Assembly (NCBI GenBank): GCA_918026815.1
Contig: CAKJVC010000182.1
Coordinates: 248,001 to 312,000, forward strand
Direction of reading: 5' to 3'
Length of the DNA stretch: 64,000 nucleotides
Source: Chalara sp. BL73
Lineage: Eukaryota > Ascomycota > Leotiomycetes > Helotiales
The notes beneath the pieces were generated by a model. The model did not search any database, was not told the origin of the DNA, and saw only the letters and a list, made by a program, of their open reading frames with translations. Shown here in pieces: positions 1 to 64,000 of this stretch (position 1 is the first letter of the stretch; the number at the start of each line of letters is the position of its first letter). A program made the position numbers and the translations under genes.

Positions 1-92
1 TCTGACAACGTCGCCAACACATCAAGAGATGTGTTCCAAGAGATCGTGAAGTTGGGAGTTGGGGAAGCCTTATGTTTTGCACCGGGTGCCAT
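1..92 (-). CDS. 5' end of a gene truncated by the left window edge
   Basis: Reading leftward, an ATG at 92 opens a frame that stays open to base 1 (about 30 codons). It begins MAPGAKHKASPTPNFTISWN and continues with a leucine-rich, ordinary-looking stretch. Upstream (93-250) the same strand is pyrimidine-rich (CT tracts), as is common in fungal promoters and 5' leaders. The product cannot be named from so little sequence. Support is the start context, the codon-like composition and the CT-rich leader. It could be spurious because the fragment is short. Confidence 0.4.
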   Translation of the reverse strand, partial: MAPGAKHKASPTPNFTISWNTSLDVLATLS

Positions 93-863
93 CGTAGATA
101 TAGAGCAGAGGGAGGGGGGAGCGATTAGCACAAAACGGCTTGGGACGGGATATCTGAGAATTAAAGTAAGAGAGAGGCTGACGAGAGATGGGGGAAGGAG
201 TGTCATGGCCACCTGACTCTCAAAGATCAGATTTTGATTTCAGGCTCCCTTACATTATCGGGGAGCTGGCACAATCATGGCGTTTGTTCATGCTGTTGCG
301 ATACCCTTTTGGCAGATAGAAAATAGAGAGGAACATAAATTCAGCGGTACAACGACATAAAAAATGGACCATACAAGACTTCAAACAGGGTGTGTGCAGT
401 GAGGTTCTCTTCCAACATTTATCACGTTTACCACAAACAGGGAGAATCAGTTAAAAAAAAAGATTGAGCTTGAAAATAGGCAAAACTTCAGGACCCTCGA
501 GGGATCCTGAAGGAAACCAGACGAACTGAGTTTATTTGACTGTTGTTGACTTGATTCGTTATATCGGGTGTGGCGTGTTCGAGTTGTTGTAATCGGCAAC
601 CAAGTTCATATCCCCAAACACAGTTTGTCCAGAACCTTTTCGGGGCCGCCTTCTGTGTTTGTTGCAGCTTGCTTGCTTAAACAAATATACATACGGTTTA
701 ACATTCATTTCTTGGATTCACGCTCTGTGATTGGCTGTCTTCGCGCTACTGTTAGGAGAATGCCCCTTTTAAGTCCAGCCTTGGAATTCGATGGACAAAA
801 GCGCATGAGCCAAATCCTTGATCGTTTTGTCCCTCTTTATATTTAAATTTAGATTGAGTTATA
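93..863. other. intergenic, no gene seen
   Basis: This stretch contains short open frames on both strands (for example 568-846 plus) with no recognisable protein features. It lies between the 5' end of the edge gene and the 3' end of the methyltransferase gene. An A-run sits at 452-460. Confidence 0.5.
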
Positions 864-2460
864 TCATACAGTAGCCATTACACTCGCATTCTTATACCAA
901 ACCAACAGTGGATTCTCACCATTCTTGGTCTCTGTTTCTTCCACATAGGCCCACCTCCTTAAGAATTCCTCATGCGACAAGACCCTTGTCAGCTTGCCTG
1001 TAATCGCGCGATACATGAGTTCCATGACATTGAAATCTGTTGGGAAGAGAATGTCAAAGTATCCTTGATGCACCTTCTTTTATTAGCTAGGTTCATATAT
1101 GTGCAGATGAAAGCTTACAAAAGGAGTAGTGACAGGAACTGTCCTCCGTTGGTATCTTGTCTGTACCACAGGCGCATTTATACCCTTTATTGTATCTGGC
1201 AAATCATGGAAGTCACTTGTCAACAAGCGATGTGAAGGAAAGTATTTCCCCAGGATATCGAAAAACTGCATCAGCCTCGTCGGGATGTACTCTGGATCAC
1301 TGAGATTTCCGGAGAATGGAAGGCTACTTCTGAGCTTTCTAAGGAGTTTGCTTTGATGAAGTGGTAATGGGTATCGTCCACCTGTCGCGGCGTGTCTTAC
1401 CCTCAAGAACCTCGAAGCTACGGGGTCTATCTGAGGTACATAAAACTCATAAAAATCTCCGTACTGGTCGATCAAGACTGTTCCCTGGAGTGGTTCTTCT
1501 GTCATGTGATCGTAACGAATCGCATCATGAGCGAAATTGTCAAAAACCTCCATTGCTAAGAAGTAGCACGGAGATGCGACCAGCTGATCCCATTCAAATA
1601 TTGACTTATTAATAATCTCGACATGCGATGAGTGGCCTTTCGAGTCAGCAGTTCGCATGAGCTGATGAGCCTGCAGCTTTGCCAAGCTGGAGGAAATCTC
1701 AATGATCTTGTATTTGGTACGCTCATACACCGACGGTGCCGCATCACGGATGTAATCGAGAATGTTAAGCATAAGTGTGCCATTCCCTGCGCCCATTTCG
1801 TATATTATCAGGTCATGGTACGGATATTGAGATAGCTTATAGTTCGAAATCAGGTAACGTGCCATGGCTTCACCGTAGTATGGCCTAAATAGCTCTGTCG
1901 GTGTATGCCATAACTGCCGCGTCTCATTCGGTTCCTTTTCATCCAGTTTATCTTCAAACTCGGTATATCGCTGACCTAACAGTTTGTGGAACTCATTCTC
2001 ATTCTCCAGATTATTGAAGTCGAACACCTCTCCTGGCGAAAAGATGACGACCTGTTTCGAGAAGTAACCATACGATGGATTGTATAATGCGTCTGTAGGA
2101 TGTTATTTTCTGGTGTCCAGCCTATAGATTATATTACCACTGACCTTCAATAAAGTCTCTGGTGAGCATCTTGACTCTTCTGGGTCGTTCTCTTCTTCCT
2201 CTCAACTGGTTGGCAGTGACCATTGGGTATTTATTATACTCCTCCATCTTGTCCCCCGTGAACAGATCAGACCTCTGCTGCCATTGACTCTCATTGCGTG
2301 TTGTGTCGTCGTTAGCTCCCCTCCTCCCTGCATAATGTCTAACTTGCGCGCCTCGTCCACTATGTATTCGAAATGGCAAGGTAGAGTGTGACCGTACGGA
2401 CTGACAGGTTCGGTGTGTGAAGAGCTGTCTAAACAACCGCGAGATAATTGGGGAGTCCAT
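864..2460 (-). CDS. NDUFAF7/MidA-family mitochondrial SAM-dependent methyltransferase
   Basis: Three exons are proposed: 2460..2145, 2092..1119 and 1073..864. The joins keep frame (RDFIE then DALYNPSYGYF; TPF then VHQGYFDILFPTDF) with good donors (GTCAGT, GTAAGC). The product is about 499 residues and belongs to the DUF185/MidA family (human NDUFAF7, an arginine methyltransferase needed for complex I assembly in mitochondria). Visible marks are the N-terminal DFI..ALYNPSYGYF signature, the SAM-binding loop EMGAGNGTL (many homologues have GPGRGTL), and a C-terminal LFPTDF motif. The first ~70 residues are basic, Arg/Ser-rich and low in acidic residues, consistent with a mitochondrial presequence. 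I chose the ATG at 2460 (MDSPIISRLF) over the in-frame ATG at 2532 because it starts the presequence directly. It is divergent from the cysteine synthase gene, 167 bp away. Confidence 0.85.
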
Positions 2461-2627
2461 ATGCCCTTTATTTACAAAAGTTTCCGATGTGAGGTCAAGC
2501 TTCACGAAAGATGCGGGTTCAAAGTGGTCCAAGCTTCGGTAAGGTCCGCCAGCCTTTTTTAAGCTTCACGAAGTCACCACCACAATTTTTTGATAGGAAT
2601 GCGCAATGTGCTAACATTGCTGTTACT
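2461..2627. promoter_or_regulatory. short shared divergent promoter
   Basis: Only 167 bp separate the start codons of the minus-strand methyltransferase gene and the plus-strand cysteine synthase gene, both with mitochondrial-type N termini. The interval must hold both promoters and leaders. An imperfect repeat of AAGCTTC(A/G)CGAAG-like sequence occurs at about 2499-2509 and 2560-2570. Co-regulation is an inference from spacing only. Confidence 0.4.
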
Positions 2628-3956
2628 ATGTCTCTGAGCAATCATCCGAAAGCTTATGGTACTGCTGCCCTAGCAACTGCCTTTGTAGCGGGTATTCTCC
2701 TAACATTAGGCTTCAAGGACTTCTATCCAGATCTTGAACGGAGATATCAGCGACGAAGGGGACAGGCCAGGAGCGCAGCAGACTCCCGTCCTGCAAGCAC
2801 ATATCTGCCTCCAGTAAAACTGGAAGACAATACACATGAATCCCGCCGATCAATCGTCGGCCCTCTCGTTCCGCCCATACCGGAAGGAATTGAGGGTTGT
2901 ATAGGGAACACACCACTATTCAAAATCAGAAGCTTGTCAGAAGCTACAGGATGTACAATACTCGCAAAAGCTGAATTCTTGAATGGCGCTGGGAACAGTC
3001 CCAAGGATAGAGTCGCACTGAATATGATCAAAATGGCAGAAGAACATGGCCTATTAACACCCTACCAGGGAGACACGATATATGAAGGAACGGTTGGGTC
3101 AACTGGCATATCGCTTGCGACATTGGCCAGAGCTAGAGGATACAAGGCGTATATATGTATGCCCAATGATCAGAGCAAAGAGAAATCTGATTTGTTACAT
3201 CATCTAGGAGCAACCGTGGAGCGAGTTACACCAGCGCCTATCACCTCAACAGAACATTTTGTGAATCTAGCAAGAATAAGAGCAAAAGAACATACCGCAT
3301 CTGGGAAAGATAATAGCAAAGGATTTTTTGCGGATCAATTTGAATCGATGGCCAATTATCAAGCGCACGTACAGACTACAGGGCCCGAAATATACCAGCA
3401 GACAGGCGGACTACTTGATGCATTTGTGGCGGGAGCTGGGACGGGAGGTACGATATCAGGAGTTGCTATACATCTTAAACAGCAGAGGGGAATGGATACC
3501 TTACGTGTAGTCCTAGCAGATCCCGAAGGCAGTGGTCTTTACAACAAGGTAAAACACGGCGTCATGTTCTCCAATACCGAGAAAGAAGGCACGCGGCGGC
3601 GTCAACAAGTCGACACTATCGTCGAGGGCATCGGCATCAACCGTATCACTGAGAACTACGAGGCTGGACGCGAGCTTATAGATGACGCAGTAAAAGTCAC
3701 CGATCTCCAAGCTATGAGGATGGCAAGGTGGCTGGTGGAGAAAGATGGGATTTTCGTGGGAAGTAGTAGTGCTGTGAACTGCGTTGCGGCTGTAGTTACG
3801 GCCCTGAACATGCCTAAGGAGAGTAGATTGGTCACTATCTTGTGTGATAGTGGAACAAGGCATTTGAGTAAGTTCTGGAAGATGGTCGGGGAACTTGGCC
3901 TGGAAGAGGAGCACGACCAAGCGGATCTACTTTCTATGCTAGATATCAAGGCATGA
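2628..3956 (+). CDS. cysteine synthase 2 (PLP-dependent, membrane-anchored, Mcy1-like)
   Basis: This is a single-exon 442-residue protein starting at the ATG at 2628. Residues about 10-27 form a hydrophobic segment followed by a basic stretch (RRYQRRRGQ), which fits an N-terminal mitochondrial membrane anchor as in yeast Mcy1. The catalytic domain shows fold-type II PLP marks: SPKDRVA with the Schiff-base lysine, the substrate loop EGTVGSTGIS, the phosphate-binding loop GAGTGGTISG, and VGSSSAVN near the end. The family condenses O-acetylserine with sulfide, but several Mcy1-type members have no proven physiological role. An upstream frame extends to 2511 but adds residues unlike a presequence, so the internal ATG is preferred. 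A cystathionine beta-synthase is excluded by the lack of a C-terminal CBS domain. Confidence 0.88.
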   Translation: MSLSNHPKAYGTAALATAFVAGILLTLGFKDFYPDLERRYQRRRGQARSAADSRPASTYLPPVKLEDNTHESRRSIVGPLVPPIPEGIEGCIGNTPLFKIRSLSEATGCTILAKAEFLNGAGNSPKDRVALNMIKMAEEHGLLTPYQGDTIYEGTVGSTGISLATLARARGYKAYICMPNDQSKEKSDLLHHLGATVERVTPAPITSTEHFVNLARIRAKEHTASGKDNSKGFFADQFESMANYQAHVQTTGPEIYQQTGGLLDAFVAGAGTGGTISGVAIHLKQQRGMDTLRVVLADPEGSGLYNKVKHGVMFSNTEKEGTRRRQQVDTIVEGIGINRITENYEAGRELIDDAVKVTDLQAMRMARWLVEKDGIFVGSSSAVNCVAAVVTALNMPKESRLVTILCDSGTRHLSKFWKMVGELGLEEEHDQADLLSMLDIKA

Positions 3957-4648
3957 TTGTCAGAGTTATGCCATGGCATTTCAACATTGGTACACTATTT
4001 CGGCATTTCAGCACCAGTGGGCAGCAATGTAGATATGCAGCTTTTTTCAGCACACGAGCCACATACGAATGCAATTGTGCTGGATATTGAAGCATAAATA
4101 CACGGTTATATGGCCACCAGGATATCTACTGCGTCGCCTGCGGGCTTTTAAAATTGCAGCTTAGGTAAGCGAGCAATAGACTGCCACTATACATAGACGT
4201 AGAACATACCTGCGCGATCAAACAAATTACAAATAATGGCACTGTGTCGTTCATGCAAGGCTACCAATGCGCAATCACATGTCACCTCATAATACTCCGC
4301 ATTTTCACAAGATAAGTATTCTTTTCACTAAGGTATGAAAGCTCTATAGCATTATCTGTATAGGATACAGAGAAGAGGTATGCATCAAATTAATTTCACT
4401 AACGCCGCCGACGCCCATCTCTCCTCACAACAGCCGTCATAAGTGAGCAAGAATCATTCATTCTTCAATGTGTGCCTTGCCAAAAGGAAGAATGCCTCCC
4501 TCCATAGTTGCAGCCCTTTGGCGCAGCCACTATGTATGATGAAGAACCAAATTAATGACGAAGCCTCAAGCCGGCATGTATCCAGGCTAGTTGTAAACGT
4601 AAACATATGTGTCTAGCTTTGACAACCAGATCGTATTCAAGCATCCGA
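3957..4648. other. intergenic between convergent genes, nothing identified
   Basis: This is the 3' region shared by the convergent cysteine synthase and CK2 alpha genes. It has no open frame of note and no repeat. It probably holds both 3' UTRs. Confidence 0.5.
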
Positions 4649-6184
<1,536 letters not shown>

Positions 6185-6624
6185 GTTGAGATTTGCGGCT
6201 GGTCAAACTGAGGATATGCGCAGAAAGAGTATTTGTGCGCTAGATAGGCGTATTTGGAGCCCCACACAGAAAGGTTAAATGGGGATATAGGAGAGTTCTT
6301 GATCGAGGTACCCCAGATAAGGGCCTCTGGAGTGATTGTACGTATGTTGTGTGAATGTTGTGGGTGAGCGAGCAGGGCAGCGCAGCAGGCGCAAGACCCC
6401 TCCATTTCAGTCTCGTCAGTGCGCCCCACTTCCTAAATTATAGCCCCAGGTTGAATTTCTTCAGCCTTGCCTGAGAACGGCTTCGCTAACAGACAACTTC
6501 GCTCGCTCAATATCCATAACTCAAAAAGACAGTGAGAAAAGGGCTCACCAATATTCCCCACCTCTAGTTACATATACGACACAATCAGCAATTCCAACAT
6601 CCTCTGCCGATCCTACTCATCAAA
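6185..6624. promoter_or_regulatory. divergent intergenic promoter region
   Basis: 440 bp lie between the start codons of CK2 alpha (minus) and RNase P p30 (plus). The interval is rich in CT/AG tracts and has no convincing gene. Open frames here are antisense extensions of the CK2 leader. Confidence 0.45.
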
Positions 6625-7599
6625 ATGCTGTTCGACCTTAACATACCTTGGTCACCCTCGCTGGATCCTGCTGAGCTTCAGCGAACAATATCCTTTGCCT
6701 CCTCTCTTGGTTATGATACAATTGCCCTGAACCACAGTATAAAGACCATAACATCGCCGATAATTAACCCAATACCTTGTCCGGTACCATTCAGCATCCC
6801 ATCCAGTATAAGTATTCTGCGACGCTGTACTGTATACGTCGAGGACCCCTCCAACAACTACCGCCTGCCCAACATTGCAGCTGCTTATGATATTCTTGCT
6901 CTTCGCCCTACATCGCAGAAGGGCTACGAAGCAGCCTGTCTTTTTCTCTCTGAGCAGTCAATCATTTCTCTCGATCTCACTCAACGTTTTCCTTTCCACT
7001 TCCGCCCAAAACCATTGATGACAGCTATAAATCGTGGATGCAAAATTGAATTATGCTATTCGCAGGCTGTGATGGGAGATGCAAGCAAGAGGCGATACTT
7101 CATTAGCAATGCTATGGCGATTCTGCGGGCCACAAAAGGACGAGGGCTACTCATTAGCAGTGAAGCTACAGGTGCTTTGGGAGTTCGAGCACCAGCAGAT
7201 GTGGTCAATTTGTTCGCGGTATGGGGCCTAGGACGAGAGAGGGGCATGGAAGCAATTTCGATTAATGCACGAGGAGTTGTGGTCAATGAGGGTTTGAAGA
7301 GGAGCTCGTTTAGAGGTGTGGTAGACGTTATTGACGGTGGTCAAAGAACGGCCGCACATGCAGAGGCCATAGCAACTGCGAAGAACGATAAAAGGAGAGC
7401 AGAGGCTATTGAAGGAGATAAAACTCCACAATTAAGCAGGAGAGCTCAGAAAAGGGCAAGGTTGGCAGCAAGGGAAGCCGAGCAGGCTGAAGGTTCTGGA
7501 ACCTCAACTCCAAAAAGCGATCTTAAATCTTCAACAGCACAGACACCATTCGCGGAATACACAAAAGAAGTCCCGAACTCCACGAAATCTAGCAGTTGA
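6625..7599 (+). CDS. RNase P/MRP protein subunit p30 (Rpp1/RPP30)
   Basis: This is an uninterrupted 324-residue frame. It starts MLFDLNIPW, the usual fungal start of the p30 family (YDLN-type first beta strand of a TIM-barrel-like fold). Later segments include YDILALRPTSQKGYEAAC, ISLDLTQRFPFHFRPKP and GCKIELCYS, all in the order expected for PF01876. The last ~80 residues are a charged, low-complexity tail (RRAQKRARLAAREAEQAE, then Ser/Thr-rich), common in fungal homologues. The product acts with RNase P RNA in tRNA 5' maturation and with RNase MRP RNA in rRNA processing, in the nucleus. Confidence 0.93.
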   Translation: MLFDLNIPWSPSLDPAELQRTISFASSLGYDTIALNHSIKTITSPIINPIPCPVPFSIPSSISILRRCTVYVEDPSNNYRLPNIAAAYDILALRPTSQKGYEAACLFLSEQSIISLDLTQRFPFHFRPKPLMTAINRGCKIELCYSQAVMGDASKRRYFISNAMAILRATKGRGLLISSEATGALGVRAPADVVNLFAVWGLGRERGMEAISINARGVVVNEGLKRSSFRGVVDVIDGGQRTAAHAEAIATAKNDKRRAEAIEGDKTPQLSRRAQKRARLAAREAEQAEGSGTSTPKSDLKSSTAQTPFAEYTKEVPNSTKSSS

Positions 7600-7747
7600 C
7601 TGACATTTTACATTTTGTCTCTAAAACCTTTGAAGTGAATGATATCTACAACTAAACCTAGTTATTTTGGCCATTTGCCATATCCCTGGTATTATCTACG
7701 CCAAAACCCATTAATACATTGTACAAAACAAATTAGCTCTTTCGTTA

Positions 7748-9309
7748 CTACCGACGCCTCCTCGGTGCGATGGTGGGCTGCGCTCTTGATCCTAATTTGC
7801 CCAGGACGAGGTTGCTGGTAAGCGAGAATGTAGCAATGTCGATGGACTCCGTCGCTGGACTGGCGGGGGCGGCGTTCTCTGCTCCTGGTGTAGCTATCGC
7901 TGCTGCTCCGCCAATAGTGAGCTGAAGGGAGAAGACGTCTGTTGCAGCTGGAGTTGATTCAGCAAGCGCTGGTACAGCTGCAGCATTGGATGTTGTTGAT
8001 GTAGACGAAGTTTGTGTGGAGCTTGGAGCAGCCTCAGGGGTTGGTGTTGCTGGCGGGATGGATTCTACGGATTCGGTTGTTGATGATAATATGGGTGCCG
8101 GTGCATTTGTCTCGCTTGTCAACGAGGATGTACTTTCGGCGGCTGCGGACGTGGGAACTACACTGCTGGAAGCGGTGATAGCTGTTGGCTGCACAACAGG
8201 GGGTGGGCTGGACGTATCGATGAGAAGACCGGGAGGAACTGAGGTGGAGACTGGCGTAATGGAGGTCGCGAGAGTGGGTTGGGCTGCTGGCGGTTGTGGC
8301 AATGCTGCAGCAACTGTAGGGAAAGACCCTCCAGAACACAGACACTGACAGCTACACGCACCGTTTGGTAACAATGTACCTTGCCCACTAGCCATTGCTC
8401 CCGAGCTACCAACTATGGGAGCAGCTGGCGCGGCCACTACTTGTGCTAGAAATATGTTAGCTTCTTATCCATTGATGTGGCTCCCATACTCAAGATTGTG
8501 GCATTGTACTTACTAGAGGCAGCTCCCTCTGCAGGACCCGGGACCGTCACAGTACTGCTCACAATAATAGTATGGGTTTGAGGCTGCTGAGTGGCCTCGA
8601 CTATCAGTGTTGAGGCCGCGGCTTGCGCCTGAACAGTTATAGTTGTGTGTTCTGTGATCGTCGAGAGAATACGCTCAGATTTCACGGCACATGTTCCTGT
8701 CTGCGCAGCCACAGGAGGTCTCTCATCAACAGTCACAGTTTCGTAGACGGTCATTGTCCGCTGTTTCGTCTCCAGAGCGGTTCCTTCTGTGGCTAGTGGT
8801 GCATCGACGGTCACGACTGTTTGAAAGGTAGTAGTGCTCTCTCCTTCAGTCGTATGCATCGTGATTGTTTGCGATTTCTTTCCATCATCACCCTGTCCTT
8901 TGCCCTGATTATTGGAATCTCCATTGTTCTTGGGTTGATCTTGGTCCTTGCTACCTTTCCCATCGCCATTTGAGTCCTTCGTCCCTAGAGTAATATTGCT
9001 CACTGCTGGTGGCTGGTTCCCGTTCAGCGCCCCAGTAATATCGTCAATGAGGCCTTGAACACCTTGGTCTTCCTGGCCCACTCCCTGATCACTCGTTGCG
9101 GAGTTTCCTCCTTTCTGAGAACCTACCCCAATCTCTGCCAGAAGATCCGACAGTCCTAGTTCCCTTCTATCGTATGCATTGGCGCGTATATGGTCATCCG
9201 CCTACTCTTGTCAGTCACCACAATCTCGACGCTCTTGACCATTCCGTACCTCTACCACACTTAACACTCCCACCGCCAGCAGTATCGACGTTCTTAGCAC
9301 GTTCCTCAT
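7748..9309 (-). CDS. Ser/Thr-rich secreted or cell-surface protein
   Basis: Three exons are proposed: 9309..9250, 9201..8514 and 8445..7748, about 481 residues. The first exon encodes a short signal peptide (MRNVLRTSILLAVGVLSVVE). Exon 2 continues ADDHIRANAYDRRELGLSDL, then an Asp/Asn/Gly/Lys-rich patch and many TVT/TVTV repeats. Exon 3 has a small cysteine cluster (CSCQCLC) followed by long Ser/Thr/Ala/Pro-rich sequence of mucin type. The end is basic (IAPRRRR), so no GPI-attachment signal is visible. The role is unknown; heavy O-glycosylation and a cell-wall or extracellular location are inferred. Open frames on the opposite strand here reflect the codon bias of Ser/Thr-rich coding. Confidence 0.7.
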
Positions 9310-10811
9310 CTCCGCAGGTTATAGTTTGAAAATATTCGATGGCTGTCCAAGCCTAATAGTAAAATATATAATCCTACAGTCCAGCCGTGGTTCAAAGAAT
9401 GTCATGAAGCGAAAATAAAAGCTGTTGGCTGCTGTAGAGACCGAGACGTGTTCTTCAAGATCAAGTAAGAGGTATCGTCGTCGATCAGCTCATCAAAGTT
9501 GGCGACTCAAAAACCCAAACTATCACCGAGTACATCGGTGCCTCTCTGAAAAATTACGAATAACGACGACAATAATAGCAAACTGCGAAAAACGACCAAA
9601 ATGGGCGAACGGTATTATTAAGGCATAGAGAGCAAAGCATGAAATTGGAGAGATGGGACGAGGATCTGAGATGTGGAGGACCGCCAAGATTGCGTAGGCC
9701 ACCTTCAGCTCCAACAAAGACGTTTCGCAGGGGTTTTCACCATAGAGAAAACGTAAAGAAACATGGCTTGTGGGGAATTTTTGGAAAACGGAAGAGAAGT
9801 GTGGTTCGATGACTTCGCGGCTTTGGTCTCAGAGGGGACGTGGGCCTATGGTGGTCAGACTTTGACAGCATGGGAGTGCCGGTGTTATGAGACGCACGAA
9901 GTTTGGGGATCCAGGGGTGAGGCTTGGCGAGAACGGTCGAGATTCATTGAGCCACTTATAGTATACTTTCTTCAATAGTTGAAATCTTCAGAATGTGGTG
10001 AGGTTGACATAGTACATAGATTCTATTGGTATAGTTCCTTAAGACCTAGGTCTTGGTTGTCTTGTTGTCGTTGTGGTATCTCAAGGCGAAAATAATCTCA
10101 GTGTTGACAGGTCGCTTAAATCAGGGGGAGGTTTGAGACCTCGGCGCTTCGAGGCACGGCGGCGGTATGAAACTCTGTGGTGATGAAATAAACAATCCTT
10201 TCGCGGCTTCAAGATTACCCACACAGTAATGAACCTCAGGATTCAGATTCCATGGCAAGGGATTGAGATGCTAGGATATCATGCACTCCTTGTGGAATAT
10301 ATTGCCGGTCACGTGATCCACGAACGAGACTTCAGATGAAGTGACGCATCGGGTAGAAACAAACCTCAGAGCCGTGGTGTACAGTCTGTAAGAGGAAGCC
10401 AAGACAAAACATTCATCAAACCTCCCTGAGACTACTGCTCTGCCCAGGAAAGAGCCTCATCCGCCTTGCGAATCTAACCCACGCTAGCAAGTCTACAGGG
10501 CTAAGCGAGAAGCTTGTGTCTCGATCATGACGATAGAGTCTACTTTTCTTAATCGAAATTTGTGAGCCGGTATACGCGAACACAGTAGAAAGAGCGCAAA
10601 CTACACTCCTTTAGGTGCTAGATGATTACATTTGACGGCTAGGCTGATATCAAGTGACCCAAATCCGATGGCAGTGCTTTGAGAACTTGATATATGGATG
10701 GCCATCCTTCCATGGTCCTTCTATTGAGACATTAGACAACGATACTTTTGAGCGAGTATCTAAAATCACATACATTTATTACGGGAATAGCATAACCGAG
10801 ACAACTTCAAG
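9310..10811. other. 1.5 kb intergenic region without a recognisable gene
   Basis: Short open frames occur (9425-9628 plus, 9523-9717 minus, 9763-9978 plus) but none has a family signature or a believable splice partner. The region contains the promoters of the divergent Ser/Thr-rich and DUF1295 genes. Confidence 0.5.
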
Positions 10812-11977
10812 ATGGCGGTTCACGTATTAGATGACTACTATCTAGCCATTACTTTTCTCATTACAGTCGCATATCAGCTCTTCTTCTTTGCGATTGCTTT
10901 CTCCCTCAAGTTCGACAAGCTTACAGGTCAGTAACCTCCCTCCCTTCCTCCGTGCTCTGCCTGATCTAAAATGGCATATACAGATTTTGCTGGTGGAACC
11001 AACTTCATCGTCCTTGCCATCATTACTCTCTCATTCAGTGGTACCCATCATGCACGCCAAATAGTCGATTCGACATTCATCATGATCTGGGGTGCTCGCC
11101 TCTCAGGGTTTCTCCTTTTCAGAATCATCAAGACTGGGAAAGATGATCGGTTTGATGACAAGCGTGATCACTTCTTCAAGTTTTTAGGATTTTGGATATT
11201 GTAAGTTCCAGGATTCTATACTTACCAAGATCTCCTTTATGACCCTCTTCTTGAGTAGTCACTGATTGTGAACCTTAGTCAAATGCTCTGGGTATGGACG
11301 GTTTCCCTCCCCGTCACAATCCTGAATTCTCCAAAAGTCTTGCAGTACAGTCAGCCCTCATTTGGTACTGGACGCGATATCGCAGGCGTGATCCTCTATA
11401 CGGTCGGCTTCATCATGGAAAGCGTCAGCGATTCCCAGAAGTATCGCTTTAGAAGCAACAATAAAGATAAATCTGCAATTTGTGACAAGGGATTCTTTTC
11501 ATGGACGAGACATCCAAACTATTTTGGGGAGATTCTCATTCAATTCTGTAAGTGATGGCCTCTATCTAACGTAATACTGATCATATGAGCCCGAGCTGAT
11601 GATTTGAAGCAATATTTATGACCGCTATATCGCCCGCCGCAAACGGCTATGTCCACGGTGGTGCATATAAAGCTCTATACGCATCCATCCTAGGAGCCTT
11701 TTTCCTCACCATCCTCCTATTGTTTGTCTCCGGTTTGACGTTACAAGAAAGGCCTGGGGCGAAGAAGCGATATGAGAAGGGTCAGCACTGGGATGAATAT
11801 GCTCGGTACCTAAACCGAACAAGCATATTGATCCCGTTCCCACCACAGATTTATGGAAAATTGCCTACAATATTGAAGAGGACGCTTTTCTTAGAGTTCC
11901 CGATCTATGTGTTTGATCCTGCGAAGCACTCCGATGCGGCGCAAGGTCAAAGAAGTGTTGAGGAAGGTGGGAATTAA
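10812..11977 (+). CDS. DUF1295 / steroid 5-alpha-reductase-like membrane protein
   Basis: Four exons are proposed: 10812..10926, 10984..11200, 11279..11547 and 11610..11977, giving 322 residues with frame kept at each join (T-D-F-A-G, F-Q-M-L-W, F-S-I-F-M). The protein is strongly hydrophobic with about six membrane segments. The C-terminal part carries the family hallmark WTRHPNYFGEILIQF, plus the downstream LQERPGAKKRY and HWDEYARYL pattern of PF06966. Members are predicted NADPH-dependent reductases or isoprenylcysteine-methyltransferase-like enzymes of the ER; the substrate is unknown for most fungal copies. All introns have clean GTAAGT/GTCAGT donors. Confidence 0.85.
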
Positions 11978-12745
11978 TTCAACGTCTTTTGTGAGCGGCA
12001 TCATAACAGGGAGTTGAAACTTGACCTGTATGGTTTCCTGTATACTACATAATATCGATCCAGGATCCATGGTCAATACCTGGAACATTTCCATTCTCCT
12101 GCCCAAGTCCGTGATTTCGGGAGTCTTTCAGTCTGTATCGACATACCAGAACTACGATCTCGTAAGATGGCCATATGGGATGGTATGAGCCCGCATACTA
12201 TCGTCCATCCCAGAGCCACTGAATCCCTCATTTGCGATCCCCACCATTTTGGCATACGCATCGTATAGGACAACCAACATCAACATCAGAACACGAAATA
12301 TCATAGGCACAACAAACAAAGTTAGTAGGGCTGGGATAAGATGGAAGCTTTTCTCTGCAACTCTTTCATTCTTAACAAATCGGAATCCAGAAAACAAGCT
12401 CGAAGACAAAGCCTCGCTGGAGCTCAAGTGATCTGCACTTTCGTCATTGAGGGGCATACAGGTGGGGTAGCCGGCTTATCGGGATTAACTAGCGTACTCG
12501 GGTCTCTCGGCCCGCCCGGTGCGACCTCTATTTTATCTCCTTCGATCGTCAACATTAACTCCATGCGGTCTTACGTGAAGTCAGAAGCTTAGAAGACTAT
12601 AAAGATGGCTAAAGCTGCCATTAAATAAGACTTCAATTCAAGCTCAAGTCACAGACGTTTCATTTTAGCTACATAAAGAATCTACATACTTCTTAAAGAT
12701 ATTTTACATTTACTTAGTTCAAGCAAACATCAGGATACCAACACC
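11978..12745. other. intergenic; possible small membrane ORF only
   Basis: This is the space between the DUF1295 and SDR genes. The minus strand contains one hydrophobic frame (listed separately at 12152-12457). The immediate SDR leader (12600-12745) is AT-rich. Confidence 0.4.
12152..12457 (-). CDS. possible small single-pass membrane protein (doubtful)
   Basis: This 101-residue frame starts MPLNDESADHLSSSE and has one convincing hydrophobic helix (about residues 40-65, LIPALLTLFVVPMIFRVLML). Just upstream on the same strand (from 12563) an ATG opens a different frame, MELMLTIEGDKIEVAPGGP, that stops at about 12432 next to the second frame's beginning. The two could be exons of one gene or a frameshifted relic; I see no good splice pair of normal size between them. 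The function is unknown and the frame may be noncoding. Confidence 0.25.
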   Translation of the reverse strand: MPLNDESADHLSSSEALSSSLFSGFRFVKNERVAEKSFHLIPALLTLFVVPMIFRVLMLMLVVLYDAYAKMVGIANEGFSGSGMDDSMRAHTIPYGHLTRS

Positions 12746-13539
12746 ATGTCTCTACCACTCCAAGGAAAAGTTGCTCTTATTACTGGGGGTTCGAAAGGAA
12801 TTGGTAGAGCTTCAGCCATTCGGCTCGCCAAAGATGGTGCCAAGGTAGTAATCAACTATGCCTCATCCTCAAAAGACGCCGAAGAAACCGTATCAGCTAT
12901 CGGCTCTTCCCAAGCTTTCGCCGTGCAAGGTGATGCCGGAGACGTCTCCGTTATATCCAAACTTGTAGACATTACGATTGAGAAGTTTGGAAGACTGGAT
13001 ATTGTGATTGCATGTGCAGGGCTGATGGTGTTGAACGAGTTGGAGAAGGTTACGGAGGAGGAATATGAGAGGATATTCGCTTTAAACGTCAAGGGTCCTC
13101 TATTCCTTGCTCAGGTTCGTCCCTCTTTTCAATCCCTCAAACTCCTGTCTGACGGTCCTCACAGAAAGCTGCCTCCAAAATGACCCGCGGAGGCCGTATC
13201 GTCCTCTTCTCAACCACTCAATGCAAAGCTAGCACCGTGACACCAAATTACCTCGTCTACTGCGCCTCCAAAGGCGCCGTCGAGCAGCTCACCCGCGTGC
13301 TTTCAAAGGATCTCGCAGCTAAAGGCATCATGGTCAATTGCGTAGCGCCAGGGCCGACGGCGACGGATCTGTTTTTAAAGGGCAAGCCTGAGAAATTGAT
13401 TGAGACGATTGCGAGCCTCAACCCGCAAAAGAGGCTGGGAAAGCCAGAAGAAATTGCGGATACCATCGCGTTTCTCAGCGGTAGTGGAAGCGCCTGGGTT
13501 ACGGGGCAGGTGTTATATGTTAATGGCGGTCACGCTTAG
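12746..13539 (+). CDS. short-chain dehydrogenase/reductase (classical SDR)
   Basis: Two exons are proposed: 12746..13114 and 13165..13539 (join LFLAQ to KAASKM), giving 247 residues, the classical SDR length. Residues visible include the cofactor loop TGGSKGIG (about 14-21), the CAG stretch replacing the usual NAG, the catalytic serine region LFSTTQ and the YCASK active-site motif (YxxxK). It ends with a normal GGHA terminus. An Asn-Tyr pair after the second beta strand (VVINYAS) favours NADP(H). Homologues are annotated loosely as versicolorin or 3-oxoacyl-ACP reductase types; the true substrate cannot be told. No biosynthetic gene cluster is visible around it. Confidence 0.9.
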
Positions 13540-14095
13540 GATGGTTTGTGAATATGGAGTTTGAGGAGTTTTACTGAGTATGATTTATCTCATCGTAGCG
13601 CTACAGCTGTACAATAATAGGAGCCAGGTTCAGATGCAACTTTTCTGGCAGCAAGAATTGAAAGAAAGCTTTTAATACACTCCTGAATTTCTGATAAGGC
13701 ATACTGCTAAAGAGAGAGCCGTTTAGAAATCGTATTACGCTATTTACAAACTACATGGGTTGAAATTGCATGGATTGTGCAACTACCACAAAGATATAGT
13801 TGATAGTCAGTCCATTGTTATCCCCACGGATTGATTGCCATGAGATCCATCCACACAGTCGTCTTCAGCAGCCAGCTTGAAATACCTCTATTTAGGCGAT
13901 CTTGTCTACTCACGGTTGGAAATCATTCAAACATATCTTTTGGACGTGCCGGCCATCTTGCATCCCTTAGATGCCACTGGAGTTCCAGTCCATTCCGAAT
14001 AATGCAAAGTATTACAACCTTCAGGGGTAAGCAAAGATCCTCTCTTCGTGTTGCGGCCCAGAAAAGCCTACCTTTTTACCTCAGATTCAAGGAAT
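13540..14095. other. intergenic, possible decayed upstream part of the adjacent pseudogene
   Basis: There is no intact gene. The stretch 13830-14095 may contain the vanished N-terminal exon of the AIM9-like pseudogene (a frame from about 13998 reads toward it), but similarity is not convincing. Confidence 0.35.
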
Positions 14096-14920
14096 GATCT
14101 AGATGCGCTTAATCTATTCGCCCCAGGACGATGGCTCTTTTAGGGGGAGGAGGAACGAGAACAGCGTACAGCCCGCTACCTTAAACTCGATATGCCGAAG
14201 CTGTGTCAACTTGCCGCTAGTGCCATTGGCTCAGAATCTTGCGTAAAAGTTGTGGAAATCTCCGAGGGCCGGTTCAACAAGGTTTTGCTGTTAACCATGA
14301 ATGGCGGGAGAGAAGTCGTTGCGAAACTACTAAACCCCAACACAGGACGACCCACTTTATCACGCCCAGTGAGGTTGCCACCATGAATTTCGTACGGAAA
14401 ACTATTCCTGCCCTAATTGAATTGATATATTGACTTTGATAGCTGAGAAATGTTCTTCGTCTCCCTATTTCTCAAATTTATGGGTTGAACTCTAGACTGT
14501 TGGGCAACCCCGTTGGAGCTGAGTACATCATCATGGAAAAGCAATCCAGTGTAAGGTTGATTGATGTATGGGGCGGCATGGACGGTTTGCAAAAGGCTAA
14601 GATCCTGAACTGGGTTGTTGAGATTGAAAGCGCACTTCCCTCCGTCAGGTTCACGAAATTCGGAGGTTTATATTATAAGCATGACCTGCCTCAGTCGGAT
14701 AACGCTACGCCGCTTTACATTGATGGAAACGGCAACGCAGTACACAGCGCGGAGTTTGAGATTGGATCAACTAACTAACTATCATTCCTTCTTCAATTTC
14801 GGGAAAGGTGCATTGGATATCGGTCGTGGGCCATGTCTGCTTCCGTTCCAATATTCTGAATACCTTGGGGCGTCATGTTCGATCCTTGGGCCACCGAATG
14901 GCCCGGCCAATATTCGATAA
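14096..14920 (+). pseudogene. AIM9-like / aminoglycoside-phosphotransferase-family kinase, disrupted
   Basis: Pieces of one protein family appear in order across three frames. First comes GRWLF, an in-frame TAG, then GEEEREQRTARYLKLDMPKL and FNKVLLLTMNGGREVVAKLL. After a one-base slip at about 14350 comes HFITPSEVATMNFVRK. Then NPVGAEYIIMEK, VEIESALPSVRFTKFGGLYY and EFEIGSTN follow. After a further slip comes HSFFNFGKGALDIGRGP. These match the order of fungal AIM9/APH-like proteins (N-lobe ATP-binding region, then linker). The last break sits on a 4-base duplication (actaactaacta at about 14767-14778). The catalytic C-lobe is missing altogether. The gene is dead by stop codon, frameshifts and 3' truncation. 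AIM9-like copies are numerous in such genomes, so a lost duplicate is the simplest reading. Confidence 0.75.
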
Positions 14921-15740
14921 ATACTCGATAAATATTCCCAAAAAAAAACTTGAACATAAAACCTCCGGGGACAGCTAGATCCCCATATAGTAGCAAAGAT
15001 TATATTACATCCTCCAAGCTTCAGGCGCGGTATGGGTGACGTCATATATCTCATCAAAGTGATGAAACTAGCAACAACAGATTCCACAGATAACAAGGGT
15101 GCACGGGACTAAACCCACTGATATTCGATGGTCTCATAGACCCGTCATCAGATAATAATTACGATGGTGGAATATCTCAAAAATTGTCTGATTACTACTA
15201 ATCTTGTATACTACTCTGCTGTGCAATGTGATAACAACATGGCCACAATGCTTGCAAGGTTGGGCTATAACATAAAATGAAAAGGAGCCGACCCAAACTA
15301 TTTTAATGCTTAATGGTAGTGAATTACTTCAGACTTTTATAAGGAGCATAAAAATATGAAGCAAAATTCGACAATAATGTATTATTCTTTTTCTAGTGAA
15401 GGACAACGAGGGTTTTGTTCATAATTAAAAAAGGGATGAACTCGCTTACGATCCTTTAATGGATTAGCGTTCTATCCCATAAATGTAAACTGTTTCCGGC
15501 TTAGCCGGCCACACGAACCACTATCTTAGCGCCGAAACCAGCATTAACGCCGAACGCCAGGAGAGTTGTTGAAGACAAGGCTCAATCTACAACCTTTCCT
15601 AGAACGACATCTTCATAAATCGACAGCCTCGTGGCATCACCACCACTTTCCAGTCACCACGCGACATAAATAACCCTGAGGGAAAGATCGTCAACTACCA
15701 AGTTCTCTCACATCAACTTTTTTAACAATCAATCACAATC
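14921..15740. other. AT-rich intergenic stretch, no gene seen
   Basis: This stretch separates the pseudogene from TFIIS. It is moderately AT-rich (especially 15120-15480) with many stops in all frames. The last ~100 bp before 15741 are pyrimidine/adenine-rich and probably the TFIIS promoter and leader. Confidence 0.45.
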
Positions 15741-16759
15741 ATGGATCAACGAGAGCTTGCCACACGCTTGAAGGCCTTCCAAAAGGCGATCTCAGACAAC
15801 GAGCCCCCAGCAAACATCGTCTCCATCCTAGAATCCCTAAAGAACGAAGTTGTAGCAACCGAGGACCTTCTACGGGTATGGCTTCCCCACATCCGAACTC
15901 AGCAATTCGATACTAACCTGATGGGTAGGCTACGAAGGCAGGTATGGTCGTCGCAAAGCAACGTGCGCACCCAGACAAGCAGGTCGCCAAGCTTGCACAG
16001 GAGATTGTCGCTAAGTGGAGACGCGCAGTCGACGCTGACAAGCAGAAGAAGGACCAGAAGCTGGCTGCAAAGGGGGAGCTGCCCAAGTTCGGCATGTCGG
16101 AGGCACAATCGCAGGAGAAGTTTAAAGGCGATGTGAGCAAACGGAAATGGGACACGGATAAGATTGATGTAAAGCGCACTGGTGTACCTTCTCGGGACAG
16201 CATTCTGGGCCTACTCTATAATGGATTGGCGTTCATGTCCGAGGAGCCACCTATGACCATTATCCTCAAGGCCATGGAGGTGGAGAAGGCGGCGTTTGAG
16301 GCCTACAAAGGCGAGACCACAGAGTACAAGTCGAAGCTTCGCTCTCTGTTCCAAAACCTCAAGATCCCAAATAATCGTGAGCTTGGCCAAGGTGTTTTGT
16401 CCGGACAGATCACACCCGAGAAGTTCGTCCGCATGACGCACGACGAGCTCAAGTCTGCAGAGCGCCGTAAGCAAGATACTGAGCTCGAGAAGGATAACAT
16501 GAAGAAGTCGCAGGTCCCTATGGCGGAGAAGAGCATCAGCGATGCGTTGCGGTGCGGACGGTGTGGCCAGAAGAAGGTCCATTACACGCAAGCGCAAACG
16601 CGGTCTGCTGATGAACCTATGACTACGTTCTGCGAGTGCTCGAATTGCGGCCATCGCTGGAAGGTATGTATCATCTTATTTCCTTGTATCACTCTTGCCA
16701 TATATACAAAATATATCAAAAATATACTTTTAACTAATACATACCTATAGTTCTCGTAG
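15741..16759 (+). CDS. transcription elongation factor TFIIS
   Basis: Three exons are proposed: 15741..15875, 15929..16663 and a micro-exon 16751..16759 coding only Phe-Ser-stop, giving 292 residues. Residues 1-75 form the TFIIS N-terminal (LW) domain. The central domain contains SRDSILGLLYNGLAF. The C-terminal zinc ribbon shows CGRCGQKKVHYTQAQTRSADEPMTTF then CxxC (CECSNCGHRWKFS), including the acidic RSADEP hairpin that RNA polymerase II uses for transcript cleavage. The ending CGHRWKFS is what the family requires, which fixes the last splice. Without it the frame would run into a hydrophobic tail. It stimulates Pol II backtracked-RNA cleavage in the nucleus. Confidence 0.95.
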
Positions 16760-17327
16760 GCGTGTGCTCGGACTAACGAGTTAGGAGGAGAACTGATGGG
16801 GACAAAAATTCACTTCTTGGCGCGGCTTATGGATGGCTTGGGAGTTCGCGAATGGAGTTTTGCACTATTCTTTTTTTTTTGTCCATACGATAGGAGAGGA
16901 GCGTTGCTTTTGCGAAGGCTGGTCCAGGGCCGTTAATAACATGGATATAGAGACTGCAGAGAGTTTCCAACAAAGACTGATTATACTCTGTGAATATTTC
17001 TAATGATGCTTAGAAGGTGACCTAATTTAGACTGAACTCTAATGCAGAGGTAGTTGGCACACTGACTGAACGCATCGAAGTCCTGCAGCTCACAAACTCG
17101 GTATCTAGAGGAAGGGAAAATATAGAATACGTGGTGTTCATTGTTCAAAATATGTTATGTTAATTGTGATGTTGGGAACAGCTCCGTATCTACCAGATAC
17201 ATGCAGGCGGTCCAAATGGCTAACCAAAAGCCTTTCGCCATGAAACGCCATCTAATGCTTCCTTCCTGCAACCTAACACCAAAGTTCTTTTCCTCAACAC
17301 CATTTACAATCCAATCCGCAGCCACAT
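16760..17327. other. intergenic between convergent TFIIS and ATG6
   Basis: This holds the 3' regions of two convergent genes. A T-run (about 16871-16880) is the only obvious feature. No gene is seen. Confidence 0.5.
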
Positions 17328-18872
17328 CTAACTCCCTGACCTCCTCGCATTCGTGATATTGCTTGCATGTGCCAATAAGAACTTGCAGCAAGTAAGCACA
17401 TACTTACACGCTCTACTCCACGCGTCATCTTGTGCAATGCCCAACTTGATACTCAGCCCGTCGATCTTATCTCCCTCAATCCTATACGGCAGTTTCATCG
17501 AGCTCCTCTCTGCGTCCAACTCACGTGGCAACTTCATCGTCTCTACGAAAGCCCCTAGCTGTCTCATACATTCTAAGAATGCAACCATGGCAATGTCGAA
17601 TTTGCGGTGCATAAATGTGAGGCCGAGAGGCATGTCACCGGATGAGTAGAGCTCAAGGATGGACTTCTTTGGAGGACGAGATGGATGAGAGGAGCTGGCG
17701 GGGGACGGATAGTCATATCGGATTATGCGCGAGGTAGAGCCCATGGGTTGGAGCTCATAGCCGTTGAATTTGAAGCCGAGTTTGTCGGCGATAGTCGCAA
17801 GAAGCAATACGGTATGACCCCAAGCGGCGTTTATTTCTGGCCAATCGACTGGGACGTTCGATAATCGGCCCAAGCGGAGCCCGTTGATGGTTGCGAATGT
17901 GCCATCGTGGCTAATGCAGAAAGCATCGTTGTAGACGTTTGTTCGGTGGAGTTTTTCGAGAAGTTGTGAGTCGTGGTCATATTGCTGATTCACGCTGTCT
18001 CGGACATTTTGGAACTCTATGAGCTTCATTGCGAAATCGTTTCTCTCACTCCAAAATTTCTCTTCTTGAATGTCTAGTTCTCGAGCTTCTTCCTCAAGCT
18101 GAGCTATTTCTTCGTCGACGGCTTTCTGCTCTGCTTCTAATCGCTCTAGCTCTAGGATGGCAGCCTCTTCCTCTTTCTGTGCCTGTTCTAGCATCTCTTT
18201 GGACTCTTTGATTTCTTCCTCGGTAGGCACATTCACATTGACCTGTTTCAACAGCCCAACGAAAGCATCTCGTTCTTTTGATGCAGTTTCAAATCGCTTC
18301 TGCATCCCTTCCACTAGCAGTTCCGTACATTCAACACATATTGGATGATCTATATCAGACCGTGACGTAAGTATGTCGAAGAGCCTGGACGCCCTCTCCA
18401 TATCTTGGGACATTGCCTTCCCTGCATCCTCTACACTTGTTACAGTATCATCCTGCCGCCGATTTTTGGGATTTGTATCCTCTGGAGACTTCACAATAGC
18501 GGGTGGGACAACTTGCGATTCGGTCAACATGACAAACGACATTGCTGGGTTCTGTAAGCCGCTCCTTATCGACTCAGAACCAGAGTCCTTCCCCCTAACT
18601 GCTGATATATTCCGCTTGAATATTGGCGACGGAGCATTGCTGACGACTCTGTCATACAGCTGTTTCCGTTCTTGAGGATAGGCTGGTCGTGATGTGGAAG
18701 TGTTCTTTGGTGGCTGATGAGAAGATGCACCTGGAACCATATATATTAGATGATATAACCAATATACTAAGGTATTAGGAGACGAACCAACCAGCAAATC
18801 AAATGCCGCCGGATTGAGGTCCTCCAAAGAGCTGTCAAGCTTCAGAGGCGTGCGACACTTTTGGCAGTACAT
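17328..18872 (-). CDS. ATG6: autophagy protein Atg6/Vps30 (Beclin)
   Basis: Two exons are proposed, 18872..18788 and 18730..17328 (about 495 residues), with a 57-bp intron whose length is a multiple of three, so the frame also reads through it unspliced. The N terminus MYCQKCRTPLKLDSSL is the fungal Atg6 start (CxxC). The middle has VCVECTELLVEGMQKRFE followed by a long Glu-rich coiled coil (roughly residues 190-275). The evolutionarily conserved C-terminal domain includes NVYNDAFCISHDGTFATING, LGFKFNGYELQPMGSTS and KYVLTCCKFLLAHASN. It is a subunit of the class III PI3-kinase complexes (Vps34-Vps15-Atg6) in autophagy and vacuolar sorting, at endosome and phagophore membranes. Confidence 0.95.
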   Translation of the reverse strand: MYCQKCRTPLKLDSSLEDLNPAAFDLLVGSSPNTLVYWLYHLIYMVPGASSHQPPKNTSTSRPAYPQERKQLYDRVVSNAPSPIFKRNISAVRGKDSGSESIRSGLQNPAMSFVMLTESQVVPPAIVKSPEDTNPKNRRQDDTVTSVEDAGKAMSQDMERASRLFDILTSRSDIDHPICVECTELLVEGMQKRFETASKERDAFVGLLKQVNVNVPTEEEIKESKEMLEQAQKEEEAAILELERLEAEQKAVDEEIAQLEEEARELDIQEEKFWSERNDFAMKLIEFQNVRDSVNQQYDHDSQLLEKLHRTNVYNDAFCISHDGTFATINGLRLGRLSNVPVDWPEINAAWGHTVLLLATIADKLGFKFNGYELQPMGSTSRIIRYDYPSPASSSHPSRPPKKSILELYSSGDMPLGLTFMHRKFDIAMVAFLECMRQLGAFVETMKLPRELDAERSSMKLPYRIEGDKIDGLSIKLGIAQDDAWSRACKYVLTCCKFLLAHASNITNARRSGS

Positions 18873-19259
18873 CTTGGATGACGCGTTGTTTGATCAAATC
18901 ATAAGAACTCCTGCAGACGGGGCAAAGCATACTATACTGCTCAACAAAGTGCTTCGGTATTTACAATCCGTGTTGTGGAACATCTGAGTGCAAGAAGGCA
19001 CCATCACAAGCATGGCACATGTACAGCTTGGACAGAGAGGTAGCCTTGTCTTGAGCCTAGGTGGGGCAACAAGGGTGTGAATATCAATCCATTTATTGAG
19101 CGCTAGTTCACGCCTCGACGCGACAAATCGTGTTTTTGTGGGCCGCTCGACCTCACCCTTATGTGCAAGTAACTCTTACTTTGTGATGAATTTGTGCAAC
19201 GTCTCTTTTGAGGATTTGCCCTTCGTGTTTCCTTTTAAGTGCCCTTAAGCACTCTGATA
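18873..19259. promoter_or_regulatory. divergent intergenic region ATG6/SCM3-like, with cysteine-rich frame
   Basis: 387 bp lie between start codons of two divergent genes. On the minus strand one frame (about 19060 down to 18835) contains CHACDG and CPVCRSSYDL and overlaps the ATG6 start, interrupted by one stop codon. It could be a decayed or spliced zinc-binding protein, or chance. Confidence 0.35.
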
Positions 19260-22200
19260 ATGGAGCCGCCAGCAAAGCGACAACGTTTAGGTGGAGGGTT
19301 TGGCCATGGTTCCGTCCATCCGCATCGCGCAATCATGTCTGATGAGCATGGGTATATGGACAATGAGCAACTTGAGGGCGAACAAGATATTAGCTTTGAA
19401 GCAGATCAGGATCTGCAATATCAGAGGGCACAAGTTGATCATAAACTCAAGTCAACTTTTGAGTCAATCTTTGAAAAGTATGGCAGGAACTTCGACGGCA
19501 TAGGAGATGAGATTGATTTGAGAACTGGAGAAATTTTAGTCAATAATGGCCATCTTATTAAGATGCAGGACGAGAGGGATGCAGGAGATGCCACATCTCA
19601 AAGTATGCTTGATGCGACATTAGATGACTCCGATGGCTCTGTTATCATGCTAGACGACCTTGAAGACGAGGACGAGGATGAGGACGAGGAGGGTGATGAA
19701 GGAGGTAGCGACATGGTAGGACCTGAAGAGGAAGGCGGTTCCGGCGGCGACGGATCAGACGAAGTCGAGGATTCTCTTAGCGATGAGGACATGATGGAAG
19801 ATGATATGATCTTGCGTGGTTTCGCGCAGGCGAGCCAATTCATTAAGCGAGAACAGACCTCCGACGTTGTAGACTCTATCAACAACGCTCAAAATATTTT
19901 GCAAAGTCCACAACAAATAAGGAAATCTGATTCAAACTCACAGGAATCTGCGCTACCCTCACGCTCACAAATTCTTTCCCAGTTTGGGCCACAATTTGGA
20001 CCTCAGATCGTTGATTTCGTCAAACAATGTGGTACACTTAACGATGATAGCATTGAACCAGCGTGGCGTGCCCCACCACTTCCACAATCAGCGTATAGGA
20101 AGCCTGCAAAGATACGTCCTGTCGAGCCTCTAACGGTGACAGAACGATCTCCTTCCCCAGAGAAGTCTGTTTGGGCTACTGAGCAGGAACCACGTTTACG
20201 TTCTAACTTTACACGTGCTGATGATGAACTTCTTCTCGACTTTGTTGCTAAAGTAAAGGAACTGAACCTCGAGTTCTTTGCTGCGAGTACATGGAGAATT
20301 TTGGAAAGAGCTGTCCGTGCGTCCCTTTCTCTGCCTCATTTCCAACTAACATTCGATATAGCATCCACATCATTCATATACCGTATGGCGAAGATATTAT
20401 AGGAATCAACTGATGAACCGCGATTTGCAGCGCATAGACAGCCACATATCAATCTTTGCTCTACCAACATTGAATGGTACGCGTTTGGAGGAGCATTCCT
20501 TTGGCAATAAAGATGTTCATGAGTCTTGTAATCTTCCAAACCAAGTCGGTCAAATGGCTCCTTCTGAACGTCAGCGCTCGGTCAGAGAGCGTAAGCCACG
20601 GAACCGTGACCCTACCTTGCTCGACTGGTCTGAGGCAGCCAGCGCCATCAAGACCCTGGATCCCGTTCTTCACTCGTCAATACTTCAAGACATGAAAAGT
20701 CCAACTGCAGATCGCACTTCTTCCCCTAGCCAGGCTCTGCAGCTGGACCTCGACCGCTCTCAAGGAAGTGCGTTAAAGAATGCAGATTATAATACTCCTC
20801 GATCCCGAAGTCCGGCTCCATCAGAAAAGCTCTGTCCTTATAAAGACTGCGCAAATGGACCCACCATGTCATACCGGGTTCTTCGCTCCGAGGATGAAGA
20901 GCTCTCTCCATTTTGCTTACATCTCCTTCATATCCACCAGGCAACACCATTTCCATGCAAAGAGGGTGGTTGTGAGCGAAAAGGTGCAAGGGGTTTTTTT
21001 ATAGAGACAAATTTGCTCAAGCATGTATGGTCTGCGCACCCATATCCTGAAGCCTTGCATCGGCTTCAAACTCGTGAGGAGTTCTCTTTGCAGGATAAAC
21101 TTGGACCTATGATGGCCAGATCTCAACCAAGCAATTCAATCGCTAGCCAGACATTATCTACCCCAGTCGCTCAGCGCAGACATGTGGAGTTTAGCGCACG
21201 CAGCAAAGGTACAGAGAAAGCGGCTTTGCCATTCGTCAAATCTGTCGAATCTACTTCAGTTTCAGTGGACATAACACGCTACAGACTTACCACAACTGGA
21301 AAGATAGATAAACGAGCTTTTCGTTACAAACCAATGCCACCAGAACTCCAGAAAGCACTTTATCCAGATTCTCCGTTAAGCTTGCTGGAGAGAGGTTATT
21401 CGCAATCGTCGCTGGCTTCACCGTCACTCATCTCTACGCCAAAGCAGCCTCATCTTCCAAGAGGCCGTCCAAAGATGTTACAACAGCAAGATTTGAGTGC
21501 CTCTTCTCAATCGAAGGTAGCTCACAAGGCACTGTCTCGGAACATAGTCGATCCATCATATGAGTTTTCCGATGAGGAAGATGTAGGGACATCAGCAATT
21601 AACACGTCAGCAATAGCAAGTGCTGTTACCCCTTATGCGCAATCGCTTGATATGCTTGAAAGATATATCATGGAAAGGACAAACACGACTCTGCCTGCGA
21701 AGGTACAGACTCGGGAATTGAGCGACAATGAACAGAATCATGTTATCTGCAGCAGTAAAGAAGCTCCTGCAACTTTAGGGAGCAATACTATGTATGGGAC
21801 AGAGGAGAAGCTTGAGGAAGCTGGTGAAGCCATCAAGCCTCCCAATCCACAGGAACAAACCGATGATCTAGTAGAAGGAATCGCTGGAAAGAGACAAGCA
21901 GTGAGGCAGAGCCCACTCGCTGAACATACCACCCAACCACATGTGGAAGAAGGCACTGCTCTTGAACAAACTAAGGGAAGAGACGCCGTACAAACCACAA
22001 CGAGGTCAAAAGAACGAGGCTCTTTTATGATACTCATAGAGACGCAGAAGAGACAGAGCTTTCCAGGGCAGATTGACTCTGCTACACCGTCGGTCTCGGC
22101 AGAGACAGGCTCTCACCTGAAACTCCCGTACAAAGATGCTTTTCCAATACCCGAAGGAGTAGATGCTGTAGAATGGCACAAGTCATACGTCGCTGCCAAT

Positions 22201-23385
22201 GCTAGTATTTATTACAAGAATGGCAACAGCGCTGCGCTGGCAAAAGAACATCGTCTCAGTGGTGAAACATATAAGCTCGCACTTGACACATTAGCAAAAC
22301 GGAGACAAGGGAATAAAGCCAAGGCAACAAGTACTGAAAGCAAAGAACAGGCAGCTAGATGTTTAGAGGCGGCCGCAGGAAGCCCTTTCAAACTTCCGTC
22401 CAGATCAAAACAGTCAGATGCAGAACGCCAATGCACTGAACGAGTTTTGATTGATAAACCGGCCTGCGAGGCACAACAGCCGGAGGTCAAGGATATCGCG
22501 CAAGGTGCTAAACCACCTCAGCAAGAGATATTTCATGTGGAAGAGGTTGAGAAAGATGTCGAAGAGACTACAGCCCACCAGGAGAAACAACAACCGTCAT
22601 TTACACCTGTAAAAACGCAGAAGCTGCGAGATTCTCTGCAAAGGCATTCGTTATATGCTTCTGAAGACGATGAGCTCAGTCTTGAACATCCCACTGTTTT
22701 ACTTAGAACCTCTCAGCTGAAATCTGACCATGGCTCAGAGATAAACTCAACTAAGCGCGCTGGGTACCGAGGGAATGGCGTCAAATACAATCCCAAGCTG
22801 AATTGGCGTAAAAGGAAACTTAGTCAACTTCAACATGAGGTCGATGAACTTGGCGATGAAGAGCCTCCCTCGATGCCATTATCCAGGCAGCAACAGCCGT
22901 TAAAAGCTCAGCGTCGAATAGAGAATACTGGCTCAACTGGAAAAGAGGAGAGGCCAATCAAGCGTATGAAAGCCAAGTTCGGAAACCAGAAAGGATCCAA
23001 AATCAAAAGCTCTCCTACGAAAGTGGAGTCAGCTGGAGTAGACAACGATCCAAGTCCTCTAGCAGATCGCCTGAGAAAGTCTGGCCCAAGGACCCCTCTT
23101 ATCGACCTGGTAAGCAGCAACTTAGAAAAGGATACTGACCTGGCTGTACCTAAGCGAGTTACCCCATCTACGTCCGAGTTTAAGCCTTCCTCAACTACTA
23201 ACTTATTCCATGCGAACGCTCCCACAGCAAAGGCAGCGAAATTCTCAAAAAGCCCTTCCAAGAATGGAGATGAGGGTGCGATGATGGAAACACATAGTGA
23301 CATTTTGCAGAAGTGCGGGAACGTGGGGTTCAACTGTAGTAGATCCTTTTGTTTCAAGTGCGGCCCAACCACTGTTAAATTTTGA
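19260..23385 (+). CDS. Scm3/HJURP-family centromere protein (CENP-A chaperone)
   Basis: Two exons are proposed: 19260..20312 and 20362..23385 (donor GTCCGT, acceptor ATATAG; join RA-HPHHSYTVWRRYY), giving about 1358 residues. Residues 64-104 form the Scm3 signature (KSTFESIFEKYGRNFDGIGD, then EIDLRTGEILVNNGH), which in yeast binds the CENP-A/H4 pair. An acidic tract follows (about 130-190, runs of Asp/Glu). A SANT/Myb-like segment spans the splice (FTRADDELLLDFV...VWRRYYRNQLMNR). Later comes a C2H2-like unit (C..C about residue 500, LLHIHQ, C..C, LLKHVWSAHP), then a long disordered, Ser/Lys-rich region with an HKSYVAANASIYYKNGNSAA segment. The very C terminus is cysteine-rich. It should deposit centromeric histone at kinetochores. 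The start at 19260 is the first ATG; the frame upstream lacks one. Confidence 0.85.
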
Positions 23386-24626
23386 TTATTGGTGGTCTGT
23401 CTAGAGACTGGAGATGGCTGAGCAAATAATATGACGTCTATGATATAATGCATAATCCAATCTCCCAGAACACCTGTATCAGTCTTTCATATCCTCCATT
23501 ATGTATTAATGCGCTGTTGCCTTTCTTCCACCCTAATCTTTCGCCTTCGCGTATTACGCACAGGTATGGCTCCGTTGAATACCACACAAAATCATAAGCA
23601 ACGACTCTTAACCAACTAAGTCTTCTCATATACCTGACAGGAAGCATTAATCCCCTGAAACGATGCTCAATTTCACTTGCCTTGCACTTGTTCGACAACA
23701 ATAATAGATAAATATTTAATATAAAAAAACTCGCTTCTATCCAACATGGCAGGAGTAACCAGTAATATCGCTCTACGAATTCGAATCAGTTTTGAATTGG
23801 CGGCAACCGAGCTGACACCAGTCTCCCATGTCTGAGGGGGGATGAGAAGCATTAGCGATGAAGATCTGGGAGAAGATGATGAGAAGGCAGAGGGGGATTG
23901 CTAGGCAAGGTTTGATGTACAGTATGCGAAGGGTAACTCTGGCGTCTTTTGATAATTGTAGATTCTCGAGCTCGTCGCCTATAAGCCTTCGCCAAAGAGT
24001 GCTACTATAAACGTCTTTTCAATCACTATCGCCAAAGGTATGTTGGAGTGTACATTGTAAGGGATAGATGTAGCTTCGGGAACCCGAGAGCAAAGTATAA
24101 TGGGAATGCACCCATTATGATTGTAGTGTCGCAGGAGGCTCATTCGATCGACGATGCATCAACTAGGCTAGTAAACAAACTTAATCCAACCTGGAACCTC
24201 TATACCCGGGTATTGCCAAAGGCACTACCAAGGTAGATGCAGTAGCTCCCGTAATACGAAGCTTCCTTTATTCTGGGTTTTAACTTTGATGCATGTCGAC
24301 ACTAAACTTCAGCCACACTTTAGGCCAGGTTGCCATTCAAATCAGCGTCCAGTAATAATGGAGAAGGGCTCTGTTGCGAGGGTCATATCTGTCAGGAACA
24401 GACTCGGCTGTTAAGGGGTGAATCCGATGCCGAGGCGGATGCGAGATAATTATGGGTCTCGTATTCGCAAGTATTTGCTCGCTATTCGCATTCACAAAAA
24501 GCTTAACTTGTTGATACGTTTGCAGCTTCAAGAAGCGGGTAGTTAAACCTTGTCCTGCTCAAAATGGATATAAACTTTGGGTTTGCCACTTATTTAAGAG
24601 TGTTTCTTTAGAGAGACGCAGGAGAT
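23386..24626. other. 1.2 kb intergenic region, nothing identified
   Basis: Only short frames occur (23438-23701 minus, 24048-24236 plus), with no family signature. Sequence around 23690-23730 is AT-rich. The last ~100 bp precede the glycosyltransferase start. Confidence 0.5.
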
Positions 24627-27408
24627 ATGACTGACAGCAATGGATATTTTCGTGCGCGGAATGGAGGCATTCAAGAGGAAGAAGAGCTACCACCAACCTA
24701 CGAGACTGCTATAGCACAGGGTTTGCAGCAAAACGGAATCGAAGAATCTGGTGAATCTTGCTCAGAATCCCTTGGTTGAGGAAAGTGATTCTAATCTGGA
24801 GCAGATGGCAGAGTTAATATCGACTTGAATTCGCGACTCGCCAAGACCCTCTCGCGATTTGTTCCAGACTTCAAAGCTCCGGTTATTCCGGATGCAGCAG
24901 AGGCAGGGCCATCATTTGACAGACCCCCCCCAGAATATGTTTTGGCCAGCTCTGCGCCTCTCCAGAGACTCGAATCATGGACTCTCCCTCTCAACATCGT
25001 CATCCAAATTGTTGGAAGCCGTGGGGACGTGCAGCCGTTCATAGCATTGGGGGTAGAACTCCAGCAACATGGCCATCGAGTGCGGATAGCAACGCATAAC
25101 ACGTTTGAATCCTTTGTAACTTCCTCAAAGCTGGAGTTTTATCCTATCGGCGGCAATCCCGAGGAACTCATGGCATATATGGTCAAGAACCCTGGCTTGA
25201 TCCCTTCCATGAAATCCCTCCGTGCAGGAGATATTCAAAAGAAACGGACAATGGTCAGCGAGATCCTGGATGGGTGCTGGAGGTCATGCATTGAGCCAGA
25301 CTTAAGGACAGGAGCCCCTTTTGTTGCAGATGCAATCATCGCCAATCCGCCGAGTTTTGCACATATTCATTGTGCGCAGGCTCTAGGTATACCTTTGCAT
25401 CTTATGTTCACGATGCCATGGAGCAGCACGAGGATGTTCTCACATCCACTGGCGAGCCTGAAAAACTTAGGAAATGAGGGAGCCGCGAGTATTGAGAGAG
25501 CGAACTGGATTTCGTTTTCCGTTTTCGAGTGGATGACTTGGCAGGGGTAAGTGTTTGGCACATCTGAAAACTTGAGATGGGATAGTGACACTGATATTGG
25601 TAGACTTGGTGATCTGGTCAACCAGTTCCGGTCCACTCTCGACCTTGAACCGGTGCCATTTTCAGAAGGCCCGCTTCTTCTTGAGACATTGAAGGTTCCG
25701 TTTACGTATTGCTGGTCACCAGCGCTAGTTCCAAAACCTAGAGACTGGGGTTCTCATATCGGTCAGCAAGTTTGACGTGCTATTTATTCAATTTCTGATT
25801 GTTTTTAGATGTCTGTGGTTTCTTCTTCCGAGATGCGCCCGCCTATAATCCGCCCAAAGATCTAGAAGATTTCCTTCGCGCTGGACCGCCACCAATTTAC
25901 ATTGGCTTTGGAAGCATAGTAATCGAAGACCCTGAGAAGATGACACAAATGATCCTCAGTGCAGTAGAACTAACTAGGGTGAGAGTGATCATCTCAAGGG
26001 GTTGGAGTCAACTAGGGGGAAATCGTGTGAGTGATAATAGAGTATTTTACTTAGGTGACTGCCCGCATGAGTGGCTATTTCAGCATGTTGCGGCAGTCGT
26101 CCACCATGGAGGCGCTGGTACAACAGCCTGCGGGCTGAAATTAGCTCGACCAACTACCATCGTGCCATTTTTCGGGGAGTAAGTTTAGTTCTAAGATATT
26201 TTATTGACGACTACGTTTGCTAACAATATCAAAGCCAACCATTCTGGGGAGAGATGGTAGCGGCAGCAGGAGCTGGTCCAAAACCAGTACCTTGGAAGGA
26301 GTTGACGAACCAAGTTTTCGCGAGTGCATTCAACTACTGTCTTTCGCCAACAGCGAGACAAGCAGCACAATCGATATCTGAGAAAATGAGGCATGAATCA
26401 GGCGTACGGGCAGCGGTTGAATCATTCCATCGACACCTCCCCATGTCAAAGATGCAATGCTCCATTCTCAAAGATCAACCAGCCGTCTGGACTTATAAGA
26501 AGCACGGTCAAAAGGTGCTCTTGTCAAACCTTGCAGTTGAAGTATTGGACAATCATCTCAAAATTGACGCGAAGCGGCTTAAATTATACGAGCCGAATCC
26601 AATCTCCATCGAAAATGTGCGATGGGATCCCTTAACTAGCACTATGTCGTCCGTTTTAACCACCTACACAGGCATGATTGGCTCAGCAGCCGACATCGTG
26701 ATCAAACCCGTGAAAGCCTACCGTTCATCCTCAAAGCGCGACCTCGCAAGCGCGCAATCTCAGCCAGGATCCTCCGCCGCGTCTATCAGTTCAGCCAGTT
26801 TAAGCACCTCTCGAAGCGAAACCTCTCGAAGCGTGCAAAGCCTTCCGGAATCACAGTTCTCCAGCAGCAGCAAGCTCTCGACCAGTGGCGCAATGGCGCT
26901 CGGTGCAGCCCAGGGGGTAGGTGGCTTCTTCGGTTCGTTCTCCAAAGGCTTCCTTGTCGATATGCCGCTTGCCATGACTGAAGGTCTCCGCAACGCACCT
27001 AAGCTCTATGGAGGGACCGTACCGGACTATGGGAACGTCACGGACTGGAAATCTGGGCTGCTCGCTACGGGGAAAGGGCTTACGTACGGAATCGGATCGG
27101 GCATCTACGGTATCGTCGGAGAGCCGATTAAAGGCGTGAAGGAAGAAGGCGCGATTGGTGGGTTGAAAGGAGCCGGGAGAGGGTTGTTAGGTTTGGGAAC
27201 GAATATTGCAAGTGGTGTGATGGGGATGGCTGCATATCCCGGACTGGGAGTCTATAAGAGTATCCAGAAAGCCACCAAGACGGGGACGCGGAATCGGATC
27301 ATAGATGCTAGGAGGAGTGTAGGGAGGTGGAGGTGGGAGGGTTTGCATGATGATTCTTTGCCAGCGAGAGTTTTGAGGAGGTTCGAGGAGTTGCGGTTGA
27401 ATTCGTAG
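24627..27408 (+). CDS. sterol 3-beta-glucosyltransferase-like GT28 family protein
   Basis: Five exons are proposed: 24627..24750, 24805..25546, 25604..25761, 25809..26178 and 26235..27408; frame is preserved throughout, giving about 855 residues. The N-terminal GT domain begins LNIVIQIVGSRGDVQPFIAL (about residue 105-125). The UDP-sugar-binding region carries VHHGGAGTTACGLKLARPTT followed by VPFFGDQPFWGEMV, as in UGT51/Atg26-type enzymes. The ~300 C-terminal residues contain Ser-rich linkers and Gly-rich segments (GVGGFFGSFSKGFLVDMPLA). The PH and GRAM domains of Atg26 are absent, so this belongs to the shorter fungal class. Expected reaction: transfer of glucose from UDP-glucose to a sterol or other lipid at membranes; the acceptor is unproven. 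Confidence 0.88.
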
Positions 27409-28058
27409 AATGGAATTTCATGGGGGATTTTGGGAGGTTTTGACGAGCTTGGGTCAAATCAGAAGGACGGAGTTCATTAAGTAGGGAGGGAAGCAGGCAT
27501 GCACGGCTCAGATACCCAGGCTTCCCATTGCCAAGCATTGCTACCAGAAATACTGAAGTGGCAGCATTGTGCCACAGATGTCTCTGAGCTTCTGTACAGA
27601 GGTTCAACTATTAAAAGGCGGCTCTAAAAATAAATATCTTAACTTCTCCTTGAAAGTGTCATTTGACATCACGATCCTTGCCTTGTCAAGGCAGCAGTCA
27701 TCCAGTATGGAGGTTCAAATGTTTGGTTGTATAAGACCACTTGGCTGCAATTTGAAGATTTCTAAGCCAAGTTAACATCCAGGTTCAAACACTCTGAAAT
27801 CAGCAATCAAGCAATCAAACATAAGAAATATTCAATCACTTGATTCGCGAACGTACTATTTTGTTCAGTTAATTTCCACCCATATTTTTTTGGATCTGTA
27901 CATTATCTTATGGCATTGGACGCCCCACTTTATACTAATCCATTAACTTGATGGCGTCCCAGAAGATGGAGCCTAAATATAAAGTATCTTACCGTGCAAA
28001 TCCAGGTATTCGTGTCGTGCAGTAAATTCAGTATCATTGTCTCAGCGGCAGAGATATT
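27409..28058. other. intergenic between convergent genes, nothing identified
   Basis: This 650-bp gap between 3' ends of the glycosyltransferase gene and the PD-(D/E)XK-like gene shows only short frames. The 27830-28000 part is AT-rich. Confidence 0.5.
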
Positions 28059-30531
28059 TCAGCCTTTCAGCATATTCTCCTCACTGAAGTAATCTCTCCA
28101 GTCTTGAAGAGTTTTCTCATCATCTGCAGACCACGACGGTTTGTCCTGGACATTGTGCCCCCGCACGGCTAAAAATTTACGGGCACAGATCGTATCATGA
28201 AGCAAGGTCCGTAGCCTACCCTCGTTATCAAACTCACGGTCGACGAAAACGAAGAGGCAAAACCGAGGACATTCGTTTGGCCAGAAGTCTGGTTTTATGG
28301 CCATGATGGCTTCTATCTGGCCGAAGTTGTTCCCAACCTGTAGAGCCCTCGGAGGATTAAAATAAATCTGCTCGTTGGGTAATACTTGAAGAAGGCTATT
28401 GCTTTGATACTGACGTAACTGGACCATGTCTCCCCCAGGCGGCAAGTTAAACAAGCTGGATAATCGTGTAATTACGGAAATTGAAATCCCTCCTTCTAGT
28501 GGAGCACACCAATGGAACCGTTCTGCATCCTGGGAAAGATCTTGAGTTGGCTGCAAGACGAAACTTGTACACTGTAGTGCACATGCCACAGAATGCTTAC
28601 CAGACAGGCACCGCAGTTGTTGGAATGATTTCGTGATTTCGGCAACCGTGGTGAGCTGAAAGCCGCTCTCGCCAAAGTTTAATTCAACATTTGTGTAGAA
28701 CCGGTTTCCAAAAGTTTTCGCGGCTGCAGGCGACCAGAGAATACAGTACATTTCCCGTTTCAGTTGCCAATCGTTAGGCTGGCAGCTTGATCGAAAGAAG
28801 AACAAGGCTCGCACTCCTTCATCATAATTTTTTATGGACGACTCATAGGAGGATCTACCAGGCGCAGCTGTCCAACTTTTTTCTATCTGAGGTATATCGC
28901 CTCTTTTCAAAACAAATGCGGGTGGCGTTCCTTTTACAAGATCCAGAAGGTCTAATATCGTTGCTTGGGCGCTCTGATCATCTCCAAATGAGGAATTGAG
29001 ACCGGCGAAACCCTCTCCCGTGTCGGGAACTTCAAAGACCCGAAATGAGAACATGATGATGTCAGAGTGCCGAATGCTGCATTTAAGAGCCCAGGATTTA
29101 GAGAGGTCACGGCAGAGAGCCCACCGAAGGAAGGAATGAGAGCTAGCATCTTGGAGCCCGAGCTGATCATATTCCTCGGCTTCCTCTAATAGCTCATGTT
29201 CTGCCATTGCGCCTAAGTTTTCTTCTAGCATAGGAGTAAGGAATTCAGATTCGGGTGACTGTGAAGGTGACCTTGGACGCTCTGGTTGTGAAAGTATATT
29301 TCGATTCCCCAAGGCAGGAGATTGCTCATAGAAATTAGGAAGACTGGCCAGACAGCGGCGAATCTGAGGACGATACACATTGCGAGCCCATGTCCAGATA
29401 AAGTCAGCAATTTGGAGGAGCTGCAACGCACCATCTTCTGACTCTACTATCCCTAGCCAAAGGTGGAATATGCGCTGCATTCATTGCGTCAGAAAACAGT
29501 CCTTAAAGGCTTTGAGAGACATTCTTACCGACGTTCCCCCATCGTTAATCGCAGCATACAGCCGCCATTCGTCCCCTCGGTAGGCAAAAAACCACACAAG
29601 TGGATCAAGTTTACGCTCGCAGGTTACTCGCAAGTCTTCTTGAATTCTAAGAAACCGGCGGATGGGGAATGCAGTCTGCGCTTCGATGGCTCTGAATCCC
29701 GGAGCATTTATCTCACGTTTTGCTTCTAGGACGAGAAAGGGGTACAACATATCATCGTTTTTTATTGGCCGATGGACGAGAGTCATGAGGCACCCGTTAA
29801 CGACACTGCGGATCTTTGCTGTGCTGCTTAACCCAAAAACTCTATCGGGTTTCATAGGAATTCTGGAGCTGTCGAGGTCGTCTTCAGGATCATGAGATAC
29901 TTTATGCTCAATGGCTGATTGAAAAATGGCCTCTCCTTGTTCGTCATCACTGGCTGTAATTAGCTTGAATAATATTGCAAATACGGTAGGTCTTCTCACC
30001 CATCGTCGTCTACTCGTATTATAGATTGATTGGGGTAGAGACAAGTACATGGCCACCGTTGGTCGTATTTTAACTCCAGTGCTTCCTTCTCTCTCCTGTA
30101 GAAGGGATATGCTTTGTATTCCACCTCCCGCACCTCATATCCACAGTTATAACTAACATAAAATCAGCTTGGAAATGGTATGCAATAAATGACAAAACTA
30201 ACCATACGGCCTCCTGATCGAATACCTCAGCAATAATTTTCTCTGCGCTATCCCGCCAGGTGTCCTCGAGGGAACCGATATTTCTCCTAAACTTAGCCGT
30301 TTTACTAACTATTGCCTTTACCCGACTCGTTTGTCTGTGGATAGTTTTCTGCTCTATGTCGGTCCGTTTTATATATTCTTCATATCGAATAGCCCATATC
30401 GTTCGTATTACTTGAAAAAGAGGGGCGTATCGATCAGGCCATTTCCTTGGTGGAACCGGTCCCTCAAATTGAATATCATGGTGTTCAAGGTGTTGCATCA
30501 GTTTCTCTGGAGCAAGTTTCTTAGAAGGCAT
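28059..30531 (-). CDS. large hypothetical protein with a PD-(D/E)XK nuclease-like core
   Basis: Four exons are proposed: 30531..30203, 30152..30000, 29949..29529 and 29474..28059, giving about 772 residues. Joins are VC-YNCGYEV, DDG-DDEQGEAIFQ and GGTS-RIFHLWLG. I do not recognise a named family. Around residues 195-233 the pattern KPDRVFGL ... LYPFLVLEAKREI ... GFRAIEAQTAFPIRRFL has the D..ExK arrangement of restriction-endonuclease-like folds seen in expanded Helotiales protein families. The remaining 500 residues show no motif I know. Exon 2 has a Cys-Thr-Cys and an Asp-rich end. Activity is untested and the assignment rests on pattern only. Codon use resembles neighbouring genes. Confidence 0.6.
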
Positions 30532-31000
30532 GGCGCATCAGCTCTCGCCTATCTAGTTAGCTGACCAACTATGATGTTGGATCGGAAAAAGGCACTACAG
30601 GCAAAGAGAGAACAAAATGAAAAGGAATACTTGGCTATTGAAGGCTCAGATTCGGCAGGTGCATGAGACAACTGCCAAGTGTTGGTTTTTGTGGCTCATC
30701 ACCAGCCAGGGGCTTTTCCAATATTTTCTCATTGTTTCAGCTGTGCCATAGTACCTTTCTTAGTCGACTATTTTCCACCAGTTTTATCAAGAGCGCTAAT
30801 GCACATGATATGAGGCAGTGCTTGAAACCACGCTACTAATGCGAATGACCCGGTATTATGGTCCATTAAAATCACCATGCTTGGGTGGGTAATTCTTTCT
30901 CCACATGGGGAAGCAAGTCGACGCATTGACTAAATTAGAATATCTTCAGCTGGTCCTGCGATTATGATAGTCTGTCTAGTTGAAGCTCTAACTACTACAA
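30532..31000. other. intergenic, nothing identified
   Basis: This is about 470 bp between two minus-strand unknown genes. It has no frame of interest and should contain the promoter of the PD-(D/E)XK-like gene. Confidence 0.5.
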
Positions 31001-33024
31001 TTATTGGGTTACAACCAGAGCGTGAGCTACAAGGTCACCATTGCCCAGTCCTTTTTCGTCACCTGAAGTGAAGTTACAGTAATCCACAAATTGCCTCTCG
31101 TAGCTATATGTGCGAAGTCCTGGTACAAGGGTTAACAACACTTTCTTAGCCTTTTCCTTGGTGTTGCTACTGTTTGTATGCCCTCCCATTGCTTCCTCTG
31201 CCATAAAATCACTGTCAAAAACCGCATTACGAGATGGCCAAATCAATTCAAATATATAGTCTGTTGTGGCTCCACGTGTCTTGATCTTGAGAGCGGAGCG
31301 GAAGATACCCTCAAGTTCCGCCACGAAATTTTTCTCCTTATTTGAATGCCTTCCCTTCACCAAAGGGGCTAATGCCTCCCAAAGACGTTTTGCATATTTC
31401 TTTGCTGTACTTGCGATGAATATAGTTTTGAAATTATCGCTTTTAACAACAAATTGATGTGCCATAGAATCCACAGCTCTCAAGATGTCGTCGTTACCTG
31501 GGGCACGTTAGCCACCATTTCCTTTATATCTACGCAACTAGGAGACGGAATTGATTGAAGTTGCTTACAGAGTGTACTCAGAGATCGTCTATATCCGTCT
31601 AAGAGCGGTGTGTTCATCATCGCGACACATTGGTAACTTTCCTTAAAGATCCATTCACAGATGGCAGCCCCGATCAGTGACCGCACCCATACTTCCAATG
31701 AAAGGGACACGTCGTCTGGCTTCAACGACTGTGAGGTATTGCTAAGAATTCTGGATATCAAAGCTGTCAAGTCTCCTGAGGCAGCAGCTTTGATATCATC
31801 TGCAGAGTATAGAATATCTTCCAACATTGGCAGATCCATAATATTTTTCACCATGTCCTTATGGGTAGACTTAATTTTTTTGCGATTTGGTAGAGACTTT
31901 CTTTCATTGCCTTTTATTGGTAGGCCTTTGGCGAATGCTTGGTCCTTCAACCGTTGCTTAAGATCAGAAATTGTATTGTTCCGCTCTTCGACGATATTGG
32001 TTATGCTGTTTGCTTGTATGCCGTGCCAAAACCGCTCATTCTCGACCGCATGTCTATCCCTTTTCTCCCATTTTGACAGCTCCTTGCGAAAGTATTCGTT
32101 GTCATGGAATAAGTCTAGAAGCGTCTCATTGCCTTGGGCAAAGATTTGCGTATGGAAAACAGGCATTGGTGGACTAATATTCTCATAGTTGGATGCAGGA
32201 GATCCTTTATGATTGTCGGCGTAGAGGAGTGACTGCACTGCATTTCCCAGAGGTTGAGATCCATCCAAAGTAGTACCTCTGCACTCTTCTTTCTCGGGCG
32301 AAGTCAAGAGAGAAGGGACATCATGTAAACTGGGCTCAGAAGGCGTCGGAGTTGAACGCGTTCTTATTTTCGGAATTTGCACTTCTATTGAGTGGTGGAC
32401 TATAGGAGTAACTTCCTTAAAAAGCTTCTAGAAAGTAAAGATATTATTAGTCATCAGAGCCCAGAATCTCTAAAGAATCTTCTCAATTTCACATACCTTG
32501 CTTAACGGAACAAGCTCTTGCTTGATCCGCTTCGAAGCTGGAGATTGTGGCGACTGACTACCACGCTTTCGACTATTCTTGGTCGGTGTGCGCTCACTAG
32601 AAGCCAGTTGTACGGCTGTCGCGCTGCCCGGATCTGCAATCAAATTTCTCGACACACTTCTTGTCTTCCGGGGCGTTCCCACATCCCCGAGTCTCTGAAT
32701 TTGGTCGATGTTCCTTACTTGGTCTTTAATTTGATCCTTGAGCCTAGGTGGAAGTGTTCCCAAGCTGCGACTCCCCTGACGGTAGATATCCATATACGTA
32801 GCGTTTGGACCTGGGGTTTTATTGTAGTTCCTCCATAATTTCTTTAGTCTACGATTAATCGCATCTTGAGTGCGCTCTGGCAGTGCAGTTTCAAGTCTCC
32901 GAAGAATGTCTTGAGTAGTGCCATATTCGCGGTTTTCCTTGCGAACCTTTTCAATGACGAAGTCTAAATTCGCTAGAAGCTGGTTTTCATCCGTTTCACT
33001 CCAGGAGATCATCTTGCGGCCCAT
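31001..33024 (-). CDS. hypothetical protein with N-terminal SANT/Myb-like region
   Basis: Three exons are proposed: 33024..32497, 32427..31569 and 31497..31001, giving about 627 residues; joins LSK-KLFKEVTP and LSTLC-NDDILRAVDSM keep frame with GTATGT and GTAAGC donors. The start MGRKMISWSETDENQLLANL, followed by a helix-rich segment with RTQDAINRRLKKLWRNY, resembles the SANT/Myb-like regions of fungal nuclear proteins. A basic segment (SKRIKQE) could be a nuclear signal. The rest contains a charged, coiled stretch (about residues 255-300) and no named domain. It lies head-to-tail after the PD-(D/E)XK-like gene on the same strand and may be a lineage-specific nuclear regulator, but function is unknown. 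Confidence 0.6.
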
Positions 33025-33911
33025 GGTGAGCGAACCTGTCACCAGATTGATATTGTTGTGACGTGCTGCAACAGATTCTTATACTATCTTGTGCTAGGGG
33101 AAAGTGAAAAGTGTAGAAGAATATTTTGAGAGAGCTCCTAATGTCGTGGAGAGCATAGAGTAAATGGGGCGAATAGTTGAGGATAGTCAAAGTTGCGAAT
33201 CAATGAAAGATGGCAAGGGGTCTCGGACGGAGGCTGCGGGGCATGGTCTCCTTGTCCAAAGCTGAAGAGTGCAGTCCCACTCTACAGCTGATGACATTCT
33301 CAAACAATATGAACTTCTGAAAAGGGATCATCTCCAAGGGTAGCTGTTGGTTTTCAAGAAATTGGTTGGGTGAGAGTGCACGGGAGAATTTGCGCAGCTA
33401 AATCTACTCCGTAATATGTTTGCGCTGGGGGCGGAAGTGCGTAATGTGTGTGGCACACCTCTGTATTGTAGGGAGCCCAGAACAGAATGGTGAAGCAGAA
33501 TGCAAACGCCATACCGTACACAACAAACTCTAAACAGCCAGTGCTGGCAGCGGTACTGTACAAGTGTCGCTTTTTGCCAGTTCAGGAGGGCGTCATGAGT
33601 AATTAGCGAAAAGGAACCCGTTGTGCTGTAACCGTTGCAACCAACCGGAAGCCTCCCCCCCGGTCGCTTAATGCTTCACTTTTTTTCCCTCAAGAAATCA
33701 GGCATACCCGACATTACTTTGACCGGCCCTGCGCCTTGTGTGACAGGCTGTGCGAACACATGTGGATCTGGGATAGCTCCATGTATTTTCGAGTTAGAGA
33801 ATAGTCGATACTCTGAACCTTCCTTGCGCCTACTATTGTGAAATCCATAGCATTCTTGAATTCATAGTCTATCACTGGTTGATATCAATATACTATTCGT
33901 CTTGGAGACTA
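33025..33911. other. divergent intergenic region, no gene seen
   Basis: This separates the SANT-like gene (minus) from the HSP70-like gene (plus). Short frames exist at 33354-33563 minus and 33635-33841 plus, without signatures. It should contain both promoters. Confidence 0.5.
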
Positions 33912-36533
33912 ATGGCGGAAGTTGTTGACAATGCTTTTGTGGAATTCCAAATCTTTAATCCTGGGCCGATTCGTGAAGATCGTCGCTCTGACAAAGATGT
34001 AGAGATGGCTGAGGTCGATCTTGATGCTGCTGGCGAGACAGAAGCATCTACAGAAACTTCATCAGCATCAGAGCGCTTAATTATCGCAGTTGATTTTGGA
34101 ACAACATTTTCTTCGGTAGCGTATGCGACAGTCAATAAAGACTCTCCGGCAAACGCTCATGGCTTGGCCGATATCAAATGCATCTCTAAATTCCCAGACG
34201 ATTACCACGTAACTAGCAACGCCTACGATCCGGAATCCAGCCGAGAGGATGTTCCCACCGAATTGTGGTACAACCTCGATGCCCCAAAGACTCACACGCC
34301 CCCTGCTTCTCATGCAAGTAGCGGACGGTCGGACTCATTGGCTAGTAATGGGAGCGATTCTGAGATGGATGGGGAATTCACCGACGACGAAGACCGAGCA
34401 AATGATCGCCTTTTCTGGGGGTTTGGGGTACAGAAATACCTCAAGAAAATGGACATCCCAAAGGACGGAACCACACGCCTTACTCGCTTCAAACTGATGT
34501 TAGACGAAAAGAAAGATGAAACGAACGACGTGCGCAGCGAACTCCTTCCAATAATCAAGAAACTAAAGAGAAGAGAAGTCATCAGAGACGTTGGAGACTT
34601 GATAAGAGACTATTTAGAGCAGCTATTCATGCACACGAAGACTGAATTACAAGGTCTTCGGGTATTAAAAGACAATACAACTGTCGAGCTCGTCTTGTGC
34701 GTACCGGCGGTTTGGCCATCCAAAGCATGTCGCATCATGCAGGCGGCGATGCTTGAAGCTGTGAAGCTCTCTGGCCTTGGTGCTTGGACGAACTATAGTC
34801 TCGATAACCTATTTATTGTTTCTGAGCCCGAAGCAGCTGCTGCGTGTGTTTTGGCAGAAGACAACAATGATATTTACGTGAGTAACTCGAAGGGGCCTCG
34901 CTTCCTCATTAATATCAATAGGCCAGCGAAACAATAGTTGTTATAGACGCTGGAGGAGGGACAATCGATGCGATCACCTATAAGATCACCAATTCAAAGC
35001 CTCTAAGATTATCCGCCGAGGTTGTTCCATCAACTAGTAAGTTCTTCTACCTCACTCAATTTCCGGTTATATTTACAGGATCTAGCCAAACTCTGTGGCG
35101 CAAGTTACATAAATGAACGATATCAGAAACTCTTATTAGATCGACTAAATGAGGAAACATATCTTGAAAAAAATGGTAAAACAATTAAGAGTATCGTCGA
35201 AGCAAAGGTCATAGATTTTGAGAACGGAGAGAAGAGGCAGCTCAATACGCAAAAGGAAAAGTTTGGGGTTCAACGAGTGTATATTGACGATTTAAGAAGA
35301 GACGACGCTAAGAAGTTTACGCAAAATAGATTGTCGATTACCAGGTAGGTACTGAGGCTTTGTTGGGTATGATGCTGATTGAGCATGATACTAATATATG
35401 CTTAGACGCGAAATGAGAGTTGTCTTTGAGCATTCTCTAGAAGGTGCTGCTGATTTGCTTACCGAGCAGCTTGAATTATTGAAAGCGAAGGGGCACCCTG
35501 TGCAGGTAAGTTGAGGACCCTTTCGTACTACTATGTATGTTTTTTGATGTTAGGAATCACTACTGATATCTCAAAAGAAAGTAATTCTTATCGGCGGCTT
35601 TGGGCAGTCACCTGCTCTACGTGCTCGCCTCAAAGCAGTGCTTGCATCTGAGAGAAACTCACTTGATGAGGAAATTGAATTCTTGACTCCTAATTTACCG
35701 TAAGCCAGCTATCTGCTGATAACTCAGAACATGCGCTGAAATGCCAATGCTTGACAGATCGACAGTGGTAGCGCGAGGCGCCGTTCTTCGAGCTCTCAAT
35801 AAAGATTCCGGTCCACGTAGAATTACTGATTGCAGCTATGGTTTCCTACGAACGGAGCCTTGGGAGCCAGATCAAATCCCTGCACACAGTAAAGTTAAAT
35901 GCCATATTGACAAAGCAGACGGCGAAAAATATGTAGACAACACTATTGATTGGATCATTGTGAAGGTCTGTATGGTGTTTACTAAGGACGATATTTGACT
36001 GTGGATAACCATTGATTTGTATAAAGCTGACAGAGCCCTTTGAAGAATCAGGAACTACCATACCATAAGGAATTCGAACCTATTATTGTCAAGCATACAT
36101 TTCCACAAAATAGGAAAGAATTAATCTGTATTGAGGAGGTTTATGTCTCTGATTATGAGCACGAGTCTCACTACCGAAAATCGCATGCAATGAACAAAGG
36201 TCAGATATTCCCCAGCAAATCAGCACAAGCTAACGAAGCATGATTGTAGGCGCAGAATTTGCAGGGAAGATCGTGGTGAATATGACGTTCCTCAAAGACA
36301 AAGGCTACATAAAACTCCAAGCACCGTCTATTTACAGCACGTACTCGGGGCCAAAGGCTCCACAGCATTGGTCGGTGGAATTCCAGCTGGTGATGATTGT
36401 AGATGGCCGAAATCTACGGTATGAGGCGCGTTGGCCGATCCCCGACGATAATGACCAAAATCACCACGAACAGAGCGTGCAGGAAAGGGGTCAGATTAGC
36501 ATTGCAGCAGCCTTTAAGCCCGGAACTGCATGA
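33912..36533 (+). CDS. HSP70-superfamily ATPase of the fungal HSPA12-like type
   Basis: Eight exons are proposed: 33912..34877, 34922..35036, 35086..35344, 35406..35505, 35578..35699, 35758..35965, 36034..36199 and 36250..36533, giving about 739 residues. ATPase marks are present: phosphate-1 loop IIAVDFGTTFSSVAY (residues 57-71), phosphate-2 loop VVIDAGGGTIDA (about 327-338) and the adenosine motif VILIGGFGQSPALRARL (about 480). An acidic insertion (DSEMDGEFTDDEDRAND) follows the first subdomain. The C terminus lacks the canonical HSP70 peptide-binding domain and EEVD tail, as usual in these divergent fungal proteins. Many Leotiomycetes carry many copies, often in accessory regions. Client and role are unknown. 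Eight exons in 2.6 kb is intron-rich compared with the neighbours. Confidence 0.8.
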
Positions 36534-36699
36534 AAGATAATGTACGCAATACTCCTGGATTAGAACAAATTAAGCTTTCCCTTATTTACTAGAATTAGAC
36601 TAGCTATTGTTATAAGTCTGGAGGTGGATTCCAGTTGCAGTATGATCAGCTATACACTTTGCAGGAAGAGGCGTTTAGGTCTTGAACTGAAAGCATAAT

Positions 36700-37165
36700 A
36701 TTTTTGTAGGTTTCTACGGTAACTATGTACAATAAAAAAGTAACTAACTATAACCAAGCGCATTCGGCGCTTTTGTATACCTGCTTTTTTAAGCTTTATT
36801 TTAAAACATATAATATTTGTTTTTATATTTATATCGGCCTTTTTGTTTTTTACTTTTTTTTAGTTTTTTAGTTAAAAAACAGTACAACAACCAATATACA
36901 CAATTATTTTTCTATGCCAACTATACAACTTTTATGCTCTTTGGTTGTGCAGTATTTTTATATTGGGCGACACACCAGGGGATACCTTTATTGCTATTAT
37001 AAAATATAATTGTAATTTTATTAAAAATTACGTGACAAAATTGCAGATTACTTTCTTTTTAAATAGCAGGCCAAGCAAAAATAAAATTAAAATAATGACC
37101 ACTTTCAAAAATCAAGTTTGGAAGCTTATTCTGAATATAGTAACATAGAGTTTATATTACTGTCC
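36700..37165. repeat. AT-rich island, possible RIP-decayed repeat
   Basis: This block is dominated by A/T runs with many TA dinucleotides (for example 36780-36870 and 36960-37060) and stops in all frames, in contrast to flanks near 45-50% GC by eye. In filamentous ascomycetes such islands are usually repeats degraded by repeat-induced point mutation. No terminal repeats or transposase remnants are recognisable here. Confidence 0.4.
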
Positions 37166-38018
37166 TAGTTATAACTGGGTTTTGCAATTGTTGAGGAGAT
37201 GTACAGCAGCATCATAAAAGTGCCCGCGCACAGTCGGCTGGTACGCCGCTACTTGGAATCGGATTCTGGGTAGTCAGGCGAGAATCCTGTCAATCCTTCC
37301 TCGGGCTCTGGGGGGTAAGATTTTACAATCTTAACTATGACACAAGCAAAACGAGCACTAAAAGGGTCATTTCAGATCTGATTCTGGCGTCGGTGAAAGG
37401 ACTGGTGAAAGAGCGTAAACCTCTCTATTTGCATCGGAGGAAATTTATTTCTGCAGCTCTGCAGCCCTGCAGCTCGGACTGGCCGGGCGTGTTTGGAAGG
37501 ATAACTGGTCTTCAATTTGTTAGCGGGATGGATTAAATTTTCCTTGTCTTTGATGGAAAGCGACATCTGGACTTGACTCGAGATGCATACAACCACTGCT
37601 GAGCTGAGCTTTACGGTATTCGATACCAGCATAATCTTGTCTGGTTTGATGCCCAACTCGTAAGTGAGGACCCTGAGAGCGCCGCACGTGGGTCTGGCTA
37701 TTTTGCAGCATTGGTCCCCAAATCGGCAGTGTATATATTATTTCAAAGGGATACGAACATGACGGCTTCCCCGTGCCACCCTTGCCATGAATTGCATTGA
37801 ATGGGCTATAAGGTACCCTGAAACCCTTGCGAGCAACTAACCTTACATGCTTTTGCACGGTGTTGCCTATTATTGCACGTTCCTGTCCTCCCTATCCCGT
37901 TGCAAACCTTTAAGAACCTAGGCTAGAAAAAAAATCGCCGACTATTCGCGATACCTGCCACTGAATCGGAAATATCCCTCTGCAATTTCTTCATAACCTG
38001 CTGCTCTATTTGGACCTT

Positions 38019-38143
38019 TCACTCCTTTTCTTCGTCGTCGGCCTCATCATCGTCGAAGAAGACGCGGGCGGGCAGGAAACCATCCCCACAGACCTTGATT
38101 CTTTCCTTGTCCTTTGCAATCTTGTTCACGTCTACATATTCCC
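38019..38143 (-). other. possible orphan terminal coding exon
   Basis: On the minus strand a frame beginning after a candidate acceptor CCCAG reads GEYVDVNKIAKDKERIKVCG followed by DGFLPARVFFDDDEADDEEK and a stop. The composition is strongly protein-like, with an acidic tail. The frame is closed by a stop just upstream, and no upstream exon could be joined. It may be the last exon of an unrecognised small gene or a relic. Confidence 0.3.
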
Positions 38144-38847
38144 CTGGGCAGTCATAAACTTACGCCCCGTTTCATCAAGCCCAGATCACCGTATTAGGCA
38201 GACATAGGAGGAAGATAGATGGGTTACGGATGAGGGGGATGTCAGGGTAGAAATATTTGTCCCTAGTATCCGTTTCAAGTGCCCCTCCTAACAGGAGACG
38301 GCTGAAATTGGGATAGCCAACGCAAAAACTAAAAGTCGTTGATGCCGAGTGATCGTTCCGTAAGCTCATATAGCACGGAGCGGTCCCGAAGCAGAGTTAT
38401 CACAATGAGACCAGCGCGGAGATTGAGAGCGCTTAACGGCGGTATTTAGGGAAAACGTGGGGCTGGAGGGACGACAAGGGGCATGAAATATGGAGACCGC
38501 AGTAACTAAATTCTTAGTACCTAGGAGGGGAAGAGATGATTTATGTACCAAACATCAAAGTGGTCACTAAATTGCTTTTCTTTGTGGAGCCAAGCTTCGG
38601 AAACGACTGAGTTACTCGTCAAACCAAAATATCAGCAGGTAGCCGCACATGATTCAGAAATTACACTCAACCAGCTAAGATGAGGTTTGTGTGTGAAACT
38701 ATATCTCACAACACTAACTTCCCATCCAGCACGAAAAAAAGAATATCATCCTCAAAATTCAACCAAGCCATAAAATCTCATGAAATGATACAAACAGATA
38801 CATTTTCCCAGCATTCACGGCACATTCTGTACGTCATCGTGTCATAT

Positions 38848-39913
38848 CTAGCCACGAAGAGCGGCATGCAAATCCCGTGTAGCCCAGCGCCTCTCTGCAT
38901 TTCCGCCAGTGCTTGGCGTGAAAAGGCTCGTGGCATTCCTGATCAGGTTTGAGACCCTTAGGATCTTTTCTAGAGTTATCAGCTCCGTCTTCCGGCTCCA
39001 TCCGAGCTCCACGGGCAGCTTCTCGTTTTCTGGTTGTGGTCAGCGTAGCTCTTTGCATATCTTCCTTCCCCCTTATCCCCTTCACCCAACCAAGACAAAG
39101 AAGGAGCAAAAGATAAAGAGAAGGAAAAATTGGAGAAGAGAACTCACCAAACAAAAACTCCACCAAATCCCGCTTCACGGTCCCAAGCTCTAGATCCCCA
39201 AAGGCGATGATCGGCGCGGCGACCTCGCCTAGCGAGAAGGCTTCCGTGGTGGTGGTGAATCTGTATGTGGGGTTGAACGCGCGGGAGGTGATCTGGCGCG
39301 CGAGCTTGGAATTGGCGAGCATGGTCGCGGAGAGGAGAGGGTCGGTCCAGTAGGATTTCGTTTCCGCGAAGACGGTGGCGTTGAAGACGTGGTTGTTGCC
39401 GAAGAAGGCGTCGGTACGGCTCAAGCTGGCGTCGTGCTCGAGGAGGTTGTGGACGTTCAGCTGGTCCCTGAGAGGTGGTTAGTATTCTGGGTTCTTATGG
39501 GGGAGGGGAAGGAGGGTGATGAGATGGGAGCGGCTGGCAAGACGTACAGGGTGAAGAACGTTGCGTTGGGTTCTGGGTTCGCGATGATGGCTTGGTCGAA
39601 CATGATGGTCGCGAGCGCGGAGTCAAAGTTCAGCGCGTTGCCCATGGCGCTGATGACCGCTTCCCGCGTGATGTTCCTGCCGTCGTGTGGGATGAAGCCG
39701 TGGTTAGCGAGCGTGTTCATCATAGGGCATGGCCCTCGGACTAGCAGTTCAGTTATCAGCGTCTATATAGGCCATCCGCGAGCGAGCAAACTCACAATCG
39801 CCTGGGCCGCCGGGAGCCCAAGTATAGAACGACCCTCCTGACGCGGGTGGATAAAATGGCGTTGCGGCAACGAAGCCAAAAGCCATAGCGATGGGGAGTA
39901 GGGGAAGCTGCAT
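38848..39913 (-). CDS. secreted heme-thiolate peroxidase (chloroperoxidase family)
   Basis: Four exons are proposed: 39913..39796, 39740..39548, 39467..39148 and 39029..38848, giving about 270 residues. Residues 1-18 form a signal peptide (MQLPLLPIAMAFGFVAATP). The heme ligand motif RGPCPMMNTLANHGFIPHDG has the proximal cysteine of PF01328. Later comes the EHDASLSR.D segment that carries the distal Glu-His-Asp residues of the family, then FGDLELGTVKRDLVEFLF and ENEKLPVELGW. The length matches typical family members (250-420). The family performs peroxide-dependent oxygenation or halogenation outside the cell. The last intron (about 118 bp) is longer than its neighbours. The first ATG giving a clean signal peptide was chosen over upstream in-frame ATGs to 40030. 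Confidence 0.85.
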
Positions 39914-41136
39914 GATGGCTTTGATATTGGGGGAGAGAGAGGGTAAAGCTAGTGTTGAGAAGCAACTGGTGATTTCTGTGTAGGTGAGAACAACGAGGTA
40001 TTTAACACTTGACAACATCTCCAGCATCATGCGCCATACATCCGAGATACCTTGATAATCCGAATGGGTTGCCTCTCCAAGTTAAGTCGTTCACAGTCTA
40101 TAAACTGCTATATCTACATAGATTCTATTATGAAGTCGGCATACAAGCCTCAATTGTACCTAGCTTGATGCAACCGGAACGGAGAATTGGTCGGGTTTAA
40201 CGTCGATCTGGGGCGACCGTTGAATGAACTGCCGATCAATGGCAAATAGGTGACCAATGAGTAGAGGGATATTACATACACGTCTCCCCTCACCGCGTGT
40301 CCCGTTTCCTCTATGGTGGATGTTCTGGCTTTGTCTCGATGCCAAGCTTGCCCCTTGAATTTGGCGATGCATTTCGTATTCTAAGCGGAGCGAATACGAA
40401 GTGGAGAACTAAGGCCTCGCACTTCGCACTTCGCACATGTACGTTAGCGCTTGGCAGCGTTGTCTTGAGAATTTCTCAATACTTTTGTATAGTTCTTTTT
40501 GTCAAAAACACTATAATATATTTATCGATTGCTTCTTTTATAAGGCCGATAAATGTAGCTTTTGTAATATTATATACTTTATGCTTGGTTCGAGAGCTAT
40601 GATAAATATTTGTGGTGAGCGCACGGACGTAAAATAGGCATATACGAAGTACGATGCTGTTGCTTGTTTTCGCCATGAGCTCCGGACTAATGACAAGCCT
40701 TAGAATAAAAGGAAATCTTGCATGTTCATGCAGGTACTAGCATTTGAAGTATAATGGCATGCAATGCACTTTGAATTTCAAAAATGACCGTCTGGGTCAT
40801 GACATAAGCAGAGAAAAGGGGAACTCTATGTACCTCATATGCAGACCATTCTATATCCTTCACAACAGACCCCCCCCCTCCTCCCCCCGCCCCAACCAAA
40901 ATATCCAACTTATCCTGTGGAAGGACTTCGTTTCTATGAAACCAAAGTCTTCTGGGACCCCGATGCCATCGAAGTCAATGAATGCATCCCACCTTATCCA
41001 TCTCAGAAACAATACATAAGCACCCCAAAATAAGCAACTTGCCCTGACCGAGAACCACCCCCGCTCTGACGGCATATATCGACCTTTGAAATGCCAAACA
41101 CTCGTCAAGCTCCAAGCGTGCCCTGAAAGCCCCAGC

Positions 41137-41299
41137 TCAATCTAAAGTGGGAGAGAGCATGCCAAGCGCCTCTAGCTTCGGGTCTTCCCGCGATTTCTCT
41201 CCGCATCGCCCACCCATGACGGCGTCTTGGCGTGCAATCGCAATGTTTTGTTGCGCGTCGGTGTGCGGTTTCCGCCACTTATCGTGGTTTGGGAATCGC
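41137..41299 (-). other. possible terminal coding exon of an unmodelled gene
   Basis: After a candidate acceptor (ATATTTCAG, ending at 41300) a frame reads RFPNHDKWRKPHTDAQQNIA, then IARQDAVMGGRCGEKSREDP and KLEALGMLSPTLD, then a stop. Third positions and composition look coding. The upstream exon is not clear; a GTATGT donor candidate lies at about 41627 on the same strand. The family is unknown. Confidence 0.3.
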
Positions 41300-41860
41300 C
41301 TGAAATATATCATTCAGACGAGAAAAGTTTGTTGGCTTTGGAGGTGTAGTTCTTTTGGGGGTATATATTTTGGGTGGGTGGAGGGATGTAAAGGTTTGTT
41401 GTTTATTCGCATTTGTTGCTCATAACGTAGGGTTCGTCGACTTTATTCCGGAAGGTATCTTTAAGTTAGGGTGCTGCGATGCGGGAAATCGCTTCTGTTG
41501 ATGAGTGCGTGATGATACGTGCATTCTTCTTCGTGATCTACTTCGTCTTGCACTGGAAAAGTTAGGAAGTGATCCCCGGCCAATTAACATCCTGGCGGCC
41601 CAGATCCGCTTCACATACATTGTACAACACAAGAACAGCCTCTCAATCTACCCTTCCAGTAAGAAAAACCACCCCATTAAGCAGAGCGTGCCAGCCAAAA
41701 CTAAATGACGAAGCCATCAAAGGCCTTCTCGCGGCCCTCCGCCCTCCCTCAACCGCTTCCCTCACTCCGAACCTTAAGCACTCGCTGTCCCGTAAATATT
41801 TCTGGGCCACACGCAAGACTCCATAGGAAACGGACAAAAAGGGGGATCCTTTTTCTTATT

Positions 41861-41884
41861 TAAAAACAAAACAAAACAAAACAA
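41861..41884. repeat. (AAAAC)n microsatellite
   Basis: About four to five perfect copies of a 5-base A-rich unit occur in noncoding sequence. Confidence 0.8.
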
Positions 41885-42529
41885 GAGATAGAAGAGAGCA
41901 AGACACGTAGCGAGATAAGCACAGGTGATATGACAGATCGTATAAGCAAGCTTTCTTCGCTCGATATCAAGTCTGCATCGAACATACGTATCGCACCATA
42001 TGAAGCTTATCCAAGTCCCCCTCTCTCGGCGACCTCGAAAGATACAGTAAACGCCCCCCTCGAAGGGGGGGGAGGGGGAATAACCCATCCGCAGCACCAG
42101 CCTGAAACATGAAACATGCAAATCCTATATCAAAAGCAAGCACAAGCCAAGATATCACCACTTGCTCGCTAAACTAGCGTAACCAGCGGAAGGACTTTCG
42201 AAGGACGAGGAGTTCGTGGATGGTTGTCCAAGGCTTGATATCCAGATCAGCCCTATATGGGTGAAATAATGATGTATATACGACATTTTTCTTAAAAAAG
42301 AATGTATTGGTGTGGATTGGAAAGGAAGGGAAGAAAAGGAGAGCGGGGGAGGGGGCCTCAGCATGCACATATAGTGGTCTTGGGGGATAAACCACGGAAA
42401 ACGAAAAATGATAAAGCGAAGAAAGCAGTTTGATTGGAGGGGGTGAATATTGTATTTCCAAGCCAGCATATCTCATAAAGTTCGTAAACATCCTTGCATC
42501 ATATTCCCATAACTTTCGTTCCCGCCGTC

Positions 42530-44352
42530 TCATCTCGCGGTAGGATAAAACCGTCCGCCAACCCCGCGGTCTGGGCTCACGGGTCTCCGCTCGCGATCCC
42601 TTTCCCGGAAGCTCCTCCCGTCCGGGACGCCTCTCAGACCCAGCCCTTCTCTTTCCCACTCCCGTTCCCGATCCCACTCGCGTGGGCTACCTTCATGGCT
42701 GGTCGAAGGTCTCACAACCCGCGGCCGGGCGTCTCGATCTCGGTCCCTATCGAGTGGTATATCTCGCACTTTGTCCCTCTCCCTGTCCCTCCTCTTGTAA
42801 TCGCTCCCGCTGCTTCGATCTAGATCTCTGTCGTCCCTGCTAACTCTCCTCCTAGGCGGCGGATCCCGATCTTCTTCCGAGCTTTTGCTTCTGATACGCT
42901 CCGTCACTTCGCTCAGGTCTTTCCAGCGCACGTTGCCGTTCTTCGATGAATTTCGCGGCCGTTCAAATTCCCGATTGCCTAGCGTGAACGGAGAGGAGAG
43001 CTTTCCGCTCTGATCGAGAGGTATTGTATAGCTTCTGCGCTTCCTTTCTTCTTCTTCTCCTTCTCTGCCTCCGTGCACCCGCACATTCGGGCTCGGATGT
43101 GCCGAAACAGGTGATGCCGTTGGAGGTGCATATTCGAATCGGATTGATGGTCCTTCGGCCCTCAAATATGTTCGCGGCCGCGTATTTTTTGGGCTCCGCG
43201 GCTCTTCCCCTTCGGAAGAGGCATCTGAAGATATACTAACCCGTCGCGCATGCCGAGGATGGCTGTGCCGACGCACATGCTCATGATTAGGTGATTCGCG
43301 GATGTCTGGCGACGCCTGTGGAGTGGCACCTGGAGAGTTCATGTTCTCGGGTACAGAACGGCGGCGTGAGCGTGACAACCGTGGAGAGTCAGGACCCAGC
43401 GCTTCTGGGGCAAGGAACTCATGCGCTCGACGCGAGGGATCGGCGCGGGTCATTTTTGGTCTGACAGGTCTTCCAGAAGGCACTGAGACACCTGGAACAT
43501 GTGAAAATGGGATATCTCTTCGTGGTTGCGGATCCGGTCTGATATCAAAATAGTCCGACTTTGACCTAGAGCCCTCCTGTGCTTGACCGGGTCGTCTTTT
43601 GGCAGGGCCTGTCCTATAGCTTTCCCAAAGGCCTGACGGATCCTTAGGTGGCCGCGGAGGTAGGTCTGGCCGTCTTTCTTCATCTGGTGTTGCGCGCTGC
43701 CGCAGCCTTTGCGCGCAATGGTTGTGCCATTTCTCAATCACAGTATCTGGTACGAGCGGAAATGCTTCTATGGATAAATCCGTGGGAAACCCCTCCCCAG
43801 TATCAGGGTTGATGATGGGAAAGTTCGCGACCGCGTATTGGATAAATGGTACATGTTCCTCCGGCCCCAGTAGTATTTCTATCGACTGCCAGTTCACGAA
43901 TCCTTTAGTTGTCAAGGCTGGGATAGATGGAAGGGCGAAGGAGTCGCTGGTTGGTTGGAGGGTATGCTGACAGCCAGTTGACGCGTAGATCCATGATATC
44001 GAACGATGTGGCATGTCCACGAAGAGGGCTGCAGTACAACATAGATATTAGACCTTTGCTCCAATAGTGCTAAAGAAGGGACGGACGTACAATCGTAGTT
44101 TCCTCCGACAGCCTTGTAGAATGCGGCTAACTTTGCCGGCGTCAGGCACTTCTCGTTGGCATCGCCCAGGTGTTCGCTCTGCCAAACATTAGATTTACTC
44201 TGCTCCGACATTGGCGCACACAGAGCGCATTCACCGCGACTTACAATATAGTTTGCGATCCCTCTGAGCAACTGATCGAGGACCTTGGTGGGCTCCTTCG
44301 ACTTCTGAAATAGGTATCCATAGTAGGCTTTCGCATCTATTGGGTCCGGCAT
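42530..44352 (-). CDS. DUF7514-type conserved fungal protein with RD/RS-rich tail
   Basis: Three exons are proposed: 44352..44245, 44178..44091 and 44028..42530, giving about 564 residues; joins NYI-SEHLGD and NYD-SLFVDMPHRS keep frame. The N-terminal ~170 residues form a globular region (YYGYLFQKSKEPTKVLDQLL; CLTPAKLAAFYKAVGGNYDS; GFVNWQSIEILLGPEEHVPF; NPDTGEGFPTDL) that I recognise as the fungal DUF7514 pattern. The remainder is disordered and rich in Arg, Ser, Asp and Pro, ending in dense RD/RE repeats (about residues 440-550) reminiscent of RNA-processing proteins. Its function is not established. Long opposite-strand frames here come from the Arg/Asp-rich coding. Confidence 0.75.
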
Positions 44353-45178
44353 CTTCAACAAATGCACTTCAGCAGATAATCGTGATCGGGCGGCGGTTCA
44401 ATTCTCATATTTCGAATGTCGCGCGCGAGATGTTGAATATCGGGAGGAGGCGGGGAGAGATCAGATCAGATCAGGGTATCGCAGCGGTTTAATGTGCAAC
44501 ATCACACCGTGATGCCGAGTGGGTCGAACATGAAAGCGGTGAAGGCGACCGTCCACTGGTGATCGTTTGGGCCACCACGGAAAGGCGAAGCCCTGAATAA
44601 GCCTCACGATGGATGAACAACGTGGATCATGCATGTTTTATAAATAGGACAGAGGATTTCCGGATGTCATATACAGCATTGAGATTCTTGAATAAAGCCT
44701 TTCTTGTACGAGTGTTAGAGTATAGGTAGTCTTTGTCTAAGGGAGGGTCATAGTGATCACCATGGGGTTTTCCCGGAGACACTAAAGAAAGTGGATATCC
44801 CGATGAGGAATGTAATCACCATCTGCACCGAGCGTTCGGAGTGATGTCAAGGTCATGAGGCTCATGGCAATTTTCTAGGATATTAACTCTATGCAAAATG
44901 TGTAGAAGAGTTCACAGGTTATCACATCTTCAACACAATTTTCGAGCCAAAACCATTAACGTCAAAACAACGCGACTGTGTGAAAATTATTATTACCGCT
45001 AACTACTATGTATGGATTATCATTTATTTACGGGTGGGGTATCATATTTATCTCCCTTATATTCCAGCTTCTCGACATTTTAGTTTTCAACCAGATCCCC
45101 CAAAAAAGTCACGCTCCAAACGCCTTGCTTAAAGCCAAAATCTTCAAGGAAAAAAAAAAAAAAGCCAACCGATCGTGC
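44353..45178. other. intergenic region with a short tandem repeat
   Basis: This lies between the DUF7514 gene start and the arrestin gene stop. A small GATCA tandem repeat sits at about 44459-44475. A poly-A run occurs at about 45151-45162 and the 44930-45060 part is AT-rich. No gene is seen. Confidence 0.5.
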
Positions 45179-46761
45179 CTACGACCTGCTAGGTTCCACG
45201 ATCGTGGCGCGAAAAAAATCCTCATAACTAGGCGGCAAGTCCGCCGAACGAGTCAACACACTGTTGCCGATGTGCTCCTCCCTTGGAATTTCAATCACTC
45301 TCGGCCTGAAGAACTCGTTGGCCTCCGCGAGCTCCGCTGCAGCTTCTGCGGGAGACAGTTGAGCAAGTCCAGCCAAGTTGCCCATGGCACCGATTTGAAC
45401 TGGCAGACGCAACGTGACTGAGGACGCAGGGACGCCCGTCCCAGGGGTATGAATTGTGAGTGTGAGATCGAGTGTATACACCCGTGATACTATGCATGTG
45501 TGGAATGTTGGAACGAAGCGCTTGTAGGATGGCAGGTTGATGGGGACCAATATCTGCGCCGTGTAGAATGGGGTGCTTCCGGTGCGTTCGGTCACTGTTT
45601 CATGGTCGGAGGAGTCGGACGAGCTGACCGACGTATCTGAATTTCTTCTTGAGATCACTTTTGGCTGAATCTTCTCCCAAGCCACGCCCTCAACGCACCG
45701 GGACGAGACGGGGACGGATGTTTCGTATACTCCTCGGGTTGGTTCGATGGCGGTGCTCATGCTGTAGCGGTTAGGAAAGCTCTGGACTGATCGAGCTGAG
45801 AAGAAGGTTGATGCTCTAATCTTAGTGTTCAGGCCACCTAGACGGGGTGGCTGCGAAGTCTCATCTTTGGGATCGAATCGAAGGTTAATCGTCGCCATGG
45901 TAGTTGTCGGGCAAGCGCCAGCATCTCCTGGTGAAGGAAGCATGACAGCTTTTGGCTGTGATGATGAGACTGTGATTCGTCCAAGTCTGCTAGAGAACAG
46001 GCTCTTCCTTAGCATTTTCGACTTTGCTAGAAGGTAGTCATCGAATCCTTCTCCGGTGCTCAAAGGTGGTGCTTCCGCTACAGCGGGAACGACTCGCAGC
46101 TTTCGCTGTTTCTCGACAAGGACCACATCCTTTCCTTCCTCGTCCTTGTTTTTGATGACCTTTACCTTGATCGAGTACGTGATCTGAGCCATGGTTGGAG
46201 CCATATCATCATATGCAGATCCCTCTCGGTCACCAAGGCTCGGCGGAAGCTGCAAATGAGCTTGCTGAACATGCCCAGCTACGCAATCGTGTACACATGC
46301 CCGAGGAAGCAGTTGTTGTGGAATTGCGAACTGTTTTGCGAGTTAGTGCTAGCTCAGAATTAAAGCCATATGGGGGAAAAGTGGGGATGTACATTGAATG
46401 GAAATGTGTAAGTCCTCCCTGCCTCTATTATTCTTGGCTGAGGATAATCCGAATCTCTTATTGGCATGCTCAGTTTCAAGAAGTTGTGGTTTGCTGTTGT
46501 CCGGCTGGTGGTGCTGTGCGGAGATAGGTTCTCCACGTAAGTCTTAGTGTGGCCATCTAGAGTGATCTGGAGATCCTCGAATCGTGCATTATATGCAGAT
46601 CTTATCTTGACACGGCCTGAGATGGCATCAAAGGTAGTATATACTGTGTCGTCGGCATGGTTGTTCAATATGATGTCGATCTCTATTTTGCCAGATCTGG
46701 CTCTGGCGTAGTTTGCCATAGTTCCTGCAGCTGTGGCGTGGAGGGAGGCTGCGTAGTGCAT
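45179..46761 (-). CDS. alpha-arrestin-like protein with PPxY motif
   Basis: Two exons are proposed: 46761..46393 and 46330..45179 (join FPFN-FAIPQQLLPRACVHD; branch site CACTAAC), giving about 506 residues. The N-terminal half reads as an arrestin sandwich: KIEIDIILNNHADDTVYTTF, DAISGRVKIRSAYNARFEDL, a later ITYSIKVKVIKNKD strand and a QILVPINLPSYKRFVPTFHT segment. The C terminus carries LPPSYEDFF, a PPxY motif that binds WW domains of Rsp5/NEDD4 ubiquitin ligases. Alpha-arrestins of this type act as adaptors for ubiquitin-driven endocytosis of plasma-membrane transporters. The start could instead be the second ATG at 46719 (MANYARARSG). The cargo is unknown. Confidence 0.75.
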
Positions 46762-49700
46762 GTCTATTCTTTGTTCTATTCAAGCGGAAGTAAACTGGGT
46801 AGCAAAAAACGAATCTTCCTCAAACTTGAAAAGAAGCGGTCGCAATAGGATGATCCAACACCGCGTGAGAGGCTGCCTTTTTATCCGATGTCTTTAACTT
46901 CTGATGTCGAGGACCAGAGTGCGGGGAAAAGGAAAGGTCAAGAGTTCCACGACGCCAACGGGTTGGCAGTGGAGAGCGTGATACTTTCTTATGTCTGTGG
47001 ATTGGTGTTTGGCGTTCTTGTCACTTCGAGCATACTTGGACTTGGGAATGGGCTTACTTTATATATGTAACCATAATGGATATCCACTCTAGGTAGATGA
47101 GCAAATGTGTCTGGCCGTCCTGACTCACCAGTGCCTCATGGAGCATGGAGCATGGAGCATGATGTGATACTAGAACGTGCATTCGGAATACAAACCGGAG
47201 ATCTACAGTGGGTGTGGGATGAGATTGGGATGGCATTGGGCATCTGGGCTTGGTATTGGCATGGGGACAGATGATGATGGTGGTGGTACTGGTAACTTGG
47301 ACCAGGGGTTTTAGCGCTTCTTGGGTGGTGCAGCAAACACACTTTAGCGAATTGCGGGAGGAGGAATCCACCACTTTTCATACGCCCTTTGGGAACCTTT
47401 TAACCAACAATGGGAAAGCCGACGGCATTTCCTGTCTCGGTCAACTCGTTTACTGATCTCACCATCCTGTATGTGTGCTTGTACAGTATGGTGAGATCAT
47501 GTAAGCACATTCCACAAGGGCGTATATGAATCACCCTGGCCCTTATAGCTCTCCTCCCTTTCCCTTTCCACCCACCTCCCGCCAGACCGTGCACATACAC
47601 AGACATCACATCACATCCTGCTCTTTCAGCATGATATGAATTAATCAGCATTGCCAACTTTTGAAGAGTCATACAGTACAGAAAAAGCCTTTTTCTTACA
47701 AACTAACAAAGCCACACATGCGTGAAACTCTCAGTGCCAGATGCGACAAGTCGTCTATTCCGTAGCGAACTCCGTACTCCAACCCTCGAATTCCGCAAAC
47801 CCATAGAAACAACACCAAGTGGGCTGTCCAATCTCCAGGCGATGAAAATTCTATTCCAACGTCGCCTCCAACAACTGTACACGGATTCCATTATATAAAA
47901 GCCTCGCGAAGCCCTCCCTATAGCGATTATTATGGAGGCATCACGAAAAAATTCTCAAGGGGGCGAGAGTCACATTGCACTTGGAAGCTCCACGTTTGCG
48001 GCGTTGGTAGTGTGAGATTTGGGGGGGTTCTCTTTTTTCCTTGGAAATGGTTCGTATGAATAATATTGGAGACTTTTGCGGTGAAGGGTTTATTTTCGGT
48101 TTTGCGCAATCTAAAAAGGATTAAAAATCATCCGTGGATGTGAAATTGATCTATGGAGAGGTCTCAATAACAGCAATGTTAGCACGGAGTAATACAGCAC
48201 GGCATTGGGTTTGTAAGCAATAGCAATATAGGATTGATATTGTAGTACTTCTTTAAGTGGATTCTTGTACGCCTTGTGGTCGACAAGTTCGTGTTTAGCG
48301 ATGACTCGAAGCCTAAAGCTCGCTATTGGAATAGGGGCTGGGCTACTGGGCTGGGCATCCGCCCACCTTTAACATCCCCCGGCCTCTCCACCTTGATGGC
48401 TGTTGTCCAGGTTTCGTTCTTTCTTTGTTCCTTCAAGTCATGCTCCCATCGAAAAGGAGCAAACGGCAATCCGGCATAATCATGCACCTATGGCTTTTGC
48501 CATTTAGCATGATTGGACCACTCGAATAGCTGGGTCCTGAAAAGGTTGATGGTTGCGTCCTTGTTGGTCCCGATCTCGGCTGAAACCTTGAATTTGAGTC
48601 ACCAACATTACATTGTTCCTTTCCTTCGTGAACCGACGGAGAAATTTATCGGTTTGCATTGCGGTACTGACTCGACGGTCATGTTGGCCATATTTTTGAT
48701 TGAAATTTGTCTACGACTGATCTTTTCTTGTAAGATTAATAACATCGGCTTCATCCTGCGCTGAAGCCGTCTCAATCAGTATGACGTCGTCAGATACTTT
48801 CATCTATTCCCAAATCTCACATCGCAAATACTCCACCAGCCACATGGAAAGTTCCGTGCAAGAATATCAGGTACTCCAGCAACATTTCGGTTTCATGTGA
48901 TAGTCGAGGTTGTCTGTTTCATCGTATTGATTCGCTGCACGCTCCTTCTCAGAGACGATTCTTGTTCCTTACCAATCGTCCTGGCAATCTCTCAGTATAT
49001 CTCAAGGTAATGGTTCAAGATCTCATGGCAACAATGGCTCATCGCTCTAGAATAGAGCAGTCAGATCATGGCGAAGCGAGATAAGTGGTTTCACATTGAA
49101 CTCGTATATGTGTCTTTCTTTCGTTCTTGAACCTCCCCCGCCTGGAACTTCGTTTCAATATTTACATACGCCGATTTGGCTTATATTGAGTAGCCCACAC
49201 ACAGAGTTTTGAGCATATTTTTATACCACGAATGACAAGTAGTGATAAGAGCTTCAGGTGGAGGACAAGATGCTCAATGCAAGCTCTAACAGAACTAGCA
49301 ACTTCCGTTTTCGAATTACGACAAGATGATGGCTTCATGTACATTTGTCCCTTCATCAATCATTGCTCAAGGGGCATGGGAAGAAGTGATATGCAACCGC
49401 GGTTGACGCTTCCTCTTTCCGAAAATGTAGGACAGACCTTAAAGTCGGTGCAACCTGAAATTTCCAGTCACTGCGACAGCATCACCAAGAACAACCAAAT
49501 ATATCTTCTCACACGCGGCATTTATAGACACAGAGCTGGCATTTTTAATAATACATTAAAAACTCAAGCAACCACGCGCATGGTCGGAAGATTGGCATGT
49601 CCTTCTAGAGCAGCACGCTGATCTGTCACCTTTCGAAGACATCCAATTGCTAGATTCTATACCAACTATCCTTTCCAAACCTATCTAGTGAGTAGTATCA

Positions 49701-49864
49701 TCCCTCGAATAAAACGAAGCAGAATATGTTCTAACCTCGATGCTAGATCCTTTCGGGCTAGTAGACTTCCTATCTCTAACTCCACTATATTGCTGGTAGA
49801 AGATCTGCCCTAATACTGGTCAGGTCAAAAGTCTCCAATACGTTGAGTTGCATTACATCATGGG
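46762..49864. other. 3.1 kb gene-poor region
   Basis: No gene is recognised on either strand; frames such as 46888-47070 plus, 49232-49621 plus and 47400-47672 minus lack signatures. A short ATGGAGC tandem repeat occurs at about 47138-47163. Confidence 0.45.
47138..47163. repeat. heptamer tandem repeat
   Basis: Three and a half copies of the 7-base unit ATGGAGC follow one another in noncoding sequence. Confidence 0.75.
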
Positions 49865-50870
49865 TTGCCCTATGGTCCCTATCTGATTGGTGGCTACAAA
49901 AGCTATAAGTTTGGATCCGAAACAAGCGCTGAAATGGTTGTTTGAGAATGCACATAAGTGCGGCTATGTTGTTGAGTCAGAAGAAGAAGAGCAAGGCGAA
50001 CAAGATGGTTACCAAAATGGTGAGGATTTTACGATGAGAGCGCTGAGGATCATCATCCGTCGAATGACTCGAACCAACGATCAAATTTGGAGCCCAAAGA
50101 GGTTGGGAAGGCCAAAGCCAACGCAATGGAAAAAGTTATAGTGCCAGTCAGGGTATTCACAGAACTTGCAGACGCTATTGCAAATTCTGATGAGGATACC
50201 AAGATACCATTCGTGAGTTATCACCGCATTCTGCTCTCTCCCAACGTGGTCGCTCGGATAATATCGAATAGGGGTTTTACGATCAAAATTTCATCTATTT
50301 ACAAGCACCTCTGTCTAATCTAAGATCCATATAGCCCGTTATCAGCACGGTAGATTATGTCATTCTTGGACGAAAAAGGCATGCGGAACGGTTTGCGCAA
50401 GAGTATGACGCCAAGACAAAGGTTGATATAGGTCATGAATACTTTATCAATGTCCCGGAAGGCATCCTCACAACGCTCAGATCCTGCCCAGGTTGTGAAA
50501 CCCCACCAAATGCAACGGCAGGTTGCAGTGATGAGAATGATCATTCCACTCAATTCATCAACGGTTTGAAGCGTTGCAGAGCCAGGTACCGTGAATACCA
50601 TGACCGAGCCAGAAATGCCGCTAGGAATCCACAAACCAAAAATTGTATTCATAGTCAACTCTGGGATTTCTGAGGCAGTATTCTTGATACACTGCTTTTC
50701 TAGAGATTTCGATATCGTGAGGAATGATCTTAAAAAGGTTTGGCGCAAATAAAAGATGGTAGTATCAACCTTCAAGCAGCAGCTCTGATAACGAACACAG
50801 TATATTGCTCTCTCATTCTAGCATACTTTATTGAGCAAGAACTCCATTTCGCCACGCTTTATTTAATCCT
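49865..50870 (+). pseudogene. DUF6604 protein gene, frame-broken
   Basis: Successive pieces of the fungal DUF6604 pattern appear in order but in changing frames: YLIGGYKSYKFGSE, then QALKWLFENAHKCGYVVESE, then KVIVPVRVFTELADAIANSD. A probable genuine intron follows (GTGAGT donor at 50215, acceptor CATATAG ending at 50337), then VILGRKRHAERFAQEYDAK and VDIGHEYFINVPEGILTTLR. Next come SEAVFLIHCFSRDFDIVRND and LKKVW, and after one more slip KDGSINLQAAALITNTVYCS. Frame changes lie near 49925, 50033, about 50600-50660 and 50747. At 50747 a single missing base explains the break (CGCAAATA-AAAGAT). The long C-terminal part usual for the family is not found. DUF6604 proteins are multi-copy in Leotiomycetes; function is unknown. 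Confidence 0.7.
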
Positions 50871-53800
50871 TTCTTGTTCATGCTGACAAATTAGGCCTTT
50901 GAAACAGACGGCCGAGGATGAATTACAGACAGAATTGAAGTCGGCGGCACTGGCCGAGTCGTCAATATTCCCCCAACTCGAAGAGATCGGTGGGTCATGT
51001 TTGCATCTGCAGCCAAGTAAAGGGAAATACATATACATCCTGGAATACCGCTAGGTGATTTCTGTAATAGATCTATGAAAATGCACGCGGGACCAATCCA
51101 TAAAGCGTATCATAACCGCTGTGCTACACATTACAAGGGGAACATGTCTGTAATCTTTAAGATGCAAATAATTTCTCCACTAAAAACATATTCTTTCAGT
51201 TAACAGTCCTTACAACCCCACAACTCCATCAACCCACCTTCCTGTCCCATGACCGGACACGCAATCGGGAGCGGAACAGCCGAGATCTCTTTTCTCACCT
51301 CCTCCATAATGTCTGCATTATCGCACAGCTCGCTCCTCCACTGAGGGGAACCCTGATTTTTTGTTCGCACCTCCCTTCTTATAACAGTCCACAAGCCCAG
51401 GTAGGCAGGGTTCCCAGCAAGAAACATACAACAGGATACACGCCCACGTCACGGAAATCATCCGTAAATGCCCTGTTCATATGCGCCGTCCCGGCCGGCA
51501 GTACGAGTACGTCGCCCGCTCACCACCCCATAGCACTCTTGCGTGTTCGGGTGGAAGTGGTGCACCGTCAACGCTCCCTAGCACCCTTTCCTTTCCCATC
51601 CCCGGCTCATCGTCAAGAACGTGCTCGTGCTGGCTTCGCTTCGTGGATGTGGTGGCACCTGGCGGTAGATTATTACGCAGAGGCGGTTGTTAGGGAAGTG
51701 TCGTGTTAGCGCGGGGATGTGGCGTTCTATTTTGGGGGCTTTTTTCGGTGCGGAGGGGGAGGTTGGGTAAATTAGTGACGGTGGTAATGACGATGGTAGG
51801 TATGCTGGCTCTTATGAGGATATTGTTTGTACGTAGATTAGCTATTGAATGGGGGACAGGTCATGTGACACCGTCACATGACCCAGGAAGGGGCATATTC
51901 TCATTCCTCCATTCAACCCTCAAACAATCAATCACATTCAACCTAAGCAATCCACGTAAAGACGTGGTGTTGCCACAGGTAGAGTGATCCGACAGATATA
52001 TATGGTAAACCCACTGTTTGGCCCTTTATTATCTCTGTTTATCTATCTATATCATGATGATCTATCTGATGCCCGAATTTTTTTCACCCGAATATCAGAC
52101 AATGGTGATGAATCCTTTTGCAAACTGCCTTTTTTTTCTTGGAGTTTCTGCCACTCTTGATACGTTGGTATGCTACGGCTCCACTTGCCTACTTTGTCAA
52201 CCTTCATGAGTCGCCATGCAGTCTGGGCAACTGTTATGATCGTGAGGACGTCGGCGAACGTGTGATCAACTTTGTTTTATGTAAATGAAGGTATCTGGGT
52301 TGTTCTGTATAGCTCCTTGAATATGTGAGGCTTCGGGGTGAGGGCATAGCGTCAATCTATTTAAGCGAGTTCCTTTCTGGTTATCTCTGCAGGCGTCGGC
52401 TGATGAACAGGGCGAGATTGCTCGAGATTGTAGGTTGGGGTATTTTTGGTCCACCCCCCTCCCACTTTTGCGAAAGCGATGCTTCGTTGCGTGGGGTTTG
52501 TACGCTAATCTTGGGGCTAAAAAACGACTGAGAATCCACTTACAGATGTACAGATTTTCATGCACCCAAGTAATGCCTCTGCCATAAATCGAAGCTGGAG
52601 TGCCCGGCGCTCAAAGTAGGGAATGCTTTGACGTCTTAAGGTTGCGTAAGGATGTACAGCAACAATGGTGGGATCATTTCTACCTTTAAGAATAAAGTCA
52701 ATTCACTTATGATAGGAAGTATGATGAAACCATACGTGGGAGATAGGGTCACATCGACGGTATACACTGCCGGTCTGCAGGAAATTGGATAGGCTTTGGG
52801 AAACTGAAATCAAGGACATGGGAAAGAGAATTGATCAACCAAGCTGCGATCAGGACAGTCGGCCAACTTTAGAACATTCATTTTGAATGACATCGTTAAT
52901 GTAGCTGACCTTCTCCAGAGAAGCAAACAAGGATAAGCGAAAGTGAAGTGGTTCCGAAATAACATGGGCATTCTGGGCACGAAAAAGCAAATAGCGCAGC
53001 AAACAACGGCCACTGGATAAGGGGCAAGATGACTGATGTGTGCCGGAAATCGAGTACCTCAACTGCTAGACCCTGCCCGCCATTATCTTCCCTCAAGGCA
53101 TAGACAAAACAGAAGGCACACAAAGAATAGGAGCATACTTGGACGAGAGAGACTAGAGGAGAAGCCAAATATTGGCAGACTCCTAGGCCCATTCACAATG
53201 TCTGTTACTTAGATACGGAAAGCGGTAAAAGACGTAGCCCTACATAGATTCAAATACACACATACTAGATCAGATTCAAAGGCTTCGTTTTGTCAGAATT
53301 GAGTGCCAGGAATAAGCAATCCCTGGTTCAAATGTGGCGAGGGCATTGCGCAATGCGTCAATGGTGTCTCAGTTCATCTCATTTTATCTACATGCTGAAT
53401 TGCAGACTAGATGAACAAGGTAAAATACCCTAGTGTTGTTCTCGCTATGTCCGTATTGTGCTTGAGTTTTAGGTCTGTACAGATTATAGGCGAGAGTAAA
53501 AGGTGGATATTAGCTACTCTATCCCCTGTTAACTAGTCTCAAATAGGCACAGTAGCCGAAGTCGTTATGCGTAAGTTGTGACAACCGTGACAATACTGCT
53601 ACGACTAAGTCATAGATTGTAGCCGGCCGACCATTTATTTTGCGTTATATGCTAGCTAGCTATTCACTTATGAAGGAGGCAATTTTAACATATGTCTTTG
53701 AATCCATCATGCCTTTCCTTTGACCTTACTATTAAAGCGAATAACTCGGGTTTTAATGTTTACAAAACAATGCTTACAATAGTTATGAAATATATCTATT

Positions 53801-53877
53801 TGTTAAAGTCCCTACGCGTAAAATTCCTCAATGTATCTTTTCTTGTGCAGGATCGGTAAATGTAACTAAAAACGCAT
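50871..53877. other. 3 kb gene-poor region
   Basis: No gene could be supported. The minus-strand frame at 51200-51427 (starting MFLAGNPAYLGLWTVIRREV) has coding-like composition but is only 75 codons and matches nothing I know. The frame 52896-53192 minus is hydrophobic but lacks context. 53600-53870 is AT-rich. Confidence 0.45.
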
Positions 53878-55447
53878 CTAATCTACACTCGCTCCCGCCG
53901 CTCCTTGCCCTCCCCAAACAAGGGTGTCCCACATAGAAGGCTGATCCTTATCGTCAGTTTTTAGCTTACGCGAGAACTGAAGTTTCGCGGCATAGCCAAA
54001 CCCCACTCCTATGCCTGCCCCTGTTAGGGGAGCCAGGCCGGTCACAGCACCGGCAACGGCAAGCCCAACTCCACCTAGTACCCCTAGGAATGGCATCAAG
54101 TTCCGCTTCATCACCTCTCTTTTCCTCAGATTCTCCACAATTTTTGCAGCCTCTACCCGCTCTTCCTCGTTGTCAAGCTGTAGCTCGTTGAATTGCTCGT
54201 CAAAGTCTAATTCCTCTTCCTCAATCCGCCGACGCTCAGCATCTATGCTTTGTCTTTTACGGCGGCCAATCTGTTCCTCTCGATCAAGGTTCGCCCGCCT
54301 AAGTTGCCAGTCTCGGCGCTCTTCCTCAATCAAGGCTTCGTTGCCCTGCATATCGGCTTCTAAGCGTCGATATTTATGCTGACCCTCCTCTAGTCGGCCG
54401 GCTAATTGCCGTTGCTCGGCGCGCAGCTTCGAAAGTACCTGGCCGTACGCCTCCTCTCTCTCGGCGAATAGGTTTTGGATCGATACTCGTAGCTCTCTCT
54501 GGGCGGATTGCATACCGCAGATTTCGTTTCGCAGCTCTGATAAGCTGTTTTTGGTGTCCGGATCGCCGGATCCCCCCCGCTCAAGAGACCGAAGCTCTGC
54601 TATACACTTCCCTTCATTTGTCTTGTAATTAGTCAATAGCTCTTGTCCGGCTATGGTCTCTGCTAAGGCCTTTCCTTCATCAACAATCTCTCTCTGAATT
54701 TGTTGTACCACATAACCGTCTCTGTCATTTAGGGCAATAAGCTCGCTAATGATCGAGACCGCCGTCGAATAATCTCCTTGCCACCGTCTTGTCCGGCTGC
54801 CTTGCTGGCAAAGCCTTCCCCAGAACTCCATAGTGGACGCCAAACGCATTTCTCGCATTGCTGCTTCGCAATGATTCAGTTTCCCGGTAGTCGCTAAGTC
54901 CCACATCGTAGTCACCAAGAATACCCGAGCGGCTGCTTTGGGGCCGCAAATTTTCTCCAAGAGGGTAAAGTTCTTCATTGTTGAGCCTGAGACCCTGTTA
55001 TCTGAAATACGATGGAGGTATAGGATGCCAGCTAACTTCATTCCATGGCGATATATCTGTGATAGTATGAAGGCAATCTCTTTTAAGATCTCAAGATCGG
55101 AGCGCCAAGTGTCGTTAAATCCAGGTGTGTCTACCAAATAGACTAGTCTTTTGTTAAGCGTCATGCTGTAGATTCCCACCCCCTTCGTATCTATCCACCT
55201 TTAGTAAGTGAAAGTGGTGCCAGATAGGCGAAAAATACTAACAAGATGTCAAGTCGTGGCCGATTCCTGCCTCCTCGCCAGTAAGTTGCGATATGAATGT
55301 ACTTTTACCCACCCCAGTAACACCCATAACAAGGATCACCGCATCGCCGGTGGTTGGCTGTCGCCTAGAAGTTGTCAGCAATTCAGGCTCGAAACCATGG
55401 TTTTGCTAAATCACCTACTGAATGATCTGTGTTTGTGTGTGGTTCAT
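53878..55447 (-). CDS. AIG1/IMAP-like P-loop GTPase with coiled coil and hydrophobic C-terminal segment
   Basis: Three exons are proposed: 55447..55419, 55364..55243 and 55190..53878, giving about 487 residues. G-domain marks: the P-loop MGVTGVGKST (residues 23-32), VYLVDTPGFNDTW (G3), then ILKEIAFILSQIY and GILYLHRISDNRVSGS. VFLVTTMWD takes the G4 place without a canonical NKxD. Residues about 215-410 are a long Glu/Arg/Gln-rich coiled coil. A Gly-rich hydrophobic segment follows (FLGVLGGVGLAVAGAVTGLA and TGAGIGVGFGYA), suited to membrane insertion. The small first exon (MNHTQTQII) rests on splice logic. It is divergent from a paralogue at 56033. Fungal members of this GTPase group are uncharacterised; GIMAP and AIG1 relatives act in immunity and membranes. 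Confidence 0.8.
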
Positions 55448-56032
55448 CTTAGTTCAATTGATACTCATAAATTTTTCGCTTGGCTCCGCGTCAAGGGGTG
55501 GGTGAGCTCTAACGTCCGCAACTCCATTGATTTTATGTCCCAGATCTGTGGATTCAGGGTTGGGGGCGAAATGGGTGAAAAAAATAGAATTGGCAAGGCT
55601 GCTACCGTGGCTGCATTATCTAGCAAGTATGAATATATCCCTGATTCGCTGCGCTTAACTATCTAGTCCCCTTAGTCTCAGGTTGTTGCATTTTGCGCCG
55701 CATCCAGGATGGTATGCAGGTACAGGACCTGAATGAAACCAGCGGACCATGGAGCTGTCACTTTGGAGAACAAGAAGATGCAATTTTAGCATCTTGCCGC
55801 CAGCCTCGTCTCTTGGACCACGTAGTACAGTTTGATGTAGCGCCAGCAGGCAAGCTGTTCCCTCCCCTTTCCTCCCCAAAGTTGTTAATAAAGACATTTG
55901 ATTTCGCTCTGTCATTTCTTAACATAGAAGCTTAAAGGTTAGCCCATTGATTCAGTTCGATAAACACTTAAATCTCAACTTCCAACAGCTCGGTTCAAGA
56001 CGATAGCCATCAACTCTTGCTAAGATTCAAAC
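55448..56032. promoter_or_regulatory. divergent region between the two GTPase genes
   Basis: 585 bp separate the start codons of the two paralogous GTPase genes. An open frame at 55693-55935 plus has no signature. If the pair is co-regulated, the shared control sites lie here; this is inference from gene order. Confidence 0.4.
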
Positions 56033-57607
56033 ATGTTCGTGAATCCCCCAAAATCGGCAGAGGGGTACCGGGAGGCTTCTCAAGCTCCATTTGTGCCCAA
56101 ATCCTCAGACGTTTTTATCGCCCTTATGGGGATGACTGGTGCTGGCAAGAGCACCTTTATTTCACACTGCACCGATGAGGAAGTCTACATTAGCGAACCT
56201 GGCGCTCTTGAGTCCTGTAAGTGTAATAGGGTTATTTAGCTTACCCAAGTTTTAAGCACTAATACTGTAATAGGTACTCAAGAAGTCCGAGTCCACAAAT
56301 GCAGTCATTTTAGTCCGTATGGCACTGTCTACTTGGTAGATACGCCTGGTTTTGATGATACCAACCGCAAGGATACTGACATCCTCAAAGAGATTGCCTG
56401 CTGGCTGATAGAGACATATCAGCAAAAGATTAAGCTCCGGGGCATCTTATATCTCCATCGCATTTCTGATAACCGGATGGGCGGATGTGCCCACAAGAAC
56501 TTAGTCATGTTCAAGCGCCTCTGCGGTCCTGACGGGACCAAAAACGTCGTATTTGTCACAACTTTTTGGGAGAAAGTTGACCACGCAGAAGGCGAACGTC
56601 GAGAGAGAACGTTACAAACTACCAAAGATTTCTGGGGTTTTTTTATGGAGAAAGGGGCAGCTGTCAGTCGGCACCAGAACAATCGTGAGTCTGCGTTATC
56701 TATTATACAGCAGTTCGTCCCTGGTTGGGCAGAACAGCCCCCAGAAGAAGTAAAACTTGCCATCCAAACCGAAATGGTTGATTCTGGGAAAGATCTGGAT
56801 CAAACAGCGGCTGGTCAGGAACTGCAAAGCGAGTTCAATAAAGAACGCGAGAAGATGCAGCAAGAAATGAGAGAGAGAGAGAAAGAAATGAGAGACGCCC
56901 TAGCAACACGTGACAAGGAAATGTTCGAATTCCTCCGCCAGGAACAGGAGAAGCAAAAAATGGAGCTGAGGCGCAGAGACAGGGAGATGGAGAGCCTTAA
57001 GGTCAGCATGGAGAAAATGCACGAGGAGAAGATCCAGCGACTAGAGGCTCGAATTCAACAGCAGCAACAGGAGCACATGGAGTACCGACAGGGCTGGGAT
57101 CGTATGAATAAGGAATATCTCGAGCAAATGGGTCGTATGCGAACCGAGCAAGCCAAGGATAGGAATCGGTATGAAAACTTGATGGATAAACTGCATCAGC
57201 AGATCAACGACCTAAAGTGGCGAACACCCAAACATGCTAATGTTCAAAGTTCCGCCCCTGTTCCTGGGCCCCAACCAGAAAGGCCTTGCGATGCTTGCAA
57301 GAATGGTTATGATCCTTGGCTCACTTGCCTAACCTGTGGGGAGGCCTTCGTTAACAGAAACTTACTCTTTCAACATATTGAAGCATTTCAGCATGGCCGA
57401 GACCTTGGAACCCACGAACCCGAGTCTTATACAAGACCATACAGGCGAGAAATTGACCCATATCTGACTTGTTTGACATGTGAGAAAATATTTAGTTGTA
57501 GAGACGATCTTTTCATTCATGTTGAAAAGTTTCAGCATGGTCGAGACCTTAAAACACATAAGCCCGAGCCCTATAGGCGACCTATTTTCTATTCCAGCGG
57601 TCGTTAA
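56033..57607 (+). CDS. AIG1/IMAP-like P-loop GTPase with coiled coil and duplicated zinc fingers
   Basis: Two exons are proposed: 56033..56216 and 56274..57607 (ALESC-TQEVRVHKC), giving about 505 residues. The P-loop MGMTGAGKST lies at residues 32-41. VYLVDTPGFDDTN is G3, followed by ILKEIACWLIETYQQKIKLR and GILYLHRISDNRMGG. The G4 position reads VVFVTTFWEK. Residues about 205-335 form a Glu/Arg/Met/Gln-rich coiled coil. The C terminus has two ~46-residue repeats, DPWLTCLTCGEAFVNRNLLF..H and DPYLTCLTCEKIFSCRDDLF..H, each C-x2-C..H..H with FQHGRDL following. The intron sits at the same place and phase as one in the divergent paralogue. Role unknown; a membrane or nucleic-acid scaffold is possible. 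Confidence 0.85.
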
Positions 57608-60600
57608 CTGTTAATATTTGGTATGGATTTGAGGCAAATTTAGTTGATGCTTAATATATTAGTTTTAGATAGCCTATTATATATATATTAAAAATAAAAT
57701 AACCATATGTGTTACAGTGAAAACATTTAACATTATGAACACATATGTATACCTAACATACAATTTGTTCATATCAGGAGCATTTGGAAGCTCCTAACTA
57801 TTTGGCCGCTAGTATCTCAGCCTAAATACTAAGCGGTAATTGGATACTACTTATGTAAATAATTTAAGGGCTAAAGTTAAAGTTTTTAAGTACCAGCTCT
57901 TAATACTATTTAAGGCGGCCACCCTATCACCATGTAGTTGAAGTTTGCTAGTAATAAAAGTATATTATTTTTTTAAAAAATAAAAAAAGCTTGCGGACCA
58001 AGATAAGATATAAAACAGTTAATTTGTGTATAGTTGTTCAACGCTAGTTTCGCTCTTGTGCGTCCTATGCCAGTACTGGTTGTCACTAACCCAGATCGGG
58101 CGCCTGATATAGGCTAGTTGGTGGGTTTTATTACGAGGGTTATAAACCAAAGAGAGAAGGTTGAGCTCGAGGGGTCCGTCGGCTAGGCAAGGGTTCAACC
58201 TTGACGGCTGTGGCGGCGTTAACCTTTGTTTTACTACGCTGCAAATAAAGGCGGAAACCTTTACATAATCAAGTTTGCACTGAGCATGCTTTTGCTTTAT
58301 GTCACGCTTAATCGAGCACTCGCATTACTTTATGTGTAGTTCTTAGCTCGAATTTAAATACTATTTGTTATTAACTATGATAGAAGGAAAAAGAAAATTC
58401 GAGAATGCATGCGAATTTTGTTTAGTGTGCCCAATACATTAGGCGGATAATGAACACTATGTAAATGGCCACTGTCTAAATTTCATTGGAAATGAGGCTA
58501 TTGTTCTAGAGGAAACGCATAAAACGGCATCATATGCCATTACCAGACGATTTGCACTAAAAAGGTATGGATTGCTAAGCGAATCGACGCTAGTGTGACA
58601 CAAATGCGAAGTAAATAGTTGCATTGGGTTAGAAAAAAGTTGTACACGCCTACTTCCAGACTACCATAATTGTGAAATTGAGAAGGAGGAGCCTTTTTAG
58701 TGCTCCTTGACAGCAGTATTACAAAACTGCATTGTGTTACTGCGACCTTTCCACGCATACAGAAGTAGGACCGAGTTGTCGAATTCACGATCGACAACGC
58801 CCTTCCCAGGTTCGAAATACTCCCGACTGAGGCTTGAGTCAAGAATCCTTGTCCATCGTAATGCTAAATCTTAAAATTCGTAAAAAGGTCATAACTAACT
58901 CTCCCGTCGAATACTCAGGAGGTGACAAAAGCTATTATTACATACCTGCTCGCATTCTCACGTAGCTTTAGATATCATGTCTAGTCATTCCTCGATCCAG
59001 GCTTATGTAACAACGAATGAAGGCTCTTGTCGAGATCTGTGACCTGCTTGCCATGAAATGAACAACAGTCTTATCCTCCAAATACTTCGCTTAGCTATTT
59101 CTTATCCTGCTTATCTCGGGCACTAAGTAGATCAACTGCTACTATCACAATGCGCTGTACCTTCACAGCAAATTCTTGTATTCGGATATGGCAAATCCGC
59201 ATAGCACTTCGTGTTTTCGTTAGGCATATACTGTTATGCCTGTAGCAGAGAAACCGGTTGATGGCTTGACAGAATATCATTCTACGGGTCGTTATCGTTG
59301 TCGGCCACTCTGATTCTTTGCCTAGATCGTAGCTGCAGCTCTTGAATGCTTCCACCGCCCTCCGACCGACATCCTAAGGCAGTTTTGGAAGGCGTCTTTA
59401 GTGTTTTTGGTATAAAGGAAGTTTCGATTATACGAACATCTATTCCGGAAAACCTCGAATCAAGTTAGTGTACTGAGGAATAGGGGCTAATCTTTGGTTG
59501 TCTCTGTTCTAGCCAAATTTTATATCTCAATTCATTAACTTGTAATTCAAAAATGCTACATTTCTGTAGTCTATTGAAGACATTCCGAACAGCCTTTGAT
59601 TCAGAAGGCGGTCTGCCAAAACCCTTGAGGGCTTGCCTAATCAAGAAAGCGACACCACAAGACCTACGACCTTCGATCAAGCATCTCTTTTTTACCGCAA
59701 TGATTGCGGAGCAGGCGACGAACACCGGTGGCGATTTAGGGTCTAGCTAGTTCGATTTTGCCGTAGAACCATGCCTTCCCTTCCCCATCCCCGCTTTCCG
59801 CCCCGTGTACTAACGCGGTACAGATACCAGGCGGCGGGTTCGGCATCTTCGACGACTTCGCCAGCGATCTGGGCAAGGCCACAGGCGGCTAAGGTGCGTA
59901 TTAGGGTGGCATCTCATTTGTGATTGCAGTGCGACTTGTTCACCCCGAAAGTCATGTTCAAAAAGGCCACGTGCTCGCCGCCAAAAGCATCTAGTAGAAG
60001 AAAGTCTGGCGGTTATACATATTTCTATATCAGTAGATCCTGCCCCTAAATGTCCCCAGTAACGGGTCCTTGCAACGTGATCTTGTTAATTATCTTTAAC
60101 GCCCTGATGCTCCAAAAAGCTTGTTACTATGGAGCTCATGTGCTCATGTTATGCAAAAGCTGCAAATATACAAAAAAGATTCCTTTTATGACAGCAAACC
60201 CTACACTATCACCTCTTCACTAGAAGCATATTATGGTGTACCCCGGGTCGGCGCAATCCGAACTTTGTTGGCGTGGTCTGCTGCCAACCCGTTGGTCCCT
60301 TGCCAAGACCCTCGAATGGAATGAATGGCATACCACCAGGCTCGGCATAACCAGGTTTTCCCACGACTAGTCGTCTGCCTCAAATTGGTAGAGCTCTTCG
60401 AACTTGCAGTCCTTCAATCCTTCAATACTTTTTCGTGAACTTGGTCGGTAGGGTTCTGCAATATGAGAGAAATGGTCTTTCTTGACAACCCGCCACAAGT
60501 AAGTTGATTATTGATGGTTTTGTCGCTCTGTAACAAGAACCTTGGTCTGAAGTGTACATGTACTTTGGAAAACGTGGCAGCATGGGAGTACGTCAGGTAT

Positions 60601-62184
60601 CTTGAAAGAGCGAACAGTAGAGTACGTAGAGAGGAGGGGACAAAATCGTGTAGACCGTTTATACTGGTTCGTGTTTATTCCTGGGAGCAACAACGTGATG
60701 ACTGTATCCAACTTGCAACCAACTAGAAATGCCTGTGCATATCCTCTACTAGTCGCTAAATGTCGGAAGCGAGTCACCTGGTTGCAAGTGGTGGCTCTAA
60801 AACGTAAATAACTTTACTGCAACTACCCCAATTGATTCTGGGCCGTGAGATCCTGGGTACGGTCCATAGTTTTTTCTGGCATATCCTTTCCGTGGCGAGG
60901 CGGTCCCTCAAACTCGGCTTAATAGCTGTGCTATTCAGTACTGTTGCGCTTGGTCCCCCGCTTTCTTTAGGTTACTACGAGCCAACGAGCGTGTTAGCAT
61001 TACCTAAACCAGCGATTGAACCTTTAAATAAAGGTTGTTAAATCATTGAAATGACACTAAGGTCTGAGGTGGTGGCAGCTGGAGCGAGAAAATATATCGG
61101 AGGCTGCGGCGGCAAACTACCCTTAATTAGGCTTTATGGATCGGCTCCAGCTATGCGACTTGTAAACATATGGTTAACGGTCAGATAATGACAGACAAAA
61201 CCGTAGCCAGAAAGGTAACAATAATCAAATATTTGCTTTTGGGAGAATTATCTAGCATAAGGCTTACTTGGTTATCCATCGTGAAACTCTATTCCCAGAC
61301 TATCCTTTCCCAGGCACTCTACTAGAAATTACAACATCGAACAAGAAACAATATTGACTTGATCTATATGGGCCCGCTTTCCCAATTGTTGGCAAGACGA
61401 ATAATCTATGCATTATGGCGATTCGTCCATTGTATCTTTCCCGCATTCAATTCTCGTCACATGCTAGCTGGTGATTAAATCACACCAGGCATATTTCAGT
61501 CCTTTCCCATTTTATGCCAATTCTCGTGTCACACTACAACCTCATTGGCTGTTTCCTCCCGACAACTTGGTCGTCCTTTGAGTTCACATGCATTCCTGTT
61601 TAATAAGATCATGGTGTAGTGTTGGGTAAACTAGTCATAGTCCCAGGGCGTGGCGCCCTCCAGCTACCTACGCAATAAAACCGTCCGGCCAAAGCTGTGG
61701 TAGGTAAATGGTAGCGCCATCTCCGTTTCACATAGGGACACCATTTCAACGACGGTTCAGCTGTATATGACTCATTCGCAGTATTTTTTGGCCTGTCCAT
61801 GTGCGAGATGGTATTATGATCATCATTTGCCCCCCTAGGCTAATATTTCAGCTGAAATCATTATCAGGAAAGCAGCCCCAGCGGAAAAAGAGGCGCATCC
61901 GAATTTGGATTTGTAAATCCAGCTCGGGTTGCAAAATATTTCTGACCTGCCTCACCTCGAATGATGGGCCATTGTGATAGGCTCCGTGTTTGTGAAGTCA
62001 ATACAAAGGAAAGCGCCTCCATGTCAGACCAACATCTTACAAACAGTTTTACAGAGTTCAAGAAGGTATAAGATGTGGCTAGGGATTCATTTGAGAAGGA
62101 CACCGCACATCAGTCCTTCTATTGTTCTCAAAGTTCTCCATAACGAGCACACATTGAAGCTATTCACTTGCAGAGACTTCAGAT
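57608..62184. other. 4.6 kb gene-poor, partly AT-rich accessory region
   Basis: No intact gene was found. 57640-58060 is strongly AT-rich. Frames at 58540-58842, 59095-59355 and 59465-59725 (minus) and 60508-60777 (minus) are interrupted, short and unrecognised; the 59.1-59.7 kb ones run in the same direction and may be remains of one decayed gene. A short Gly/Asp-rich frame at about 59822-59891 plus (GGGFGIFDDFASDLGKATGG) resembles tails of small fungal secreted proteins but has no start. Confidence 0.4.
57640..58060. repeat. AT-rich island, possible RIP-decayed repeat
   Basis: This has dense A/T runs and TA steps (for example 57660-57720 and 57955-58000) directly downstream of the second GTPase gene, with stops in all frames and no recognisable ends. 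RIP decay of a former repeat is the likely cause but is not shown. Confidence 0.35.
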
Positions 62185-62486
62185 ATGCATTACTACAAAG
62201 CTCTTATACTTGCCATGGCCCTTAGCTTTATGACTGCAGCACTGCCAGCTCATTCACCAACAAGTAAGCAAGTGACAAAAGCCGCTATTGCTGATATCCC
62301 AACTTAGCCCTTGGTATCTGCGTTTAATATAGATAACTGATTGATTCACTAGTCTCTACTCTAGTCGATACTGACGGCCGCGGGGGGTACAATAAGCGCG
62401 AAGAGACGCAGGGTCGTGGCGGGTACAACAAGCGTGGAGAGACAAATGCAGCGGTGGTGCTCAGAAATGATAAGGCTTTTGAATAA
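62185..62486 (+). CDS. secreted KEX2-processed repeat peptide precursor (RiPP- or pheromone-like)
   Basis: Two exons are proposed: 62185..62263 and 62353..62486, with an 89-bp intron (GTAAGC donor, branch-like TAACTGAT, acceptor CACTAG) and a 70-residue product. Residues 1-22 form a clear signal peptide (MHYYKALILAMALSFMTAAL). After a short spacer (HSPTISTLVDTD) come two tandem 12-residue units, GRGGYNKREETQ and GRGGYNKRGETN (codons 62376-62411 and 62412-62447), then a tail ending NDKAFE. Each unit ends its core with KR, the Kex2 cleavage site. In the eight codons GRGGYNKR the units differ at five third positions, all silent. This architecture is known for dikaritin-type RiPP precursors (UstA, PhomA) and for mating pheromone precursors. 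The core is not one I know, and no UstY-like (DUF3328) partner is visible nearby. The gene is too short for ordinary ORF callers. Confidence 0.7.
62376..62447 (+). repeat. two 36-bp tandem coding repeats of the peptide precursor
   Basis: Two in-frame 12-codon units encode GRGGYNKR followed by a variable 4-residue spacer (EETQ, GETN). Base differences in the conserved part are only at third codon positions. Confidence 0.85.
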
Positions 62487-64000
62487 TAAGTAGCACCCCC
62501 ACTCTACCAGTATGTCATCCTTGCTCCTTGAACTTTCACGCGTGGACGAAAAGATACCTACTGATTATTGAGCAGAATTGTGCGAATGGATAAGTCAGGG
62601 TATTATATTTCGAATAGTTTAGTGAGAGGATTTTATGGATGAAGGGCGGTTTTTTATAGTAGTTTGAACACTTTTAGTCTTAATTCGGATGCTACATAAC
62701 CATCATGGAAAATGCATATCGCAGCTCCTATTCTTTTAGCTCTTATCTGTTGCGAAACTTATATGGCAATATTGATACTAAGGTAGCAGAGGTCTTATTC
62801 AGAGTTGATAATATTAAGTGAATACTACTACACATGTTCTGCTGCCGCATATAGGTACTAGCTAGAATAAGCCTCGGTACCCTTGCGACTCTAAAACACT
62901 TGCAGTTTGCGCTTTTCTGATGCATTTTCTTGTAGCTTGGGATTGCACCATTTTCCCGGGACAGCCATTACGACTGCGTGGCCATCCCACGAATCCAACG
63001 TTTAAAATCCCCCGTTTAGATTCATGGCAAATCGGCGATCTCAACTTCGTGTAGTGGATGCGAGCTGCTCCTCCTGCTTTCGGTTATCCGCTTGTAGCCG
63101 TCGGCGCCAAAGTAAGGATTTATGCAAGAAGCGTTATCATAGTATTGTATCTTCACAAAATTTGCGCACTACTCGACGTCCCTACCAGGCGAGAATCTCG
63201 ATATCTGCTTTCTAGTTGGAAGACTCTTCTTTGGTCTTACAGCCAATATTAAGCTTCATAGGTCCAGTGTCTGGCATTTATTCAGGGGTGTTGATGGACT
63301 CGGTGGCTCACGATGTTGACATCAAATTGGAGCAACAATCCGGCCCCATCACCGTCCTCAATCTCCTCGACATTTCAGCTGCAGTGGCCATTGCCGAATC
63401 GACCCAGTAGCCACGGAGCCACAGATCAGAGCTGTAGCGAAGGAAGCCATTGCTGCACCGGCAAATATTTAATCAGGTTACGATACTTGCGTTGAGCGAT
63501 ACGATTCTGGATTCTTCTCTGTTCAGCAAGTTCAGAGATTTTAGTTCAATCTTCATTTAGATTTGCTGCACTGCTGAAAACGCTCTCCTTTTTCAACGCC
63601 ATTTTTGTTGAATGTATTTGCCGAGACATACTGATAAGACAGAGATAATAATTCAGTAATTGGGCAATATAATGTGCGGTAGCTTATCTGTTGTAAAGAG
63701 TGAAAAGAAACCTGGTTCTATATTATATGTTGGCTCAAGTAATGGCTTGTAGGTTAGGCTAGAAATAGCTGCTATTCAGTTGAAGTGCGAAAAAGGCTGA
63801 TAAATGGCTTATAGCAAACGCAAGAAATAGACTTTAGGTTTTCCGCAAACTACTGTAAAATTTATGCGGGGAATTTAAATACCCACTATCGGGTGTTAAC
63901 CGAAGGGACATATCTCCCATGCTATCCCTATGGTAGATCGCCAAAGTGTGTAGGTATACGGGCCTTATGGTACATCAGCAAATATGACACCAGTTCCTTC
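62487..64000. other. right-edge region, no gene recognised
   Basis: Short frames (63024-63215, 63058-63252, 63216-63410 plus; 62743-62925 minus) are unassigned. The stretch 63010-63410 plus has coding-like patches (e.g. FGYPLVAVGAKVRIYA) in shifting frames, which may be remains of a gene. 63600-63860 is AT-rich. Confidence 0.4.

Follow-up and report, generated by a model that had tools for sequence, protein, structure and literature searches.

A small, probably spliced gene of Chalara sp. BL73 with two GRGGYN-KR units as a likely precursor of Kex2-released peptides

What could a reading frame of only 70 residues, in which the unit GRGGYNKR occurs twice, be making in a helotialean fungus? The frame lies near the right end of the stretch of DNA that was analysed (64,000 nucleotides, contig positions 248,001 to 312,000 on the 874-kb contig C159; hereafter the window). 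An earlier note on this DNA had proposed a precursor of repeat peptides processed at Kex2 sites, and had named dikaritin-type RiPPs and mating pheromones as the systems with this layout. The two-exon structure that it proposed is reproduced exactly: window positions 62185-62263 and 62353-62486 join in frame to encode MHYYKALILAMALSFMTAALPAHSPTISTLVDTDGRGGYNKREETQGRGGYNKRGETNAAVVLRNDKAFE, which consists of 70 residues and a stop codon and contains a signal-like N terminus and two copies of GRGGYNKR. The parts of the gene are as follows.

62185..62263, forward strand: exon 1, 79 nt, read from the sequence; predicted signal peptide MHYYKALILAMALSFMTAALPA, with a putative cleavage site, then HSPT, which opens the pro-region; codon phase 1 at the 3' end
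62264..62352, forward strand: putative intron, 89 nt, placed by sequence and reading frame; GTAAGC donor, CACTAG acceptor and a CTGAT branch-like site
62353..62486, forward strand: exon 2, 134 nt; the remaining pro-region up to LVDTD, two GRGGYN-KR units, the C-terminal tail GETNAAVVLRNDKAFE and the stop codon
62376..62399, forward strand: repeat copy 1, GRGGYNKR
62400..62411, forward strand: spacer EETQ between the units, similar to the residues that precede copy 1 (VDTD) and to those that follow copy 2 (GETN)
62412..62435, forward strand: repeat copy 2, GRGGYNKR, with 5 silent differences from copy 1

Splicing across the 62263/62353 junction is likely, judging from the sequence and the reading frame. 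The intron length is not divisible by three, and neither exon frame by itself joins the signal to the repeats. The joining of exon 1 to exon 2 is further supported by a related protein, described below, in which a signal-like segment and the motifs are contiguous. An alternative in-frame acceptor 12 nt downstream, ending at 62364, would give a 66-residue form. The signal peptide was predicted from hydropathy alone: the best 12-residue mean at the N terminus is 2.2 and is accompanied by an early lysine, and among the window's 897 open ATG frames, 15 begin with a segment at least as hydrophobic that also has an early lysine or arginine.

The repeat itself exceeds chance expectation. The 64-kb window was simulated 60 times with a first-order Markov model; once low-complexity rows had been dropped, these simulations contained no identical in-frame repeat of eight or more residues and one of six or more. 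The real 134 kb around the locus contains five rows with at least six identical residues. Three are retained after removal of low complexity: one lies in a zinc-finger-like ORF, and the others are the GRGGYNKR repeat and its shadow on the antisense strand. In 200 kb taken from elsewhere on the contig, 163 rows have at least six identical residues and nine remain after the same removal, none of which ends in KR. The two 24-base copies differ at 5 bases, all of them silent; when 5 random changes were simulated 200,000 times, the GRGGYNKR protein stayed unchanged in 57 cases. On the reverse strand, an open frame of 59 codons (window 62327-62503) reads RLLYPPRP twice in identical form and probably just mirrors the repeat on the sense strand. 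Since the same 5 differences are silent in this frame too, the silent-change test argues for coding but not for a strand; the related protein favours the sense frame.

These observations bear on the possibility that there is no gene here, only a duplication of the minisatellite type that adjoins an open frame unrelated to it. The locus carries no annotation, and the region from 57.6 to 64.6 kb lacks ORFs of 110 or more residues and is lower in G+C, as such a reading would have it. However, the copies differ only silently, the exons join in frame, and the related protein has both a signal-like start and the motifs, which makes this explanation extremely improbable.

The relative was found by widening the protein search. 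At the true length of 70 residues, which effectively admits proteins of 38-122 residues, the search returned no candidate from a database that includes the proteins of Bisporella sp. PMI_857, likely a near helotialean relative of the host and the species that provides the best listed match to the Atg6 encoded in the window (488 of 514 aligned columns identical; the mismatched columns comprise a gap of 19 that fits a read-through intron and 7 substitutions). The search relies on shared five-residue words and misses diverged or unannotated relatives; an orthologue in Bisporella sp. PMI_857 may lack annotation, may have diverged beyond the reach of the word filter, or may not exist. Padding the query with X opened the search to longer proteins and brought up 14 candidates, of which one matched, a protein of 165 residues (P0121) encoded on a single 2167-base contig, with an E value of 1.4e-6 against 5.8 billion sequences. 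BLASTP aligns it to the window protein with 23 of 56 residues identical, and the alignment score of 100 compares with a mean of 26.5 and a maximum of 57 in 2000 shuffles of P0121. Read from an inner methionine, P0121 begins with a signal-like segment (MRTWVISAIVGLLVAQTIAS), behind which come six motifs, two of them GRGGYN and four GRSGYN. KR stands directly behind motifs 2 and 4 and S[IV] behind motifs 1, 3 and 5; the protein ends at motif 6, either because a stop codon follows or because the contig runs out there. A search of the genome with P0121 returned the locus and one further match at E 3.3, taken as chance, and a scan of viral contigs gave three stretches that fit a pattern, none of them confirmed. 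The evidence thus falls short of conservation of the repeats in close relatives, on which the earlier note had made its proposal depend: the motif plan recurs in one other protein, from a single short contig, and the true-length search gave no candidate. Six GR[GS]GYN motifs behind a similar predicted signal make a small precursor family likely.

The arrangement of KR sites in P0121 also bears on whether the proteins are cut at all. They could instead be secreted and largely uncut GRGGYN-repeat proteins, bound for instance to wall or matrix, in which KR is incidental. Glycine- and tyrosine-rich repeats are found in structural proteins, and P0121 has six motifs and only two KR sites. Counted from the predicted start methionine, however, all four KR sites across the two proteins (two of two in each) directly follow GYN, and the window protein keeps both KR sites while two of the four residues behind them differ (EETQ and GETN). 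We therefore regard an uncut protein as unlikely, although the presence of KR behind only two of the six P0121 motifs indicates that release of single motifs is not common to both proteins.

Within the 58.66-Mb genome (199 contigs), an intron-blind DNA pattern for GRGGYNKR has two matches, both at the locus, and none in the reversed control. The looser pattern GG[YF][ND]KR occurs at four places as against five in the reversed control; two of the four are the locus, and at the other two there is no repeat and stop codons soon interrupt the frame. Without KR and with a few other residues admitted, GR[GS]GYN occurs at 14 places as against 12 in the reversed control, and these matches are mostly background. 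Two of the 14 are the locus, five lie outside the five stretches that were inspected, and the seven within them comprise a triple in a single small ORF, three places in glycine-rich frames without a repeated GRGGYN-KR, and one in a frame that contains stops. The ORF with the triple (C62:1554800-1555450, reverse strand) has 67 residues and three [FD]GRGGYN motifs separated by acidic spacers, the last directly before the stop. Its start is not signal-like (hydropathy 0.61 as against 2.2 in the window protein), and its alignment score of 68, which comes from the motif alone, compares with a maximum of 53 in 2000 shuffles. Thus, the motif is not restricted to secreted proteins, a point that counts against the reading we prefer.

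This ORF is possibly a member of an Amu1-like or other small intracellular family, and it raises the question of whether the window protein, too, is an intracellular GRGG-motif protein akin to Amu1/Par32 (DUF3602, with GRGGAGN repeats), its hydrophobic start having arisen by chance. The GRGGAGN repeats of Amu1/Par32 are required for interaction with the Mep ammonium transporters (PMC4501750), and the published pattern G-R-G-G-X-[AG]-N is just one residue longer than GRGGYN (PMC4501750). Together with a signal-less ORF that has three GRGGYN motifs in the same genome, this is what speaks for the kinship. Four DUF3602 matches lie elsewhere in the genome, however, and at E values up to 10, a setting in which filters drop most weak matches, the listings for the three proteins (window protein, P0121 and C62 ORF) do not include DUF3602. 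Nor did Pfam at that threshold return any other domain for the three; a shortened P0121 gave two matches (E 6.9 and 8.3) that were taken as chance, and NCBIfam gave no match. The start of P0121 is likewise signal-like, and we consider an Amu1-type intracellular protein very unlikely.

A mating role was the next possibility, in which the gene would encode the alpha-type pheromone precursor of the fungus. The plans are alike in having a signal-like start, few repeats, KR sites and a polar spacer, EETQ, and the spacer of yeast alpha-factor begins with Glu after KR, as EETQ does. The 70-residue protein, however, has no cysteine, and EETQ and GETN directly follow KR in place of the XA/XP dipeptides of Ste13. 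Leotiomycete pheromones have two conserved cysteines (PMC6339444). A pattern for a two-cysteine core, with up to three mismatches permitted, matched the genome at six places as against one in the reversed control, and three of the six fall within about 740 bases on another contig. Here (C8:59700-60900, reverse strand) lies a separate precursor of the alpha-pheromone type. Its start, MKLTSSICALILAATSAHA, is signal-like, and it contains at least 13 CG[KR]PGQPC cores; GR stands behind nine of 13 cores and GK behind four, the spacers are rich in XA/XP, and the frame runs past the stretch that was inspected. Given this precursor and the lack of cysteine in the window protein, the pheromone role is likely that of the C8 gene. 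The pheromone option of the earlier note is thus disfavoured, and we take it to be highly improbable for the GRGGYN gene.

The other option, a dikaritin-type RiPP precursor, would have GRGGYN or EETQGRGGYN released and its tyrosine and asparagine crosslinked by UstYa-type oxidases encoded elsewhere. The signal-like start, the Kex2 sites and the tyrosine in the core are in keeping with it, and other contigs of the genome carry 89 UstYa and 39 tyrosinase matches (counted exon-wise). In the 2020 survey of Kex2-processed repeat proteins, tyrosine is present in 65.6% of the repeats with a nearby DUF3328 gene and in 38.2% of those without, which also counts in favour (PMC7329392). The same survey places DUF3328 genes near 22% of the precursors, at an average distance of 3.09 genes, and, with three exceptions, not near mating factors (PMC7329392). 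For the DUF3328/UstY and tyrosinase partners that the earlier note suggested seeking beyond the right window edge, however, no match lies anywhere on the 874-kb contig (none of 89 and none of 39, respectively), and set against the survey's average distance (PMC7329392) this disfavours a dikaritin. We judge it quite unlikely.

The scanned part of the neighbourhood likewise shows no evident RiPP cluster. The Pfam scan covered 50 of the 160 ORFs of at least 110 residues in the 134 kb around the locus, all beginning at window position 17331 or to the right of it; 15 of the 50 have a match at E <=0.001, some of them under Pfam's own cut-off, and 35 have none. The matches are to Atg6, Scm3, arrestin-type, Bul1, DUF5427, protein kinase, PAS and PP1-inhibitor-like domains, and also to a zinc-finger-like ORF, a GT28 glycosyltransferase, DUF7514 and Peroxidase_2; no RiPP tailoring enzyme is evident among the 15. 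The nearest oxidative domain is the Peroxidase_2 (chloroperoxidase/peroxygenase-like; window 38837-39478, reverse strand), about 23 kb to the left of the gene. The zinc-finger-like ORF (window 56240-57604, forward strand) has a weak C2H2 match below Pfam's cut-off and repeats FQHGRDL at a distance of 48 residues. It is followed by about 7 kb (window 57605-64000 and on to 64616) with no ORF of 110 or more residues and with G+C bins of 0.42-0.44, within which the peptide gene lies. Rfam has no match between 57 and 64 kb, a tRNA search of the 64-kb window found none, and a bacterial promoter/terminator scan is uninformative in a fungus.

Taken as a whole, the evidence points to a small gene, likely spliced, that probably encodes a secreted precursor with two GRGGYN-KR units, from which Kex2 and Kex1 would release peptides that are likely linear and unmodified and likely serve in signalling or interaction; it would be neither a canonical alpha-pheromone nor a UstYa-cyclised RiPP. 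By analogy with the known route of Kex2-processed repeat proteins (KEPs), signal peptidase would remove the first 22 or so residues, Kex2 would cut behind both KR sites, a Kex1-type carboxypeptidase would trim KR, and peptides with GRGGYN at their C-terminal end would be secreted. The predicted products are HSPTISTLVDTDGRGGYN (unit 1 with the pro-region), EETQGRGGYN (unit 2) and the tail GETNAAVVLRNDKAFE. The calculated monoisotopic [M+H]+ values are 1110.48 for EETQGRGGYN and 623.29 for GRGGYN. We infer the linear form, while a signalling or interaction role is a guess from the class of protein. A Kex2-type protease appears to be available, as the genome has one P_proprotein match (on contig C63, in a search for this domain only). 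The sequence T-x-GR[GS]GYN, directly before KR, is common to products 1 and 2 and to P0121 and is therefore likely the active part. Of the earlier proposal, a Kex2-type repeat precursor with a core that is absent from the literature searched is supported, and its motif plan recurs in P0121; the dikaritin and pheromone options are not supported.

In the portion of the literature covered by the search, the string GRGGYN turned up solely in papers titled on nuclear import or delivery, and the longer motif strings not at all; the KEP tables in the survey supplements were outside its scope. The two KEP surveys considered here demand at least three repeats, and the 2019 survey at least four fragments as well (PMC6339444, PMC7329392). 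Two-copy precursors fall outside both of these filters as given there, and a real family of this kind would mean that fungi secrete more peptides than have been counted. Should the peptide act as a signal, it would provide a short, synthesizable ligand for tests in a helotialean fungus. A bolder reading, which we offer tentatively, is that TxGR[GS]GYN marks a new family of fungal peptide hormones. Their tiny precursors would escape both gene callers and filters set at three repeats, and the hormones would be linear, secreted and distinct in their signalling from the mating pheromones; in its GRGG core the family may recall GRGGAGN, the intracellular motif through which ammonium transporters are bound.

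Among known systems, Amu1/Par32 (DUF3602) shares with the window protein a repeated GRGG motif and the character of a small fungal protein, but GRGGYN is one residue shorter, there is no DUF3602 match, and a signal-like start is combined with KR sites in the window protein. The alpha-pheromone precursors of ascomycetes are similar in their signal-like start, repeats, KR sites and polar spacer after KR, whereas the GRGGYN protein has neither the cysteine pair nor XA/XP after KR, in a genome with a separate two-cysteine gene. With the dikaritin precursors (ustiloxin, phomopsin and asperipin) it has in common the signal-like start, the Kex2 sites and the tyrosine in the core, but its contig has no UstYa/DUF3328 or tyrosinase match, and the ustiloxin/phomopsin core, given as EDYXI (PMC6339444), is unlike GRGGYN.

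The precursor also resembles the KEPs (Le Marquer 2019, Umemura 2020), which likewise combine a signal-like start with identical tandem units ending at KR in a small protein without a Pfam domain. The GRGGYN repeats are bounded by one of the dibasic sites used in the KEP definition (KR, RR or KK), with GRGGYN-KR occurring twice, and the Kex2 protease that the definition calls for is represented in the genome by the P_proprotein match. The differences are that the precursor has only two units and three fragments, which places it under both survey filters as published, that GRGGYN is not among the cores named in the parts of the surveys' text available to us, and that P0121 has KR behind every second motif. 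Even so, though it falls below the survey filters, the GRGGYN precursor likely works like a KEP.
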